64,000 bases of DNA from the NCBI GenBank assembly GCA_947178125.1, contig CAMWXB010000012.1, forward strand, positions 1 through 64,000, read 5' to 3'. The DNA is from an uncultured Lachnospiraceae bacterium. GTDB taxonomy: Bacteria; Bacillota; Clostridia; Lachnospirales; Lachnospiraceae. Within the stretch, counting starts at the first letter, position 1; each line of letters opens with the position of its first letter. Below are positions 1 to 64,000 of the stretch, in pieces. The position numbers and the translations under genes are program-made. The notes below the pieces were generated by a model. It searched no databases, was not told the DNA's origin, and saw only the letters and a program-made list of their open reading frames with translations.

Positions 1-124
1 TAAATGTTGGGCGGCTTGAATAGCCCCATTTGTTGCCCCATAATAGTAGAGAGTAGATTTTTGCTACTTGCTCTTTCAACAATAACCCTACTGTTAGAAA
101 TTTACTACATTATGGAGGTACTCT

Positions 125-310
125 ATGACCCAGCCCAGAGCAAACCGCCGCTCACAGGATGAGTGGTTTCAATTGATCCAGGAATGTCGGAACAGCGGTC
201 TGAGCGACCGTACCTGGTGCGAACAGCATGGCATTTTAGTCAGCTCTTTCTACAACGCGGTAAAACGCCTTAGAAAGAGTGCATGCGACATTCCTCTTTC
301 TTCTAATTAG
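125..310 (+). pseudogene. IS66-type TnpA accessory protein, truncated
   Basis: A 61-residue protein matching the N-terminal helix-turn-helix part of IS66-family TnpA. It has a tryptophan, then a CRNSGLS segment, then WCEQHGI and SSFYNAVKRLR, the usual order for this protein. GGAGGT at 114-119 precedes the ATG. It resembles the TnpA at 3507-3782 (SLDEW, CRQSGLT, WCNEHGIS), and the two upstream regions are also alike (gaaatttactaca then ggaggt). The usual TnpA is about 100 residues or more, so this copy is cut short. It lies on the plus strand, opposite to the second IS66 copy. Confidence 0.7.
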
Positions 311-372
311 AAGAACATATGCACTGGTTCTTACTTCTGCCAGCAGATCATCCGGATGCTGCGTACAAATCA

Positions 373-444
373 ATGTTAGCGGATATCTCCGGTGTCGATG
401 CTGTCTATATTGTAACCGGGTATACTGATTATCCGAGAAGTATT
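373..444 (+). pseudogene. IS66 TnpB N-terminal remnant
   Basis: Translating from the ATG at 373 gives MLADISGVDAVYIVTGYTD and then loses similarity. The intact TnpB at 3175-3513 begins MLADISNVDAIYIVCGRTD, so this is the first twenty or so codons of a tnpB that has otherwise been deleted. It follows the truncated tnpA at 125-310, as in an IS66 operon. Confidence 0.7.
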
Positions 445-512
445 ATTATTCGAGAAGTATGTCGTAACTAATGTAAGTTACAGCGCCTCTTAAATGTTCT
501 TCTCGAATAATA
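444..512. repeat. Inverted repeat, possible recombination site
   Basis: A perfect 14-bp inverted repeat has arms at 444-457 (TATTATTCGAGAAG) and 499-512 (CTTCTCGAATAATA). Inside lies a smaller one, GTAACT/AGTTAC. It lies between the IS66 remnant and the tyrosine recombinase remnants, so it may be an end or attachment site of the element carrying the recombinases. That role is inference. From 513 to 561 I see nothing. Confidence 0.4.
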
Positions 513-561
513 TTTTACCTCTTTCTCAAAAAATCCGAAATACTATCAGATTTTTTTATTT

Positions 562-1395
562 CTATTTTTCTATTTTCGCCAAACCATGTCTCATAGAATG
601 AGGTGGATAGCTATCTGCAAGGAACAACTCAGGATTATTCTTTTTAGCTAAAGACACATACTTTTTATAAATCCCTTCCATACATGATATCGTCATCTGC
701 TCATGCGTCTGACTTGAAAAAATATGTCTATTGGGAAATGATTCAATATGTTTGTGTTTTATATAGCTTTGAAGCGTTCCTGCCAGTTTTACAGGAATTC
801 CAACCTGACGTGTTTTGGAACCTTTGCCTGTTAGAATGACAGATACAGAATTTACATCAATCCTTAAATCTCTTACTTTTAGGTCACATATTTCCTGTGC
901 TCTGGCTCCGGTTGTATACATAAATGAAAGAAGTACCTTGTCTCGCAAACCGGTTTCATAGCTTTCATCTGGAAGTTCTAAAAGAATTTTTATTTCTTGT
1001 CTGGTAAATACAGTTCTTGTCTTCTTCGTTCCCTTTTTCACAGGAACCCGAATAATGGCACTTCGAAAAACCGATGCAGCATCAAAATCTCTATTCTGCG
1101 CATACTCAGAAAATGCAGAAAGAGCAGATAGTCTCTAATTTCTGGTAGTTGGCTTACATAATCTGTCTGTTTCTAACCAATTGAAAAAATCTAAAAGTGT
1201 ATCATAATTCAAATCAGAAAATCTAATGTCATCCGCTTTCTTTCCCTTTTCTTCCAACATAAAGCGTAGCAGTAACAGAAAGCTTTGTTCATATGAATTA
1301 ATCGTATTCGGACTTAATCCTCTGCTGTATGGCAGATATGTTTCAAAGTAATCTTCCAGCAGTGTCATAAAGATGATCTTTCGTTTACTCATCAA
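562..1395 (-). pseudogene. Tyrosine recombinase (integrase), nonsense mutation and truncated end
   Basis: The N-terminal part (1395-1138) is a SAM-like core-binding domain (SRGLSPNTINSYEQS). The catalytic part (1041-562) carries the first active arginine in TTGARAQEI and the HSMRH box. The two halves are in the same frame and separated only by a TAG at 1135-1137, where the protein reads TTRN-stop-RLSALSAF, so one nonsense codon splits the gene. The C-terminus ends soon after HSMRH, so the LGH box and the catalytic tyrosine are missing. The start overlaps the end of the next recombinase remnant by 11 bp. Overlapping tandem recombinases of this kind are typical of recombinase-trio (RIT) elements; only two are recognisable here. 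Confidence 0.75.
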
Positions 1396-1992
1396 AAGTC
1401 ACCTCCGGAAATAAATCTCCGGCAAATGCCTCAAACCTTGTGAGTGTATCTGCAAAATAATCGCCACTGTATTTTAGATATTTTTCCGTCTCATAAAGGC
1501 TGTCATGTCCTAAATACGTTGACAAAAATGGTACGGAATCACATGCTTTAATGCCGTTGCGCTCATTTTTATCGAAAGATTTGACCGCAAATGTGTGTCT
1601 AAGACAATGCAGGCAAGCTCCCCGCTCATGATTTTTAAGCCTATCATTCTGTATTCCTGCAGCCGTAAGTATTTCTTTAAAATAATTTCTGACTGTATTT
1701 GATGTAAGAGAAATATCTTTATCTATGGTTGGAAACAGATAAGCTTCGGAGTCAGTTAGAATGCCCATGGCTGCACAATATCGATATATAATATCAGCAA
1801 GTTTTTTTCATACGGAACCAAACGTTGCTTATATTTTTTAGTCACACGAAGAACAATTAGATTTCTTTGAAAATCTATATCACCCACCTTAATATTTAGT
1901 GCTTCCCCCACTCGCAAGCCACAGCATAGTAAGCGCTTAATTTTCAGCCGTTGATAGAAAAATACCCGGCTACTTTTCAGCAGCCGGAGCAC
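1385..1992 (-). pseudogene. Second tyrosine recombinase, frameshifted, lacking its N-terminus
   Basis: The upstream piece (1992-1756) contains CCGLRVGEALNIKVGDID, the first catalytic-arginine region. The downstream piece (1768-1385) contains HCLRHTFA, STYLGHDS and TEKYLKYS, giving the remaining histidine/arginine boxes and a tyrosine. A frameshift near 1760-1790 separates them. No N-terminal core-binding domain is seen before 1992, where IS66 sequence begins, so the IS probably interrupted or deleted it. The gene is in series with the recombinase remnant at 562-1395. Confidence 0.75.
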
Positions 1993-2011
1993 CTTGACAA
2001 TTCACATATGA

Positions 2012-3109
2012 TTAATTCCCGTCGCTTGCACGGCGTTTGATTTCAGCTTTCATGTTTTCATTCCATGGTGCCAGGAGTTCTAACTCTTCATCGCTCATCC
2101 TATCATTTGGAAGTTTTTCAAGTAGATAAGTCAGATAGTGATAGACGTTTACTCCATTTGCTTTTGCCATTTCTACCATCGTGTATACGATAGCGCTGGC
2201 CTGAGCTCCATTAGGAGTGTCACAAAACAGCCAGTTTTTGCGGCCAACTGTAAATGGTCGGATGGCGTTTTCGCTGAGATTGTTGGAAAAACTGCACCGT
2301 CCGTCTTCCAGATAGGTTGTAAGATAGGAATGACGGTTCCGGATGTACGTCACGGCCTTATCCATTCTGGCTCCTCGGACAGGTGACTGATTATCAAGCC
2401 ACGACAAAAAGCCTTCCACTATCGGCTTTTCTTTCTCATGACGGGCCTTTTTGATAGCATCGAAGGAAGTGTACCTTGCCTTGATCACATCTTCCAGATG
2501 GAAGAGCTGGTCGATATACATGATACCCTGAAGGCTGGGCGTAATCCAGTTCCTTCCCTTTGGGAATGGCATCTGTCAGGTATCTCCTGATATGTGCCCA
2601 GCAGGCTGTCCGTTTTGCGTCAGGGACTTTGTTGTATCCGCTGTAGCCATCGCAAATCCTCTTTCCAGAAGTTTCCAGTGAAAGTACTCATACACCTTCA
2701 GTTTTGCCGGGATAAAAACCAGCTCGCGGCATACAAACTTTTCCCCGATCTCTTCCAATGCAGTATTGCAAACTGGACAGACTTTCTCCCCGTCATCAAA
2801 ATCCAGATATTTCTTCTGGACAGGGATTCCTTTGAAACGTTCAGCATCTGTAGTTCGGGCTTTCCGTTTCTTTCCTGTTTTATCTGGAAGAGACACCTCC
2901 AATTCTTCTGCCTTGGCTGCAGCCGGGTCCTGTTCCATTTCTGCCTCATTGAAAAGGTTCAGCTGGCCTGGGATATCAAGAGTACGTTTCTCGCTGGAAG
3001 AGCCAAAGAGTTTTTTACGCAGAAGAGCCACTTCGTCTTTCAGGTTGTCCCGTTCCTGTGTCAGGGCTTCTTCCCGTTTATTGGCAGCATCGACAGTTGC
3101 CTGAATCAT
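2012..3109 (-). pseudogene. IS66 transposase TnpC, frameshifted with an internal deletion
   Basis: The N-terminal piece (3109-2576) has a coiled region, the KKLFGSSSEKR segment and a zinc-binding VCPVCNTAL motif. The C-terminal piece (2572-2012) has NLSENAIRPF and GRKNWLFCDT, the standard IS66 transposase end. Around 2560-2660 a different frame encodes CDGYSGYNKVPD, so at least two frameshifts are present. The region that normally carries the first catalytic aspartates, roughly 140 residues, is absent between the zinc motif and CDGYSGYN. The gene is therefore dead. Confidence 0.85.
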
Positions 3110-3174
3110 TTCAGGTGAGAATGCGGAGCATTCTCAGAATCGTCGCTACCGAGCGACGATTTTTTATGCTGAAA

Positions 3175-3513
3175 TCATGAGGTTTTGATAGCCTTTGGCT
3201 GTTCAATATCAATGCCGGACATCAGCCAGTCAAACTCACGCCATGTGAGGTTCCGGACTTCTGACTTGTTCCTGGGCCATCTGTAAGAACCCTGTACTGT
3301 CAGTCTTTTGTAGATCATAACGATACCATCGGGCTCTTTTAAGATTGCTTTGATGCGATCACATTTACGCCCGCAAAAAAGATAGAGTGCATGGTCGATC
3401 TCCATGGAAAACTGATCCTGAAGAATCGCACACAGTCCATCAATAGATTTGCGCATATCTGTCCTGCCGCAGACGATATAGATGGCATCAACATTTGAGA
3501 TATCCGCTAACAT
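3175..3513 (-). CDS. tnpB: IS66 TnpB (Orf2-like) accessory protein
   Basis: A 112-residue protein of the usual length for IS66 TnpB. It has the N-terminal VDAIYIVCGRTDMRKSIDGL segment, FCGRKCDRIKAI in the middle and LTWREFDWLMSG near the end. It appears uninterrupted, and its start overlaps the end of tnpA by 7 bp, as in intact IS66 operons. In IS66 elements TnpB is required for transposition but its biochemical role is unclear. Because tnpC here is broken, the gene is probably a remnant without function unless it serves another copy in trans. Confidence 0.85.
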   Translation of the reverse strand: MLADISNVDAIYIVCGRTDMRKSIDGLCAILQDQFSMEIDHALYLFCGRKCDRIKAILKEPDGIVMIYKRLTVQGSYRWPRNKSEVRNLTWREFDWLMSGIDIEQPKAIKTS

Positions 3514-3782
3514 AACGGCTCCTTCAGTGCATCCATCAAAACTTTCAGGAGAGCCGGCTGAATGGTATTACTCATGCGTATCAGCAGTCCTTTCGCTTCG
3601 ATTTCGATCGTATGTGAATTGTCAAGGCGCATAGAACTGTTTCTTCCATTCGGGATCAGTTCTGCCGGAGAAATCCCGTGTTCATTACACCACGCCGCAT
3701 CCGTCAATCCACTCTGTCTGCACTCGGTTACCAGTTCCATCCATTCATCCAGAGAGCGCCCTGGAGCACGTTTGTTGTTCAT
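3507..3782 (-). CDS. IS66 TnpA accessory protein, altered C-terminal half
   Basis: A 91-residue protein. The first 38 residues (SLDEW, CRQSGLT, WCNEHGIS) match IS66 TnpA. After that the sequence does not show the expected FYYW-type helix seen in the copy at 125-310, so an early frameshift or recombination is possible. The last part, SNTIQPALLKVLMDALKE, again looks like the TnpA end. A TTTGGAGGT-type ribosome site lies just upstream. The segment 3611-3630 is repeated inverted at 1989-2008. The gap 3783-3885 holds IS-flanking sequence and a short palindrome (ATAGACA/TGTCTAT at 3870-3885), otherwise nothing recognised. Confidence 0.65.
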   Translation of the reverse strand: MNNKRAPGRSLDEWMELVTECRQSGLTDAAWCNEHGISPAELIPNGRNSSMRLDNSHTIEIEAKGLLIRMSNTIQPALLKVLMDALKEPLC

Positions 3783-3885
3783 AATGAAACCTCCAAATGT
3801 AGTAAATTTCTATCTCCTATCCATGGAGTGGAGTAAAAATCTATTTACTATCATCATTATGAGCTTGAAATAGACAACTGTCTAT

Positions 3886-4755
3886 CTACCCAAGAATTGA
3901 GTGCTTACCCTCTTCATCCATTTCTTTCCATGTTTCATATCCTATACCTTCCCAAGGCATTCCCCGATCAAAAGAATACTTCCACGGATATACCTGTTTT
4001 CCGGTTTCCTTATCCCTAATTCTATCCGTACTGCCTATATCCTTAGCCGGATTTCCTACGACCACCCTCTCTGGCAATACATTCCTAGTCACTACTGCAC
4101 CAGCGCCTACCAATGACTCTTTACCAATTACCATACCCGGCAGTATGACCGTACCTGTAGCAATAACTGCAAATTCCTCAACTGTCACACCAAACAAATT
4201 CTCAGACGGCGGATTAGGATCATTCGTTAAAACAACATATGGAAATATCCAGACATAATCTTTTATCGTGCTTTTATGACCAATATGCACATTACTGTGC
4301 ATATTCACATAATTTCCAATCTCACAGTGACCTTGTATATCAGATAATGTGCCAATTCTAACATGACTTCCTATTTGGCTATTTTCTCTGATAGTAACTC
4401 TATGGCCGGTTTGGAAATAATCTCCTATTATACTATCGCCATAAATAATAGTATCGCTTCTGATAACAGAATTATCACCTATGCTCAGCATATGAGGAGC
4501 AATCTCTCTTTTCACTGTAAAATCAGCCAAATACTCTCCTAATATAGCCCTGGCACCTATAAATGAATTTATGCCGATTGTAACATTATCACGAATTATG
4601 ACATTAAAATCAATATAAGTTCCATCACTGATATCAACATTATCACCAATGATGCTTCCTGCTCGAATTACAGTATTTTCACCAATCTTAACATTTTTAC
4701 CTATTATAACATTCTCGTCAATCAATGCGCTCTTTGCTATTATATTCTTATTCAT
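3886..4755 (-). CDS. Left-handed beta-helix (hexapeptide) acyltransferase
   Basis: A 289-residue protein made almost wholly of hexapeptide repeats (for example VIIGKNVKIGENTVI and IGDNVDI). A second block near the end (VILPGMVIGKESLVGAGAVV) closes with VVVGNPAKDIG, the typical finish of sugar O- or N-acetyltransferases. It probably transfers an acyl group from acyl-CoA to an amino sugar nucleotide in the cytoplasm. I start it at the ATG at 4755, one base after the upstream stop, behind GGGAGGTGG. A longer in-frame start exists at 4791 but lies inside the upstream gene. This is the last gene of its operon. Its translation seems to depend on the G9 element at 4757-4848. The precise acyl group and sugar are unknown. 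Confidence 0.85.
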   Translation of the reverse strand: MNKNIIAKSALIDENVIIGKNVKIGENTVIRAGSIIGDNVDISDGTYIDFNVIIRDNVTIGINSFIGARAILGEYLADFTVKREIAPHMLSIGDNSVIRSDTIIYGDSIIGDYFQTGHRVTIRENSQIGSHVRIGTLSDIQGHCEIGNYVNMHSNVHIGHKSTIKDYVWIFPYVVLTNDPNPPSENLFGVTVEEFAVIATGTVILPGMVIGKESLVGAGAVVTRNVLPERVVVGNPAKDIGSTDRIRDKETGKQVYPWKYSFDRGMPWEGIGYETWKEMDEEGKHSILG

Positions 4756-4756
4756 T

Positions 4757-4848
4757 TCAAGCCACCTCCCTATTGCAAGTTTCCATTTCAAATTGCAATA
4801 AACTTATTGGTGGTCTTAAAATATAAACGCTACTTTTTACCCCCCCCC
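4757..4848 (-). promoter_or_regulatory. Phase-variable translational-coupling element, copy 1
   Basis: Read on the minus strand: G9 at 4848-4840, then TAAAAAG, a short coding tail, and an inverted repeat just before the next gene. The arms are 4809-4813/4762-4766 (CCACC/GGTGG) and 4793-4800/4771-4778 (TATTGCAA/TTGCAATA). The inner side of the repeat carries the ribosome site GGGAGGTGG for the ATG at 4755. With G9 the upstream frame runs through the hairpin and stops at TGA, one base before that ATG. With G8 it stops at once (TAA), and with G10 after three codons (TAG), both upstream of the hairpin. The element is a 92-bp near copy of 5988-6079, about 76 of 92 positions alike by my count. Confidence 0.7.
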
Positions 4849-5986
4849 GGACATTCTTTTCAGGCTCATCCACATCTCTGACAATCCGCGCTGGGACTCC
4901 CATAACAACTTTATTATCCGGTATATTCTTAGTAACCAGTGCACTCGCCCCAACAATGACATTCTCGCCAATATTTACACCGGGAAGAATATTGGCCGCC
5001 GCTCCTATAGTAACCCGATCGCCAATCGTCGCTCCCATCACATGGTCTTCATTATATTCTTCCCTTCCCATTGTATTATCATTTGTTGTTGCAACCAACA
5101 CACTAATGAATACATCATTTCCAATAACCATGTTCCCGGTAATATGGGAATTATCCATTATTTTAGTATTATTTCCAATCCGGGTATTATAATTGACACT
5201 TACATTTCTGCTTATTATACAATTATTTCCAATGCAGCACTCTTCTCGAATAGAGCAAAAATCACCCAAAAGGTTATTATTACCTATTTGTGTCCCTGTA
5301 TATAATACTACTCCTGGACAAAGCACACAATTCTCTCCAATAACAAGTGGCTCATATATCGATTTCAATTCTCTTGAAGTATTTCCTGGAGAAGTTGGTA
5401 GTTTGCCTAACACGCAATGATCATATATTTCTGTTCCTTTTTTAATAACGGTATGCGGATATATTACAACATAATCATGAATGATTACTCCCGCTTCAAT
5501 TTCAACATCCTCGTGAATGACTGCTGACTTCGATATGAACGCTTCAGCACTGACTTTATTGTTTTTACTCTTTCCTACACTGCCTTCGGCTGCCTTAACA
5601 ACCGCAAATCCATCCACTACAACTTCGTTATTTTGATTATAAACCTTTGTATCAAGCTTAAGAATTCGTTTCTTTTCATTCAATACTTCAACGATTTCAA
5701 CCGCTGCTCTAACCGTATCTCCTATAAACACAGGTTTAACATACTTGGAATCCTGTTCCATATAAATTGTTCCAGGCCCTGGCAATTTCATTCCAATTAC
5801 ACCTGAAATCAATCCACTAACTAATGCTCCATGTACAATCCTCTTTCCTGCAAAACTCTTCTCAGCTTCTAACCCATCGATATGAACCGGATTCATATCT
5901 CCTGTAATTCCTGCAAATAAATATACGTCACTTTCCGATATTGTTTTAGAAAATTCTGCTTTTATTCCAATCTGATCCCTATTCAT
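4757..5986 (-). CDS. MaoC-like hydratase fused to hexapeptide acyltransferase
   Basis: A 409-residue fusion. Residues 1-130 form a MaoC/hot-dog (R)-specific enoyl-CoA hydratase domain, with catalytic D and H in GDMNPVHID and the GKRIVHGAL segment. From about 150 a left-handed beta-helix acyltransferase follows, ending VVMGVPARIVRD. The obvious reading is that one polypeptide makes a 3-hydroxyacyl-CoA (such as 3-hydroxybutyryl) and passes it to an amino sugar. That is inference. The last 28 or so residues after NVRGG are encoded only because the G tract at 4840-4848 is nine long; with eight G the protein ends at that point. It stops one base before the next ATG. The gene starts at 5986 behind AGGAGGTGG, one base after the GNAT stop. 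Confidence 0.85.
   Translation of the reverse strand: MNRDQIGIKAEFSKTISESDVYLFAGITGDMNPVHIDGLEAEKSFAGKRIVHGALVSGLISGVIGMKLPGPGTIYMEQDSKYVKPVFIGDTVRAAVEIVEVLNEKKRILKLDTKVYNQNNEVVVDGFAVVKAAEGSVGKSKNNKVSAEAFISKSAVIHEDVEIEAGVIIHDYVVIYPHTVIKKGTEIYDHCVLGKLPTSPGNTSRELKSIYEPLVIGENCVLCPGVVLYTGTQIGNNNLLGDFCSIREECCIGNNCIISRNVSVNYNTRIGNNTKIMDNSHITGNMVIGNDVFISVLVATTNDNTMGREEYNEDHVMGATIGDRVTIGAAANILPGVNIGENVIVGASALVTKNIPDNKVVMGVPARIVRDVDEPEKNVRGGVKSSVYILRPPISLLQFEMETCNREVA
4840..4848 (-). repeat. G9 homopolymer tract (T1), open state
   Basis: Nine consecutive C on the plus strand, read as CGG GGG GGG GTA on the coding strand of the MaoC-acyltransferase gene. Nine keeps the C-terminal tail frame open. Eight gives an immediate TAA, and ten gives a TAG a few codons later. 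Confidence 0.9.
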
Positions 5987-5987
5987 T

Positions 5988-6079
5988 TTAAGCCACCTCC
6001 TTATTGCAAATTTCAGTTTTAAATTGCAATAAACCAGTCGGTGGTTTTAAAATATATAAATCACTTTTTACCCCCCCCC
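5988..6079 (-). promoter_or_regulatory. Phase-variable translational-coupling element, copy 2
   Basis: Same architecture as 4757-4848. G9 (6079-6071) is followed by TAAAAAGTGA. The inverted repeat has arms 6040-6044/5993-5997 (CCACC/GGTGG) and 6024-6032/6001-6009 (TTATTGCAA/TTGCAATAA), covering the AGGAGGTGG ribosome site of the MaoC fusion gene. G9 lets the GNAT frame run to TAA at 5990-5988, one base before the ATG at 5986. G8 stops at TAA right after the tract, and G10 at TGA three codons later. Both hairpin arms are kept between copies while loop bases differ, which supports a real RNA structure. Confidence 0.7.
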
Positions 6080-6611
6080 GGTTGACTTTAAAGTCTTTCC
6101 TTAACATACTATACCATTTCAACGATTTATATTCTCCTCTCAAAAATAAATGATTTCTAAATTCTCCCTCATAAATAAACCCACATTTTTCATATAAATG
6201 AATAGCTCTTTCATTATCAGAAAGTACATTTAAATAAACTCTTTCCAATCCAAATCTATCAAATGCCGCTTCTAAAATTTTCATTGTCGCCTTAGTACCA
6301 ACCCCCATTCCTTGGGCCTTACGCCGAAGGCTAATTGCATACTCGGCCTTTCTCGCCAACAAATCCACATCTTTTAAACTAATCGTTCCAAGATACTCAT
6401 CATTCTCATCTGCAATAGCATAATGTATACTTTTTCCCTCGATGGGCTCCGTTTCAGCTACTTTAATAAATCTTAATACATCCTCTCTTTTTACAGTTTC
6501 AATGGCAGATCGAAATCTTTTTTGTATTTCTGTGTCTTGCATCCATTCCAACATCCCTTTTGCATCTTTCTCTTCCAGTTTGCGTAAATACACAATCTGA
6601 TCTTTACTCAT
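5988..6611 (-). CDS. GNAT N-acetyltransferase (WecD/PseH-like)
   Basis: A 207-residue GNAT-fold protein. The acetyl-CoA-binding loop is visible as RRKAQGMGVGTKA, followed by NVLSDNERAIHLYEKCGF, the typical last strands of RimJ/RimL-like acetyltransferases. In this setting it probably acetylates a 4-amino-4,6-dideoxy sugar nucleotide, such as the product of the RffA-like aminotransferase at 9071-10201. The core protein ends near KDFKVNRGG; the last 26 or so residues (VKSDLYIL onward) exist only because the tract at 6071-6079 has nine G. This tail resembles that of the next gene rather than any GNAT sequence. It starts at 6611 behind AGGAGG and stops one base before the next ATG. The gap 6612-6733 holds nothing else. 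Confidence 0.85.
   Translation of the reverse strand: MSKDQIVYLRKLEEKDAKGMLEWMQDTEIQKRFRSAIETVKREDVLRFIKVAETEPIEGKSIHYAIADENDEYLGTISLKDVDLLARKAEYAISLRRKAQGMGVGTKATMKILEAAFDRFGLERVYLNVLSDNERAIHLYEKCGFIYEGEFRNHLFLRGEYKSLKWYSMLRKDFKVNRGGVKSDLYILKPPTGLLQFKTEICNKEVA
6071..6079 (-). repeat. G9 homopolymer tract (T2), open state
   Basis: Nine C on the plus strand, read CGG GGG GGG GTA in the GNAT gene. It is in the register that opens the C-terminal tail and couples translation to the next gene. Confidence 0.9.
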
Positions 6612-6733
6612 TTTAAACCTCCTCTGTTTTCATCAAAACTTATACTACGACAAATATACCATATTCATTCCTGTAATACAATTATTTTCACGACTTTGCA
6701 TCATAACTGTGCTCATATACTCAAAGTATTTTT

Positions 6734-7790
6734 CTATATCGGAAATTTTCTTTTTAACCATATACCTATCGGTTTCTCTATCAACTCATGAAACAATATG
6801 GCTAAAGAAATACAAATAGCAAAAGATATACTTATCCTAAAAAAGTTAAAGTCCAGATTTAAGTGCTCTATTGCAAGATTCGTTAATCTCCATGTGAAAA
6901 ATTGTGCCAGAAAAAAAGAATATGATATTTTACTTAAATATATCAACCCTTTATTATTTTTTAACCTATGATAAGGCATATTAACCAGTGATAACATCAT
7001 CAAACAAAAGATAGGTAAGCCAAAAACACTATACATCATATAGTCATTCACTCTCCAGGAATAATTCACTCCTAACGATACACACACAACTAATACACAC
7101 AATTCTATCAAAAATGCCTTCCAGTTATATAATATATGCAAAAATTTAATCTCTGGAAAATCACTTTTATTTAACGAAGCCAAAATCACTCCAAGAAAAA
7201 ATTCCAACCCTCTAAAAGAAGGGTTACTATATATATTGGCCAATGAAAATCTTAATATAATTACTGGTGAATACAACAAGATGAATATACATAATCCCGC
7301 AATCAAAATTTTGCTCCTCATCTTTAATTGCTTAATTATCTCCTGTAAAAATGGATATATCAGATAACATATCAGCAAACACGAGACGAACCATGTTCCT
7401 CCATTATGCAAAAAACTGAATAAAGACGTATAAACCGATTGAATCCCCAAAAATTCTATTGGAAACAATAACAGATTATCGCATAAAGATTCCTTTCCGA
7501 ATAAAACAATGACCAAAGTTCCTACAATATAATATAAAGGTAAAATTCCAACTATCCGCTTCAAATAAAACTTTCTTAATTCTTTTAATGTTATTATTTG
7601 AGTCTGATCATATGTATAAAATAAAGAAAACCCCGATATCATAAAAAAAGCCGTCATAAATATTGCACCCATGCTAACGAACCGGTCCACCCCCCCAATT
7701 GCATTTAATATGCATTCTGGAATGAAACATAAAAATCACAAATGCCGATAAAACTCTGAATATATCTAAACCAGTTAATCTTTCTTTCAT
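6734..7790 (-). CDS. Acyltransferase-3 family membrane O-acyltransferase, phase-OFF
   Basis: A multi-pass membrane protein of the Acyltransferase-3 (OafA/WecH-like) family, which O-acetylates surface glycans from the cytoplasmic acetyl donor. From the ATG at 7790 the first 34 residues read MKERLTGLDIFRVLSAF and FMFHSRMHI, with the family's catalytic histidine, up to CNWG. A G7 tract (7690-7696) then shifts the frame to a TAG after seven codons. The downstream frame continues VDRFVSMGAIF and FMISGFSLFY through many hydrophobic segments to ELIEKPIGIWLKRKF, the usual end. G6 or G9 would join the two parts perfectly. In this sequence the gene is therefore off by one base. It is first in its operon, and its ribosome site is weak. 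Confidence 0.85.
7690..7696 (-). repeat. G7 homopolymer tract (T3), closed state
   Basis: Seven C on the plus strand inside the acyltransferase gene. Reading TGG GGG GGT leads to a stop. Six G gives CNWGVDRF and restores the full protein. Confidence 0.9.
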
Positions 7791-7834
7791 TATACCATGT
7801 TTTCCCTTCTTCTTTATCCTGCTTACCTATTATT

Positions 7835-7858
7835 GTAAGCGCCAAATCTGGCGCTTAC
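7835..7858. repeat. Perfect 10-bp hairpin in the acyltransferase leader
   Basis: GTAAGCGCCA and TGGCGCTTAC flank a 4-base loop. The T-rich run (TTTCTTTTT) follows it on the plus strand. It would therefore act as a terminator only for plus-strand transcripts, where no gene is seen. On the minus strand it sits about 45 bases before the acyltransferase ATG in the untranslated leader, without a U tail. Its role is unclear. Confidence 0.5.
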
Positions 7859-7970
7859 TTTCTTTTTCCATTATACTTTTATTTATCCACAAATATTTGA
7901 ATACAATCGATTTCCCAGTTCATCTCTATACCATAAAATGATTATCAACAAAATAAAATCGATACGACTA

Positions 7971-7999
7971 ATTATACCATATAACGTCTTTCTTTTTAA
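7971..7999 (-). promoter_or_regulatory. Promoter for the acylation operon
   Basis: On the minus strand TTAAAA (7999-7994), a 17-base spacer, then TATAAT (7976-7971) preceded by TGG, making an extended -10 of sigma-A type. It lies just below the terminator at 8037-8072 and about 180 bases above the acyltransferase start. It would drive the genes from 7790 to 3886. The 7791-8036 interval holds this promoter, a long leader and the hairpin at 7835-7858. Confidence 0.65.
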
Positions 8000-8036
8000 T
8001 AAAAAAATTTTCTTTTTCTTCAAAATAATCATACAC

Positions 8037-8072
8037 AAAAGGAAACAGCATTTTAAAATTCTGTTTCCTTTT
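8037..8072 (-). terminator. Rho-independent terminator of the 30-8 kb operon
   Basis: A perfect 12-bp inverted repeat: AAAAGGAAACAG at 8037-8048 and CTGTTTCCTTTT at 8061-8072. On the minus strand the second arm ends in TTTT with more T-rich sequence following. It lies about 30 bases after the stop of the GT2 gene at 8103. Confidence 0.7.
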
Positions 8073-8102
8073 GCATCACTTATCATTATTGATATATTTT
8101 TG

Positions 8103-9053
8103 TTATTTTAAATCGTTGTTATTAAGTATTTCTCTAATAACATACTGCGGTGAATTGTTCATACTAATATATATACGCCCTATATATTCTCCAATCATTC
8201 CAAGCATGATCATTATAATCCCACCAAAAAGAACCAGCACAGCCATTAATGAACTAAAGCCTACCGGAACTGCAGGATTAAATACTTTTTTTATTATCGT
8301 ATAAATACCATATATAAATCCCATTATGGCAAATACTATACCTAAAATTGTTGCTATTCGCAAGGGCTTGACCGAAAATGCAGTAAACCCATTAAACCAC
8401 AATCCCAACAATTTCTTCAACGTATACCCTGACTTCCCTTCCTGCCGAATCCGATGCTGCACTACAACATTAGTAACTTTTTTAGTAGTGCGCAACACCA
8501 GCCCAATTACATAAGGGTATGCATTTTGATAACGAATCATATCCTCTACTACAAATCGACGAACTGCAAAATAACTTGAGACATATAAATCTTTTGGCTT
8601 ATTTAACATAATTCGCAACATATTCTCATTAATCCTACTGCCCCAATTGCGAAAACCGGAATGCTGCTTATTCTCATATTGGGCATACACTGCGTCATAT
8701 CCCATATCAAGCTTATCAAGGAGTTTATCCACTTCGTTTGCCGGCGTCTGCCCATCATCATCCATACAAACAATATAATCACCCTTAGCCATACGCAATC
8801 CCGCCATCAAAGCAGCGTGCTGTCCAAAATTTTTACTAAAATCAATTCCTTTAACATGGGAATGCGTTTTGCATATCTTCTTAATCATCCCGTACGTTTC
8901 ATCTGGAGAACAGTCATTAATCAGTATAATCTCATAGCAATAATCCTTTCCTGCCTGTAGCAATTCCCACATTTTTTCTTCTATTTCCTGTATTACAGAC
9001 GGCAATGTTTTTTCTGATCTGTAACATGGTATAATAAAACTTATAAGCTTCAT
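8103..9053 (-). CDS. Polyprenyl-phosphate glycosyltransferase, GT2 (GtrB/ArnC-like)
   Basis: A 316-residue protein. The GT2 domain has SFIIPCYRSE at the start, ILINDCSPD and the CMDDDGQ metal-binding motif. Two hydrophobic helices follow at about residues 230-290 (IATILGIVFAIMGFIYG and MAVLVLFGGIIMIMLG). This two-helix arrangement is that of GtrB, ArnC and DPM1-like enzymes, which load a sugar from a nucleotide donor onto undecaprenyl phosphate. The lipid-linked sugar is then used outside the membrane by GT-C enzymes, for which the membrane protein at 10221 is a candidate. It is the last gene of its operon, ahead of the terminator at 8037. A similar enzyme is at 29070. Confidence 0.85.
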   Translation of the reverse strand: MKLISFIIPCYRSEKTLPSVIQEIEEKMWELLQAGKDYCYEIILINDCSPDETYGMIKKICKTHSHVKGIDFSKNFGQHAALMAGLRMAKGDYIVCMDDDGQTPANEVDKLLDKLDMGYDAVYAQYENKQHSGFRNWGSRINENMLRIMLNKPKDLYVSSYFAVRRFVVEDMIRYQNAYPYVIGLVLRTTKKVTNVVVQHRIRQEGKSGYTLKKLLGLWFNGFTAFSVKPLRIATILGIVFAIMGFIYGIYTIIKKVFNPAVPVGFSSLMAVLVLFGGIIMIMLGMIGEYIGRIYISMNNSPQYVIREILNNNDLK

Positions 9054-9070
9054 TATCGTTTTCTCCCGAA

Positions 9071-10201
9071 TTAATTACTGAAAAATTTTCTAACTACCTG
9101 CACGACCTTTTCTCTATCCTCTTCCTTAATGCCATAATATAAGGGAAGTCTGATAATTCTTTCACTCTCTTTTGTAGTATATCTATCCTCCCCATGGAAA
9201 CAGCCAAAACGTCTTCCTGCAGGTGCCGTGTGCAAAGGAACATAATGAAAAACAGATAAAATATCGTGTTCTTTTAAATAATTTATTAATCGTGTCCGCT
9301 CTGTAAGATCCGCACATTTTATATAAAACATATGCGCATTATGCTGGCACTCTTTAGGAACGAACGGAAGACTAATTCTGCCTTTTTCATATAACGGCGT
9401 TAATTCACGGAAATAAAACTCCCATGTATCCAGTCTGCTTTGATTAATCTTATCGGCTTCCTCAAGTTGCGCATATAAATATGCTGCATTTAATTCACTC
9501 GGCAGATAAGAGGAACCTTTATTCACCCATGTATACTTATCAATTTCACCTCTGAAAAATTTGCTCCGGTTAGTTCCCTTTTCACGTATAATCTCTGCCT
9601 GTTCAATTAATCCTGCATCGCTTATCAGCAAAGCTCCGCCTTCACCCATAGAATAGTTTTTTGTTTCATGAAAGCTATAACAGCCAAAATCTCCAATAGA
9701 GCCCAATGCCTTACCTTTATAATAACTATATACACCTTGGGCCGCATCTTCCACGACCTTGAGGTTGTGTCTATTAGCAATATCCATAATGGTATCCATC
9801 TCACAGGATATCCCAGCATAGTGTACCGGCACAATAGCCTTTGTACAGTCGGTAATTGCATCTTCAATTAACGCTTCATTAATATTCATAGTATCAGGCC
9901 TAATATCCACAAAAACTATTCTGGCTCCTCTTAAAACAAAAGCGTCCGCTGTAGATACAAAGGTATAAGAGGGCATAATTACCTCATCCCCCGGCTTGAT
10001 ATCACACAATAAAGCTGCCATTTCTAATGCGTGAGTGCACGAAGTCGTGAGAAGTGCTTTAGATGTTCCTGTTTTCCTTTCAATCCACTCATTACACTGT
10101 TTTGTAAATTCTCCGTCTCCGCATATTTTTTCACTATTAACTGCTTTCTTGATATTTTCCAGTTCCCTTCCTGTAAATGGTGGAATATTAAACTTAATCA
10201 T
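9071..10201 (-). CDS. wecE: dTDP-4-amino-4,6-dideoxygalactose transaminase
   Basis: A 376-residue DegT/DnrJ/EryC1 aminotransferase very close in sequence to Escherichia coli WecE/RffA. It shares long runs such as GDEVIMPSYTFVSTA, VPVHYAGI and HGEDRYTTKESERI. The PLP lysine is in SFHETKNYSMGEGG. It converts dTDP-4-keto-6-deoxyglucose to dTDP-Fuc4N using glutamate. The substrate-forming RmlA and RmlB enzymes are not in the window. A GNAT acetyltransferase at 5988 could complete dTDP-Fuc4NAc. It starts at 10201 behind AGGAGGAAAG and lies 17 bases upstream of the GT2 gene in the same operon. Confidence 0.9.
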   Translation of the reverse strand: MIKFNIPPFTGRELENIKKAVNSEKICGDGEFTKQCNEWIERKTGTSKALLTTSCTHALEMAALLCDIKPGDEVIMPSYTFVSTADAFVLRGARIVFVDIRPDTMNINEALIEDAITDCTKAIVPVHYAGISCEMDTIMDIANRHNLKVVEDAAQGVYSYYKGKALGSIGDFGCYSFHETKNYSMGEGGALLISDAGLIEQAEIIREKGTNRSKFFRGEIDKYTWVNKGSSYLPSELNAAYLYAQLEEADKINQSRLDTWEFYFRELTPLYEKGRISLPFVPKECQHNAHMFYIKCADLTERTRLINYLKEHDILSVFHYVPLHTAPAGRRFGCFHGEDRYTTKESERIIRLPLYYGIKEEDREKVVQVVRKFFSN

Positions 10202-10220
10202 ATCTTTCCTCCTGCTTTTG

Positions 10221-11720
10221 CTATTTAATATTGATCAGTATTTTCTGCGGTTCCAATCCTATTGCTTCATACAAAGTCGCAATATGTGCCATACAAATAC
10301 ATATAAACAATAAATAAAAGACTATCGGATATGATATTCTGTTCATTATCTTAACCGTCTCTCTAAATCCGTTTTCTTTTATTTTTTTTATTCCATTACC
10401 AATATTCTCCCATATTGTACTGTCGCACAGAGCAAGTGCTATAATAAGCCCCTGTATTTGCATACAGGTTCTTTCCTCTATGTTCATAACCAACATAGGG
10501 ACTGTCGCCCATAAAAATGAAAATCCAACTAAAAATAAAGGCGAGAAAAACTTTTTCCATGTTTTGCATCTCATAACACCTATATACAATGAACAGTATA
10601 ATAATGTATAGAAACCGAGTAACGGAAATAAGTTAAAACTACCGTGGTCTGGACTGAGTATCAAAAAGAAACTATTTATATAATTCAAAATAAAATCTAA
10701 TGGATATTTCAAAAATATTCTCAAATACTCCTCAACAGTTATCACATTTATACTGACAAGATTTTCCCCATAATAATCCTCCAAAATCGCTGCATTCCGA
10801 TATGAAGGAATCGACATACTACCTCCACCCGATCGATAGTGTTCTCTAAATCTGACTAATCCAACACGAAGCCATGTATCGCCAGATGGAATCCACTCTC
10901 CTGCTTCTCTCAACGGATCTACAACAGATGCTTCAAATAAATTATTTAATCCCATCACTAAAAATAAGCAGGTCAATAGCATGGCAAGACAAAAAATAGG
11001 ATTCGATATTCGTTTTCTCCAATTACTCTTCTCACTAAATGTTATTAATAACACAAAGATAACAATACATACCGCCGGCATGGTATATTGTCCACTGGCG
11101 GTCATGCACAGGCCGCTTAGAATTCCCACCAATGTATACCTTAGGATGCTTTTATTTCCTCTATATAATTTAAGTCCAGTATTTATTAATAGGACATAAT
11201 ACATTAAACAAGGTAAATCAACCATTAGTTGTGTAAATGCCATTGAATAATACCAAAAATACCACATTACGATGGCACAAAAACATCTTCGGTATAGTTT
11301 TGTTTCTTTTTGAACAAGCAACTCAATCATGTTCGGAAAGCCAATTGATGAAATGTAAGCAAACGCCACTGCATAGAAGGTTCTTATAAAAAACCATTCA
11401 TTTATGTTGAGAAGCCGCGCCAAATCATATAACCACACATAAGGAAAAACGGAGTTAATTCCCTTATATAAGACATATGAGCCGTAAATATCTTTTGTAT
11501 GAAAGCTGGTTATGGTCTTCCAAATATCACTGGCATCACCAGATATAGATATCATACTATCTTGGTTCCATGTAAATATCATATATACCATCAATGCAAA
11601 AAAGAAACTGAAAAGAAGCTGAAAAGCTCTGTTAATATTATTTGAAACAGTTTTATATTTGCACATGACAAACTTTTCTAAAACTATTCCACATATAAAC
11701 AATACAAATAGAATTAGCAT
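10221..11720 (-). CDS. Multi-pass membrane protein, possible GT-C glycosyltransferase
   Basis: About 499 residues with many hydrophobic helices along its length. An extracytoplasmic loop near residues 300-350 follows ASVVDPLREAG. The first loop, after about residue 50, contains SGDASDIW, an acidic stretch where GT-C enzymes keep catalytic aspartates. I do not recognise a named family. A lipid-phosphosugar-dependent GT-C transferase or flippase partner fits the GT2 genes nearby. The ATG at 11720 is preferred: AAAGGAG lies 4 bases upstream, and the longer frame to 11759 has no ribosome site. The start overlaps the end of the leader ORF at 11714-12017 (ATGCTAA) when that frame is open, suggesting coupling. 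Confidence 0.7.
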   Translation of the reverse strand: MLILFVLFICGIVLEKFVMCKYKTVSNNINRAFQLLFSFFFALMVYMIFTWNQDSMISISGDASDIWKTITSFHTKDIYGSYVLYKGINSVFPYVWLYDLARLLNINEWFFIRTFYAVAFAYISSIGFPNMIELLVQKETKLYRRCFCAIVMWYFWYYSMAFTQLMVDLPCLMYYVLLINTGLKLYRGNKSILRYTLVGILSGLCMTASGQYTMPAVCIVIFVLLITFSEKSNWRKRISNPIFCLAMLLTCLFLVMGLNNLFEASVVDPLREAGEWIPSGDTWLRVGLVRFREHYRSGGGSMSIPSYRNAAILEDYYGENLVSINVITVEEYLRIFLKYPLDFILNYINSFFLILSPDHGSFNLFPLLGFYTLLYCSLYIGVMRCKTWKKFFSPLFLVGFSFLWATVPMLVMNIEERTCMQIQGLIIALALCDSTIWENIGNGIKKIKENGFRETVKIMNRISYPIVFYLLFICICMAHIATLYEAIGLEPQKILINIK

Positions 11721-12017
11721 TTTTCTCCTTTCCGCATAAAACAGCCAGGTTTTCCACACACTATCAGCTTTCTACGAAATGGAATGTATGCCAAAAAAAC
11801 AACAAACGAACGAAAAATTGTTGTTAAAACATAAATTATAAATTCAACTGGAAATAATTTGAAAATAAATAGAATTTCAAGAATAGTATTAGGGATATAA
11901 TTTGAAAAGAATTTTAGGTACCCTTTTTTACCCCCCCCCTATATTTTTCATAGACACACCTGATTCAGCAACAAAAAACTTTGGAGCATACTTTACCGTT
12001 GGTATTGCTATTTGCAT
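11714..12017 (-). CDS. Phase-variable leader ORF (100 residues when open), closed here
   Basis: The ATG at 12017 has GGGAGGATAAAAG immediately upstream, a strong start. The first residues are MQIAIPTVKYAPKFF. In this sequence the G9 tract (11931-11939) leads directly into TAA, giving a 29-residue peptide ending NIGGG. With eight G, the frame continues KKGYLKFFSNYIP through hydrophobic segments (FPVEFIIYVLTTIF) to TAA at 11716-11714, 100 residues in all, overlapping the ATG of the next gene. With ten G it stops after six more codons. No family is recognised; the tail may be a small membrane protein or merely a coupling reader. The rest of 11721-12158 holds nothing else I can name. Confidence 0.6.
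11931..11939 (-). repeat. G9 homopolymer tract (T4), closed state
   Basis: Nine C on the plus strand, followed on the coding strand by TAAAAAA, the same context as tracts T1 and T2. Eight G would open the leader frame into the start of the membrane protein at 11720. Confidence 0.9.
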
Positions 12018-12158
12018 CTTTTATCCTCCCTTTATAGACATATTTCTAACATACTATTTTTCTTTTTATGTTACAACATATAACAACAAATTGCAATCCC
12101 ATCTTTCTTTACAGATGCTTTGCGCTTCAAAAATCATTACAAACTACTATCATTTTTA

Positions 12159-13223
12159 CTATTTTGTATCCAAAAACAGCGTAATCTGATCATCCATACA
12201 CTCGGAAACACCATTTCCTTCTAAATATATCTTCGACCATCCTACAATTTTTTCCATTGCGGTTTCAATATTCCAACGTGGTTTCCAATCAAAAACTGAC
12301 TTTGCCTTGGAACAATCTAACTTCAGGAAACCAGCTTCATGGGGTCCTCCATCATAAACATTCCTCCAACTTATATTAGACATCATTTCACAATTCCATT
12401 TATCACAAAACAGCGTCACTAAATCCCCTGTTGTCTTGCAATCAATTTCATCCGGTCCAATATTATAACTACCGGCTAATCTCTTATTTTCATATTGAGC
12501 CTGTGCAATTAATAAATATGCCATCACCGGCTCTAAGACATGCTGATAAGGTCTGATCGAATATGGATTCCTGACAATAATTTCTTTTCCCGCACTGGCT
12601 GCGCGCACACAATCCGGAATAATTCTATCAGCAGCAAAATCACCACCACCTATCACATTCCCTGCTCTGACCGTGGTAATCGCTATATCTCTATCACCAA
12701 AGAAAGAATTCTTATAACTGCTCGTTACCAATTCCGAACAGGATTTGGAATTTGAATATGGGTCATAACCATTTAATTCTTCATTTTCACGATATCCCCA
12801 CGCCCATTCTCTATTCAGATATACTTTATCAGTGGTAACATTGATAACGGATTTTACAGAAGTGCATTTTCTTACACACTCCAGTACATTAACCGTTCCC
12901 ATGACATTTACATCATATGTGTATACCGGATTAGCATATGACTCACGGACAATAGGCTGTGCCGCCATATGAATAACAATTTCCGGCTGAATCCGTACAA
13001 ATAGACGCCATAAAGATTCCAAATCACGAATATCGCCTATGACAGATTCCATTTTATCAGATATTTCACATATTTTAAATAAGCTAAAATCTGTTGGTGC
13101 TTCCAAAGCATATCCCGTTACCTCTGCACCGGCATTAATTAAGACTTTACACATCCAGCTTCCTTTAAATCCTGTGTGCCCGGTAACTAATACTCTTTTG
13201 TTCTTATAAAATGATAAATCCAT
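12159..13223 (-). CDS. rfbG: CDP-glucose 4,6-dehydratase
   Basis: A 354-residue extended SDR enzyme. It has the NAD-binding GHTGFKGSW near the N-terminus, INVTTDKVY, and the catalytic YSNSK. Together with VIGGGDFAADRIIPD this is characteristic of CDP-glucose 4,6-dehydratase (RfbG/DdhB). It converts CDP-glucose to CDP-4-keto-6-deoxyglucose, the second step of 3,6-dideoxyhexose synthesis. The first (RfbF) and third (RfbH) enzymes are at 15868 and 14504, with a flippase gene between. The downstream space to 11720 contains the phase-variable leader ORF. Confidence 0.92.
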   Translation of the reverse strand: MDLSFYKNKRVLVTGHTGFKGSWMCKVLINAGAEVTGYALEAPTDFSLFKICEISDKMESVIGDIRDLESLWRLFVRIQPEIVIHMAAQPIVRESYANPVYTYDVNVMGTVNVLECVRKCTSVKSVINVTTDKVYLNREWAWGYRENEELNGYDPYSNSKSCSELVTSSYKNSFFGDRDIAITTVRAGNVIGGGDFAADRIIPDCVRAASAGKEIIVRNPYSIRPYQHVLEPVMAYLLIAQAQYENKRLAGSYNIGPDEIDCKTTGDLVTLFCDKWNCEMMSNISWRNVYDGGPHEAGFLKLDCSKAKSVFDWKPRWNIETAMEKIVGWSKIYLEGNGVSECMDDQITLFLDTK

Positions 13224-13238
13224 AGCAATTTTTCCTTT

Positions 13239-14507
13239 CTATTTTATAGAATCATGTTTTAAAAAGAATTTTATGAAAATTGAGGCAAACACAATGACCT
13301 GCAATAACACAATTCCTGTATATAAAAAAGAGGCACCAATAGTTCCACCAATAAGAATCAGTGGTTTTGCAGCGACAAATGCAATCAATGCTGCCAAAAT
13401 ATAGCCTATCAATAACCATTTTTGTTTTCTCATAATCGTTATTACTACACTCAAATACCCGGAAACAGCCAAGAAGCTTCCCCCCATAAGCAAAACCATG
13501 AACGACGTTTTATATTCCGCCAAATCCATATTATATAGAAGTGACAATACAGGTATTCCGGCTATGAAACCACATAACAGGATTCCTAATGTTAGTCCTG
13601 CAATTATAAGCAACTGTCTAAAAAATAAGTGTATAAACTCCTTATTTCTTTTTTCTTCATAATAAATTGCCAGCTTTGTTAAAACCGGCTGATAAATAAA
13701 AGTATTGAGTACAGAAATTACATATACTGGCATGAAAATATAATTAAAACAAGCCTGTACCGTCTCATTCATATATTCATCAATTGCGTACTTCGGCGCA
13801 TTCGCTATATATATCATTAAAAAACTACCCAAAAACAAGCTGAAGCATTCTGCTAAAAGCCTCCAGACATACTCATTAGCAACTGAAATAACAGCATTTT
13901 CTTTAAACTCTCCATAAACAAGTAACGTAACAAAAAGAAAGTATACAAATGAAACTACTAAAGAAATTCCTGTAGAGATTACAAGATTATGAGTTAAGAG
14001 CAAAAAAAGACCACATATAGATAACGTCAGGATATACCTCGTTGCCATACTTTTCGCCCCTATATCCAGACGCCCCTTTTTCTGAAACATACCATGTACG
14101 ACATCCTCGACCGCATCCAACATCTTCAATAATCCCAACATCAAAATCATTATACATTTGTCCATTGTATAATCTGATAACCACAATCCTTTCAAAATAT
14201 AATAGAAAGTCATGATTATCATTATAAGGCAAGTTACGCATCGAGATGAGACATATGTTCCATAATCATATTTTCCTTGAATATCAGTTGCCTGAAAATT
14301 CCTCATTCCCCATTTACCAACCGTAACTGTCAGACAGGCAACCGCATATGCGATAGAAAAAATACCCGCATCCTCTACCGGATTTGTCCTGCTTATAATA
14401 ATCAACAATAAAGCTGACTGTCCTGCATTCAACATGCCACCTATGGTATTCCATATATAGCTTTCTTTTAGAACCGTATCCGTATTTCCCAATAAAAATT
14501 TTTTCAT
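13239..14507 (-). CDS. Wzx-type oligosaccharide flippase
   Basis: A 422-residue protein with twelve or so hydrophobic helices and the polysaccharide-biosynthesis (MOP) family start: a short positive N-terminus, WNTIGGMLNAGQSALLLIIISR and EDAGIFSIAYA. It flips lipid-linked repeat units across the membrane. The start overlaps the end of rfbH by four bases, so the two are translationally coupled. A second, unrelated-looking Wzx is at 62123, which suggests two polysaccharide systems have been joined or that each exports a different glycan. Confidence 0.85.
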   Translation of the reverse strand: MKKFLLGNTDTVLKESYIWNTIGGMLNAGQSALLLIIISRTNPVEDAGIFSIAYAVACLTVTVGKWGMRNFQATDIQGKYDYGTYVSSRCVTCLIMIIMTFYYILKGLWLSDYTMDKCIMILMLGLLKMLDAVEDVVHGMFQKKGRLDIGAKSMATRYILTLSICGLFLLLTHNLVISTGISLVVSFVYFLFVTLLVYGEFKENAVISVANEYVWRLLAECFSLFLGSFLMIYIANAPKYAIDEYMNETVQACFNYIFMPVYVISVLNTFIYQPVLTKLAIYYEEKRNKEFIHLFFRQLLIIAGLTLGILLCGFIAGIPVLSLLYNMDLAEYKTSFMVLLMGGSFLAVSGYLSVVITIMRKQKWLLIGYILAALIAFVAAKPLILIGGTIGASFLYTGIVLLQVIVFASIFIKFFLKHDSIK

Positions 14508-15841
14508 TTTATACTCTGCCTGATGCTTTCAACCATATAATCTATCATTTCATCAGTCATACCAGGATAGACGCCTATCCAAAAAGTATTATTCATAATG
14601 ATATCCGTATTTGATAACTCTCCTACTATGCGATATCCCTTTTTTTCAATCCGCATTTCATCAAAACAAGGGTGCTTGGTCAGATTCCCTGCAAATAGCA
14701 TTCTGGTCTGTATGCCTCTGCTTTCAATAAACGGAACCACTTCATTTCTTTTCACATTATTTTTACAGGTTATGGCAAACCCAAACCAACTTGGATCCGC
14801 GTTTTCGCAAGCATGGGGTAAAATAAACTTATTACATAAATCTGACAAGCCATCGTATAAACGCTTAAAATTGTATCTCCTACGTTCTACAAACTGTGGA
14901 AATTTTTTGAGTTGTGCACATCCAATAGCGGCCTGCATATCGGTAGCTTTCAGATTATATCCAAAATGAGAATATACATATTTATGATCATATCCTAATG
15001 GTAATTCTCCATACTGTTTATCAAACCTGTGTCCACAAAAATTGTCTCTTCCTGATGCGCAGACACAATCCCTTCCCCAATCTCTGAAAGAACGTACAAT
15101 TTTATGCAGTAAAGGATTATTTGTATATACTGCACCGCCTTCTCCCATCGTCATATGATGAGGTGGGTAAAAACTGGAGGTTCCAATATCTCCTATTGTT
15201 CCGGTAAAATACCATTCTCCGTTCATTTCATACCGGGAACCGAGTGCATCACAATTATCTTCTATCAACCATAAGTTGTGTCTATCACAAAATTCTTTTA
15301 CTTTCTTCAAATCAAATGGATTTCCAAGCGTATGCGCTATCATTACCGCTTTGGTTTTTTCGGATAAGGCATCCTCCAGCTTGCCAGTATCAATATTGTA
15401 CTGTGGAATAGTAACATCTACGAAAACAGGTACAGCACCATACTGAATAATAGGCGCTACCGTCGTTGGAAAACCCGCAGCTACTGTGATAACCTCGTCT
15501 CCTCTATTAATCTTCTTTTCTTTTAACTGCGGAGAAGTCAACGCCATAAAGGCAAGCAGATTTGCTGATGAACCTGAATTCACCAAAGAACAATATTTAA
15601 TATTCAAATACTTTGCCAGACTTGTCTCGAACGCATCTGTATATCGTCCTGATGTAAGCCAGAACTCCAAGGCACTGTCTACTAAATTTACCATTTCTTT
15701 ATGGTCATATACTCTTGAAGCGTAAGGAATTCTATCTCCCTCAGTATAACCACTTTTCACATTATGATATTTATCACAATAAACTGCTACCTGCTGCAAT
15801 ATAACTTCTCTTGCTTCCTGTTCTGACATATTTTCAAACAT
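14504..15841 (-). CDS. rfbH: CDP-4-keto-6-deoxyglucose 3-dehydrase (RfbH/DdhC)
   Basis: About 445 residues from the ATG at 15841, which follows AAAGGAG; the upstream in-frame extension has no ribosome site. The fold is that of DegT aminotransferases, but the PLP lysine position reads YPPHHMTMGEGG. The histidine in place of lysine is the hallmark of the PMP- and iron-sulfur-dependent dehydrase. Cysteines in CVCASGRDNFC match the [2Fe-2S] ligand region. It removes the C3 hydroxyl to give CDP-4-keto-3,6-dideoxyglucose. A flavin/iron-sulfur reductase partner (DdhD) is not seen in the window. Confidence 0.92.
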   Translation of the reverse strand: MFENMSEQEAREVILQQVAVYCDKYHNVKSGYTEGDRIPYASRVYDHKEMVNLVDSALEFWLTSGRYTDAFETSLAKYLNIKYCSLVNSGSSANLLAFMALTSPQLKEKKINRGDEVITVAAGFPTTVAPIIQYGAVPVFVDVTIPQYNIDTGKLEDALSEKTKAVMIAHTLGNPFDLKKVKEFCDRHNLWLIEDNCDALGSRYEMNGEWYFTGTIGDIGTSSFYPPHHMTMGEGGAVYTNNPLLHKIVRSFRDWGRDCVCASGRDNFCGHRFDKQYGELPLGYDHKYVYSHFGYNLKATDMQAAIGCAQLKKFPQFVERRRYNFKRLYDGLSDLCNKFILPHACENADPSWFGFAITCKNNVKRNEVVPFIESRGIQTRMLFAGNLTKHPCFDEMRIEKKGYRIVGELSNTDIIMNNTFWIGVYPGMTDEMIDYMVESIRQSIK

Positions 15842-15867
15842 ATTTTTACTCCTTTGTTCTCTATAAT

Positions 15868-16644
15868 CTATCGCCACATCTTCCATGGTGCATTTCCACT
15901 TTCCCATAATTCTTCCAAATATTCCTTATCCCGCAAAGTATCCATCGGAGACCAAAATCCATCATGTTTATATGCTGTCATCTCATTATTTCCAGCAACC
16001 AGCTCCAATGGTCCAGCCTCAAGCATTTCTTCTCCGTTACCCAGATAATCAAATATTTTTCGGTTCAATACCATGAATCCAGCATTAACCCATGCTGAAT
16101 CTGCTCTCGCTTTTTCTTTAAAGCCTTTCACCTGATTCGTCTCAAAATCTATCTTTAACGCACCAAATCTGCCTGTCGGTTGAGTTGTTGTAATTGTTGC
16201 AATTTTTCCATTTTGATGATGAAAATCTAACAGTCGGGAGATATTCACATCAGAAACTCCATCTCCGTATGTAAGCATGAATTCATCCTCATCTATATAA
16301 TCTTTTATTTTTAAAACTCGTCCTGCCGTTAATGTATTAAGTCCTGTATTAACCAATGTTACTTTCCACGGCTCGATACGATTTTCATGCACTGTAATCT
16401 TTCTATCCATCAGGGAAAATGTACTATCCGACTGATACGAATAATAATGAATAAAATACTCTTTAATCATTTGGCCTTTATAACCACAGCAAATGATAAA
16501 TTCATTAAAATGATAATAAGAATAAAGTTTCATAATATGCCAGATAATCGGCATCCCACCAATCTCTATCATTGGCTTTGGTTTTAATCTGGATTCTTCA
16601 CTGATTCTCGTTCCTTTTCCGCCGGCTAAAATAACTACTTTCAT
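15868..16644 (-). CDS. rfbF: Glucose-1-phosphate cytidylyltransferase
   Basis: A 258-residue nucleotidyltransferase matching RfbF/DdhA. It begins MKVVILAGGKGTRI, with the intact nucleotide-binding loop and SRLKPKPMIEIGG. GDGVSDVNI provides the metal-binding aspartate. It makes CDP-glucose from CTP and glucose-1-phosphate, the entry step to the dideoxyhexose pathway carried by rfbG and rfbH just downstream. It follows a divergent paralogue at 16654-17433, from which it is separated by nine bases. Confidence 0.92.
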   Translation of the reverse strand: MKVVILAGGKGTRISEESRLKPKPMIEIGGMPIIWHIMKLYSYYHFNEFIICCGYKGQMIKEYFIHYYSYQSDSTFSLMDRKITVHENRIEPWKVTLVNTGLNTLTAGRVLKIKDYIDEDEFMLTYGDGVSDVNISRLLDFHHQNGKIATITTTQPTGRFGALKIDFETNQVKGFKEKARADSAWVNAGFMVLNRKIFDYLGNGEEMLEAGPLELVAGNNEMTAYKHDGFWSPMDTLRDKEYLEELWESGNAPWKMWR

Positions 16645-16653
16645 TCCAGACTC

Positions 16654-17433
16654 CTATATATCCTTACTTCTAATCCATGGAGCAATCCCTGCATTCCAAA
16701 GATTTTCCGCAGCTACAAGTTCCCTTTTCGTTTCTATGGCAGTCCAATATCCTCTATGCTGATAAGTCGATAACTGTTGTTTCTCAGACAGCTTAATAAA
16801 AAGCTGCTTCTCCAAATCATAATTGCCTGCCAAATAATCGAATACCCGTTTATTGAATATAAAACAATCCGCATTTACCCAAGCAGTCTCATTTATTGTT
16901 TCTCCATATTGCTTATAATGCAGCACTCCACCATCATCAATTGGCAGCAACTGATTTCTTCCAGTCGGCTTAGCCATAGCAATCGTTGCAATCTTGCCAT
17001 CCATATCATGAGATTCTATCATCTCAGGTATATCGATGTCCGAAAGACAATCTCCATACGTAACGATAAAATTTTCTTCATCAATATATTTATGAATCAT
17101 ACTAACCCGCTGCCCTGTAGAAGAAAATACCCCGGTATCCACTACTGTTACTTTCCAATCCTCTGTTTTTTCTTTATGCACTTCAATTGTATTTGTTTGA
17201 AGATCAACTGTAATATCTGAAGCATAAATATAATAATCCATAAAGTATTCTTTTATCATATCTACACGATAACCGCCGCATACAATAAATTCATTGAGAC
17301 CATATTCGGCAAAGTGTTTCATAATATGCCATAGTAACGGTTTCCCTCCTATATCTACCATCGGCTTTGGAATCCCTTCACGTTCATTATTGATTGTACT
17401 TTGCATACCACCCGCTAATATTACAACTTTCAT
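16654..17433 (-). CDS. RfbF-like nucleotidyltransferase paralogue with altered active-site loop
   Basis: A 259-residue paralogue of the adjacent RfbF, sharing KPLLWHIMKH, WVNADCFIFN and HRGYWTAIETKRE. The signature loop, which should read GGKGTRI, is GGMQSTINNE, so the glycine and arginine that hold the nucleotide triphosphate are missing. The metal motif is GDCLSDIDI rather than GDGVSDVNI. It may be inactive, use another substrate, or act as a partner of RfbF. The tandem arrangement suggests duplication followed by divergence. I see no frameshift, so it is maintained as an open gene. Confidence 0.75.
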   Translation of the reverse strand: MKVVILAGGMQSTINNEREGIPKPMVDIGGKPLLWHIMKHFAEYGLNEFIVCGGYRVDMIKEYFMDYYIYASDITVDLQTNTIEVHKEKTEDWKVTVVDTGVFSSTGQRVSMIHKYIDEENFIVTYGDCLSDIDIPEMIESHDMDGKIATIAMAKPTGRNQLLPIDDGGVLHYKQYGETINETAWVNADCFIFNKRVFDYLAGNYDLEKQLFIKLSEKQQLSTYQHRGYWTAIETKRELVAAENLWNAGIAPWIRSKDI

Positions 17434-17473
17434 TTTTTCCTCTCGTTTCGGTCGTAAAATATATTTTTATATC

Positions 17474-18346
17474 TTATACTAACAATGTTTCATCTATCAA
17501 ATTTACATTCTCTCTGTAAAAATCCCCCAACAATCTAATGGCGTCATCGTATGCCGTAAACTGGAATTTTCCCATTTCATTTAATAAACGCTCGTTATTT
17601 CCACTGTATTCAGGTTTCCATCCTGGTTCGCTTACAATAATCTCACAATCAATATTTAATATCTCCCGCACCATACAAGCTAAGGAATATAAGTCGATTC
17701 TATCTCCACGACATACATTATAATGTTTATGAGATGGTGTACTTTCTATAAACCATTCCATAACCCTAACCAGATCATCTACCCAAAGATAGTCAAAATA
17801 CACATTTTTCTGTATCGTTATAGATCTTCCAGTCAATGCACGACATATCGCATTAGAAATAAATCTACGTTCCCACTCTTCATATCTTCCGTATACGCCA
17901 AATAAACGTAGATCATAAATATTTCCAGATTTGGAGCATTCTTTCGACATAATATACTTAGAAAATCCATACGGATCTTTCGGAATATAAGTACCAAAAT
18001 AATCTTCTTTCATATTGGGAATATAATGCTGCATATCATATTCTGCACCCGAACCAAAATAATACATTTTGCCATAATAATCCTTACAACGCTCCAGGTT
18101 AAAAAACATACGAAGATTGCCATCTAGGGAATCATATGCAGTCGTGGTTGCCTTTCTGGTATTATTCGTATTAGCAGCATGAATTACTACATCAAATGAA
18201 GATGCCCTTATATAGTCCTCAACACTTTCTGCGCTTAGTAAATTGAGTTCTTCTCTTGAAGGACAATAGATTTCATAACTTTTCTGTAAACTTTCTTTCA
18301 GGTTTTTTCCAATAAATCCCGTACTGCCTGTTAATAAAATTTTCAT
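17474..18346 (-). CDS. NAD-dependent epimerase/dehydratase (SDR), sugar nucleotide reductase candidate
   Basis: A 290-residue extended SDR. It has GSTGFIGKNL at the N-terminus and the catalytic YGFSK, with DLRLFGVYGRYE and FDYLWVDDLVRV further on. It sits directly upstream of the two RfbF-type genes and the rest of the CDP-dideoxyhexose set. It is therefore the best candidate for the 4-keto reductase or epimerase that finishes the CDP-sugar, in the role of Prt/Abe or YerF. The exact product cannot be read from sequence. Confidence 0.75.
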   Translation of the reverse strand: MKILLTGSTGFIGKNLKESLQKSYEIYCPSREELNLLSAESVEDYIRASSFDVVIHAANTNNTRKATTTAYDSLDGNLRMFFNLERCKDYYGKMYYFGSGAEYDMQHYIPNMKEDYFGTYIPKDPYGFSKYIMSKECSKSGNIYDLRLFGVYGRYEEWERRFISNAICRALTGRSITIQKNVYFDYLWVDDLVRVMEWFIESTPSHKHYNVCRGDRIDLYSLACMVREILNIDCEIIVSEPGWKPEYSGNNERLLNEMGKFQFTAYDDAIRLLGDFYRENVNLIDETLLV

Positions 18347-18368
18347 TTATATATGCCCTTATGCTTAT

Positions 18369-19491
18369 TTATAAATACATAATTATGTGTTTTTCTATGC
18401 TCTCTGCTATTAAACGATTTCCCTTCGTATCGCAATGAATATAATCATATATCATTTCCGGTTTATCTATAAAAAGATTAGACAAATCTATTAAGTATTC
18501 TTCGTTTACTATTTGTTCTTTAACATTATCATAAAATTTGAAAATACGTTGCTGCACATTTTCTTCAAAAAAAACTCTCGCAAATTTATCCGGATTTTTT
18601 CTTCTATCATAAAATGGAAATGGTTCCAATATTCCCAGAAAGGAGATATTAGAAACTTTACAAATACTTTGCATCATCCTCATATTCATAAACCAAATCG
18701 ACGATGGTTCTTCATCATTACGCAAACCGTACTCAATGGTTGTGCTTTCATCCTTTAACAAATACTTTACACTCTGCATCATGAAAGGGTGCCCATCCAT
18801 TATCCCAAGTCCAGTAGCATCATTAATACCAGAAAAAGAAATTACCAAATCAGGCTTTAGAACCACCACATCTCTAATCAACTTCATAAGTTCTTGAGAT
18901 GACGCATATCCCTGTATTCCGCCGGCCCAAATCTCCACGTTATATCCCTTGTCATATAGTATCATCTCTAACCATTCAGTCCAATTTCTAATCGTAGTAT
19001 TATATCCACAATCGCTCGTACTTCCGCCTAATACCACAATGCGCTTTACTGTTCCAGCATTTCGGCTATGTGTAAATATTTTGAATCCATTTACTTTTTG
19101 TCCATAATTTCTCGAATATCCAAAAAGATAATCTTTTATATCATTGATGCCTTCTCTATTTTCAACAAACTTATTAAAAACTGTAAAATCTGTTTCTTCA
19201 CTTAGTCCACAATTTAATAGTCCTTCTTTTATTTCCCTTATTATTCCACTTTGCCCGCTGCTAATAACAATAAAGTATGAACCTTTTTTCCACTTTTTTA
19301 TCTCTGAACTGAAGTAAACCTCATACCCTTGCTCATGCCCCCCCCCTGGCATCTATCCAACCATCAATCTTTTTCCCTTCACTTTGCAATAAATAATTTA
19401 TTCTTTTCCCCCAAATACCAATACCATAAATATATAATTTTTTCCCTTTACTTTTTTCAATAATCTCATGAATTTGTTCTTGAATTTTCAT
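18369..19491 (-). CDS. Rossmann-like domain + SGNH/GDSL hydrolase, phase-OFF
   Basis: From the ATG at 19491, which overlaps the upstream TGA by one base, the frame reads KLYIYGIGIWGKRIN and KIDGWIDARGG, then meets TGA after the G9 tract (19338-19346). With eight G it joins HEQGYEVYFSSEIKKW and continues. The result would be about 373 residues: an N-terminal Rossmann-like module (roughly 1-110) and an SGNH esterase domain with VVLGGSTSDCG near 130, FSGINDATG, and DYIHCDTKGN near the end. SGNH enzymes in glycan loci add or remove O-acyl groups; which one is unknown. In this sequence the gene is closed. An internal ATG at 19352 lacks a ribosome site. Confidence 0.8.
19338..19346 (-). repeat. G9 homopolymer tract (T5), closed state
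   Basis: Nine C on the plus strand, read GCC AGG GGG GGG GCA TGA. Eight G restores IDARGGHEQGYE across the Rossmann-like module. Confidence 0.9.
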
Positions 19492-20657
19492 CAACGTGCT
19501 CCTTGAATTGCCGGTTCAATTCCCTGAATACTATTTTTAATTCCGTTACAATAGCTACATCCCTCTAAATAATCGACTTCCATGTACTCCCGCAGTTCTT
19601 GCTTTTTTTCATTTATATTTTCATCAATAATATCCGCCACATCAATGCTATCATGTGAATAGCTATTAATTATTTGCAGATTATTCAAATGCGCCACATG
19701 AGCACAGCGATATATCCTTCCTTTTAATAGCAGTAAATCATATGAAAAAGGACAATCTGTAAAAATTTCTGTTAATTCTTTTTTTGTATAATTATGATTG
19801 TATATCCTTCCCATATCTGTCCATAATTCATCATTAATAAAACAAGAAATCCCTCTTTTCCTGCACTCAAATTGTATTTCGTTTAATTTAATAGAATACT
19901 TTCCATAATTACTCAACCGTATTCTTGCCTTCGTCTCTTTCATGACAGATAATAGTTTTTCATCTGGCATAACACTTCCATTTGAAATAATTGTTAAAGT
20001 TCCTATACATTTCTGTTGATACCCCCACTCTAATAATTGATAAAGTCCTTTATGAAGCAAAGGCTCTCCTCCTAGGATGATTAAATCAGAAATTCTCTCT
20101 ACCATTTTTGAAATTTTGTTCAAATTTTCAGTAATTTCCTCAATATTATAATCCTTAGCATTCTGATACCTCGGAATCAGATGAGAACAATCTCTACATC
20201 GCAACGTGCATCTTTCAGTAATAAAAACCTCCAGACTAGGTAAACAAATACCTGTTCTACAATTGCTGGCATATATAGGATATTTTTCCAAAAAATCTGC
20301 TACTAATTCTCCCTCATTTTCATCATATATAAAGTCTTCAACTCTTTTATCTTTTATCAAATTGGAACAGCTATATATTTCCTTATACTGTATCTGCTTC
20401 ATATACTGACATACACTATCAAATGATCGCGTTAAAGCATTTAAAACTTTATAGTTTTTATTATCGCGCAAAACAGAAGGTTCTTTCACCGGGCGACCGC
20501 AAAACTCAACATATCGATTACTTCTGTCACAAAAAAAATCTACTTTTATTCCGACATTCTGCAAGCATTGATAAATAATTTTTCCGCCTACTGTTGTTCC
20601 ATATATCACAACCTGAGAATTCTTATTAGATATCCAGTCAAATTCTTTTATTACCAT
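19491..20657 (-). CDS. Rossmann-like domain + radical SAM/SPASM enzyme (intact paralogue)
   Basis: About 388 residues from the ATG at 20657, which has GGAGAG just upstream. Residues 1-105 form a Rossmann-like module (VVIYGTTVGGKIIYQ, FFCDRS). The radical SAM cluster CTLRCRDC lies near 150-157, followed by LIILGGEPLLH, the S-adenosylmethionine GGE motif. A C-terminal cysteine-rich part (CPFSYD, RCAHV, CSYCNG) is of SPASM type. Such proteins probably carry out radical chemistry on a sugar or attached group; the substrate is unknown. The neighbouring gene at 20733 is a close tandem paralogue that carries a G7 tract where this gene has G5 (GAG TGG GGG TAT). Confidence 0.85.
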   Translation of the reverse strand: MVIKEFDWISNKNSQVVIYGTTVGGKIIYQCLQNVGIKVDFFCDRSNRYVEFCGRPVKEPSVLRDNKNYKVLNALTRSFDSVCQYMKQIQYKEIYSCSNLIKDKRVEDFIYDENEGELVADFLEKYPIYASNCRTGICLPSLEVFITERCTLRCRDCSHLIPRYQNAKDYNIEEITENLNKISKMVERISDLIILGGEPLLHKGLYQLLEWGYQQKCIGTLTIISNGSVMPDEKLLSVMKETKARIRLSNYGKYSIKLNEIQFECRKRGISCFINDELWTDMGRIYNHNYTKKELTEIFTDCPFSYDLLLLKGRIYRCAHVAHLNNLQIINSYSHDSIDVADIIDENINEKKQELREYMEVDYLEGCSYCNGIKNSIQGIEPAIQGAR

Positions 20658-20732
20658 ATTTCTCTCCATCATCCACGATATCAACGCAATATATTTGCTG
20701 ATTATCCGATGAGGTAAAAATATAGCAAACTC

Positions 20733-21898
20733 CTATGCTTTCTGAATTGCCGGCTCAATTCCCTGAATGCTATTTTTTATTCCATTACAGAAATTACAGC
20801 CTTCAAGATAATCAACTTTTATATATTCTCGTAATTCTCGTTTTTTTTGATTGATATTTTCACATGTGATTTCTGACACATCAATACTATCATGCGAACA
20901 ACTATTGATTATCTGCAAATTATTCAGATGTGCCACATGTGCACAGCGATATATTCTCCCCTTTAATAACAACAAACCACGGGAAAAAGGGCAGTCTGTA
21001 AAGATTTCTTTTAAGCCTTCCCTTGTATAATTATGATTGTATATCTGTCCCATATCTGTCCATAATTCATCGTTAATAAAACAGGAAATCCCTCTCTCCC
21101 TGCACACCGCTTGTATTTCTTTTAACTTGATAGAATATTTGCCATAATTACTCAACCTTATTCTCGCTCCTGCATCTCTCATTGCAGATAATAATTTTTC
21201 ATTCGGCATAACACTTCCATTTGAAACTATTGTCAATCTTCCTATATGTTGCCGTTTATACCCCCCCATTCTATCAATTTGTACAGTTCCATATGAAGCA
21301 CTGGCTCTCCTCCTAAAATAATTAAGTCCGATATTTTATCGACTACTTTTAACACGTTTTCCAATACATTAATAATCTCTTGTATCTCATAATTTTTTGG
21401 TGCTTTATACTCCGGTATTAAATGAGAGCAGTCTCTACACCGCAATGTACATCTCTCAGTAATAAAAACCTCTAAACTAGGCATAAAAATATCCGTATTG
21501 TCATTAGTCGCATATATAGGATATTTTTCCAAAAAATCCGCTACTAACTCTCTCTCATTTTCATCATAAATAAAATCATCAACTTTTTTATCCTTAATCA
21601 AATTTGAACAACTATATATTTCTTTATACTGTATCTGTTCCATATACTGACATACACTATCAAATGAACGCGTTAAAACATTCAGAACCACAAATTCTTT
21701 ATTTTCACATAAAATAGAAGGCTCTTTTACAGGGCACCCGCAAAATTCAGAATATTTTCCACTTCTATCACAAAAAAATTCTACCGCTATTCCTACAGCT
21801 TGAAGACACTGATAAATAATCTTTCCACCAACTGTCGTTCCATATATAACAACTCTTGACCTTTCATGAACTTTCCAATCAAATTCTATAATCCGCAT
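20733..21898 (-). CDS. Rossmann-like domain + radical SAM/SPASM enzyme, phase-OFF paralogue
   Basis: The start at 21898 has AGGGAG upstream. The frame gives the Rossmann-like module (VVIYGTTVGGKIIYQ), CTLRCRDC and LIILGGEPVLH, then reaches a G7 tract (21261-21267). There it reads EWGGINGNI and stops at 21242. The remainder continues in another frame from GYKRQHIGRLTIVSNGS to EGCNFCNGIKNS at 20733. The intact paralogue at 19491 reads EWGYQQ at this point, so G5 or G8 would restore this gene. The current product would lack the second half of the radical SAM barrel and the SPASM clusters. Confidence 0.85.
21261..21267 (-). repeat. G7 homopolymer tract (T6), closed state
   Basis: Seven C on the plus strand within the second radical SAM gene. 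The aligned position in the tandem paralogue has five G (20017-20021). Eight G would give EWGGYKRQ and a full-length protein. Confidence 0.88.
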
Positions 21899-21908
21899 TC
21901 TTTTCTCC

Positions 21909-23003
21909 CTACATATGCTCATCTATACAATAAAACTCTACCTCTGTCGATACTCCCGGTGCATGGCCGACATAAATCTTGTAATTGCTATTAATCGACC
22001 AAATTGTCTCTGGAATTTCCCAAAAATCCTCTATTTTATGATATCCGGAAATCATAAGCCTCGGATGATTTTCGCAAATTATCTTTCTGGCGCCTTTCAA
22101 TGCACCCTTTTCTTCTCCTTCAATATCCATTTTAATATAGGAAATATCCTGTCCTTCAAAAAGATAATCTAATGTTTCGACTGCAATTTCCTGATTTTCC
22201 CTGCCGCTTTTATTAGACAGATTAATCGCCATTCCAAAATCGCCTTCATTATATGTGATTACTGTTTTAGTTCGCTCTCCCCCTACGGCACAATTAAATG
22301 CTCTTACTTTATCCTGCCAAAATTCCTTTTTTATCCGTTTCTCCAACAATTTATAATTTTCTCCATAAGGCTCTATTGCATAAATCGTACAATTTCCATT
22401 CAACCTTCTCATATACATTTCTGCTGTATCACCAGTATATGCACCACAGTCAACAATAAAATCTCCTTGCTTTAAGCAAACATTATCTCCATATTCTCCT
22501 AATGCCAAACACTTAGGATTCGGAGTCAACAATAACGGATTTCTTTGTCTCCTTGCCATAATTGCATTCATATAATATTGTCGGGACGCAACATCCGCAA
22601 ATTTTTCAGAACAGGAAATAATCCTGTCCCAATTTTTCTGAATAACACTATTCTTATATACTTTTGCTTCATACCAGTTTGACGTATACATAAAAATATC
22701 ATCTGATAAAACGCCATATTTCTCGACCAACATTTTAGCAATTTCATACTGCTTATTAATACTGGTTATTACAATCCCTGTTTCACTGTCAATATACCGT
22801 TTTATTTCCTCAGGTGGATAAATGATAAGATTATTTATTTTTTCTCCCCATTTTTGTGGATCACTATCAAATAGCATAATTTCTTTTTCTTTAAAAAGTC
22901 TATAACATTCCTTAAATTGGTTTCCAATACCATATAGCAATAATCTTTTATATTGCAACATCTGTTTAAATTCTCTATTTTCCACAAAAAATCTCCTTTT
23001 CAT
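21909..23003 (-). CDS. Rossmann-like domain + FkbM-family methyltransferase
   Basis: A 364-residue protein. Residues 1-110 are a Rossmann-like module (RLLLYGIGNQFKECYRL, MLFDSDPQKWG). From about 180 comes the FkbM methyltransferase domain, with the SAM-binding motif VDCGAYTGDTAEMY and, near 290, YIKMDIEGEEKGAL, the hallmark of the family. FkbM enzymes O-methylate hydroxyl groups, often on sugars. It starts one base into the stop of the previous gene and ends eleven bases before the phase-variable radical SAM start. Confidence 0.85.
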   Translation of the reverse strand: MKRRFFVENREFKQMLQYKRLLLYGIGNQFKECYRLFKEKEIMLFDSDPQKWGEKINNLIIYPPEEIKRYIDSETGIVITSINKQYEIAKMLVEKYGVLSDDIFMYTSNWYEAKVYKNSVIQKNWDRIISCSEKFADVASRQYYMNAIMARRQRNPLLLTPNPKCLALGEYGDNVCLKQGDFIVDCGAYTGDTAEMYMRRLNGNCTIYAIEPYGENYKLLEKRIKKEFWQDKVRAFNCAVGGERTKTVITYNEGDFGMAINLSNKSGRENQEIAVETLDYLFEGQDISYIKMDIEGEEKGALKGARKIICENHPRLMISGYHKIEDFWEIPETIWSINSNYKIYVGHAPGVSTEVEFYCIDEHM

Positions 23004-24241
23004 TAATATGTTTTATGAATTCCATTTACAATATATAAATTTCCATAGCATATCACATATTTTTCAACCTTATATTTTTTAAAAGTCTCTTCAGCAACTG
23101 GATTGGCGGAACCAGCGGTTACAAAAACAGGAACATCATAGTGCCCCAACATATTCGGCGTTTCCGGATAAACCCCATGGAACTCTTCTTTCATTTTATT
23201 GTCTATTACCTGAACCAGTACAGCATGGGGATAATTCTCCCTAATCCACCCATATATTACTTCCGCACATTGGGTAACTCCCCATATTGCATATTGAAAA
23301 GCATCATTTGTTTTCCAGTTTTCCTTAATATATCTTTGAAATGCCCATACAGAATCAATCTCATAAGTAAATTCCGTTCCCGATAAATAGAAATTACTAA
23401 TCTCAGAAATTCTACTATATTGCTTGTATGCACTCCATACTCTGTCAGATGCACATTCCAACATTCTTTTTTTATGCTCTTCCAATTCGACTGGTTTTGG
23501 ATTCCAGTCTATTTTATCCATTTCCTCTAATGTGTAAATGGGCAGGAATTGTTTAATCACTTCATATCTAAAAGATTTTATCTCACAGATAAAAATAACC
23601 GGAATTCCTGCTGCCAAACACGGTTGTGCACAATGAATTCTGGAAGTAATAATCAATCCCGCTTCCTCTTTATATCGCTCATATACTTTTCTTGCTTTTT
23701 CCTCGCCCCCGCATTCCTCATTGTAATACACATGTTTTACATATTCGGCATCCGCCTTTATATTATCAGGGATTTTATTTAAAACATTATCTGACACATC
23801 AACGATAAATGTCTTTCCAGCAGAACATTTATTTCTTTGAGGAAATGTAATCGTAAGACAACCGCCATAATATGCCTCTAAGCCAGCCTTTTTCATCTCT
23901 TGCATTGTATGATAATCTCTACAACCAATGGGCTGAAAATTTTTCATACGCAATCCCTCAGCAACACTTCCACTCATAACACTTATTCCCAAATAAACTG
24001 GAATAATTTTATATGACAATTGATAATATCCATAAAATGGATAATTAATAGGCAAGATTACATATTCTCCATCGTAACTGCTTAATTCAGAAATCTTTAT
24101 AGATACAATCTCATCTTTATTGATGCCCATATAATCATATAAATTCTCAATGGCAAAAATTTGAACCCAATCACCAATATTCTCCATTTTTTTATTTGTA
24201 TCAAGCGCTAAATTAGCAAATTTCATAAATTCTTTCTCCAC
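23003..24241 (-). CDS. Polysaccharide pyruvyltransferase-family protein + Rossmann-like domain
   Basis: A 412-residue protein. The N-terminal two thirds resembles polysaccharide pyruvyl transferases: a start with NIGDWVQIFAIENL, CRDYHTMQEMKKAG, and the late SRIHCAQPCLAAGIPVI motif with the conserved SRxH. Such enzymes add pyruvate ketals from phosphoenolpyruvate to sugars. The C-terminal third (about 310-412) is another copy of the Rossmann-like module (YAIWGVTQCAEVIYGWI, VIDNKMKEEFHG), here at the C-terminus rather than the N-terminus. The alternative start at 24226 (MKFANLAL) is also possible. Confidence 0.8.
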   Translation of the reverse strand: MEKEFMKFANLALDTNKKMENIGDWVQIFAIENLYDYMGINKDEIVSIKISELSSYDGEYVILPINYPFYGYYQLSYKIIPVYLGISVMSGSVAEGLRMKNFQPIGCRDYHTMQEMKKAGLEAYYGGCLTITFPQRNKCSAGKTFIVDVSDNVLNKIPDNIKADAEYVKHVYYNEECGGEEKARKVYERYKEEAGLIITSRIHCAQPCLAAGIPVIFICEIKSFRYEVIKQFLPIYTLEEMDKIDWNPKPVELEEHKKRMLECASDRVWSAYKQYSRISEISNFYLSGTEFTYEIDSVWAFQRYIKENWKTNDAFQYAIWGVTQCAEVIYGWIRENYPHAVLVQVIDNKMKEEFHGVYPETPNMLGHYDVPVFVTAGSANPVAEETFKKYKVEKYVICYGNLYIVNGIHKTY

Positions 24242-24252
24242 ATCATCTCAGT

Positions 24253-25344
24253 TTATACTGCATACAACACCAAATCGACTCCTACATCCTCATATACGCG
24301 CATTTCAAACTTATATCCAAGATTCCAACTATCTATCAACTTAATTATATCATATATGTCTTCCGGTCTATGATAAATACAGATTGCCAAAGCTGGCTTA
24401 TGTTCCCTTATCAGCTTGTCTGCTCCTAATAATGCATTGTATTCTTCTCCTTCTATATCCATCTTTATATGCGATGGTATAATAGAAAATTCTATTTCAT
24501 CCAGCGGCATTCCCGTAACCGCCAACCTATTATTGGAATCTCCATTCTCAACGCTACTTGCTGTTGAACCAAGCATATTAAAAAACAAATTCCTTTTTTC
24601 ATCACAAAGCGCATATGGATATAATCTATATTCCAAATTTTTCTGCTTTCTTACCGTTCTTTCAAGTTCCTTATAATTTTCTCTATCCGGCTCAAAGCCA
24701 GCATAATAAGCAATATCAGACTTTACATCCTCTGCATATTTTAATAACGCATCAAATGTATCCCCTATATATGCTCCACAATCTACAAAACATATTTTTT
24801 CTGTCCTATAGCATGGTATATCTCTTGGAAAATATTGATCTTCCTTCTTATCAAGTTCTGGCAAAACATCGTAATCTTTGGTTTCTCTGAATTTAACCAT
24901 AGAATCAAAAACGACCATACTTCTCTGATCAGCTCCAGATTCTATTAATATATTCCGAGCTTCTTCTATTTGCACCATTCTAGCCTTGAATTTATCCTTA
25001 CTTTCCAAATATAAAAAATGAAACCTGTCCGGAAATATATCTGCCAGTTTTGCGTACGGAATAATATTAATAAATCCCTCTTCTTTCAATCTCTGCATAA
25101 CCATCCTAATATTTCCCTGTGTATTCATGATTGCTACTATAACAATAGCGTTTTTCTTCATATCATCCGTGATACGGCTATCTGTATATAACCAACATTC
25201 TCCATAATCAGCAACGGTATTATACTGATCTAATGTTCTATTTAAAAAAGCTATAAATTCATACTGTTCCTCGTCTTTGACCAACTCATAAGCATGCTTT
25301 GCCGTTAATCCAGTTGCATAAATAAACAAACTCCTTTTTGCCAT
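24253..25344 (-). CDS. Rossmann-like domain + FkbM-family methyltransferase
   Basis: About 363 residues from the ATG at 25344, which overlaps the upstream TGA by one base. Residues 1-115 are the Rossmann-like module (LFIYATGLTAKHAYEL, IVAIMNTQGN). The FkbM domain has VDCGAYIGDTFDAL near 195 and HIKMDIEGEEYNAL near 300. It resembles the second FkbM gene at 21909 in layout but not closely in sequence. This is the first gene of the six-gene run sharing the module. Confidence 0.85.
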   Translation of the reverse strand: MAKRSLFIYATGLTAKHAYELVKDEEQYEFIAFLNRTLDQYNTVADYGECWLYTDSRITDDMKKNAIVIVAIMNTQGNIRMVMQRLKEEGFINIIPYAKLADIFPDRFHFLYLESKDKFKARMVQIEEARNILIESGADQRSMVVFDSMVKFRETKDYDVLPELDKKEDQYFPRDIPCYRTEKICFVDCGAYIGDTFDALLKYAEDVKSDIAYYAGFEPDRENYKELERTVRKQKNLEYRLYPYALCDEKRNLFFNMLGSTASSVENGDSNNRLAVTGMPLDEIEFSIIPSHIKMDIEGEEYNALLGADKLIREHKPALAICIYHRPEDIYDIIKLIDSWNLGYKFEMRVYEDVGVDLVLYAV

Positions 25345-27110
25345 CAATCTTCTTCCTCCAAATACGGCCACATTTTCTCCAACGGCCCCGACATTATTTT
25401 CCCATCTTCACCTATAATCGCTTTTACTCTTGGCGAAACTGTTTCTTCCGGCAATACTTTCAATTCACATACCATTGGAGCATCATCTTTCATTACTTCC
25501 GGCAGCATTTTGTCCAGTTCTTCGTTATCACTTATACAACAAGTTCTAAAACCATACGCTTCTGCAACCTTGCAAATATCCGGCATCGTCAGTCCGCTCT
25601 CCTTATCGCTTGCTACATAATGCCCCTCAAAATTATTTCTTTGCATAGAACGTATACTCGCATAGCCATCATTGTTCCATATAAAAATCTTTATTGGTAA
25701 ACCTAATCTATGCAAAGTTTCCAGTTCCTGAATATTAAGTTGAAATGCCCCATCTCCATTAATAAGAATAGTTCTTCTTCTATCATTTGCAATACAAGAG
25801 CCGATCGCATAGGGAAGTCCAAAGCCCATAGAACCAAGTCCAGCAGCATTTTTCATTTTTTGTCCTATCTTTAAACGAAAAGCTTGATATGTTATTTCTC
25901 CCGCACCGCCCGAACTTTCTGGTACAATAACATCATCGTTTCTCAGTAATTTGCAAAGTTCTCCTATAAAGTAATATGCACTGACATAATTCTTTACATC
26001 CTTATGTTCCTGCACGATTACAGGATATTTTGCTCTAAGCTCTTTACAATAAGTAACCCACTTTTTTCTCTCCTGTTGAGCGATAAATAAATCTGTTTTC
26101 TCTAGTTCATCTAGTAATGCTTTCAGGAACCTTCCTGCATCGCATACTCCAACAGCCTCTTTTTCCATGTTCATTCTGGCAATTTCATGTGAATCAACAT
26201 CTATAATTATTTTTTTTGCAGATTTTCCGAAGTTTTTATCGTTAAATGCGGTTATACTAGTATCCAATCTACATCCAATAGATAAAATCAAATCCGCTTC
26301 CTGAAGAATAAGATTTGCCCCTCTATCTCCCATGATGCCTGGATGTCCAACATATAATTCATTATCTTCATCAAACATATCAATTGTTTTCCATGTAGAT
26401 TCCACAGGAATTTTCAGTTTTTCCATCAACTGATATAAAAGTTTTGTTGCACCAGCTAACTTAATTCCATTTCCTGCTAATATCAGAGGTTTTGCTGATT
26501 GTGCTAATAATTTTACTGTTTTTGAAACTACATCAGATATGTCAGCTTCTGTCACACTTTCAGGCTCGTATCCCTTCAGATTTTGTTCATCAATCATAAC
26601 AGCCTGTACGTCCAATGGAATATCCAACCATACCGGTCCCGGTCTTCCAGTTGTCGCCTCATAATAAGCTTTCTCCATATGGTACCTTATCTCTGTTGGT
26701 TCCAAAATCTGAACGGCATATTTGGTTATTGGTCTGACCATTGGTATAATCTGAACCTCTTGCGAACCAATTTGCCGTACTCCTTTATCTCCTACCAAGT
26801 CAGCCCGCTTAGACTGCCCGGAAATAATGATCATTGGCGTAGAATCAATCCATCCCGCTGTTACACCCGTAATCGCATTTGTTGCTCCCGGCCCCGATGT
26901 TACTAAAACAATCCCCGGCGTATTCGTATGCTGTCCATATGCCTCTGCTGCAATAGATGCTGCCTGCTCATGAAGACAGCAAATATATTCTATATTGGAC
27001 CTTCCAATAGAATCATCCAAGTGCATAGCGCCTCCACCGGGAAGCATAAAAGCATGATTAACTCCCTTACTATGCAAAAACTGAAAAATATAATCTGACA
27101 ACTTAATCAT
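25344..27110 (-). CDS. Thiamine-diphosphate-dependent enzyme, acetolactate-synthase-like (YerE-type candidate)
   Basis: About 588 residues starting at 27110, where GGAGAG precedes the ATG; the longer frame to 27152 lacks a ribosome site. The three ThDP-enzyme domains are complete. The catalytic glutamate is in LHEQAASIAAEAYG near residue 50, and the ThDP/magnesium motif INGDGAFQLNIQELETL lies near 430. In polysaccharide loci such enzymes add a two-carbon unit from pyruvate to a keto sugar, as YerE does to CDP-4-keto-3,6-dideoxyglucose. The same operon makes that CDP-sugar, which supports this role as inference. A different keto substrate tied to the NeuB/HAD-SIS genes just upstream is also possible. 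Confidence 0.8.
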   Translation of the reverse strand: MIKLSDYIFQFLHSKGVNHAFMLPGGGAMHLDDSIGRSNIEYICCLHEQAASIAAEAYGQHTNTPGIVLVTSGPGATNAITGVTAGWIDSTPMIIISGQSKRADLVGDKGVRQIGSQEVQIIPMVRPITKYAVQILEPTEIRYHMEKAYYEATTGRPGPVWLDIPLDVQAVMIDEQNLKGYEPESVTEADISDVVSKTVKLLAQSAKPLILAGNGIKLAGATKLLYQLMEKLKIPVESTWKTIDMFDEDNELYVGHPGIMGDRGANLILQEADLILSIGCRLDTSITAFNDKNFGKSAKKIIIDVDSHEIARMNMEKEAVGVCDAGRFLKALLDELEKTDLFIAQQERKKWVTYCKELRAKYPVIVQEHKDVKNYVSAYYFIGELCKLLRNDDVIVPESSGGAGEITYQAFRLKIGQKMKNAAGLGSMGFGLPYAIGSCIANDRRRTILINGDGAFQLNIQELETLHRLGLPIKIFIWNNDGYASIRSMQRNNFEGHYVASDKESGLTMPDICKVAEAYGFRTCCISDNEELDKMLPEVMKDDAPMVCELKVLPEETVSPRVKAIIGEDGKIMSGPLEKMWPYLEEED

Positions 27111-27138
27111 TTTTTCTCTCCATATCCATTTGACATTT

Positions 27139-28194
27139 CTATTTTCCACCAAACATCTTATGTTCTACATATTCCGCAATAACATGTCCGATGAATATAT
27201 GTGTTTCCTGAATACGCGGTGTTATTAATGAGGGCACTTTAATTATATAGTCTGCTATACCCTCTAATTCCGGATCATCAAATCCACCCATTAACAGAAC
27301 TGAAACAATCTCATTCTTTTTTGCATATCGCAATGCTTCCAGAATGTTTTTACTGGTTCCACTGGTTGAAATCCCAATGACCATATCTCCTCTAAGAGCC
27401 TTTGCTTCTAACTGTCTTACAAATACTCTTTCAAAACTATAATCATTGCCAATTGCTGTCAACGTAGAGGAATTAACTGACAGCGCTTCCGCATTCAGAC
27501 CTGGGCGTTCTTTATAAAATCGACTGATAAACTCTGTCGCAATATGCTGCGCATCCGCAGCACTTCCACCATTACCACATAAATACACTCCACCATTACT
27601 TTTAAAAATTTCTATAATTTTATCGCCTATCGACATAATAGCATCCGTCATCTGCTGATTAGATGCCATTTTCTTAAATATATTCAAATGCTCATCTAAA
27701 CGTCTAAAAAAATAATTATGAGCACAATTCTCATCATTATATTTTTCTAATATGGAAATTAATTCCCAGATACAGCCTTTCCCGCCGTCATTCTGCAGTA
27801 TAATATCTGCTGCACTTTTCGCTCTATCAATTGCATTTGCAGGGCAAATTCCCAAACCCGCATAAGTAAGAGGCTCAACATCATATTTGCCATCACCAAT
27901 ATAGCAGATATTAGCTCTGTCGATACCTGTACTCTGCTCTATTTGCTGCATAGTTTCTTTTTTCGTTTTATTTCCACGATAGAAATATTTCCATGGAAAT
28001 CTCTTCTCAAAATAATCTACGATATCTGTATCTTCACCTGTAATGGCAGCAATCTTATATCCTCTTCGGTAAAGTTCAAAAATTGCATCGATATCCTTTA
28101 GATTTACCTGCTTTTGTTCATTTCCACGATGATCAATAATAACCGAGCCATCCGTAATAACACCATCAATATCAAATACAATCAATTCTATCAT
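27139..28194 (-). CDS. KdsC-like HAD phosphatase fused to GmhA-like SIS isomerase
   Basis: About 351 residues in two domains. Residues 1-155 are a HAD phosphatase of the KdsC/YrbI group (VFDIDGVITDG, GDGKYDVEP). Residues 165-351 are a sugar isomerase domain with the GmhA motif LCGNGGSAADAQHI and ISTSGTSKNIL. GmhA makes a heptose 7-phosphate from sedoheptulose 7-phosphate; KdsC removes phosphate from a 3-deoxy-ulosonic acid phosphate. One chain thus combines steps that would lie on either side of a NeuB/KdsA-type condensation, and the NeuB-like gene is immediately upstream. The combination is unusual and the sugar is unknown. AGGGG precedes the chosen ATG. Confidence 0.85.
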   Translation of the reverse strand: MIELIVFDIDGVITDGSVIIDHRGNEQKQVNLKDIDAIFELYRRGYKIAAITGEDTDIVDYFEKRFPWKYFYRGNKTKKETMQQIEQSTGIDRANICYIGDGKYDVEPLTYAGLGICPANAIDRAKSAADIILQNDGGKGCIWELISILEKYNDENCAHNYFFRRLDEHLNIFKKMASNQQMTDAIMSIGDKIIEIFKSNGGVYLCGNGGSAADAQHIATEFISRFYKERPGLNAEALSVNSSTLTAIGNDYSFERVFVRQLEAKALRGDMVIGISTSGTSKNILEALRYAKKNEIVSVLLMGGFDDPELEGIADYIIKVPSLITPRIQETHIFIGHVIAEYVEHKMFGGK

Positions 28195-28198
28195 CACA

Positions 28199-29023
28199 TT
28201 AACCCCTGAGTTTTTTCTTAACTTCCTCTTCTGCAGCTGTCAAAACTTTTTTCCCGCTTCCCATAATCGTTTCTGTGCTGCGGATATTCTTTACCAACTG
28301 ACATAATTCATACGGCTCAATTGAAGCCTTCTGGTCAGAACCATACATAGTTTTATCAAGGGTAATATGACGTTCAATAGACGTAGCCCCTGCTGCAACT
28401 GCACATGTACTGACTAAGGTTCCTTCTTCATGCCCACTGTAGCCAACCTTACACTTATAAATATCCGCAAGGACTTTAATCAGCTTCAAATTAGCATCCT
28501 CTAAAGGCATCGGATAAGTGCTGTTACAATGCATAAGCTCGTAAGGACAACTATATTTTTCAAATCTTTCTACTGCATGATTAATTTCTTCAAAAGTACT
28601 CATACCGGTTGCAATAAAAGTATATTTCCCTTCTTTAGCAACTTCTTCTATCAACTCATCATTCGTCAGCATTGCAGAGGCAATCTTATTATATTTACAA
28701 TTATACTGCTGAAGAAATTTCTGCGAATCAATATCCCACGCTGACGCATACCAGTCAATATGCTTTTCAAGACAATATTTATCAATTTCATCATACTCCT
28801 TTTTACCAAATTCAAGTCCTTCCTTCTGTTCCCTCTGTGTCTCGCCCCAGGGACTTTTTCTCGGGCTATCCAGATATTCCTTGGTATATACTTTATCCAC
28901 CGTTCTTTTTTGAAATTTAACAGCATCACATCCAGCTACCGATGCAACATCAATCAGCTTTTTAGCCAACTGTAAATCTCCATTATGATTAATCCCTATC
29001 TCTGCTACTATAAATGTACTCAT
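28199..29023 (-). CDS. NeuB-family sialic-acid-type synthase lacking the SAF domain
   Basis: About 274 residues from the ATG at 29023, behind AGGAG. The TIM-barrel of the N-acetylneuraminate synthase family is clear: VAEIGINHNGD, AVKFQKR, KIASAMLTNDELI, FIATGMST, VGYSGHEEGT and ERHITLDKTM. Family members of about 340 residues end in an antifreeze-like (SAF) domain that closes the active site of the partner; this protein stops at the end of the barrel. It condenses phosphoenolpyruvate with an aldose or aldose phosphate. No CMP-sugar synthetase is in the window, so activation of the product must happen elsewhere or by another route. Confidence 0.85.
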   Translation of the reverse strand: MSTFIVAEIGINHNGDLQLAKKLIDVASVAGCDAVKFQKRTVDKVYTKEYLDSPRKSPWGETQREQKEGLEFGKKEYDEIDKYCLEKHIDWYASAWDIDSQKFLQQYNCKYNKIASAMLTNDELIEEVAKEGKYTFIATGMSTFEEINHAVERFEKYSCPYELMHCNSTYPMPLEDANLKLIKVLADIYKCKVGYSGHEEGTLVSTCAVAAGATSIERHITLDKTMYGSDQKASIEPYELCQLVKNIRSTETIMGSGKKVLTAAEEEVKKKLRG

Positions 29024-29069
29024 ATTCTGTTTTCTCCTCACTTTTCTTTACTTATATATTGTCTACTTA

Positions 29070-30014
29070 TTAATCATCAAAATTAATCGTTTCTTCTTCT
29101 ACTACCAATGGGCGCTTACTAATTTTCCGCAGAATTGCTCCAATATATTCTCCCAAGATTCCTATAAAAAATAGCTGTACAGATCCTATAAAAAAAATCC
29201 CAATTAATAATGGCGCTACTCCAGCATTAAAAGTATTCCAATGTATTAATTTATATATCAAATATACAACGCCCGCCATAAAACAAATTACCGCCATTGT
29301 CCCGCCCATAATCACTGACAGTCTAAGTGGTAAATATGATGTATTAATTAATGAAGTAATTGCAAAATCAAAATACCGATAAACACTATACCCAGATTTA
29401 CCAGCTCTCCGCTTTTGCTGTTTATATGGAACAACTTTCATCTTATATCCTAGTTCTGGAATTAAATGTCTCAGAGATACTTCCGGTTCATATACCTCTT
29501 TTATTACATCCAATATCTTTTTATCTATCAGTACCATTCCACTTAACTGATTATATTGAGGGATATCAGAAAACGTTTTAATTATTTTATAATATACTTT
29601 TCGCAAAAAGAATTTAAATTTATTTTCCTCAGATTCTAACTTTTGCCCATATACTATTAAATCTCCCTGCTCCCAATACCCCATATATTCCTCTATTAAT
29701 TCAGGCGGTACCTGAAAATCACAGGGTAAATCTACTACCACATCCCCAGTAGCTCTAAAAATACAATTCATTCCCGAGCGGCTTGGCCCAAAATTACGCG
29801 TATTAAAAATAACTTTTACCCGCTTATCTTCTCGCGCTATATCTCTCAAAATTTCCTTTGTTCTGTCTCTAGAATCATTATCCTCAAATACAATCTCATA
29901 ATCATATTGATTCGTATACTTTGCCATCTGTTTTGTAATTGCCATATACATAGGATGTACATTCGCTTCCTCGTTATAGCATGGAACACAGACACTGATT
30001 TTTTTCATACGCAT
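29070..30014 (-). CDS. Polyprenyl-phosphate glycosyltransferase, GT2 (DPM1/GtrB-like)
   Basis: A 314-residue GT2 enzyme. It has VCVPCYNEEANV at the start, FEDNDSRD, and VDLPCDFQVP as metal-binding region. Two C-terminal hydrophobic helices lie near 235-290 (SVIMGGTMAVICFMAG, VAPLLIGIFFIGSVQL). It probably loads a sugar onto undecaprenyl phosphate. It is the first gene of the operon controlled by the attenuator at 30107-30304, about 90 bases below the terminator hairpin. The ATG at 30014 follows AAGGAG; the ATG at 30008 is an alternative. Confidence 0.85.
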   Translation of the reverse strand: MRMKKISVCVPCYNEEANVHPMYMAITKQMAKYTNQYDYEIVFEDNDSRDRTKEILRDIAREDKRVKVIFNTRNFGPSRSGMNCIFRATGDVVVDLPCDFQVPPELIEEYMGYWEQGDLIVYGQKLESEENKFKFFLRKVYYKIIKTFSDIPQYNQLSGMVLIDKKILDVIKEVYEPEVSLRHLIPELGYKMKVVPYKQQKRRAGKSGYSVYRYFDFAITSLINTSYLPLRLSVIMGGTMAVICFMAGVVYLIYKLIHWNTFNAGVAPLLIGIFFIGSVQLFFIGILGEYIGAILRKISKRPLVVEEETINFDD

Positions 30015-30106
30015 TCCTCTCCTTTATGAAACAGGCTTATGATTCTATAGTATTGAATAATAATTGAACTTTTATCAGATATAATGATCATTACTACAAT
30101 TGGCCA

Positions 30107-30269
30107 AATAAAAAGTGCGTCTCCAACAAGAGACGCACTGAAAAAGTGAATCTCTCATTGTTGCCACACAATCTTGTTCCAGTCATAGGGAATACATAAG
30201 TAAAGAGAGAAAAGCACTTTTTACCAAAGTTATTTTCCCTATGACTTTAAAATTATTAGATTGTGTGGC
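30107..30269 (-). ncRNA. Structured leader RNA with antiterminator/terminator switch
   Basis: The predicted transcript starts near 30269 and begins with the 5' arm of a 12-bp stem (30258-30269 with 30163-30174). Inside it is a second perfect 12-bp stem (30235-30246 with 30181-30192). Next come two exclusive folds. One is a terminator, 30130-30139 with 30114-30123, followed by TTTTTATTT. The other is an antiterminator pairing 30159-30163 with 30124-30128, 30151-30155 with 30129-30133, and 30146-30148 with 30136-30138, which uses the 5' arm of the terminator. This is attenuator or riboswitch architecture ahead of the GT2-to-GT2 operon. I do not recognise a known riboswitch class. Confidence 0.7.
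30114..30139 (-). terminator. Intrinsic terminator of the leader
   Basis: A perfect 10-bp stem, AGTGCGTCTC and GAGACGCACT, with a 6-base loop, followed on the minus strand by TTTTTATTT. It can stop the leader transcript before the gene at 30014. Confidence 0.85.
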
Positions 30270-30275
30270 TTTTTT

Positions 30276-30284
30276 AGTATAACA
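30276..30284 (-). promoter_or_regulatory. Extended -10 promoter of the 30-8 kb operon
   Basis: TGTTATACT on the minus strand is an extended -10. The -35 position (TTTCAT at 30299-30304) is weak. The start point would fall close to 30269, exactly where the leader's outer stem begins. Between this and the upstream gene stop at 30617 lies AT-rich sequence with one imperfect hairpin (AACAGGCTG/CAGCCTGTT, 30524-30557) that may end the upstream operon; nothing else is seen there. Confidence 0.6.
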
Positions 30285-30616
30285 TAGACATAATGAAAAT
30301 GAAATATACATTTTAAAATTCGTTATTGATTTCTTAATATAACCGAATAGAAACTTTAACACTACCCATGCGAAATGAAACATTCTTTACCGAAAAGAAA
30401 GATTTTTTTGCCAGCATCACAAAAATAAACAAAAAAATAATCCAATTCTTTCAAAACTGGAAAGTTACAAAAGTAAAAGTTTATTCGCAAATGACAGTTC
30501 GCCGGAAAAGATACTATAAGAATAACAGGCTGAAAATATGAAACTTTCCAGCCTGTTAAAATCTAAGAAATATTAGAATTTTTTTAAATTTTCAAATAGA
30601 CACTACCGTTTATACA

Positions 30617-33325
30617 TCATCCCATAAAATTATATCTAATAGTCTCCTTAAAAATACAACATCCAAAAATAAAACAAATCATAATAATAAAATGCTGCAA
30701 ATTAACCTTATTACTTCCATTTCTTCTTTGTCTGATATAATCTTGAAATATAAATGCCATAACAAAATAAATAAATAAATAATAGAATAAAAAGTATCTT
30801 CTTTCAATATGACTGAGATTTTGTATACATATAGAAGAAATAGTTAATAATAAAATTAAAATCTCATCTTTTATTTTCAATAATTTATTTTTCTCATGAT
30901 TAATAAAAATCAATAAGTATTCACCAATTAAGGCATAATTTAATAATGATGCAATCGTCCTCAGCCATATTGGAATTAGTTCTTCACTATATGCGGTTTC
31001 AGTTTCAGCGCTCATTGCCCAAAATAAATGTTTAAAATAACCCACACAAAACTCTATCGGATTAGATAATACTATATATATTAAGTCTCCCGCCGAATAA
31101 AGCTTGTTCATATAATAAAATTGGTCAATACGCGCTAACTGTTTGTCAACATTTGCTTCTTGTCCCAAATTATACATATGAAAACCTCGCGTAAAACTGC
31201 CCCATGTCAAACTAAATTCTGAGTTACTATTTACATCATACCCTCTGCCTTCACTATAAGGAAATAAACCTATGTGTCCTTTTTCATAATTCAAAATAAA
31301 TTGTGGAAAAGCGACTATAATAAGACCCAAAAATAAACCTCCTATTATTAAGGCCGCCTTTTTCCAGTTGATTTCCTTTTTATAAAGCTTAATAACTAAT
31401 TCCACAATAATCCATACAACCACCACTGCAAGAATATATTTGTAAGCCATTCTGTAGCTCAATGCTATTCCAAATAAAATTCCTCCACCCAGCATTTCTT
31501 TTATATCCGCTCTTTTCAAGCCACTTAACATATATGCTATAGCGCTTATTGCACACATAGCAGCCGGAATATCTACCAGCGCATAAAAAAAGAATGGATA
31601 CCAAAAAAGAGAGAAAATCAGAAACATCAACAAGCACATTGCATTATTCGCTCTTTTATCTGTAAAATACTCATACAATTTAGGCATTGCAATACCTATT
31701 GTAAAAGCTACTAATATCCCATAATACAAGAAATAAAAATAAATCATTTCAATTCCTGTTAGTACTTCTAAGCCTTTAGCCGCTATTGCAATTACTATTG
31801 AGAAATATCCTCTAAAACCCACTATATATTCTGCAGTTACCTGTAAGGAAAAATGGCCATTCTCATCTAAAATTTGAGGATTCATATAGTAATATATATC
31901 CGCAATAGGGGATGCCTGCCAATCGCGTAAGTTAAAATAGTAAATTACGGACGTAAACACTGCATATAACACTGATATAATTACAAAAACAGCCATCGGA
32001 TTATATTCTGACATAAACTTATTTTTATATAAAAAATAAGTTAACATTTTAGCTCCTGCCAATATAATACAGCACAATATAATAAACAGAAAAACATACA
32101 CTACCAAATAATCAACAAGAACATACATGTAATCTGCCAAATCATATGGATATATTTTAATTATACCAGCTTCTGTTGCATTTTCATATGCTACAACTCT
32201 TGTATAACCGCTTATTACATCTCTAATATTTGTCGAATATTTATTATCATCCACAGATAAAGTCAAGCAGGTATTGGGATATACCGGTAAACTTAATACA
32301 AGATAAGAGTCTTCTTGTAAAAAGTCAAAATATCCATATCCATAATGAGCACTTTCACTCTCTTCAATTACTGATATGTTTCTGGATTCGACAACAGCAT
32401 TTTTTAATTTAGCAAAGTCATAAAACCCATATCTCTTCTCATCAACAATGTTGCCAACACATATTGGGCTATTTATTTCCTCGTACAGATTGTCAAAAAC
32501 TTTTAAAGTATTCTCACTACCCTCTTCTCGTAAATAAGAATTACTTATAATAATATTATGATACCTCACCATATTATTAAATACAAAATCAGATATATGC
32601 TCTGAAAAAATCATACAGGCTAAAATAGCCAATACGCCTGTTATTATAAATATTTTTTTATCTTCCGTTTTTAAATAAATAATCAACGTATGTTTAAGTT
32701 CATTGATATATTTACTTCTTTCCCCCTTTTGCAGTACAAAAACTAATATCACACAAATTACTACAAAAAATAAAACTATCGCTCCTGTATGCTTTCCTCC
32801 AACCGTCGCTATACTGTCTGTTAGAGCCGCTGACGCTCTAAGTTCCGATTGTTCAATATTATATGAAAAAATTTCCACCCACTCATCTTTGATCTCACAT
32901 TGATCGACCTGATCAAATGTAAAATAATCCAGGATTTCTTCACCTGACAACAATATATATTGATCATCCGATAATATTTCTATCGATTCAATTTGTACAG
33001 TGCCGCTCTGATCACCTATCCTGATCACCGCATCTTCGATACGATTTGCATTGACTTTAAATGTAACCTTAAAATCTTCCACCTTTTCTTGAGTTGCATA
33101 TTTAAAAACACCCTTTCCATATTCTAATTTTGCCTGATTCTGAGTCGTTCCATATGGTGCATAATTAATGGAAATATATATTGATTTACCATTTATGACA
33201 CTTTTCATGCCCAATATAGCTACTACTAAAATTACGCACCACAAAACAATTTTCCAAATATTTTTTTTCAGTTTGAAATCAAAAACTCTTTTCAATTTAT
33301 TACCTATCCCTCTTATTTTCTCCAA
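30617..33325 (-). CDS. Large multi-pass membrane protein, GT-C-like
   Basis: About 902 residues: one N-terminal transmembrane helix near 28-45, a soluble extracytoplasmic part, another helix near 178-195, a second soluble part to about 400, then a dozen or so helices. DIYYYMNPQI follows the helix near 460, where GT-C transferases hold acidic catalytic residues. I cannot assign a family. A lipid-sugar-dependent glycosyltransferase or polymerase is plausible. The annotated start is a TTG that overlaps the end of the methyltransferase gene; another TTG some 15 codons later, behind AGAGGG, is possible. It is the last gene of the upstream operon, and the following 300 bases contain no gene. Confidence 0.65.
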   Translation of the reverse strand: MEKIRGIGNKLKRVFDFKLKKNIWKIVLWCVILVVAILGMKSVINGKSIYISINYAPYGTTQNQAKLEYGKGVFKYATQEKVEDFKVTFKVNANRIEDAVIRIGDQSGTVQIESIEILSDDQYILLSGEEILDYFTFDQVDQCEIKDEWVEIFSYNIEQSELRASAALTDSIATVGGKHTGAIVLFFVVICVILVFVLQKGERSKYINELKHTLIIYLKTEDKKIFIITGVLAILACMIFSEHISDFVFNNMVRYHNIIISNSYLREEGSENTLKVFDNLYEEINSPICVGNIVDEKRYGFYDFAKLKNAVVESRNISVIEESESAHYGYGYFDFLQEDSYLVLSLPVYPNTCLTLSVDDNKYSTNIRDVISGYTRVVAYENATEAGIIKIYPYDLADYMYVLVDYLVVYVFLFIILCCIILAGAKMLTYFLYKNKFMSEYNPMAVFVIISVLYAVFTSVIYYFNLRDWQASPIADIYYYMNPQILDENGHFSLQVTAEYIVGFRGYFSIVIAIAAKGLEVLTGIEMIYFYFLYYGILVAFTIGIAMPKLYEYFTDKRANNAMCLLMFLIFSLFWYPFFFYALVDIPAAMCAISAIAYMLSGLKRADIKEMLGGGILFGIALSYRMAYKYILAVVVVWIIVELVIKLYKKEINWKKAALIIGGLFLGLIIVAFPQFILNYEKGHIGLFPYSEGRGYDVNSNSEFSLTWGSFTRGFHMYNLGQEANVDKQLARIDQFYYMNKLYSAGDLIYIVLSNPIEFCVGYFKHLFWAMSAETETAYSEELIPIWLRTIASLLNYALIGEYLLIFINHEKNKLLKIKDEILILLLTISSICIQNLSHIERRYFLFYYLFIYFVMAFIFQDYIRQRRNGSNKVNLQHFIIMICFIFGCCIFKETIRYNFMG

Positions 33326-34518
33326 AAATTTAAGTATCCCTTTTTCTCCTGCTTCTTTTCAGGATTCTTGCTTTCCTCTGTTTTCTTCTTTAACTCCTCA
33401 ATTTCCTTTCTACACCTTTCCAGCTCCGACTCCGCATATTGCAAACGCCATATTTCATTTTGCATATCATTTATTTTTTCCTTCAGACACCGTTTTTCAT
33501 ATAATGAATATTCATATCCCGCCAAAATACACTGATTCCATCTGGTATAGTCTTTGTTTCTTTTTCTAAACATCTCTGTCGGAAAATATTCTGTCCAAGA
33601 TGCAGGAGAATTGGCCATTAATACTCGTTCCCAATTTTTTTTAAATTTCCATTCGCCTTTAAAAACATAATCATGTGCATTCTGAATATATAGCATACCA
33701 TCTGTACTTAATACTCTGTCAAATAAATCGAGATAATAATCTACATGCTCCTGCCCCATTTCTTCCATGCTTGCAATGTTGATACAGCAATCATATTTAT
33801 AATTATTTTTCTTTTCAAAATGCCATGAAGGAATTATATAAACATCATATTTATCAAGGTCAAACTCCTCGTCCAAATAATATAGTCCCACCTTTTTATT
33901 GGGAAGCATCTTTTCTAAATATTTATACGCGTATAGAAGCGATCCCGGTACAGCATCTATCATCACATATTTAACGCCCTCCGTAATATTCATCATCGCT
34001 TCAGCAATCCTGCCATACCCCCCCCCTAATTCTAATATGAGTTTATCTCCAACAGTACTTGATATTCTTTCAAGTCCTGCATAAATCATATTAATATCCG
34101 CTATTGTATCTAAATCTCTGGCTTTATAATCAAATTCTTCAAATCTATTCTCCTTGATAAAATCAAAAATACCAATTACATCAACATTATCTATAAAATT
34201 ATTCTTTGCCCCCATATCTTCCTTTGATAATTCCTGCATTCCCGTACAACCAATCCATGCATCCAGCATCTTCTCGGCAGAGTTATATTGTTCTGTCATG
34301 GATTGATCATATAAATCTGCAACAGAACTATCCGGTACTTCTAAAGCATCTACGTTTTCATCCTTTTCAACTAAATGCCAATGATTTAAAGGTGACAAAA
34401 AACTTGCATTATTCCGCATATCTTCAACTATCTTTTTCAATAATTCTCTATCTAAAGATATCTTCTCAAAATCTCCAGGTCTTCTGTTCGTAAACTGCTT
34501 ATTCACTACCTGCATCAT
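33313..34518 (-). CDS. Putative sugar O-methyltransferase with G9 tract in the SAM motif
   Basis: A 401-residue protein of the putative sugar O-methyltransferase type. The SAM-binding motif I reads LILELGGGYGRIAEAM near residue 170, and VMIDAVPGSLLYAY follows. The C-terminal 70 residues are charged and predicted coiled coil (EIWRLQYAESELERC, EEIEELKKK). The three glycines of motif I are encoded by nine consecutive G (34018-34026), in frame here. One base more or less leads to a stop within about a dozen codons. It starts behind AAGGAG and overlaps the end of the upstream radical SAM gene. Confidence 0.85.
   Translation of the reverse strand: MMQVVNKQFTNRRPGDFEKISLDRELLKKIVEDMRNNASFLSPLNHWHLVEKDENVDALEVPDSSVADLYDQSMTEQYNSAEKMLDAWIGCTGMQELSKEDMGAKNNFIDNVDVIGIFDFIKENRFEEFDYKARDLDTIADINMIYAGLERISSTVGDKLILELGGGYGRIAEAMMNITEGVKYVMIDAVPGSLLYAYKYLEKMLPNKKVGLYYLDEEFDLDKYDVYIIPSWHFEKKNNYKYDCCINIASMEEMGQEHVDYYLDLFDRVLSTDGMLYIQNAHDYVFKGEWKFKKNWERVLMANSPASWTEYFPTEMFRKRNKDYTRWNQCILAGYEYSLYEKRCLKEKINDMQNEIWRLQYAESELERCRKEIEELKKKTEESKNPEKKQEKKGYLNFWRK
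34018..34026 (-). repeat. G9 homopolymer tract (T7), open state
   Basis: Nine C on the plus strand encode GGG within motif I of the methyltransferase (TTA GGG GGG GGG TAT). G8 and G10 both give early stops. Confidence 0.85.
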
Positions 34519-35674
34519 TTTTTCTCCTTAGCTCTTCTAAAATATTATAATAATTGGATTCCCCAATGGTACAATTACGGCACTCTTTCTGCAATTTACC
34601 CTCAAGTAAATCTTTTCTTAACTGCCAATATCCCCTACTATTATAAATTTCTTCCGGGTTTTTATTATCTGGTATCTGATATCGCTCAAATAATTCATAC
34701 CAGTACTTTTTATCCATAAAACAACATGCAAATTCTAACTTTCCATTCATTCCATATGATAAATAGCCATTTGAAAGCTTTTCACAAAAACACCTCCGTT
34801 CTACCCCCCCCTGTTCATCTCTTTTATCTATTTTAGTTTCATGATAGAACATCTCATATATAGCCTGCGGCATATCCAAGCGAATACTGTATTCTGCGGC
34901 TAGTCTTTCTGTCTCCTCAAGAACTTTCTTTCCCATTAAGCGATCAACGTACTCAAGTGTAATTTTTCTTAATTCCGGTCTTTGATAATCTTCTATTACA
35001 ACCGGCTGACAGTATATAGAATCCCAATCTCCTCCTTCTGTTCGCACAACTTCTCCTACTGTTCTAACAATATTAGGTAAATCCATAAAATTTAACGTTG
35101 ACAACGTTGTCGATGTTCGAAATTTTAAATTTATATTGTATTTATTTCTAGCTTTTACCCATTTATGGATTGTATCCACAACATGTTCAAACTTTGCAGG
35201 TGTACGAATCGCTTCAAAAACCTCTTTGGTTCCTCCGTCCAATGAAAACCCCAATATATCAATATATTTTACTATTTCTTCATTTGCTGGCGGTATTGTC
35301 CCATTTGATAAAATTACAATTTCAGAATTTACATATTTTTTCTTTATATATTTACATATTTTAAAAATTTCTGGATTTAACAGGGTTTCTCCCATAAAAA
35401 AATTAAATTTCACATACTCCTGCCTTTTACCAGAAACTTTTTTATTAAATAGTATCTTCTTTACATCCTTTAATGTTGCAAAATACGGTTCCTTGTTAAA
35501 ATATGTTTTATTGCTATAATCTTTTGATATAAACGGACACATGGTACAATAAAGATTACATTTATTAGTCATATACATATTAATCTCTATAACCTTTATC
35601 TTTTTATTCCCTTCCATTCCCTCTTCACACTGTTTTATTAGCTGCTGCCTGTATTGTTCCATTAACTGTTCCAT
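34499..35674 (-). CDS. Radical SAM/SPASM protein with G8 tract
   Basis: A 391-residue protein. The radical SAM cluster CNLYCTMC is near residue 39, then KFNFFMGETLLNPE, which supplies the GE motif, and VILSNGT. The C-terminal SPASM-type cysteines are in RRCFCEKL, FACCFMD and CRNCTIGE. The G8 tract at 34804-34811 lies between the barrel and these clusters (GAA CAG GGG GGG GTA). It is open here; G7 gives an immediate TAG, and G9 stops seven codons later. A truncated product would keep the barrel but lose the auxiliary clusters. The start at 35674 overlaps the GT61 gene by 50 bases and has GAGGGATGAGGA just upstream. Confidence 0.85.
   Translation of the reverse strand: MEQLMEQYRQQLIKQCEEGMEGNKKIKVIEINMYMTNKCNLYCTMCPFISKDYSNKTYFNKEPYFATLKDVKKILFNKKVSGKRQEYVKFNFFMGETLLNPEIFKICKYIKKKYVNSEIVILSNGTIPPANEEIVKYIDILGFSLDGGTKEVFEAIRTPAKFEHVVDTIHKWVKARNKYNINLKFRTSTTLSTLNFMDLPNIVRTVGEVVRTEGGDWDSIYCQPVVIEDYQRPELRKITLEYVDRLMGKKVLEETERLAAEYSIRLDMPQAIYEMFYHETKIDKRDEQGGVERRCFCEKLSNGYLSYGMNGKLEFACCFMDKKYWYELFERYQIPDNKNPEEIYNSRGYWQLRKDLLEGKLQKECRNCTIGESNYYNILEELRRKNDAGSE
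34804..34811 (-). repeat. G8 homopolymer tract (T8), open state
   Basis: Eight C on the plus strand in the radical SAM gene. The register is open with eight; seven or nine close the frame almost at once. Confidence 0.85.
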
Positions 35675-37091
35675 TCCTCATCCCTCGCTTTTCAATACTT
35701 TCAAGAAATTCTTTCGTATATTCTTCATCTAGCACATATCCATCAGCAGCTGTATATCGCGTTCTTTCAACAACCGTACAATCAAGAAAAACCTGGTCCA
35801 ACTTAAAAATATGTGCAATCGTAGAATACATGTGAAATTCAAACTCCTGTGGAATTATACAAATAATCTTTGTACCAGGCTGGCAAAAAATAATATTTGC
35901 AAAAGCAGCGCCGGTAGATCCGGCAATACATTCTGCTTCTGAAAATTTTTCTACCTGTTCTTCAAATGACAATTTCTCTGGATATAATATTTCAAACCCA
36001 TAAGAAAGAAATAACTCCTTGATTTCAGATTCATTTTTTAATCTCACCGTATTCAATTTTTTTCGTGATATAAAGTAACGCTTTTTCTCATTCGATTCGC
36101 TATTTTTATTATCAAGAACACAGCTTAATACCCTATTCCTCATATCATATAAGTATAACTCCGAAATCAGGAAATCACCTACACGCGACATATTCTTATC
36201 ATACAGATTAATTGGCATCCATGTATTCGGTGAAATATGCACTAATTTTTCTATCTTCCATCTTTCCCCTATTTCTACTTTTATAATTTTATGATTATAT
36301 TGATTTACTACTGCAAGCGCTTCCTGATATTGCGGTATTTTAAGTATAATCGCATCCACTAAAATAGGAAATTCCCTGTATTCCTCATATCTATCCGCAA
36401 TAATTAATTTCGGCAATATTTCAATCAGCATATGATAATAGTTATAGGAAGCTACGCCCACCAAATTAATAGCCTGTTCAAGATATTCTATCTGCTTTGG
36501 TTCCTCAACAACGGCATCTCTTCCCATTACTTTACGCAGAACATTATCTCTTAAATCTATTCTTCCTTCTTCATCACCAAAAAGCATATCATTCAAAAAC
36601 TGTTCACCCGCTATAACCGTATGGGATGCTCCCATAATAACAGCCTGTTCTATTTCCGCAACATAAGTTTCTGGTGAGGTATAATTCTCACATTTCTGCA
36701 CTGTCTTCTTCCAATAAGACGGAATACATACTGTCCGCGCCTTTTCTTCCTCCACTAGTACATATTTCTGATTATGCTGACAGCAATATTCTTTGACACC
36801 ATTTATTTTATAAAACCGAATTCTCTTTGCCCTTCTGCTATAAACTCTTGAACTCATCAAAAATAAGTCAACATATTTATATTTACTAATCTTTGCATAT
36901 TGCTCATCTCTTTGTTTTTGCTTTTGCTGTTGTTTTAACTGTCGTTTTAACTGTCTTCTTCGTTGCCTTTCTAGTTTTAATTCTCTTAATTTTATATATA
37001 ATTCATTCAATTCAATTCTCATAATCGATATTGGCTTCACCATACTGCCAATACAAAAGGCTCCAAAAATAATAATACGATTTAATAACAT
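35625..37091 (-). CDS. GT61-family glycosyltransferase
   Basis: A 488-residue protein whose C-terminal half matches glycosyltransferase family 61: RYFISRKKLNTVRLKNE, LFLSYGFEILYPEKLSFEEQV, and the AGSTGAAFANIIFCQPG motif near 410. The region 35-65 is very basic and glutamine-rich (RQLKRQLKQQQKQKQ), probably a charged linker helix. It probably transfers a sugar to the growing glycan in the cytoplasm. It lies just below the wzt gene and overlaps the radical SAM gene at its 3' end. Confidence 0.8.
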   Translation of the reverse strand: MLLNRIIIFGAFCIGSMVKPISIMRIELNELYIKLRELKLERQRRRQLKRQLKQQQKQKQRDEQYAKISKYKYVDLFLMSSRVYSRRAKRIRFYKINGVKEYCCQHNQKYVLVEEEKARTVCIPSYWKKTVQKCENYTSPETYVAEIEQAVIMGASHTVIAGEQFLNDMLFGDEEGRIDLRDNVLRKVMGRDAVVEEPKQIEYLEQAINLVGVASYNYYHMLIEILPKLIIADRYEEYREFPILVDAIILKIPQYQEALAVVNQYNHKIIKVEIGERWKIEKLVHISPNTWMPINLYDKNMSRVGDFLISELYLYDMRNRVLSCVLDNKNSESNEKKRYFISRKKLNTVRLKNESEIKELFLSYGFEILYPEKLSFEEQVEKFSEAECIAGSTGAAFANIIFCQPGTKIICIIPQEFEFHMYSTIAHIFKLDQVFLDCTVVERTRYTAADGYVLDEEYTKEFLESIEKRGMRNGTVNGTIQAAANKTV

Positions 37092-37106
37092 ACTCTTCTC
37101 TCCGCT

Positions 37107-37829
37107 CTACATAAATTGCTGATATTCTTGTAGTATCTCGTCCGTTGCACCGTATCTCATCAATTCTCCTTCGTGCATCCATAAAACTTTATCACACAAT
37201 TCTTCCAACATAGGAAGATTATGAGAAACGATCACGACCGTTCTATCTTTATCACTGATCAATTCCTTCATTCGGTTAAAACTTTTTTTAGAGAACCTTT
37301 CATCTCCAACACTTAGAACTTCATCTATCAACATAATATCCGTTTTTAAATTGGCTGTTATAGAAAATGCAAGTTTAGAGTACATGCCGCTCGAATATGT
37401 TCTAACCGGCTTGTCTATAAACTCACCCAACTCGGAAAACTCCACAACATCATCCATCTTTTTCATAATCTCTTCGTAACTAAATCCAAGAAGCATACTC
37501 GACAAAATGACATTTTCCCTTCCACTAAGATCCGGTTTAAATCCTACACCTATTGCAGTTAACGAAATTGAATTTCCTTTAATATCCACTTCTCCAGAAT
37601 CAGCTGCAAAAATCCCTGCTATTGCCCGAAGCATAGTCGATTTACCGCTGCCATTCTTTCCAATCACTCCAAGAATTTCACCTTTTTTCACAGCAAAGCT
37701 TATATTCTTAACCGCTTGAAAAGACTGATTTTTTACTTTTTTCCCTTTAAGAACATTGCGAATAGAATAATCTCCCAATGTTTTATAACTGATGCATAAA
37801 TTTCTTACCTCTATGGAATTTTCACTCAT
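37107..37829 (-). CDS. wzt: Polysaccharide ABC exporter ATPase (Wzt/TagH-like)
   Basis: A 240-residue ATPase. It has Walker A GKNGSGKST near 57, the short signature TYSSGM near 160, and Walker B IMLIDEVLSVGD near 180, a sequence typical of O-antigen and teichoic acid exporters. No extra C-terminal carbohydrate-binding domain is present, unlike the longer Wzt of some O-antigens. It works with the permease at 37829-38605, whose stop it overlaps (TAATG). Together they export a complete, lipid-linked glycan, a route separate from the Wzx flippases in this window. Confidence 0.9.
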   Translation of the reverse strand: MSENSIEVRNLCISYKTLGDYSIRNVLKGKKVKNQSFQAVKNISFAVKKGEILGVIGKNGSGKSTMLRAIAGIFAADSGEVDIKGNSISLTAIGVGFKPDLSGRENVILSSMLLGFSYEEIMKKMDDVVEFSELGEFIDKPVRTYSSGMYSKLAFSITANLKTDIMLIDEVLSVGDERFSKKSFNRMKELISDKDRTVVIVSHNLPMLEELCDKVLWMHEGELMRYGATDEILQEYQQFM

Positions 37830-38605
37830 TAAATCACCTTAACATAATTGTTTTCATTTTTATAAATTAATTGTGTTCCAAATGCCGCAATAATCAAAGA
37901 AATCCCGAACCAAACCAATAGCCAAATATAATCGGGATTCTGAGAATACAACAATACCTGTCTCATAGATGTCATCAAAAAAGCAAACGGATTGGCTGTC
38001 TGTAATATCATTCTGTATGGTTCCTCAAATCTGTCAAATGAATAAAAAAGACCACTGATATACATAAGCATATTCAAAGAAATGTTAATAACATAGGCCA
38101 AATCATCTATAAATACACCTATGTGCATAACAATTAAGCAACAACCATATATAAGAATAAAAAAAACAGCAAAAATCGGCACCAAGAATATCACTCTCCA
38201 TGTAATGGGAACACGGTAAATGAAAAGCATAACTAATACAATCCCAAAACAAATAGACATTTTGTAAGCATTTACAAATAATTCAACTAAAACAAGTACA
38301 ATTTTAGGAAGATATACTTGGCTTATGGTCGTTTCGTTACTCTTTATCATTCGAACGCTACTGACTATCGATTTGCTGAAAAACCCCCACATTGCATTGC
38401 CCGAAAAAATGAATATAGTAAAATACTTTTCCGTTGCTCCAAATATTGTTCCAAAAACAATTGCATATACAATCATAAGCCCAAACGGCTCCAAAATCCA
38501 CCATAACCAGTCAAAATAGGAATTACTTACCTCTGATCTGAGTTGGGCTTTTGCTGCATACACAATATATTTTCTATACTTTCTTATATCATTTAAAAAG
38601 CGCAT
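37829..38605 (-). CDS. wzm: Polysaccharide ABC exporter permease (Wzm/TagG-like)
   Basis: A 258-residue ABC-2 type permease. It has NSYFDWLWWILEPFGLMIVY early, six hydrophobic helices, and NPFAFLMTSMRQVLLY near the end, which is characteristic of TagG/Wzm proteins. It starts behind a weak ribosome site just below fdtB and overlaps the ATPase gene by one base. Confidence 0.9.
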   Translation of the reverse strand: MRFLNDIRKYRKYIVYAAKAQLRSEVSNSYFDWLWWILEPFGLMIVYAIVFGTIFGATEKYFTIFIFSGNAMWGFFSKSIVSSVRMIKSNETTISQVYLPKIVLVLVELFVNAYKMSICFGIVLVMLFIYRVPITWRVIFLVPIFAVFFILIYGCCLIVMHIGVFIDDLAYVINISLNMLMYISGLFYSFDRFEEPYRMILQTANPFAFLMTSMRQVLLYSQNPDYIWLLVWFGISLIIAAFGTQLIYKNENNYVKVI

Positions 38606-38618
38606 ACATTCACCACAA

Positions 38619-39719
38619 TCAATAATTATTTAAACTATCAATAACGTATTGTATTTCTTCTTTCTTCATCCCCGGATACAGCGGAATGCTCACCTCTTGC
38701 GCACATATCCGCTTTGTAATCGGAAACTCCTCCATATTCCATTCCTCTTCTTTATAAGCTCCCTGCATCGGAATAGGTATAGGATAGTGCACATTCGTCA
38801 TTATCTCTTTTGCCGCTAAATATTCTATTAGATTTTCTCTATTTTCACACAAAACAGGATATATATGGAAAACATGACCATCTATCTCATCAGCCTTTAC
38901 CATCGGCAAAATAAATTTATCATTATGAATATTAGCATTATAGAATGCCGCAATCTCCTTTCTTTCTGCGTTCCAATTATCCAGATATTTTAACTTAATA
39001 CTTAAAAAAGCTGCCTGCATCTCATCCAACCGGGAATTACATCCTTTTAATTGATGATCATACTTTTTATAAGAACCATAGGTACAAATAGCACGCACTT
39101 TGTCTGCAAGTTCCTTATCATTCGTTACGACTGCACCACCATCACCAAGCGCTCCCAAATTTTTACCTGGATAAAAACTAAAAGCAGCAGCATCGCCTAA
39201 ATTTCCTGCTTTCTTTTTTTTATAAACTGCTCCATGAGCCTGTGCCGAATCCTCAATAACTTTTATATCATATTTCTCAGCCAGATTCCTTATTGCATCC
39301 ATTTCTGCTATTCTTCCATAGAGGTGTACCGCAATAATCGCCTTTGTTCTATTGGTAATCTTATTCTCAATCTTTTCAATATCAATATTGTAAGAGTTGA
39401 TATCAGCATCAACCAGTACCGGAACCGCTCCTACATAACTGACCGCAAGGACCGTAGCTATAAACGTATTGGCCGGAACAATGACCTCATCGCCATCGCC
39501 TATGCCATACGCTTGTAATATTACTCGAATTGCGTCTAATCCATTTCCAACACCTACACAATACTTTGCTCCACAATACTCGGCAAATTTTTTTTCAAAT
39601 TCATCACATTCTTTTCCCTGAATAAACCACTCATTATTCAGCACACTTTCAAATTTTTCTCTCAGTTCATCTTTAACTGCCGCATGAACCGTCTCTAATT
39701 TTAAATAAGGTATATTCAT
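38619..39719 (-). CDS. fdtB: dTDP-3-keto-6-deoxyhexose aminotransferase (FdtB-like)
   Basis: About 366 residues from the ATG at 39719, with ATGGAGGAC upstream. A DegT/DnrJ/EryC1 aminotransferase with [36 protein letters not shown], and the PLP lysine in [16 protein letters not shown]. It follows an FdtA-type ketoisomerase, which strongly suggests FdtB: amination at C3 of dTDP-3-keto-6-deoxygalactose to give dTDP-Fuc3N, or the gluco form (Qui3N) if the isomerase is of that type. The acyltransferases of the window (4757, 3886) could finish it. Confidence 0.85.
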
Positions 39720-39734
39720 TATGTCCTCCATAAA

Positions 39735-40133
39735 TTATTCATTCATATATTTTAAAAAAGTTTCATAATCTCTGATATAATCTGATTCATCGTATAGTTC
39801 CGAAGCCAATACAAGCAATACAGCACCTTCAGAAAAATCATACATTGTTCTCCACATTCCAGATTCTAAATAAAGTCCAACGTTGGGTTTATCCAATAAC
39901 ACTTCTTCTTTCTCTTTACCATTGTCTAATCCAATTTTGCAGGATCCATTTACACATATAAGAATTTGTTTAAGCTTTTTATGTGCATGAAATCCTCTGG
40001 TAACACCCTTTTTTGTATCAGATATGTAATATACCCTTTTTATCTCAAACGGTATATTCTTCAAGGCCTCTAACGCAACCAGACTACCTCTTTCGTCTCC
40101 TTTAATGTCAAATATGATTTTTTCTACGTTCAT
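39735..40133 (-). CDS. fdtA: dTDP-4-keto-6-deoxyglucose 3,4-ketoisomerase (FdtA-like cupin)
   Basis: A 132-residue cupin of the WxcM/FdtA family: DERGSLVALEALKNIPF, VTRGFHAHKKLKQILIC with the conserved histidines, and LYLESGMWRTMYDFS. It moves the keto group from C4 to C3 of dTDP-4-keto-6-deoxyglucose, feeding the aminotransferase gene immediately downstream. The start overlaps the end of the upstream glycosyltransferase gene by four bases. Confidence 0.9.
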   Translation of the reverse strand: MNVEKIIFDIKGDERGSLVALEALKNIPFEIKRVYYISDTKKGVTRGFHAHKKLKQILICVNGSCKIGLDNGKEKEEVLLDKPNVGLYLESGMWRTMYDFSEGAVLLVLASELYDESDYIRDYETFLKYMNE

Positions 40134-41593
40134 ATTTTCCCCTTTCTCGCTATTTGCTTTTGTTTCAATATATTAAAAATAAATCCTTTTACAAATTTTA
40201 CTGGAAATTCTTTTACCAAAAACGGGGCTTTCACTCTGCAAAAAAGTCCGCTATATTCTGCTTTCCCCACTCTTTTCAAGGAAATTTCCTGCATCCCTTT
40301 TACATCAACTCTTTTCCAGACAATCTGCCGCTCATTTTTTTGTTTTTCTAATATATTTCTTAGTTCTGTCTGGAATTGAATCTTTCCAATTAAGATATTT
40401 TTTATTTTTTCTTCCTGTTTGTGCAGATACTTCTCATTTTGCAAAAGCATCTTTATTTCTCTATATAGAACATTTACATCATGAAAATACCATATTCCTT
40501 CTGCTACTTCTACTGTTTGTTCTCCCAATATATCATCAGATGCCAACGTTATTGGCAATTTTCCCGCCGCTATCGCATATTGTGTCATTAAACCACCAAA
40601 ATATGGATATGTTGAAAAATAAAAATAACATCTCTTAATAATTTCAAAAAAATCTTCCCTTTCTTTACTGTAAAATACTCTTTGGGGATACTTTGCGATT
40701 AATCTGTTTAATTCTGTCGTGTTCCCCTCTCCCGCATAATAGAAAATCACTTTTGAATCCATTTTTAGCATATTTTCTACCATGTTGTAATATAAATTAT
40801 TCATACCATATGTTTTATACAATGCACCTCCTGAAAAAATAATTTTTTTATTTTTACCATCAAAAGGCATTCCTTTATAATTACTTTTGGGGATATTAGG
40901 ATAAAATGGTAAGTACACTATTTTATGCTTGTCTATCTTTCTTTGTTGAAATGAAATATTTGCGCCATAGCTTCTAAACTCAATAATATAGTCTACTGCC
41001 TCTTTACCAAGCCAGAAAGCATGATCTGTTAAATTTATCAAAAATCGCTGCATACTTACCGTATATTGAGAAAAAACACCTGCTGCTACAACATCATCGG
41101 GATACATATACAATAACGCTTTTGAGGCCTTAACTTTTTCTAAACACAGATTAAGTTCCCTCATTTGACTTAATAGATTCACAGATTTAATATATACAAT
41201 TTCTTCACTTTTCAAAATTTCCTTAATTTGTTCTATCGAACTATCAAATTGCTCATAGGTTATATAGGTTATTTTATAACCTATACTTTTCAATGCCTTT
41301 AAATAAATTACAGCAAGTCCTCTTCTATCGTTTCCAAATCCGTCATAAAAAATAACAGAATTATCAACCATATCACTTTTTACATTTTTCTTAACTACAT
41401 AGAAACCTATTTGCTTTACAATTGTCTCTAATTCATCATCATAATAAATCTGACTAAACGTATACATAAATCCACATGCCACGAAAATTGAACGCAGAGC
41501 TTTTTCATAATCTCCCCGCTTCATATATTTCCGGGCCATTCTTTTCATATGAATATAATCATCCATCACTTGCTCTTTGCTAATAAACTTCAT
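40130..41593 (-). CDS. Glycosyltransferase, GT4-like
   Basis: A 487-residue protein. It has an N-terminal helical region, then an alpha/beta part with SVIFYDGFGNDRRGLA. The second half looks like a GT-B C-terminal domain: KKIIFSGGALYKTYG, KVIFYYAGEGNTTEL, and FSTYPYFGGLMTQYAIAAGKLP. The usual EX7E motif is not clear (EQTVEVAEG is the nearest), so the family assignment is moderate. It is strongly AT-rich compared with genes above 44.8 kb. The stretch 41594-41680 contains nothing recognisable. Confidence 0.65.
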   Translation of the reverse strand: MKFISKEQVMDDYIHMKRMARKYMKRGDYEKALRSIFVACGFMYTFSQIYYDDELETIVKQIGFYVVKKNVKSDMVDNSVIFYDGFGNDRRGLAVIYLKALKSIGYKITYITYEQFDSSIEQIKEILKSEEIVYIKSVNLLSQMRELNLCLEKVKASKALLYMYPDDVVAAGVFSQYTVSMQRFLINLTDHAFWLGKEAVDYIIEFRSYGANISFQQRKIDKHKIVYLPFYPNIPKSNYKGMPFDGKNKKIIFSGGALYKTYGMNNLYYNMVENMLKMDSKVIFYYAGEGNTTELNRLIAKYPQRVFYSKEREDFFEIIKRCYFYFSTYPYFGGLMTQYAIAAGKLPITLASDDILGEQTVEVAEGIWYFHDVNVLYREIKMLLQNEKYLHKQEEKIKNILIGKIQFQTELRNILEKQKNERQIVWKRVDVKGMQEISLKRVGKAEYSGLFCRVKAPFLVKEFPVKFVKGFIFNILKQKQIARKGKI

Positions 41594-41680
41594 ACTCTTC
41601 CTTATTCATTCGCCACATAGTTGATTTATATATTTTTGTACTTATTTACAATACCATTATCTAACCTCTAAGTCAAATTG

Positions 41681-42676
41681 CTAATACATATCATACCCAC
41701 TTTCCCCAAATCTTCCATTCCAATAATCCTTCATTCCCCTCAATGCCGCCCGGACAAGTTCCGGCTTCCCTTGCAATAACCAGACTAGGCAGCACATCGC
41801 TCTATTAACGGCATAATACAGCAAAAAGACCGGATACCGCATTCCCAAATGCTCCCGATTACATAACAACCAATTCCGCGATATATAATAAGCACATAAC
41901 GGGCTCATCGCCCCCTTTGAACTGGCCCCGACTTTATGATACATATAGGCTTTCGGACAATAATATATGGAAATACCCTCTTTCTGCAGCCGAAAACTGT
42001 ATTCTACATCTTCATAATAAAGGAAAAATCTTTCATCCAACATCCCGGCTCGAGAAAGAACAGTTCTTGGAATCAGCAGACAGCATCCCGTCGCAAACGC
42101 AATCTTTCTTTCTACTTCAAACTGCCCCTTGTCAATTTGATTCAAACCATCATGTCTTATTTTTTTTACAACAGGCGATATGCTTCCACCCGCTGACCAG
42201 ATTCGTCTCCTATCATCACTATAATAAATCTTAGGCACGATCATGCTTTGAGGATGCCTGTCAGCACATTCCAACAAATATTTTATCATATCCGGCGCAA
42301 TTTCTGTGTCATTATTAAGCAGAAGAATATAATCCGCCCCCCATTGCTCTGCCCTGTTGATTCCTTTATTATTTGCTGCCGCAAATCCGCAATTTTGATC
42401 GAGCAGAATAAGTTCCATCTGCGTCGATTTCTGATGCTCTGAGTCTGCTCCTTCCAGTTTTTCAGTCATGGAATCCATATACTGTTTTCCAATGCAGTAT
42501 TTTTTTTTCAAAATGGACACCGAGTCATCCATTGAAGCATTATCCACAATAATAATCTGCTTTCTAATCGTTTTTTCATTATAGCAATCAAAACTTTGCA
42601 AAATAGAATCTATACACGCCGTGTTATATTTTTTTCCATTATAATTTACCAATATAATGCTTATTTTTTTTTCCAT
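41681..42676 (-). CDS. GT2 glycosyltransferase (rhamnosyltransferase-like)
   Basis: A 331-residue GT2 protein: SIILVNYNGKKYN, IIVDNASMDDSV, LLLNNDTEIAPD with the DXD-type motif, and FFLYYEDVEYSFRLQKEG, typical of rhamnosyltransferase-like family 2 enzymes. It ends with one or two hydrophobic stretches. Its start overlaps the upstream gene by 16 bases across an A9 run, which encodes EKK in one frame and KKK-stop in the other. Confidence 0.85.
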   Translation of the reverse strand: MEKKISIILVNYNGKKYNTACIDSILQSFDCYNEKTIRKQIIIVDNASMDDSVSILKKKYCIGKQYMDSMTEKLEGADSEHQKSTQMELILLDQNCGFAAANNKGINRAEQWGADYILLLNNDTEIAPDMIKYLLECADRHPQSMIVPKIYYSDDRRRIWSAGGSISPVVKKIRHDGLNQIDKGQFEVERKIAFATGCCLLIPRTVLSRAGMLDERFFLYYEDVEYSFRLQKEGISIYYCPKAYMYHKVGASSKGAMSPLCAYYISRNWLLCNREHLGMRYPVFLLYYAVNRAMCCLVWLLQGKPELVRAALRGMKDYWNGRFGESGYDMY

Positions 42677-43776
42677 ACAGGTTCCTTTAAAAACTGCAGA
42701 TATTTTCTCGAGATTTTTTCCGGGTCGTATACGCTGAAATCCAATGTGCCCTGCACAGACGCTTTCCTGATTTTATCAATCCACTCATCGACATCATAAG
42801 GGTCGTCGACATAAATAGCTTTACTCTGCGTAACTTCCGGAATAGAGGCACATCTTGTTGTAATGACGCGTGTTCCAAAAAGCATAGCTTCAATAGGTGG
42901 CATCCCAAATCCTTCAAAAACACTCGGAAATAAAAAAGTATGACAATTCTGATACAAGGTGTTTCTCTCTTCATTGCTGACAAATCCTGTTAAAATAACA
43001 GCATCCTGCAAATTCCTATCTTTAATCTGCTTCTTCAATTCTTCAGCAGAATTACCATTAACACCGCTAATTACAAGTTTTTTCGGCAAATCATATTCTG
43101 AATGCACAATCTTTTCCATCATATTGATTAATGTTCTAAGATTTTTATGTGGTATCATCTGGCTCACTGTATAAAAAAATTGATTACCTGCAATATGATA
43201 CCTGTCCTGCAGTATTTTGAAATCTACCACCTCATTTTCCTTAATCAAAATAGGCACATAAATAACGTCTATATCTTTTCGGTTATATTTTTTCTCAATA
43301 TCATTCTTAACCCAATAAGAAGTGGTTAAAATCCTCGCCGCATTCATGACATCCATTCTCCAACACAATCTGGAAAATACAACCTCATGAAATGGATGGT
43401 ACTCAGGATAATGAAGCGCCTGCAGATCAAAAATCACACAAGTATACTGAATTCCACCATTTAACCAGGGTTTACAATACACTGGTTCAAAGCATTTTTT
43501 AAATCCATGTTTACGAAGCAGTCGATTTTGGAATAAATTTTGCCATATAATACGCTTAGCGATATTCGCCGATTCTATATTGGCTAATAAAAGTTTAAAT
43601 CTTTTATCTTCCGCATACTTTCGAAATGTATCTGCATTATCCAGAGAAACCAGTAGTGTAAAGTCATATTCTTCCTCTAATTCCCTGAATCCATCAAGCA
43701 GATTTCTAATATAGGATTCCGTTCCACCTACTTTACCTGGCCGCACCCACAATAAATCAATCACAATTTTTTCCAT
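42661..43776 (-). CDS. GT4 glycosyltransferase (mannosyltransferase-like)
   Basis: A 371-residue GT-B enzyme. It begins DLLWVRPGKVGGTESYIRNL, contains FFYTVSQMIPHKNLRTLI, AVILTGFVSNEERNTLYQ and FPSVFEGFGMPPIEAM, the family-4 signature with EX7E. It is probably a mannosyl- or similar transferase working on the lipid-linked intermediate. The gene is adjacent to the Rmd-like reductase, which could supply its GDP-6-deoxyhexose donor. Confidence 0.85.
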   Translation of the reverse strand: MEKIVIDLLWVRPGKVGGTESYIRNLLDGFRELEEEYDFTLLVSLDNADTFRKYAEDKRFKLLLANIESANIAKRIIWQNLFQNRLLRKHGFKKCFEPVYCKPWLNGGIQYTCVIFDLQALHYPEYHPFHEVVFSRLCWRMDVMNAARILTTSYWVKNDIEKKYNRKDIDVIYVPILIKENEVVDFKILQDRYHIAGNQFFYTVSQMIPHKNLRTLINMMEKIVHSEYDLPKKLVISGVNGNSAEELKKQIKDRNLQDAVILTGFVSNEERNTLYQNCHTFLFPSVFEGFGMPPIEAMLFGTRVITTRCASIPEVTQSKAIYVDDPYDVDEWIDKIRKASVQGTLDFSVYDPEKISRKYLQFLKEPVWKKK

Positions 43777-43795
43777 TTTCTGCTCTCATCTCTCT

Positions 43796-44764
43796 CTAAA
43801 TCCGCTCTTGATATTGTATCATATCATGTATCGTTTCCTGTATACTGATTTCAGGATGCCACCCCATCTCCGATTCAATTTTAAACGGTGAACCGACAAT
43901 AATCTGATTATCTCTTGGCCTTATAAATTCCAAATTGATTTTAGTTGTAACTTCTATTCCCACCTGTCTTGCAATTATAGCAATAATATCCTCTAATGAA
44001 ATGCCTTTTCCTGAGCAGATATTGTAGACTTCACCGGCCTTTCCCTCTAAAAGCAATAAATAATACGCCCGTACGACGTCCCGCACATCTACGAAATCAC
44101 GAACAATCGTAATATCACCCGTCTCAATTTCACCCCTTCTCAGTCCCTTTCTTTTTATATCCAAAATTCTATTAATAAAACCAGGAACTGCAAAACGACA
44201 ATCTTGTCTGGGACCAATATGATTAAATGATCTGGTCAGAACAATTTTCAAATGGAAAGCATCGGAAAATATCCTCGACAGCATTTCCTGTGAGACCCTT
44301 GCAACGGCATAGGGACTAACTGGTTGTAATTGCTGATTCTCTCTGATTGGTAAATTATCCCGCTCAACATTCCCGTATTCTTCCGAAGAACCAACTGACA
44401 AAATTCTACATTCCGGATTATACCGCTGAACCGTTTGAATAAGATTCAAGAAAATATTGCTATTATTCATAAAACTTTCAGTTGGATTTTTCCAACTATA
44501 TGCAACACTGCTATAAGCAGCCAAATGTAAAATATAATCTGGCATAAATTTACAAAATAGTTCTGCTAACTGCTCTATATCTGTCATATCCAATATGCTA
44601 AAACAGATTTTTATCCTGGGGAGATATTTCTCCAAGTCATATTCCGGTTCTCTTATATCAATGCCATATATTTCAACATTTATTTCCAAAGTGTTCAAGT
44701 AATCAACAAAGTGCCTTGCCACAAATCCCGAAAACCCGGTAATCAGTATCTTCTTATTATTCAT
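43796..44764 (-). CDS. GDP-4-keto-6-deoxymannose reductase-like SDR
   Basis: About 322 residues from the ATG at 44764, which overlaps the DUF2304 gene. The frame back to 44860 is an overlap artefact. It closely follows the Rmd pattern: ITGFSGFVARHFVDYL, LHLAAYSSVAYSW, VGSSEEYG, TRSFNHIGPRQ, VRDFVDVRDVVRAY and VYNICSG. It would reduce GDP-4-keto-6-deoxymannose to GDP-D-rhamnose. The catalytic YxxxK reads YAVAR (codon AGG), so the lysine is replaced by arginine. The matching GDP-mannose 4,6-dehydratase is not in the window. Base composition changes at this gene: it is AT-rich, while everything upstream is GC-richer. Confidence 0.8.
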   Translation of the reverse strand: MNNKKILITGFSGFVARHFVDYLNTLEINVEIYGIDIREPEYDLEKYLPRIKICFSILDMTDIEQLAELFCKFMPDYILHLAAYSSVAYSWKNPTESFMNNSNIFLNLIQTVQRYNPECRILSVGSSEEYGNVERDNLPIRENQQLQPVSPYAVARVSQEMLSRIFSDAFHLKIVLTRSFNHIGPRQDCRFAVPGFINRILDIKRKGLRRGEIETGDITIVRDFVDVRDVVRAYYLLLLEGKAGEVYNICSGKGISLEDIIAIIARQVGIEVTTKINLEFIRPRDNQIIVGSPFKIESEMGWHPEISIQETIHDMIQYQERI

Positions 44765-45131
44765 GACTCCCAATCTTCTCCTCCAACTCCCGAATCCTCT
44801 TATCCATGACCCCCATTTCCTGCACCAGCTTTCTGACCTTTCTGTCCAACCGGGAAACAATGGATGTCAGCGCCATCAGGATCATCACGATAAAGGCAAT
44901 ACACATGATAAAAAGGCCATTCATGTTGTCCTCTATGCCAAACAGATGAATGCCATACACAAGAAGCTTGGGAAAGACCACAAGAAGCCCCATCACTACC
45001 CCTGCCAACAGCCAAAGCAGCGTATACTTCAGATTCAATACCCGCTGTTTCAAATAGTACAATATAATGATAAAATAGCATATTACACCTACAATCAATG
45101 TAAACCGCAATGTAGAGGGAATGATCTCCAT
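44757..45131 (-). CDS. DUF2304 small membrane protein
   Basis: About 124 residues from the ATG at 45131. Three hydrophobic helices, with the family's VLNLKYTLLWLLAGVVMGL in the middle, and a C-terminal coiled coil (RLDRKVRKLVQEM, RIRELEEKI). DUF2304 proteins are commonly found beside DPM1-like GT2 enzymes, as here with the gene at 45173, and are thought to be their membrane partners. The 3' end overlaps the start of the reductase gene. Confidence 0.85.
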   Translation of the reverse strand: MEIIPSTLRFTLIVGVICYFIIILYYLKQRVLNLKYTLLWLLAGVVMGLLVVFPKLLVYGIHLFGIEDNMNGLFIMCIAFIVMILMALTSIVSRLDRKVRKLVQEMGVMDKRIRELEEKIGSHE

Positions 45132-45172
45132 AAAGTGCCCCTTTCCCAAAAAGATATCCGTCTGCAGGACTT

Positions 45173-45922
45173 TCAGCCTTTCGCCCTTCTGACTCCATAA
45201 CTCAGCCGGCAGACCAGAATCGCCAGCGTTACCTTAATCATATAATAAATCGACTTTCTAAACGTGATCGAACTCTTCCCGCCTTCTCTGGCCTTCATCT
45301 GTACCGGCACTTCCATGACCCTGCCCCTGTACATAACTGCGGTAACAATCGCCTCCGGCTCCGGAAAATCCGTCGGATAATCCTTCGAATAAATCTCAAT
45401 AAATTTACGGTTCACTGCCCTGTATCCGCTCGTCACATCATAGATTTTCTTCCCGGTCGTCAGGCGGATCAGCCTGCTGAGCATCTTGCCTCCGGTTCTT
45501 CTCGCAAGTGAAGACTGGTATCCTTCTTTTCTGAGGAATCTGGAACCGATGACCACGTCGGCCTCCCCGGATATGAGCGGCTTCAATAATTCTTCCAGAT
45601 AAGCGATATCATGCTGTCCGTCACCATCAATCTGTACCGCGATATCATAGTCATTTTTACAGGCATAAACATATCCCGCCTGTACCGCCCCGCCAATGCC
45701 GAGATTGATCGGAAGATCCAGATATTGATACCGCCGTTCTTTACATATTTTCAAGGTGTTGTCCGTCGAGCCATCATTGACAATCAGGTAATCGTATCGA
45801 AATTCACAATCTGCAGCCTGCGAAGCTGACTGATGCGCAGTTATCCGCCCTATTACCTGTTCAATATTTTCCGACTCGTTATAGGCCGGAATGATGATCA
45901 GTACTTTTCGCGTTTTATCCAT
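45173..45922 (-). CDS. DPM1-like GT2 glycosyltransferase
   Basis: About 249 residues from the ATG at 45922, after GGAGAATTT. It has VLIIIPAYNESENI, YLIVNDGSTDNTL, IQIDGDGQHD-type metal motif (VQIDGDGQHDIAYLEE) and YDVTSGYRAVNRKFIE, the DPM1/ polyprenyl-phosphate glycosyltransferase pattern. Only one hydrophobic segment lies at the C-terminus, so the DUF2304 protein next to it may supply the membrane helices. Confidence 0.87.
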   Translation of the reverse strand: MDKTRKVLIIIPAYNESENIEQVIGRITAHQSASQAADCEFRYDYLIVNDGSTDNTLKICKERRYQYLDLPINLGIGGAVQAGYVYACKNDYDIAVQIDGDGQHDIAYLEELLKPLISGEADVVIGSRFLRKEGYQSSLARRTGGKMLSRLIRLTTGKKIYDVTSGYRAVNRKFIEIYSKDYPTDFPEPEAIVTAVMYRGRVMEVPVQMKAREGGKSSITFRKSIYYMIKVTLAILVCRLSYGVRRAKG

Positions 45923-45963
45923 ATAAATTCTCCACAAATTTTCTATAGGATTCTATTGACAGC

Positions 45964-48564
45964 TTATTTCCACGCCCCCACATCAAGCTTCCCTATCAAT
46001 TGCAGGCTCATTCCATCTTCATTCTGCACTACCCGGTAAAAAGCGCCGTCTTCTATCGTATCGCTCTCTTCAAACAATTCTCCATAGGACTCCCGAAATA
46101 AATCTCCCGGATGAAAAAGAAATACATACTGCATATCCTTCAACTGATCTTCCCATGTGTCACAGGAAATGATCTGTCCCATTCCCAGTTCTTCCTCTCC
46201 GCGCTGTATCCAAATCTCTTTCTGCTTTTCATAAGCCTCTTCCGAAGCATATATATCATACTCAAAACAGGGCGTCAACAGCGGGCTTACTACATTTTTA
46301 AAGATATAGTAGGAATGTCCGTCGCTCCCATTGCAGATAAAATAAACTTTTTCAGCCCCTGTTGATACGCTTCGAAAAGCTTCTGCAATCTCCGGATTTC
46401 CATAAATATGCTCTTTCTTTACCTCTGTATCCATATTTTTCATCAGGAAACTCTGTATAGGCGCACAGATAATGAGTCCAGCCAGCAGGCCGGTCACGAT
46501 AGCCAGGCTCAGACGCCGCCTGTCCGGTCCACGCTCTGCCGCTCTAAACAGTAACAAACAGGTCAGTGCAATGACAACTCCCCCCAGAAAGGAACCGAGA
46601 TATCTCGCATGGGATACGAGCAGAAGCGCTTCACCCATAGGAAATGCAAATAAATACAGCAATTCCAATACAAGACTATAACATATTCCCGCCAAGAATG
46701 TAAAGATACCAAACGATATCATTTTATCCGTCCAATCTCCCCAGAAGCGGAACCTCCATAACCAACCAATCAATAATAAGATCAGAATATACATATCGAT
46801 ATAAGAAACACCAATATTTCCGAACCGGAAAGTTTCCCCATCGAACATCACGATCAGATAATTCTTAATCGCCTGATAACGATATCCGCCATCATCATGT
46901 TTCAACAATCCCAGAATACCGTCCAACGTAATGCCGCTCGCATCTGCCGTACTCTGAAACGAAATATCCTGCGAAGTTTCTTCCAAAACAGCTTCCGGCT
47001 CTCCCACAAATCCCTCTTCCGCGCTGACCGTCTCTTCATAAATTCCAGCCAGCATCGGCCCGTTTTCTGCTTCTGTTTCTTCCACAGCGGCTGCAACCGT
47101 GGTGATTCCCGGTGTTTTGGCCGGAATACTCATATAAATCTGCCAGCTGAAATAAACACCAATGACGAACAGTACACAGACGCAGGGACAGATCAGATTC
47201 CTGATGACATTCTTCTTCTGCCGAAGCGATTGATACAGACTGTCCGCTACCATGATCGCCGCCAGCAATCCGGCAATGACCATTCCCATATCTTTCGTCA
47301 GCGTCAATGCAAAAAGACCTCCCAGAATGCGTAGCAGATTAAAGCCTTTCAATTCTTCCGTATAATAACAGATCAGCACATAAGCCGCAAATACCGCCAG
47401 CATTGAATCTACATAAATACAGTTGTAGATATCATCGAAAAAAATAATCGGAAGAATCAGCACAATAGCAACTGCCGGTACCAGATAGGAACGTTTTTTC
47501 CTACCAACGCCACAGATCATGATCAAAGCATTCAGCATCGCGCACTGGTACGCGATATAAACCAGTTCCTCGGAAAACATGCCCTTTGCAAACACAAAGA
47601 AATATTCTATCAATGTTGCAAACGGCACATATCGCGGAAGCATGACCGTCGTATTCACATGCTTTGCAAAAGAGTCAAAGTAGAACATATCCTTGACCGC
47701 AAGCCCCCAGTGGCTGTATTCGTCCCACCTCGCAAACCATGCGCCTTTGCAGTTCAATACGATCAGCACACAGAATATCCCATAAACGATCAGCGCCGGT
47801 GAATACAGATTCCCGGCCTGTATCTTCTTTTTATTATACAGATAAACGGAAGCAGGCAGAGCAAGACCGGCAAGCACATACACCAGTACCATTCCTGCCA
47901 GAAGTTTTTCAAATAAGCCGGCTGCATATAAAATCGCTATAATGCCAAACATGGACAGCCCGATACATTCTTCCCATTTACGCCCCCAAAGCAGCATAAA
48001 TAACAGGGAAAAAGACGCAAAAGGGCCAAAAATGGCAAGCGCCAGGAATGGGCCGGATGGCTTTGCAGAAAAGATCTCAAAGGCAGCAGCGGCATTGCAG
48101 TCCGCCCCGTCAATCGTACAACCGCCGTACCTGCTTCCCGCTTCCAGTATAATAGAACCTTCCGTCTGGACGTTCTCATAGCGCAGTTGTATCCTGTACC
48201 GCTGTCCCGGCGTCACTTTGATCTTGGAAAAAGACGGTTCCATGACCCCTTCTTCACCTGCGCGGAACGCAAACGGCATATCTGCCTGCGCCAGAATTTC
48301 CGCATAATCGTCGGAATAAACACAGAACGTCATACTGCCGCTAAAATCTGCCGTACTGGTATACGGTATTCTGATACCTGTAATATTCTTCACTGGCGGC
48401 TGCCAGGTCTGTTCCAGCATCTCCTGCTGCGTAGAAAAAGTAATCTGGGAATCCGGTCGGGATACAATAGGTATAGAAAGGGAACTATCCTTCGTTATGA
48501 TACATAGAAGGATAACTACAGTCAGAATGATAAATAAAATATTTTTTTTCAACAGATTCTGCAC
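45964..48564 (-). CDS. Large membrane protein, GT-C-type glycosyltransferase candidate
   Basis: An 866-residue protein from a GTG start at 48564 with GGGAGGGGG upstream. One N-terminal helix (FIILTVVILLCII) is followed by a soluble beta-rich domain to about 170, then a dozen or more helices. WDEYSHWGLAVK follows a helix near 285, an acidic loop like that of GT-C transferases. A soluble insertion near 500-560 is rich in glutamate. The C-terminal part after 700 is soluble. It probably uses a polyprenyl-phosphate sugar made by the DPM1-like enzyme just downstream. The family is not certain. Confidence 0.65.
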   Translation of the reverse strand: MQNLLKKNILFIILTVVILLCIITKDSSLSIPIVSRPDSQITFSTQQEMLEQTWQPPVKNITGIRIPYTSTADFSGSMTFCVYSDDYAEILAQADMPFAFRAGEEGVMEPSFSKIKVTPGQRYRIQLRYENVQTEGSIILEAGSRYGGCTIDGADCNAAAAFEIFSAKPSGPFLALAIFGPFASFSLLFMLLWGRKWEECIGLSMFGIIAILYAAGLFEKLLAGMVLVYVLAGLALPASVYLYNKKKIQAGNLYSPALIVYGIFCVLIVLNCKGAWFARWDEYSHWGLAVKDMFYFDSFAKHVNTTVMLPRYVPFATLIEYFFVFAKGMFSEELVYIAYQCAMLNALIMICGVGRKKRSYLVPAVAIVLILPIIFFDDIYNCIYVDSMLAVFAAYVLICYYTEELKGFNLLRILGGLFALTLTKDMGMVIAGLLAAIMVADSLYQSLRQKKNVIRNLICPCVCVLFVIGVYFSWQIYMSIPAKTPGITTVAAAVEETEAENGPMLAGIYEETVSAEEGFVGEPEAVLEETSQDISFQSTADASGITLDGILGLLKHDDGGYRYQAIKNYLIVMFDGETFRFGNIGVSYIDMYILILLLIGWLWRFRFWGDWTDKMISFGIFTFLAGICYSLVLELLYLFAFPMGEALLLVSHARYLGSFLGGVVIALTCLLLFRAAERGPDRRRLSLAIVTGLLAGLIICAPIQSFLMKNMDTEVKKEHIYGNPEIAEAFRSVSTGAEKVYFICNGSDGHSYYIFKNVVSPLLTPCFEYDIYASEEAYEKQKEIWIQRGEEELGMGQIISCDTWEDQLKDMQYVFLFHPGDLFRESYGELFEESDTIEDGAFYRVVQNEDGMSLQLIGKLDVGAWK

Positions 48565-48606
48565 GCTCTACCCCCTCCCAATCATATTTTTCTCTTTCAT
48601 AATTCC

Positions 48607-49836
48607 TCAGACTCCTTGCATTCCCTGCATTCTTTGTAAAATCTTTTCAATCTGTTCATAGTAATTGGAAAACTGAAAATTTTCTTTCACATGCTGATAT
48701 GCTGCTGCTCCCATTCTGACAAGTTCTTCCCTGTCACAAATGATTTTCTCCAGTTTATCTTTCAAATCCTTTTTATCATTATCCCTGAAAATATATCCCG
48801 TTCTCCCGTGATCAATATAGTCTGCGGTCCCGTTACCTGTGCCGCAGACGGCCGGCACAGAATAGGCCATCGCTTCCAAAGGCGAAACTGCCGCCGGCTC
48901 CCCCGTACTCGGAAGAACATATACATCTGCCTTCCGGTATTCTTCTGCAACATCTTCTTTTTTCAGATTCGCTAAAAAGGTGACTCTCTCCTCCAGCCCA
49001 TGTTCTTTCACATAGCCTGATATCCTGCGGTAATATTCTTCGTGAAATGAATTGGATATTTCCCCTGCGATCGTCAAATGAAGATCATAATGCGGAAGCA
49101 GTTCTTCCACCACCTCTATCATCATCTGATGATTCTTTCGCTCCTGATATTTCCCGATACAGAAAATATTGATCCGGTTTTTTGCAAAATAAGTTTTCTC
49201 TTCCGGCGGTACCTGCGGCTCCATCACAAAAGGCGCCCAGTATGCGTTGTCATCCTTGACAATGTCATCCCTGACAACACGGTCTCTGGCGATATCATCT
49301 CCGACAATGTCATCCTCGGTATTCTCTTCCCCGATAAGTCTTTGCAAAGCCCTTCCGGTCAGTTTCACAGGGGTAATGCGGTATTCGGGCGTAAATTTCC
49401 AGACAATTTTATGTGCCAGATCCATTTTCTCCGGCCTGTCCCAAACAGGACTTTGATTATAAAGAATTGTCGGAATATGGTAATATTTACAAATGGCACA
49501 TATACAAATAGTATACATGGAACGTTCCCGCAAGATTGCTACATCCGGTTTGAATTTCTTGATGTATTTTGCTATTTTTAATAGCGGTGGAATACCGCAC
49601 TTCAATTTCATATCAATGGCGGCAGGGTCTTTTCTTTTCAAACAATGCACATAAAGATAATCAAATGCCCGAAAAAACGCGGAATATCCGACCACGACCG
49701 GCCGTATATAAGTATAATCTTCCACTTTGCCGGCATACTGACTCAGGAACCTTACCTCGTGTCCGTTTTCTATCCATCCCTTCACAATTGCCGTCTGATT
49801 CGTGTGATATCTGTGCGACATATATAAAACTTTCAT
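48607..49836 (-). CDS. GT4 glycosyltransferase with internal 15-bp repeats
   Basis: A 409-residue GT-B enzyme: MSHRYHTNQTAIVKGWIEN, FCIGKYQERKNHQMMI, RVTFLANLKKEDVAEEY and VLPSTGEPAAVSPLEAMAYS, with the EX7E motif. Between the two domains, near residues 170-200, it has a repetitive acidic stretch of five-residue units (EDDIV, GDDIA, RDRVV, RDDIV, KDDNA). The units are encoded by imperfect 15-bp repeats at about 49242-49318. The repeat lies in a linker and keeps the frame. Confidence 0.85.
   Translation of the reverse strand: MKVLYMSHRYHTNQTAIVKGWIENGHEVRFLSQYAGKVEDYTYIRPVVVGYSAFFRAFDYLYVHCLKRKDPAAIDMKLKCGIPPLLKIAKYIKKFKPDVAILRERSMYTICICAICKYYHIPTILYNQSPVWDRPEKMDLAHKIVWKFTPEYRITPVKLTGRALQRLIGEENTEDDIVGDDIARDRVVRDDIVKDDNAYWAPFVMEPQVPPEEKTYFAKNRINIFCIGKYQERKNHQMMIEVVEELLPHYDLHLTIAGEISNSFHEEYYRRISGYVKEHGLEERVTFLANLKKEDVAEEYRKADVYVLPSTGEPAAVSPLEAMAYSVPAVCGTGNGTADYIDHGRTGYIFRDNDKKDLKDKLEKIICDREELVRMGAAAYQHVKENFQFSNYYEQIEKILQRMQGMQGV
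49242..49318 (-). repeat. Five imperfect 15-bp tandem repeats within a glycosyltransferase gene
   Basis: On the coding strand the unit is close to GAGGATGACATTGTC, repeated about five times with divergence. Each unit encodes five residues of the x-D-D-I-V type. Copy-number change would keep the frame and alter linker length. Confidence 0.7.
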
Positions 49837-49857
49837 CTATGACCATGTCCCTTTCCG

Positions 49858-50733
49858 TTAAAGAGATATCCGTTTCCGAATCTGCGCCAGATAAGCATCA
49901 TATCCGGCTTCTCTGTTCGCTTCCTCTCCGACAATATCGTGCTTCGCCAGCTTTTCCTTGCCTTCTGCCCGGTGCAGGTACCATTCATATTCCATATCCA
50001 GATTCCCGATGTCAAGCGCCCTGTATCCTTCCAGAAAAAGCTTCTCCACCAGAAATTTAGCGGCAACACCAAGGGAGACCAGAAATAATCTGTCTTTTGG
50101 ATATTCTTTGCAGCAGTCCAGAATTTCATCCACTTTTGCATAGGCCTGTGCGCTCGGGCCGATAATCCGCTCGACGCTCTTTGCCGTATCGAGCAGGTCA
50201 TTTCCTACGCCGTTATGGGTTCTTTCCCCCTCCACGACGACGACATCCTTATCCTTCCAGATCTGCCGGATGTCTTCCGCCCATTTCCCGCATTGGCTCT
50301 TGTCTTCCAGCGCATAGTAAAATCTGGAAACCGATGTATTATAGTATTTTTGGGCCGGATTACAGTATGTTTCATAAGTTTTCCGGCTAAAAAGCAGATG
50401 ATCCTTCCAGAATTGTCTGCTTTCCTTTCGATAAATCGATAAATCATCAAAAATTTCCGGAATGGTAACAATCATTTTTTCGTGTTCATACGCAAGCAGT
50501 CTTTTCAATCCTTCTACCGTTTCCGGCTCCACCTGCTGCAGCACAAGACTCCTCCCGCGGATCATGGTAATCTCTCCGTCGCCGAACCTGATCATGCTCT
50601 TATCGGTGCGGATCAGTTCTTCTATCGTTTCTTCCACCGTGTAAACCTTTATCGGACATTTTTTCAATCCGGCCCGGTAGAGGGAATAATCTATCTGCGC
50701 AATAATATCTTTCACGAATCTTTTTATGTCCAC
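49858..50733 (-). CDS. GT-D fold glycosyltransferase (SP_1767/DUF1792-like)
   Basis: About 291 residues from the GTG at 50733 following AAAGGAG. It shows SMIRFGDGEITMIRG near the N-terminus, RTHNGVGNDLLDTA in the middle, and FLVSLGVAAKFLVEKL near the end, matching the GT-D family (DUF1792) first described for sugar addition to surface adhesins. In this locus it probably adds a hexose to the glycan. It is the first minus-strand gene below the divergent small gene at 50852, so it may open a new operon. Confidence 0.8.
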   Translation of the reverse strand: MDIKRFVKDIIAQIDYSLYRAGLKKCPIKVYTVEETIEELIRTDKSMIRFGDGEITMIRGRSLVLQQVEPETVEGLKRLLAYEHEKMIVTIPEIFDDLSIYRKESRQFWKDHLLFSRKTYETYCNPAQKYYNTSVSRFYYALEDKSQCGKWAEDIRQIWKDKDVVVVEGERTHNGVGNDLLDTAKSVERIIGPSAQAYAKVDEILDCCKEYPKDRLFLVSLGVAAKFLVEKLFLEGYRALDIGNLDMEYEWYLHRAEGKEKLAKHDIVGEEANREAGYDAYLAQIRKRISL

Positions 50734-50802
50734 AACAGCAAACGCTCCTTTTTCATTGAAAAACCATATCATTCAAAACCAATAGACTTTATCATCCCGC
50801 TA

Positions 50803-50813
50803 TGCTATACTGA
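50803..50813 (+). promoter_or_regulatory. Promoter for the plus-strand small gene
   Basis: TATACT at about 50808-50813 is preceded 17 bases upstream by TAGACT (four of six positions of the -35 consensus). A strong AGGAGG ribosome site for the ATG at 50852 follows within 35 bases. Confidence 0.5.
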
Positions 50814-50851
50814 AAGTGTCACAGGTAGATTGATAGCCAGGAGGTGAATAT

Positions 50852-51043
50852 ATGCCCAGTATGTCAGATATTATAAGAGACTCCATCGTTGATTTTTCAA
50901 GGCTGCAGGACTGGATGCTGTCGGCCAGAAAAAATAACGATATTGAAACGTACGATCTAATGTATAAACGCTACATTGAATTAAAGGTTATCCTGACGGC
51001 ATCCGGTGTAAACCTTACAGAACTCGATAAGATCCAGGAATGA
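50852..51043 (+). CDS. Small conserved-looking protein, unknown function
   Basis: A 63-residue acidic, helical protein (SDIIRDSIVDFSRLQDWM, YDLMYKRYIELKVILTA) ending TELDKIQE. It is one of the few intact plus-strand genes. AGGAGGTGAATAT immediately precedes its ATG, and a promoter-like sequence lies upstream. A palindrome at 51051-51076 (ATAAGGGG...CCCCTTAT) follows its stop and may end both it and the convergent ABC gene. I do not recognise a family; the short helical form with a late ELD recalls Spo0E-like proteins, but the SQELD signature is absent. It interrupts the minus-strand locus and separates two operons. Confidence 0.7.
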   Translation: MPSMSDIIRDSIVDFSRLQDWMLSARKNNDIETYDLMYKRYIELKVILTASGVNLTELDKIQE

Positions 51044-51050
51044 AAACGGC

Positions 51051-51076
51051 ATAAGGGGATGGTACATTCCCCTTAT
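51051..51076. terminator. Shared hairpin between convergent genes
   Basis: ATAAGGGG and CCCCTTAT form a stem with a small mismatch near the loop. It lies between the stop of the plus-strand small gene (51043) and the stop of the ABC gene (51081). No strong T run is present, so its terminator role is tentative. Confidence 0.45.
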
Positions 51077-51080
51077 CCCC

Positions 51081-52823
51081 TCAATTCAGAACTTCCTCTT
51101 TGCCTCTCTGCTCCACTTTTCCATCCACAACTTCATAAATCACATCCGCATTCCGAATCGTCGTCAGTCTGTGGGCTATGATAATCATCGTCTTCTCACC
51201 GCGCAGATTCTCAATTGCTTCCATGACTGCTGCTTCCGTATCGTTATCCAGCGCAGAAGTCGCCTCATCCAGAACCAGGATTTCCGGGTCATGATAAAGC
51301 GCTCTGGCAATACCAATACGCTGTCTCTGTCCACCGGACAATCTGACACCCCTATCACCCACATAAGTCTCCAGTCCTTCACTCAGACCCTCTACAAAAT
51401 TCCAGAGCTGTGCTTTTTTCAGCGCCTCTTCCACAGCAGCATCGTCAATCTGCTCTTCTTCCACACCAAAGGCAACATTGTTGCGGACCGTATCGTCGGA
51501 CAGATAGATGGTCTGCGGAATATAACCAATCCCATGATGCCACAAATCCATATTTTTAAAAATATCTACGTCATCCGCCTTTATTTTACCGTACTGCGGC
51601 GTAAGCAGGCCCAGAATAATATCCGCCATCGTGGTCTTTCCCGCTCCTGATTCTCCAATCAGCGCGACTGTCTGCCCTCTTTTAATCGTAAAGTTCGCAT
51701 GATGAATAACATTTTCTTCACTATCCGGATAGTGATAGCAGATATCTTTTACCACAATTTTATCTTCCAGCTTCAGAACGCCCTGTTCGGCAGATTCCAG
51801 ACTTTTAATATTCTCTACCTCTTTTAAATCATGATAGACAAGTTCAATGGAAGGCGAAGCATACATAATTCCTGCAACATGCTCATTGATACGCCCAATC
51901 GAAGGCAGCAGTCTGAAAGCCGCTACCGCAAAAGCGGAAAGTTGTGGAATGAACGCCGCCAGATCAGATACCTGGCCAAAACGGATCTTCACGATAATTG
52001 CAAGCAGCAGGCCCGTCATACTGACCATTTCCACGATATATTTGGGTATCACCCCGATCAGACGGCTGATTTTCAGCCCTTTGACATACTTCTTAAAATA
52101 ACCGGAATAGGAATTAATAAAAAACATCTCTCTATTTAAAACTTTTACTTCCTTAATACCACCAAGCGACTGATTCATCCACTGATAGAGTTTTGCTTTA
52201 TAGCCCTGTGCATCCTTTCCGAGCTTTCTTGCAAAGTTTCTGGATATTCCCGTAAAAACGCCCACACAGATAATCAGAAGACCGACAACAATAACCGTAA
52301 TAGACTTGCTGACGTCAAAAAGATAGATACCGAGCGCCACGCATACCATGACCTCTACCAGCAATTCCATAAAATGAATAATCGCCTTTGTAAAAAGATC
52401 AGAGTCTTCCTGTACGCTTCTTTGCAGCACCGAAATATTTTTATTCAGATGGAAGGTATACGGTTCACTCACATACGCCTTGAGCAGCCCTGTAGAAATC
52501 TTCATCTGTATATTATAGGAAAATGTATAAATGGCATATTTTTCAATGATCAGATAGACATTTTTGATAACAAAAACGGCAATGATGGCGACCGCCATCG
52601 CACTCATGAACCCACCATAGGATTGAAAGTCAAAGAATTTATAGATAAAGCCCAGATACGGGTTCGCCTCTATCGCCTGCGGGTCCATAAATAAAGCCAC
52701 AAAAGGCTGAAAGATTCCAACACTCGCACACTCTAACAGACTCCCGATAATTGCCGCAATAAAAAGAATCAGCAATTTCGTTTTTTCTTTCCGATTGAAT
52801 ATATAGGATAATTGTTTTATCAT
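51081..52823 (-). CDS. ABC transporter, PglK/MsbA-like lipid-oligosaccharide flippase
   Basis: A 580-residue half-transporter: six transmembrane helices in the first 320 residues, then an ATPase domain with Walker A GESGAGKTT, signature RLSGGQRQR and Walker B ILVLDEATSALD. The membrane part, with LLECASVGIFQPFVALF and NKNISVLQRSVQEDSDLF, resembles PglK-type flippases for lipid-linked oligosaccharides. It works as a homodimer. It is the last gene of the upstream operon. It gives this locus a further export route beside two Wzx proteins and Wzm/Wzt. Confidence 0.88.
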   Translation of the reverse strand: MIKQLSYIFNRKEKTKLLILFIAAIIGSLLECASVGIFQPFVALFMDPQAIEANPYLGFIYKFFDFQSYGGFMSAMAVAIIAVFVIKNVYLIIEKYAIYTFSYNIQMKISTGLLKAYVSEPYTFHLNKNISVLQRSVQEDSDLFTKAIIHFMELLVEVMVCVALGIYLFDVSKSITVIVVGLLIICVGVFTGISRNFARKLGKDAQGYKAKLYQWMNQSLGGIKEVKVLNREMFFINSYSGYFKKYVKGLKISRLIGVIPKYIVEMVSMTGLLLAIIVKIRFGQVSDLAAFIPQLSAFAVAAFRLLPSIGRINEHVAGIMYASPSIELVYHDLKEVENIKSLESAEQGVLKLEDKIVVKDICYHYPDSEENVIHHANFTIKRGQTVALIGESGAGKTTMADIILGLLTPQYGKIKADDVDIFKNMDLWHHGIGYIPQTIYLSDDTVRNNVAFGVEEEQIDDAAVEEALKKAQLWNFVEGLSEGLETYVGDRGVRLSGGQRQRIGIARALYHDPEILVLDEATSALDNDTEAAVMEAIENLRGEKTMIIIAHRLTTIRNADVIYEVVDGKVEQRGKEEVLN

Positions 52824-52866
52824 GACAGAGCTCTCTCCTCTTTCCGACTTTCCCGGTCAATTTTCT

Positions 52867-53901
52867 CTAGGAAGGGCAGTTATTTTTCTTATGGTAGTTA
52901 ATTCCCTTATCGAGAATGACCAGAGAACGATAGTCTTTGCCAGTACTTTTCTTCTGAATTCTCGCAGCATAGCTTACCTGTGACAGACCGGCGACTAATC
53001 CATCGCACGCTGACAGCGTATACATATCCCGGAGCACTTCACAGCCTAACAGGTAATGATGGTTCTCTCTCTGCATCTCACTGTGCATGACCGTATCCAT
53101 CCCGTCACTTCTTACGACATCCTGGTAAAAAACGACTTTATCCCCAAACCGCTTCCGGTATTCATCCAGCGCAGCACTGTCATCCGTCGCCAGAAAAACT
53201 TTCTCATAACCACCTTCTTCAAAGGTGCGGACAGTTGCCTCCAAATATTCGCCGATGCCTATCACGATCGGATGTCCATTATAATTTTGTTTAAAATCCG
53301 TTCCCCTGACATGTACGGCCAACACACTGCCATCCCCCAAAAGCCCGTGGATCTCTTTCTCCATCCGGGGCTTTATAACAGGATTCAAACGAATGTACTT
53401 CGCTGTAATTCTCGCCATCTCGTTCAAATATTCTTCACTTCTGGCATAGCCGTTTGGGTCTTCGCAAAGCTTATTCACTTCATGACTGTTCTCTTTCCTG
53501 CTCCTGAATACCCGTTTGTATGATGCAAGTTCATTCAAGCCAATTCCTGCCGGTTGTTCAAAATAATACTCAAAAGGATTGCTCGTTCCGTTCACCGGAT
53601 GCCTCTCCGCATAACAATATCCGGCATGATATCTGACAACCGGCTTCATATCATATTTATCTGCAAAATAAAGCATGGCAAGCAGGCGGTTATGTTCCGC
53701 AAAAAAACCGGAATGCGACTCTTCCATATCAATAAAAAAAATCGTATCCACAGGCGTTTCATCCCCATAGGATTCCACATAGACCAGATTATTTCCGTCT
53801 GCGAACTGTTTCACCCTGTTGACAAAACGGGCATCCTGTCCTTTTTTATAGCAGTACATTGCAAATTTCAATTGTTTTACTTTATTCTGCAAACGTCCCA
53901 T
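52867..53901 (-). CDS. Fucosyltransferase-like protein (O-FucT/NodZ fold candidate)
   Basis: About 344 residues from the ATG at 53901, after AAGGATG. VLAVHVRGTDFKQNYNG near 200 is the R-G-T-D segment of the alpha-1,6-/O-fucosyltransferase superfamily, which binds GDP-fucose. VFLATDDSAALDEYRKRFG and AGLSQVSYAARIQ follow in the usual order. The donor sugar is probably GDP-fucose or a related 6-deoxyhexose. The N-terminal 120 residues are not recognised. Confidence 0.75.
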   Translation of the reverse strand: MGRLQNKVKQLKFAMYCYKKGQDARFVNRVKQFADGNNLVYVESYGDETPVDTIFFIDMEESHSGFFAEHNRLLAMLYFADKYDMKPVVRYHAGYCYAERHPVNGTSNPFEYYFEQPAGIGLNELASYKRVFRSRKENSHEVNKLCEDPNGYARSEEYLNEMARITAKYIRLNPVIKPRMEKEIHGLLGDGSVLAVHVRGTDFKQNYNGHPIVIGIGEYLEATVRTFEEGGYEKVFLATDDSAALDEYRKRFGDKVVFYQDVVRSDGMDTVMHSEMQRENHHYLLGCEVLRDMYTLSACDGLVAGLSQVSYAARIQKKSTGKDYRSLVILDKGINYHKKNNCPS

Positions 53902-53957
53902 AAACACATCCTTATTATTTTAGCAAGGTATCCCGGATTTATATCAGACTTCTCTTT

Positions 53958-54965
53958 TTACGGAAACTGTATAAACTTATTCTCCCTCAAACGATACTTT
54001 CCGCCCTTTAAGAACTTATGCTTAATGACCCACCAGCCGGGAACCCAGATATATTTGTGCATTGCCGGAGAGGCGCTGCCGATCATCCAGCAGTTTCTTG
54101 TGCAGTTCTTCGTACAGCGGCGTACCTCTTCCGCCTGTTTGGAATTCCACAGTTCTTCCCAGTTCTGCTCTCTCAGATTGCCCATGACGGCCTTTTTTTC
54201 CATGCCGTTACAGGGAATGACATCGCAGAACGGGTCGATGAAAAAGGCGTTTTTCGACATATCGCAGGGCAAAAGCCTCTTATTGCCGTAAATGTAATTG
54301 ATCAGCCCGTGGTTAAAGTAAGCGCGGAACCATTTTTTCGGGGATCTGCTTTTTAAAAGCTCGTTAATCAGCTTTTCGAAATTCTGCGCCACCTTGTACT
54401 TGTCGTTAATTTTGTTATCCGTCTTCCTAAAATAAAAGGAATTGTGCAGCGTCGCCGTTGCGAATTCCATTCCCATATCGTTTGCAATGTTATAAAGGGG
54501 CACAAGGTCCTCACAGTTCATATCCTGCACGGTCATGCCGAAGCCCACATCCGGATGTCCCATCTCCACCAGCGTTTTCAGTGTCTTATAGCCCCTGTTA
54601 TAGCCATCGGGAATGCCCCTGATCGCGTCGTTCGTCTCCTGCAGGCCTTCAATGCTGATGCGGATTCCCACCTTTGGAAACTCTTTGCAGAGCGCAATGA
54701 TCCTGTCCGTAAAATAACCGTTCGTAGAAATGACAATCCGGTCAGATTTCTTATAGAGTTCTCTGACGATTTCCGGGATATCCTGCCTGATAAAAGGCTC
54801 TCCTCCGGTAATGTTCGTAAATGCCATTTCGGGCAGTTTTTTAATGTCTTCCAGCGTAATCTCTTCCTCCGGCCTCGTCGGGTCGCGGAAACAGTCGCAC
54901 ATATTGCAATGGGCATTGCATCGATAAGTTACGATGACAGTGCCGTATAAAGTTCTTCTCGCCAT
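53958..54965 (-). CDS. Radical SAM/SPASM protein
   Basis: About 335 residues from the ATG at 54965, with GGAGGATTTAT upstream. The cluster motif CNAHCNMC is near residue 20, followed by NITGGEPFIRQD and IVISTNGYF. C-terminal cysteines CDMSKNAFF, CDVIPCNGME, and CTKNCTRNCWM suggest a SPASM domain with auxiliary clusters. No Rossmann-like N-terminal module and no G tract are present, unlike the radical SAM genes at 19.5-21.9 kb. The substrate is unknown; a role in modifying sugars or their non-sugar substituents is inferred from position. Confidence 0.85.
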   Translation of the reverse strand: MARRTLYGTVIVTYRCNAHCNMCDCFRDPTRPEEEITLEDIKKLPEMAFTNITGGEPFIRQDIPEIVRELYKKSDRIVISTNGYFTDRIIALCKEFPKVGIRISIEGLQETNDAIRGIPDGYNRGYKTLKTLVEMGHPDVGFGMTVQDMNCEDLVPLYNIANDMGMEFATATLHNSFYFRKTDNKINDKYKVAQNFEKLINELLKSRSPKKWFRAYFNHGLINYIYGNKRLLPCDMSKNAFFIDPFCDVIPCNGMEKKAVMGNLREQNWEELWNSKQAEEVRRCTKNCTRNCWMIGSASPAMHKYIWVPGWWVIKHKFLKGGKYRLRENKFIQFP

Positions 54966-54991
54966 ATAAATCCTCCATGATTCCTCTCGGA

Positions 54992-56269
54992 TCACAAGGC
55001 AGGCAAATAGGCCTGCTCTATTATTTTACCACAATATTCCTCATTTGTATCGAATTTTATCTTTTTGCAGTTTTCCCGGTACGCTGCGCACAACTCCGGC
55101 TGCTCCCACAGTTTCTTTATTTTCTCATGCAGAGCCTTCCCATCCCCCGCCGGGAACAGTTCTCCGGTCACACCGTCCTGCAGCAGTTCCGGGATGCCCC
55201 CTAAATTGGAAGCGATCATCGGTGTCCCGTATGCCTGCGATTCCATCACGGAAAAAGGGCAGTTCTCATACCACTCCGAAGGATACAGGCTGAAAGCCGC
55301 CCCCGCGATCAGCCTGCGAAGAGCCTCTCCTGTTACAAAGCCGACGTTCCTGATATTTTCTGCCAGTGTTACACCTTCCTGAAGCGGCCCCGTTCCCGCA
55401 AAAACAAATGACACATCCGTTAGTTCTTTGCAGACCTTCAATAAAGTCTTTACGCCCTTTTCTTCCGAAAACCGCCCAAAATAAAGCGCATACCGCTCGG
55501 GCAGCTGCTCCTGTATGCTGTGCCACGCCGCATCATCCGTGCGCTCGGCAGCCTCTGCGTTTTCTTGCACATTCCCCGCCACTGTCAGGGCTTCCGGTAT
55601 AAAATTATACAGCACAAGCGTTTTATCCGCAAACAGCGGATTCGTATCGAGTTTTTCCTTCATGAACCTGCTTGGGCAGATAATCGCATCCACTTTTGCA
55701 TAAGTCCTGCGGCACCGGTAAAAATCCGCTTCCAGCGTGCCGAGGACGCTTCTTGCCCTGGAATTATGAATACACCGGTTCTTCGTACAATTTCCGAAAC
55801 GGCCGCCCCGGCAGGCAAAACACAATGCCCCCGTAGAAGGAATCATCATCATGTGGTTCGGACACACCCACTGATAGTCATGCGCCGTACAAACGATCCG
55901 GAGCGGCTTTCCGCTTTTTTTCTCAAAAGCCCGGACTTCATCGATCACGGAAGGCGTGATCTGAAAATTGATATTGTTCAGGTGCACGACATCCGGTCCA
56001 AAATCCTGCAATACTTTCCTGATTTTTTCTCTCGCCTCGGCGGAATATATGATTTTAAAAGGATACAGGAGCTTCGCCAGTCCCCCTGCGTGGAAATCCA
56101 TATCGGAAGTGTAACTTTCCACACGGTTTCCCACGACTCTTCCTTCGTGCTCCATCCCGAAATACTGTACTTCATGTCCCATTTTCTGCAAGGTCTTTCC
56201 CAGACCGAAAATATAGGTCTCGGAACCGCCGTTTGGATGAAGAAATTTATTGACCAGTAAAATTTTCAT
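54992..56269 (-). CDS. GT4 glycosyltransferase
   Basis: About 425 residues from the ATG at 56269 (AGAGGT upstream). It has ILLVNKFLHPNGGSETYI, a cysteine-rich loop CFACRGGRFGNCTKNRC near 170, and YALYFGRFSEEKGVKTLL, then YPSEWYENCPFSVMESQAYG with EX7E. The cysteine loop occurs in several GT4 enzymes of Firmicute polysaccharide loci. The acceptor and donor are not predictable. Confidence 0.85.
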   Translation of the reverse strand: MKILLVNKFLHPNGGSETYIFGLGKTLQKMGHEVQYFGMEHEGRVVGNRVESYTSDMDFHAGGLAKLLYPFKIIYSAEAREKIRKVLQDFGPDVVHLNNINFQITPSVIDEVRAFEKKSGKPLRIVCTAHDYQWVCPNHMMMIPSTGALCFACRGGRFGNCTKNRCIHNSRARSVLGTLEADFYRCRRTYAKVDAIICPSRFMKEKLDTNPLFADKTLVLYNFIPEALTVAGNVQENAEAAERTDDAAWHSIQEQLPERYALYFGRFSEEKGVKTLLKVCKELTDVSFVFAGTGPLQEGVTLAENIRNVGFVTGEALRRLIAGAAFSLYPSEWYENCPFSVMESQAYGTPMIASNLGGIPELLQDGVTGELFPAGDGKALHEKIKKLWEQPELCAAYRENCKKIKFDTNEEYCGKIIEQAYLPAL

Positions 56270-56304
56270 GACCATACCTCTTGCCCGCCCGGGCGAACTT
56301 TGAT

Positions 56305-58299
56305 TCAATGCGTCTTTCCATGACCGTCCGCGCTGTATATCCGCAGCGTTCGCTCCACCACATCATCCCAGTTATACTTTCCGCAGATAAAATCGCCGCT
56401 CTCCCGCTTATAGTTTTCCACAATTTCGGGATGGTCCAGCAGCCAGGTCAGTTTTGTCCGCAGATCTTTGACATTTCCCTTTCGGAACGTAACTGCTTTA
56501 TCCTCCACGACTTCCGTATTCTCACAGATATCGCTCACCAGACAGCAGTTACCATAGCTCATGGCCTCCAGCAGGCTGAGCGCCATACCTTCCACATCGC
56601 TTGGCAGAACAAAAACGTACGCGGACGAAAAGAGTTCCGCCAGAACTTTTCCCTGCACAAAATCCGTCATGACAATCCGTTCATCCCCAGCGGCCATACG
56701 GTGAATCTTCTCCATGTAATCGACCGCATGACTGTTTCCGCCGGCAATGACCAGTTTTTTATCCGTATCGAGTCCCCTAAACGCTTCTATCAGATAATGA
56801 AGCCCTTTCTCCGGAACGATTCTCGCCAGGAACAGAAAATAGCCGTTCTCCTGCAGACCGAATTTCTCCCTAATCAGCTCCGCCGGCTCCCGCACCGGAC
56901 GCTCGATGCCATTGGGAATGAAAACGGTGTCCCTTCCGTAAGTATCCTTGAAATATTTCTGCACATTTTCCGACAAAACAATGACTTCATCCGCATATTT
57001 CGCCGCCATCTTTTCGCCGAATCTGATCACAAAGGAGGCAAACCGCCCCCATTTCGCCCGCTGCCAGTCCAGTCCATGAATCGTCGCAACGACCCTTTTC
57101 CCGAACAGCTTCGGCAGCCAGAGCATGGCGCACGGCCCTTCCGCATGATAGTGAATCACATCATAGGGCTGAAAAAGCGCCCGCAGGGTAGCCAGAAAAG
57201 AATAAACGATGGCATTCAGCTTACTGCTCCGAAATGTCGGGATGATCAGGACGCGAATCCCCTTATAATATTTCCTGTCCCCCCGGCCATATTCTTCGTC
57301 ATATTTTTTCCCCGAAACATGATGTCCATACCGGTTATAGGCCTCCACCTTATGGCCCATCGCCGCCATTCTGACAGAAAGCGCTTCCACGACGATTTCC
57401 ACGCCGCCCTCTCTTGAGGGAATCCGCTTATGTCCAATCATGGCAATCTTGAGCTTCTCTGCGCCTTCTTTGGCGCATCTTTTCCCGCGCATCTTTGCAC
57501 ATACCTTATGCGTTTCCGGTCTATGGGTATTCTTTCCGTTTTCCCGCGCAAGCATCATCGACTCCCGGCAGACATGATACAGAAAGGAAAAGTTCGTATT
57601 CAGGTAACGCGGAAGCATCCGCTTGGGGTCCTGCATGATTCGGAAGACCCATTCCATACATAGCTTCTGCATCCATGACGGCGCGCGTTTCACCGTTCCA
57701 GCCATGAAATCAAAAGCGGCGCCAACGCCGAGCATCAGGCCGTTCACCCTGTTCTTGTGCTCATACATCCAGATTTCCTGTTTCGGCGCACCGAGCGCAA
57801 CCCAGATAAAATCCGGTTTCGCCGCATTGATTCGCTCTACGGCCTCCCGGTCTTCCTCCTCGCTCAAAGGGCGGAAAGGCGGCGCATACATACCGACAAT
57901 CCGTAAACGGGGATAAGCCCTTACGAGCGCTTTCTGCAGTTGTGCCAGCGTATGCTCCGAACTTCCATAGAAATAATGGGTATATCCTTTTTCTTCCGAC
58001 AATTTCAAAACAGCCGGCATCAAATCCGGTCCCGGCACTCTCCTGGCATCCCGATATCCCCTTCTGCGGCTCACGATAGAAAGCGGCTGTCCGTCAGGCA
58101 GCGCCATCGCTCCGCCGTTCTGTATCTTCCGGTAAGCTTCATCTCTGTATGCCATCACGGTCGTATGAACATTGGACACACAGATATAATCGCCCCGGAG
58201 TTCCTCCAAATGCTCCGTAATATACCGGATAGTCTTCTCCATCGTCGTGACATTGATATTTGTTTTTAATATTGTACAATATTGTAAATCCTTATTCAT
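56305..58299 (-). CDS. WecG/TagA/CpsF glycosyltransferase fused to a GT4 glycosyltransferase
   Basis: About 664 residues. Residues 1-250 are a WecG/TagA domain (GT26): VHTTVMAYRDEAYRKI, ALPDGQPLSIVSRRRG, and WVALGAPKQEIWMYEHK. From 285 to the end a GT4 domain follows: IAMIGHKRIPSREGGVEIVV, YYKGIRVLIIPTFRS, YHAEGPCAML, FLFLARIVPEKGLHYLI and LPSDVEGMALSLLEAMSYG. The two are normally separate proteins acting in turn on the lipid carrier, so the fusion may couple two successive sugar additions. The start is taken at 58299; an in-frame GTG twelve bases upstream is possible. Confidence 0.88.
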   Translation of the reverse strand: MNKDLQYCTILKTNINVTTMEKTIRYITEHLEELRGDYICVSNVHTTVMAYRDEAYRKIQNGGAMALPDGQPLSIVSRRRGYRDARRVPGPDLMPAVLKLSEEKGYTHYFYGSSEHTLAQLQKALVRAYPRLRIVGMYAPPFRPLSEEEDREAVERINAAKPDFIWVALGAPKQEIWMYEHKNRVNGLMLGVGAAFDFMAGTVKRAPSWMQKLCMEWVFRIMQDPKRMLPRYLNTNFSFLYHVCRESMMLARENGKNTHRPETHKVCAKMRGKRCAKEGAEKLKIAMIGHKRIPSREGGVEIVVEALSVRMAAMGHKVEAYNRYGHHVSGKKYDEEYGRGDRKYYKGIRVLIIPTFRSSKLNAIVYSFLATLRALFQPYDVIHYHAEGPCAMLWLPKLFGKRVVATIHGLDWQRAKWGRFASFVIRFGEKMAAKYADEVIVLSENVQKYFKDTYGRDTVFIPNGIERPVREPAELIREKFGLQENGYFLFLARIVPEKGLHYLIEAFRGLDTDKKLVIAGGNSHAVDYMEKIHRMAAGDERIVMTDFVQGKVLAELFSSAYVFVLPSDVEGMALSLLEAMSYGNCCLVSDICENTEVVEDKAVTFRKGNVKDLRTKLTWLLDHPEIVENYKRESGDFICGKYNWDDVVERTLRIYSADGHGKTH

Positions 58300-58340
58300 A
58301 TTGATGACCACGCTCCCTGTCCGCTCCGTCAGACGCTTTC

Positions 58341-59924
58341 TTAGGCCTGTTCCGTTTCTTTCCTGCGAAGGCAGATACCCGCACACAGCAGATACCCCGC
58401 AAGGCCGCCGAGCAGCACGCTTCCCACATAGTACCTTGCCGTCTCCAGCGCGGCCGCATTCCCTTCTATGATCTGCATCTTCGTATCGGCATCCACATAA
58501 TTCATAATGCGGTAGCCCTCATATGCCGGGTCATCGGCGCTCTCCAGATATTCGGAAGTCTCAAACAGACCGTCCGTGTACACCCGCTGAACAACATAAC
58601 CTTTGGGCGCCGTATACAGGATACCGCATAAAATGACACCGGCCGCCGCACCGGCAAAAATTCCCGCCGCAATCTGTTTCCGGCAGGATTTCCACAGCCC
58701 CGCCAGCCGTTTCGGCAGCTGCCCGAAAGATACTGAAAAAGAAGGAACCGGCACATCGATTTCCCGCCGCAGCGACGGAAGAAGGCAGTACTCCTGTTCC
58801 CCTTCTTTCTGCCTGTATAAAAGTTCTCCCAGAAAAAGGAATGTAATGTTCTTAAAAGAAGTATTAAACAACAGCTGCTCCGTAAATCCCGCCATCAGAA
58901 AGCTGATGACCATCACCGCGTCCCTTGTCTTCTGCTGCCGGCAGTCATCCGCAATCAGAATCAGATAGGCGGCCATGAACAGTAAAAACGGAATGAGGCC
59001 GTAATTGATATAACACCACACATAAGAACAGTCAATAGAGCCGAATGGCAGCTTTAACAATGCGATTTGCGCGCCGAAAGGGCTCATAAATTCCGGCGCC
59101 ATGAACTGGCTTGCCAGAAAAATACGCGTGTTAAGAAGGGAATCCAGTTTCAGTATCCACGGCGCTAACTGCTGCGCCGCAGCCTGTCTTGCATAGATAA
59201 AAGGCAGCAGGAACGAAAACAGCACGCAGACCGGGAGTACCAGATTCACCGCAATTTTTTCCCACAGACAGAATTTCGGCCGGAACCGTACATAAAGCTC
59301 TCCAGCGAGAAAAATTGCCACGATACCAAGCCCGGTAAAGCTGACTGAATAGAAAAAAACAAACGCATTTCCGAACATCAGCAGCACAAAATGCTTAAAA
59401 TTATATTTTTCCGCCAATTGATAGACGATAAAAGCGCAGAGCATGAAATAGGTAATATGCAGAACATTCGGATGCGTGGAGCCGAGGCTCCAGCGGAAAA
59501 TATGTCCCAATCCCATTTTCTGGTGAACGCGGTATATCGTATGTTCCAGCCGGAAAAAAGAAACGATGCTGAGCAGAACCGTGCATATCGTCCATACCCA
59601 TAATCCGGCATACATCACCTTTTTCACGGAGATGTTCTTCATCCCCAGGATCATGAACATGATAAATAGAATGCCTTTTTCACGGGACTGGACATAAACA
59701 AGCGCCGTCAGCAGCAGCAGAGCCGCCACAAACACCCATTGCCGTTTCGTATAAGGCGTGATCAGGATTTTCAAAAGCGCACAGAGAAAAGCCGGTATGA
59801 TCAGCAGTAAAAACAGCTTCTGTCCATCGTAAAAGCCAAATCCCTTTGTCACGGCTAAAATAAGAAAGAATCCAAAATATAAAATTTCTTCCAGTGATAT
59901 TTTTTTCGTTATTTTCTCGTTCAC
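58341..59924 (-). CDS. O-antigen-polymerase-like (Wzy) membrane protein
   Basis: About 527 residues from the GTG at 59924, where GGGGAGG lies four bases upstream. Ten or more hydrophobic helices; the long loop with STHPNVLHITYFM and, later, FGSIDCSYVWCYINYG resembles Wzy polymerases, which join repeat units outside the membrane. The C-terminal 120 residues hold a pair of helices flanking a soluble part (GYVVQRVYTDGLFETSE), an addition unusual for Wzy and similar to a Wzz-like segment. It is adjacent to the glycosyltransferases of the GC-richer half. Confidence 0.75.
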   Translation of the reverse strand: MNEKITKKISLEEILYFGFFLILAVTKGFGFYDGQKLFLLLIIPAFLCALLKILITPYTKRQWVFVAALLLLTALVYVQSREKGILFIMFMILGMKNISVKKVMYAGLWVWTICTVLLSIVSFFRLEHTIYRVHQKMGLGHIFRWSLGSTHPNVLHITYFMLCAFIVYQLAEKYNFKHFVLLMFGNAFVFFYSVSFTGLGIVAIFLAGELYVRFRPKFCLWEKIAVNLVLPVCVLFSFLLPFIYARQAAAQQLAPWILKLDSLLNTRIFLASQFMAPEFMSPFGAQIALLKLPFGSIDCSYVWCYINYGLIPFLLFMAAYLILIADDCRQQKTRDAVMVISFLMAGFTEQLLFNTSFKNITFLFLGELLYRQKEGEQEYCLLPSLRREIDVPVPSFSVSFGQLPKRLAGLWKSCRKQIAAGIFAGAAAGVILCGILYTAPKGYVVQRVYTDGLFETSEYLESADDPAYEGYRIMNYVDADTKMQIIEGNAAALETARYYVGSVLLGGLAGYLLCAGICLRRKETEQA

Positions 59925-59966
59925 GCTTCCTCCCCGCGGCCATATGGCCCACAGCACTCTCCTTGC

Positions 59967-60908
59967 CTAAAGCGTTTTCCCCTGCGGCGTGATCAACGTC
60001 CATCCCGCCCAGAGTTCTTTCATCTGCTCCGGAATACAGATCTGTGTATTTTTATGGATAGAAGGTCTTATCATGACCTTCGACTCATAGGGATTGAGTC
60101 TGGCCCCCCAGAAACTGAATGTACTGTTGGCACAGATATTATGTTTGCAGGAACTCATCAGCATCATATCATAAATGCTGTTCTTCCCACTGTTCCAGTC
60201 TATGATCTCACTGGCCTCTTCCCGGTAATGCTCCCGCACATAAGGAATATCATCGGAAAAAAAGAAAAACGCCGCCTGTGGATATTTTTCCCTCAAAAAG
60301 GCAATCGCCGCCCGGTAATAATCGTTCGTGCTGATGCCACCGAAAACAGGACGGTTCGCTGCATCGAGATAATCTCCCCGGCGGATGTGTACGCTGACGG
60401 ACTCCGTTTCCTGCATCTTACGGATCATTTCCCTGTTCCGTTTGGATATCTCAGAATCGCCGCCTTCCGTAACGGATGCTTTGGGAAACCGAATCTCCTG
60501 ACGCAGTTTTCCCAGAATATCCGCATAATATTTCTCACAGGCCCAGTATCCCACCAGATATTTATCTGTGAACGTAAGTACCTGCTCATGATACATATCG
60601 TTCTCCATAAAACAGGGATTAGAAGCGGAAAAAAACTTCCTTTTGAGTTTTGACGCCGCCTTTTCTTTCTCTTCCCACAATCTGCCGAGCACGCTTCTGA
60701 TTTCTTCCGGCGAAGCTGTCCGATAAGAAACGCCGTCCAGATAATCCAGTTCCAGTTCCCGTTCTGCAAGAACGGATTCCTGTACGTCCGCATTCCGAAA
60801 CCACGAAATATCCAGCCGAACTTCTTTTCCCATGTTTTCCAGTTTTTTATATAGCGCATATTGCTGCATCTGGTTCCCCAGACCGCCCATGACTCTGATG
60901 ATGATCAT
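59967..60908 (-). CDS. Alpha-1,2-fucosyltransferase-like, GT11
   Basis: A 313-residue protein matching GT11: VMGGLGNQMQQYALYKKL at the N-terminus, VHIRRGDYLDA near 190 (the GDP-fucose-binding motif), FFFFSDDIPYVREHY, and NICANSTFSFWGARLNP. It transfers L-fucose or a related sugar from GDP in alpha-1,2 linkage. GDP-fucose synthesis is not in the window. The interval 60909-61010 above it contains two small hairpins but no gene. Confidence 0.9.
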   Translation of the reverse strand: MIIIRVMGGLGNQMQQYALYKKLENMGKEVRLDISWFRNADVQESVLAERELELDYLDGVSYRTASPEEIRSVLGRLWEEKEKAASKLKRKFFSASNPCFMENDMYHEQVLTFTDKYLVGYWACEKYYADILGKLRQEIRFPKASVTEGGDSEISKRNREMIRKMQETESVSVHIRRGDYLDAANRPVFGGISTNDYYRAAIAFLREKYPQAAFFFFSDDIPYVREHYREEASEIIDWNSGKNSIYDMMLMSSCKHNICANSTFSFWGARLNPYESKVMIRPSIHKNTQICIPEQMKELWAGWTLITPQGKTL

Positions 60909-60935
60909 CCTCTATACCATGTCCCTTCCAGTCAT

Positions 60936-60989
60936 GCCGCCACAGGCGGCACAAACAATTCATGCAGAATGGCCGCCAGGGCATTCTGC
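60936..60989. repeat. Two intergenic hairpins
   Basis: GCCGCC-loop-GGCGGC at 60936-60950, and GCAGAATG/CATTCTGC with extra GC pairing at 60964-60989. Both lie between the hydrolase stop and the GT11 start. No T run follows in either direction, so they may affect mRNA processing rather than termination. Confidence 0.4.
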
Positions 60990-61010
60990 GAGGCGAACTT
61001 CTTCTCACAT

Positions 61011-62111
61011 TTATATCTCCAACATCAGCACGACCCCCAGCGCCCACGGATAAGCATCATACCGCTGCGGATACTGGGAAAAGCCCTCACATTCGCCCAG
61101 ACAGTCATATACCCTGCCGTTTTTAATGGATTTTCGGAGTGCATGAAGCCCCTTATCGAGAACGATCTGATAAGCCTCTCCCTGAAGCATTCTCGTTCTG
61201 ATGCCTTCCTGTAAGGCGAGACAGATCATCGCGGTGGCAGACGTGTCCGCCGGACCTTCCATCGCCTGAAGCTGCCAGGAAAAATAACCGTCTTTGCGCT
61301 GCCATGCGATGACCACATCGATCAGGCGGCAATAAGATTCCTGTAATCTATCCAGACCATAGACTGCCGTCATGCACCTCGTCATACCGCGCAGAAGCCA
61401 GCCTACCGCCCTTCCCCAGCCAATAATGCCATATTTCATGCCCGTTTCCACCTCATAGCCATGATAGGGAAGCTCCGTCGTCGTATCGATGCCGTAAGCG
61501 AGAAAATTCGCGATCTGAGAGACCGCCAGCTCCATGCCCTCATCCTCTCCATAGACTCTGCCGTACTCATATAGAAAAGGACAGGACAAACCGACCGTAT
61601 CGACATAGACATGGTTATTTTTCTGCTCCGCGCGGTAAGGAAAACTCCCCGTCTCATCCGTCGGATAAGAAAAAGCATACTCCGCCAGTTTATCGACAGC
61701 CTTCCGATATTTTTCAACGTTCTTTTCGCTGATCATGCCATTGGCCTTCTGACTGTTCTGGTATTCCTCCAAAACGGCGAGAAATACCTCTCCGGCAAGC
61801 AGGTCATCCAGATAATAGACCGGACATTTCCTTTTTTCCCATCTGGCAAAATAAGCCGAAAGCGCTGTTTCAATCCGCTCAACTGCCGCTTTTGCTTCTT
61901 CACTTTCTTCTCCTGTAAGCTTCTGCCTGCAGTGCCATAAGCCCGCCGCAAGAAGTCCCGTCGGCCAGAAGATCAGATCGTCCGCCGGAATCTGCCGTCC
62001 GAGCATATATTTCTTCAGGAACATCTTCATTCTTGTCTTCGTATTCCACAAACCATATGACAAAAGTTCCTCACAGGCTGTCCCAATCAGTTCCATCTTT
62101 GCTGTGTCCAT
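61011..62111 (-). CDS. GH88/GH105-like hydrolase
   Basis: About 366 residues from the ATG at 62111, behind AGAGGA; the frame back to 62186 overlaps the flippase gene and is not used. The protein shows an alpha-barrel pattern with VYVDTVGLSCPFLYEYG near 160, GIIGWGRAVGWLLRGM near 225 and DTSATAMICLALQEGI near 290. These match unsaturated glucuronyl/rhamnogalacturonyl hydrolases (GH88/GH105). No signal peptide is seen. In a biosynthesis locus it may trim or process the glycan; the role is unclear. Confidence 0.75.
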   Translation of the reverse strand: MDTAKMELIGTACEELLSYGLWNTKTRMKMFLKKYMLGRQIPADDLIFWPTGLLAAGLWHCRQKLTGEESEEAKAAVERIETALSAYFARWEKRKCPVYYLDDLLAGEVFLAVLEEYQNSQKANGMISEKNVEKYRKAVDKLAEYAFSYPTDETGSFPYRAEQKNNHVYVDTVGLSCPFLYEYGRVYGEDEGMELAVSQIANFLAYGIDTTTELPYHGYEVETGMKYGIIGWGRAVGWLLRGMTRCMTAVYGLDRLQESYCRLIDVVIAWQRKDGYFSWQLQAMEGPADTSATAMICLALQEGIRTRMLQGEAYQIVLDKGLHALRKSIKNGRVYDCLGECEGFSQYPQRYDAYPWALGVVLMLEI

Positions 62112-62122
62112 TGATTTTTCCT

Positions 62123-63646
62123 CTACTTGTTCTTTCTCACTACCGACCACAGATACGCAAATTCCTCCGTTTTCCGGAACAAACATACAAAAACCAGGTT
62201 ATAGACTACCGTAATGATTCCCGCCATCAAAAGAAAAGTCAGCACATTTACCTGAGAGAGCAGGAATTTTTTAACAGGTATCAATATTAAAAGAATCCCC
62301 AAAATCGTACAAATATATTTGAATGAATCCTTAAAATAATCCCAGACGCTTCTTGAAAAGCAGTCCCGATAAATAATCACAGGCCGGATGAGATTGGCCA
62401 TGACGCCTGAAATCACCGTTCCGATATAAACGCCGGCAAGCCCGATATATTTCGCGCCGATAATGGAGATCACCAGATTAACGCCTCCCTGAACAAAAGA
62501 CAGGTACTTGTCCTGTTCAAAAACCCCCGCCGCAATCTTATAATTCAGCAGAACGACCCTTCCGCCCTTAAAATAAAAATCAATTAAGATCAGCGTCAGA
62601 ATCGCCTGTCCCAGTTTCCAGCTCTCATCCAGCCAAAGCCCGGTAACGAGCGGCGTCAGCAGCAGCCAGAATCCGACTGCGGCAAAGCCGTAAAGCCAGC
62701 AGGCAAAGAAACGATATACTTTAAAAACACTGTACTGTTTCTCTTTCGACTCCGTGGCGACAAGATTTCCAAGCCCTGAGATAACGGAATTAAAGATCAG
62801 ATTGATAAAATTGGCGCCGTAAGTGATCACATAGTTATAATTTCCGACAAATCCGACCGAAGCTACATCGATAAAATAGGTAATGATAATACTGTCTGTC
62901 TGTAACCTGGCAACATCCCCTATTTTATGGAACATCAACGCCTTACTCTTCGTGACGACAATATCCGTTTCCTCTTTCGTCAGCTTTTCCACTTTCCTGT
63001 CACGCAGATACGGATACAGATGATTCAAATAAATGCTGACGGCAATCTTCTGAAGCAGTTCAATAGCCGCATGAGCCAATAAATATAAGAGAAAGCTTTT
63101 CGTCACATAAAGAACGACAATCTGTACGCCGACCGTAACAATCTTCGTAATTGTTGTGATATTAGTCTGAATATAATCCTTTTGCTCCGCGTTGACAAGA
63201 CTATATTTATAAGCCACGAAATAAGTGCTGACCGTATTGAAGAGAAATATCAGGTAATAAATCACCAGTTCCCTGACCGCGAGACCGTTCCTGCTCTCGG
63301 CTTTGATCAGCAGCGGCAGGAAAGGCGTAATCGCGATTCCGATAACGGCAATCACGCACGCGATCGTCAGATATGCCTTTTTATATAGCCGCATATAGGA
63401 TTTTATCTTCTCCCTGTCGCGATTGGCGACCGGCTTATATAAACTGTAATTTAAGGCCGTTCCGACACCGAGTTCCGCCAGTGACAACACGCTCAGGATA
63501 TCCGCATACAGGGTATTTACGCCGAGCAACGTTTCTCCGAGCACCCGGATAAACACATCCCTCTGCCAAAATCCCAGAATCAGAATCATGAAATTGCTGA
63601 TATAACCGAAGAAAATATTCTTCGCCGCCTTCTGTACTCTGCCCAT
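62123..63646 (-). CDS. Wzx-type oligosaccharide flippase
   Basis: A 507-residue MOP-family protein with about fourteen hydrophobic helices. It starts KNIFFGYISNFMILILGFWQRDVFI and has LLGVNTLYADILSVLSLAELGVGTAL, typical of polysaccharide flippases of Firmicutes. It moves undecaprenyl-linked repeat units outward. It is distinct from the Wzx at 13239. The gene lies ten bases below the partial glycosyltransferase gene and just above the GH88/105-like gene. Confidence 0.9.
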   Translation of the reverse strand: MGRVQKAAKNIFFGYISNFMILILGFWQRDVFIRVLGETLLGVNTLYADILSVLSLAELGVGTALNYSLYKPVANRDREKIKSYMRLYKKAYLTIACVIAVIGIAITPFLPLLIKAESRNGLAVRELVIYYLIFLFNTVSTYFVAYKYSLVNAEQKDYIQTNITTITKIVTVGVQIVVLYVTKSFLLYLLAHAAIELLQKIAVSIYLNHLYPYLRDRKVEKLTKEETDIVVTKSKALMFHKIGDVARLQTDSIIITYFIDVASVGFVGNYNYVITYGANFINLIFNSVISGLGNLVATESKEKQYSVFKVYRFFACWLYGFAAVGFWLLLTPLVTGLWLDESWKLGQAILTLILIDFYFKGGRVVLLNYKIAAGVFEQDKYLSFVQGGVNLVISIIGAKYIGLAGVYIGTVISGVMANLIRPVIIYRDCFSRSVWDYFKDSFKYICTILGILLILIPVKKFLLSQVNVLTFLLMAGIITVVYNLVFVCLFRKTEEFAYLWSVVRKNK

Positions 63647-63655
63647 TTTGTTCCT

Positions 63656-64000
63656 TTACCGCTTTCTTTTTTTCATCAGACCATACAGACTGATATACAG
63701 AGCCGGAAACCTTTCAAACAACTTGACTTTCAGCCGGTATCCCCCATCCAGCCCTGCATAGGCTCCCTCGATTTCCAGCGTTTTCTTTACGGTCCGGCTG
63801 CACTGCTTCTGCAGTTGTGCATATTCTTTCCGCTTTCCGGCAGGCAGACAGGCAAGCTTTCCCATCGTCAGCATACAGGAAATCAACAGGATCGAAGCTG
63901 CTTTCTGCAAAATCTCTGGTCCATAAGGCGCTTCCTCCCCCTTTGCATCTGCTGCCGCATTTTCCGAACGCACTTCATCGAGAACGTACTGCCAGCACCG
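63656..64000 (-). CDS. Glycosyltransferase C-terminal fragment, partial at window edge
   Basis: The open frame runs off the end of the window; the visible part is about 114 residues (from RCWQYVLDEVRSENAA to LYGLMKKRKR). It is basic and helical, with a hydrophobic stretch AASILLISCMLTMGKLA. Such tails are common in family-2 glycosyltransferases of polysaccharide loci, but no catalytic motif is visible, so the identity is a guess from position above the flippase. Confidence 0.4.
   Translation of the reverse strand, partial: RCWQYVLDEVRSENAAADAKGEEAPYGPEILQKAASILLISCMLTMGKLACLPAGKRKEYAQLQKQCSRTVKKTLEIEGAYAGLDGGYRLKVKLFERFPALYISLYGLMKKRKR

What the first reader, a model, noticed from the sequence alone, without database searches (positions are those of the whole stretch)
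4757..6079. Duplicated poly-G plus ribosome-site hairpin: a phase-variable translational-coupling switch
Two 92-bp elements (4757-4848 and 5988-6079, about 76 of 92 positions alike) join three acylation genes. Each has G9-TAAAAAG, a coding tail unrelated to the upstream enzyme's family, and an inverted repeat (CCACC...TATTGCAA / TTGCAATA...GGTGG) whose second arm includes the next gene's ribosome site. With G9 the upstream ribosome passes through the hairpin and stops one base before the next ATG. With G8 or G10 it stops directly after the tract and the hairpin should stay closed. The tract would thus switch the downstream gene without altering the upstream enzyme's core. Arms are kept while loops vary. 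I know of no described switch of this form.
Basis: partly seen in the sequence, partly recalled or inferred. Interest (0 to 1): 0.92.

Follow-up and report, generated by a model that had tools for sequence, protein, structure and literature searches.

The report
Poly-G switches joining neighbouring genes
A slippery run of nine Gs at the end of one gene, followed by a hairpin that hides the next gene's start, looks like a random on/off switch for the next gene; the same design recurs in other gut bacteria and some phages, and I found no description of it.

Summary
Confirmed: two 92-bp elements (76 of 92 identical) join a GNAT, a MaoC-hexapeptide and a hexapeptide acyltransferase gene. With G9 the upstream frame runs through the hairpin and stops one base before the next ATG; with G8 or G10 it stops 3 or 10 nt after the tract. 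The hairpin also pairs the start codon. Between copies, paired positions differ at 3 of 48 and unpaired at 13 of 35, while 9 of 10 changed sense codons are nonsynonymous: the RNA is kept, not the peptide. Searches elsewhere gave 30 such modules among 34 eligible sites in records under 50% GC (null about 0.30 per site; 13 of 30 in GC-richer records). Their other two frames stop early (combined p 1e-7) and the start region is unusually locked (p 8e-14; 15 of 30 singly). The assembled length is coupling in 19, not in 11. Modules link glycan enzymes, 12 of 27 scanned pairs sharing a Pfam family, and rows of phage genes. In one Limosilactobacillus, tracts lie in short leader ORFs before DNA-methylase genes, so the downstream gene is the likely target. 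I judge this a real class of phase-variable translational-coupling switch. Expression and within-strain length variation remain unshown.

The parts
6081..6611 (-). Upstream gene 1: GNAT acetyltransferase core (nearest NCBIfam PseH, below its cut-off), ends where the tract begins
   Evidence: Pfam PF13302/PF00583; PseH TIGR03585 74.2 bits, cut-off 93.1
6071..6079 (-). G9 tract of module 2
5988..6079 (-). Module 2 (G tract, 30-residue tail, hairpin, SD), joins gene 1 to gene 2
5984..6054 (-). Hairpin of module 2; CCACC 6040-6044 pairs with GGTGG 5993-5997; outer stem reaches the ATG
   Evidence: fold; p 0.010 against codon shuffles
5996..6000 (-). SD (GGAGG, in the extended form AGGAGGTG) of gene 2
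   Evidence: sequence; extended SD enriched in modules
4757..5986 (-). Gene 2: MaoC-like domain plus hexapeptide acyltransferase (409 aa with tail)
   Evidence: ORF; PF01575, PF00132
4840..4848 (-). G9 tract of module 1
4757..4848 (-). Module 1 (G tract, 30-residue tail, hairpin, SD), joins gene 2 to gene 3
4753..4823 (-). Hairpin of module 1; CCACC 4809-4813 pairs with GGTGG 4762-4766; outer stem reaches the ATG
   Evidence: fold; p 0.005 against codon shuffles
4765..4769 (-). SD (GGAGG) of gene 3
   Evidence: sequence
3886..4755 (-). Gene 3: hexapeptide acyltransferase, 289 aa from ATG 4755
   Evidence: PF00132 (scanned from an earlier TTG start); NeuD/PglB/VioB-like, 112.6 bits, cut-off 160.8

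Best explanation
Each element is a phase-variable translational-coupling module. The G tract at the end of the upstream ORF gains or loses a base by slippage (inferred). In one frame the ribosome translates a tail of about 30 codons, unfolds the hairpin that hides the next start, and stops at that start, so the next gene is made by reinitiation or fresh initiation at a strong SD (inferred). In the other two frames it stops within a few codons, the hairpin stays closed, and the next gene is off (inferred). The upstream enzyme keeps its whole domain in all frames. Because the modules are in series, gene 3 should be made only if gene 2 is translated, giving states 1, 1+2 and 1+2+3 (inferred). The target is glycan acylation in a surface-polysaccharide cluster rich in G tracts. 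Shown from sequence: frames, stops, predicted hairpins, recurrence, and no sign of peptide constraint between the copies.
For: Frames and stops. Hairpin over the start, significant in both copies. Differences at 3 of 48 paired and 13 of 35 unpaired positions, p 5.9e-4; 9 nonsynonymous and 1 synonymous sense-codon change. Recurrence: 30 of 34 eligible sites under 50% GC have a frame ending -2 to +11 from the next start; mean null 0.297, measured on those 30, binomial p 1.9e-12. Both other stops lie within 30 nt of the tract in 25 of 30; their sum averages 30 nt against 60 in codon shuffles, p 1e-7; start-region opening energy p 8e-14. Extended SD GGAGGTG in 7 of 11 genus modules against 4 of 64 other genes, p 4.4e-5. 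Assembled length coupling in 19 and not in 11 of 30. Leader-ORF form before methylase genes.
Against: No reads or strain pairs were at hand, so length variation within a strain is unproved; the nearest hint is three near-identical elements with G8, G9 and G9 in one Treponema contig. The hairpin beats the shuffle at p<0.05 in 15 of 30 modules and early stops do in 7 of 30; combined p values assume independence, and some modules are copies of one another. SD pairing alone equals background (p 0.67). 19 of the 30 lie in loci brought in by the scan that fixed GGAGGTGGC, so for most of these the SD and the tail end EVA are built in; the 11 genus modules are free of that. In GC-richer records 13 of 30 sites pass. 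In L055 and L085 one frame fuses the genes; in L197 and the first L263 site two frames couple. Stop-start overlap is common in ordinary operons (recalled).
Confidence: 0.8

Rival explanations
1. C-terminal phase variation: the tract changes the C-terminus of the upstream enzyme by adding a tail that alters its activity, stability or location; the neighbouring start is incidental.
For: Tracts at gene ends that only change the C-terminus are described in Helicobacter canadensis (passages of PMC2823697). The coupling frame does add about 20 to 37 residues counted from the tract.
Against: Tails of different modules look unrelated by eye. Between the window copies 9 of 10 changed sense codons are nonsynonymous while hairpin arms are kept. 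In L236 the upstream ORF is only a short leader. A GNAT homologue without a tract ends just after the domain (L012, read by eye).
Confidence: 0.1
2. Both at once: the tail disables or destabilises the upstream enzyme as the downstream one is switched on, so that related pairs are exchanged rather than added.
For: 12 of 27 scanned pairs share a Pfam family across the junction. Many tails end in Ala.
Against: The EVA end is built into the second search pattern; in the genus set, free of it, tail ends vary. No activity or stability data.
Confidence: 0.2
3. Programmed slippage of ribosome or RNA polymerase on the G tract sets a fixed ratio of products, with no change in DNA length.
For: Long G runs are slippery for polymerases (general knowledge).
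Against: The 30 modules have tracts of G8 to G11 and stand in all three frames; 11 of 30 are not in the coupling frame as assembled. A ratio device would be expected to keep length and frame.
Confidence: 0.08
4. Phase-variable promoter: the tract sets the spacing before a -10 box of the downstream gene.
For: Many other G tracts in the same genus sit directly before TATAAT-like boxes, and 3 of 30 modules (L140, L205, L225) have TATAA directly after the tract.
Against: No minus-strand promoter-like site at either window tract; in the region 8 sites were found and 7.2 expected. 27 of 30 modules lack TATAA after the tract.
Confidence: 0.03
5. Chance: ordinary tightly packed operon genes that happen to contain G runs, or assembly artefacts.
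For: Stop-start overlap is common in operons (recalled); 13 of 30 sites in GC-richer records also pass.
Against: Null 0.297 per site against 30 of 34; early stops and locked starts against codon shuffles; recurrence in other genomes and in viral contigs.
Confidence: 0.03

Closest known systems
C-terminal phase variation in Helicobacter canadensis (PMC2823697, 12 of 14 passages seen)
   Same: Homopolymeric tracts at the 3' ends of eight genes, five of them in or near one gene cluster; one frame can merge two genes.
   Different: The consequence proposed there is a changed C-terminus or a fusion; the passages seen mention no hairpin, no coupled start and no switching of the next gene.
hpuAB of Neisseria meningitidis (PMC4514712, passages seen)
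   Different: There the tract controls the unit including its first gene; here the first gene keeps its whole domain in every frame and a hairpin lies at its end.
Translational coupling by a hairpin that hides the start (recalled; coupling clusters treated in PMC3711429, passages seen)
   Same: A ribosome finishing the upstream ORF opens or reaches the downstream start.
   Different: Not tied to a hypermutable tract; the GeneTack paper sorts phase variation and coupling into separate classes.
Conventional poly-G phase variation inside ORFs (Campylobacter, Neisseria; search listings only)
   Same: Slippage at G tracts, often in surface-structure genes.
   Different: There the gene that holds the tract is itself switched.

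Membership tests
Simple-sequence-repeat phase variation | Repeat tract long enough to slip, in or by the gene | tested here: met
   G9 in both window copies; G8 to G11 in the 30 modules
Simple-sequence-repeat phase variation | Both on and off lengths found | tested here: met
   19 coupling, 11 not, among 30 modules of different loci; not within one strain
Simple-sequence-repeat phase variation | Length heterogeneity within a clonal population | not testable with these tools
   no reads held
Simple-sequence-repeat phase variation | The gene holding the tract is truncated when off | tested here: not met
   in the window the tracts lie after the Pfam domains, so the domain is complete in all frames
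Translational coupling | Upstream stop at or overlapping the downstream start | tested here: met
   stop ends 1 nt before the ATG in the window; -1 to +10 in the 30 modules
Translational coupling | Downstream start hidden by structure unless the upstream ORF is translated | tested here: met
   prediction only: opening energy p 0.005 and 0.010 in the window; 15 of 30 modules p<0.05
Translational coupling | Loss of downstream expression when the upstream ORF stops early | not testable with these tools
   needs reporters
C-terminal phase variation | Alternative C-termini are functional protein sequence | tested here: not met
   9 nonsynonymous, 1 synonymous sense-codon change between copies; tails differ across modules
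Promoter-spacer phase variation | Promoter hexamers flank the tract | tested here: not met
   no such minus-strand site at either window tract

The most novel reading that the evidence does not exclude
A general, previously undescribed genetic device: serial phase-variable coupling cassettes (G tract, two early stops, start-hiding hairpin, extended SD) that decide by slippage how far along a row of genes translation proceeds. Bacteria use it for rows of glycan enzymes and, with a leader ORF, for DNA methylases; phages use it for rows of small, partly related tail-end genes.
Probability: 0.55. Interest if true: 0.92.

Novelty: new variant of a known kind. Interest (0 to 1): 0.87.

Why it matters
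Phase-variable genes are usually sought as tracts inside the gene they switch. Here the switched gene is the next one and carries no tract, so such genes would be missed by that kind of scan, and annotated gene ends beside G tracts may really be regulatory. If confirmed, the module offers a way for gut bacteria and some phages to vary surface glycans and tail-end proteins in steps along a row of genes, and it gives a compact, testable RNA switch.

Tried and rejected
Exact relatives of the window element: the tract with TAAAAAGTRR was found only in the window's own genome among 200 family genomes, and a stricter scan of species genomes gave nothing; the design, not the sequence, recurs. Promoter reading: not supported. 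SD pairing alone as the discriminating feature: rejected, p 0.67; on the same 11 sites the opening energy of the whole start region differs (p 1.2e-4 against 104 starts, 1.4e-5 against 27 operon starts), though only 2 of 11 beat base shuffles there. BLAST hits L010 and L013 are short matches without a tract where I read them; L009 and L011 match the hexapeptide gene body and were not read. L004, a fourth G9TAAAAA in the genome, is not a module: the tract stands a few bases before an ATG and no long ORF runs in. Sister phage contigs with other tract lengths: none. lex2A/lex2B, recalled as a possible parallel: only gene lists seen.

I lowered the novel reading from 0.60 to 0.55 for that.

Full report
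What is there. On the minus strand three genes lie head to tail: a GNAT acetyltransferase (core 6081-6611), a protein with a MaoC domain and a hexapeptide acyltransferase domain (4757-5986), and a hexapeptide acyltransferase (3886-4755). The two junctions are 92-bp elements identical at 76 of 92 positions. Each begins with G9-TAAAAAG shortly after the enzyme domain. With G9, genes 1 and 2 read on for 30 residues and stop one base before the next ATG. One G fewer gives TAA directly after the tract; one G more gives TAG in one copy and TGA in the other, ending 10 nt after the tract.

The hairpin. Folding shows a nested stem: UAUUUUAA with UURAAAUG, CCACC with GGUGG, and an inner ATTGCAA/TTGCAAT stem. 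The start codon is mostly paired (unpaired 0.14 and 0.08); the SD is partly free (0.41 and 0.39). With the tail codons shuffled and the start region fixed, opening the start region costs 14.0 against 6.2 kcal/mol (p 0.005) and 11.7 against 5.7 (p 0.010). With only 60 nt upstream, which cuts the outer stem, and base shuffles, the window copies are not significant (0.205 each). Between the copies 3 of 48 paired and 13 of 35 unpaired positions differ (Fisher p 5.9e-4; pairs taken from the fold of copy 1), while the sense-codon changes are 9 nonsynonymous and 1 synonymous, plus TGA/TAA at the stop. So the RNA appears kept rather than the tail peptide.

Recurrence in the genus. BLAST of the region in 77 genomes matched 6, the window's own included. 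One, G246 (L008/L093), has a GNAT homologue with its own G tract, different arms (CTATGCCA/TGGCATAG), a different tail, and a stop directly before the next ATG. Another, G253 (L012), has a GNAT homologue without a tract. Two pattern searches for G8 before GGAGG and ATG gave 90 matches in 27 genomes and 121 in 37 (several per tract), against 21 and 17 for the reversed pattern. Many are another class: tracts directly before TATAAT-like boxes. I fetched most remaining places, but not G268:C11 and C27, G060:C57, G257:C65, G270:C5:21646, G271:C54 or G273:C11. Among 150 distinct tracts in 157 loci (own-genome loci included), 14 rows had an ORF of at least 110 codons running in and a gene start behind; 11 of 14 had a frame ending -1 to +10 from that start, one of them (window 34018) inside a gene.

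Wider. Of 123 sites in them 50 had a frame within 12 nt of the start, chance hits in GC-rich records included. One rule was then applied to all loci L044-L281 and the window, duplicates dropped: tract of 8 or more, upstream ORF of at least 100 codons, downstream of at least 100, GGAGG and ATG 35-110 nt after the tract. In records under 50% GC 30 of 34 sites had a frame ending -2 to +11 from the ATG; at 50% GC or more, 13 of 30. Of the four misses, L075, L076 and L131 look like promoter-type sites and L248 like chance. Shuffling the spacers of the 30 gives a mean chance of 0.297, so 30 of 34 has p 1.9e-12. In the 30 modules both other stops lie within 30 nt of the tract in 25. Their sum averages 30 nt against 60 in codon shuffles (Fisher p 1e-7; 7 of 30 singly below 0.05; the window copies 0.135 and 0.190). 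The opening energy is higher (p 8e-14; 15 of 30 singly), as is fold stability (p 1e-13; 17 of 30). These combined values assume independence, which holds only in part. On 11 genus sites the opening energy also exceeds 104 ordinary starts (p 1.2e-4) and 27 operon starts (p 1.4e-5). The extended SD GGAGGTG occurs in 7 of 11 genus modules and 4 of 64 other genes with GGAGG (p 4.4e-5); that it complements the end of 16S RNA is recalled.

What it joins. Both sides were scanned for 27 pairs. Hits are mostly glycan or sugar-nucleotide enzymes: cytidylyltransferases, formyltransferases, hexapeptide and GNAT acyltransferases, FdtA, FrhB-type proteins, glycosyltransferases. Twelve of 27 share a Pfam family across the junction: L047, L140, L166, L171, L178, L195, L233, L240 (below the cut-off on both sides), the FdtA pair of L263, L266, and, by one domain only, L206 and window module 1. 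The L200 and L213 pairs had no Pfam hit. L205 repeats the window's GNAT to hexapeptide-plus-MaoC order with the domains swapped. L225 (Lachnospiraceae strain 526-35) has two junctions flanking a hexapeptide-MaoC gene, the first at the contig edge.

Phages and leaders. The same pattern gave 13 viral stretches; one search lists junctions with a coupling frame in 10 of them, not tested by shuffles. The genes of a row are clearly related in L282 and, with one junction of this kind, L255 (best E 3e-9 and 1e-26), weakly in L213 (3e-4), share only a short N-terminus in L287 and short stretches in L295, and show no match in L200. PHROG matches to tail, tail-fibre and adsorption families support a tail role for L291 and weakly for L287, a sub-threshold receptor-binding match for L255. 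That some rows precede lysis genes is read by eye. Lactobacillus crispatus phage vB_Lcr_AB1 (MW476490.1, 40959-42490) has four small hypothetical genes with three junctions of this look, one with a C8 run; only the third passed the script rule. In Limosilactobacillus portuensis (L236) two short leader ORFs with G11 and G12 lead through predicted hairpins to genes with N6-methylase domains; neither is in the coupling frame as assembled. There the upstream ORF has no enzyme to vary, which argues that the device switches the downstream gene.

Phase. As assembled 19 of 30 modules are in the coupling frame and 11 are not. Simple frame constraint would give 30, no constraint about 10. Three near-identical elements in one Treponema contig have G8, G9 and G9. 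Within-strain variation could not be tested.

How it most likely works. Slippage (inferred) sets the frame at the end of the upstream ORF. In the coupling frame the ribosome melts the hairpin and ends at the next start, where a strong SD allows reinitiation; in the other frames it leaves before the hairpin. Since gene 3 depends on translation of gene 2, the window should have three nested states (inferred). As assembled, both window modules are in the coupling frame.

Context. Six further G7-G9 tracts lie inside ORFs of the same region in the conventional way: three interrupt long frames as assembled (7690, 19338, 21261), two are in frame (34018, 34804), and 11931 opens only a short frame at any length.

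Literature. Ten searches of the open library and passages of four papers showed no description of this module. The nearest are C-terminal phase variation in H. canadensis and hpuAB. Most subscription papers are not in that library.

Limits. Folding and frame logic are predictions. Nineteen of the 30 modules lie in loci brought in by a search that fixed GGAGGTGGC. Hairpins are not demonstrable in every module (L166 p 0.90, L213 p 0.97). No expression or read data were at hand.

Noticed in passing
window 7690-7696, 11931-11939, 19338-19346, 21261-21267, 34018-34026, 34804-34811 (minus strand): Six more G7-G9 tracts inside ORFs of the same region: three interrupt long frames as assembled, two are in frame, one (11931) opens only a short frame. 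They look like conventional phase-variable genes.
   Followed up: partly
L052, L053, L075, L077, L078, L081, L087, L095 and others: In the same genus many long G tracts stand directly before TATAAT-like boxes (TAGAATGG, TAAAATG), like promoters whose spacer length could be phase-variable.
   Followed up: no
L236 (Limosilactobacillus portuensis), tracts 1135-1145 and 4536-4547 of the reverse strand: Two short leader ORFs with G11 and G12, each followed by a predicted hairpin and a gene with a DNA N6-methylase domain; one gene also carries a specificity domain: a possible phasevarion with leader-type coupling.
   Followed up: partly
L295, MW476490.1 40959-42490: Lactobacillus crispatus phage with four small hypothetical genes in a row and three hairpin junctions, one with a C8 run.
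   Followed up: partly
L055 and L085: In these junctions one of the three frames fuses the two genes into one ORF instead of stopping early.
   Followed up: no
window 562-1992 and 2012-3782: Integrase-like fragments and IS66-type transposase genes (named by eye from recall, not searched) lie beside the glycan cluster.
   Followed up: no
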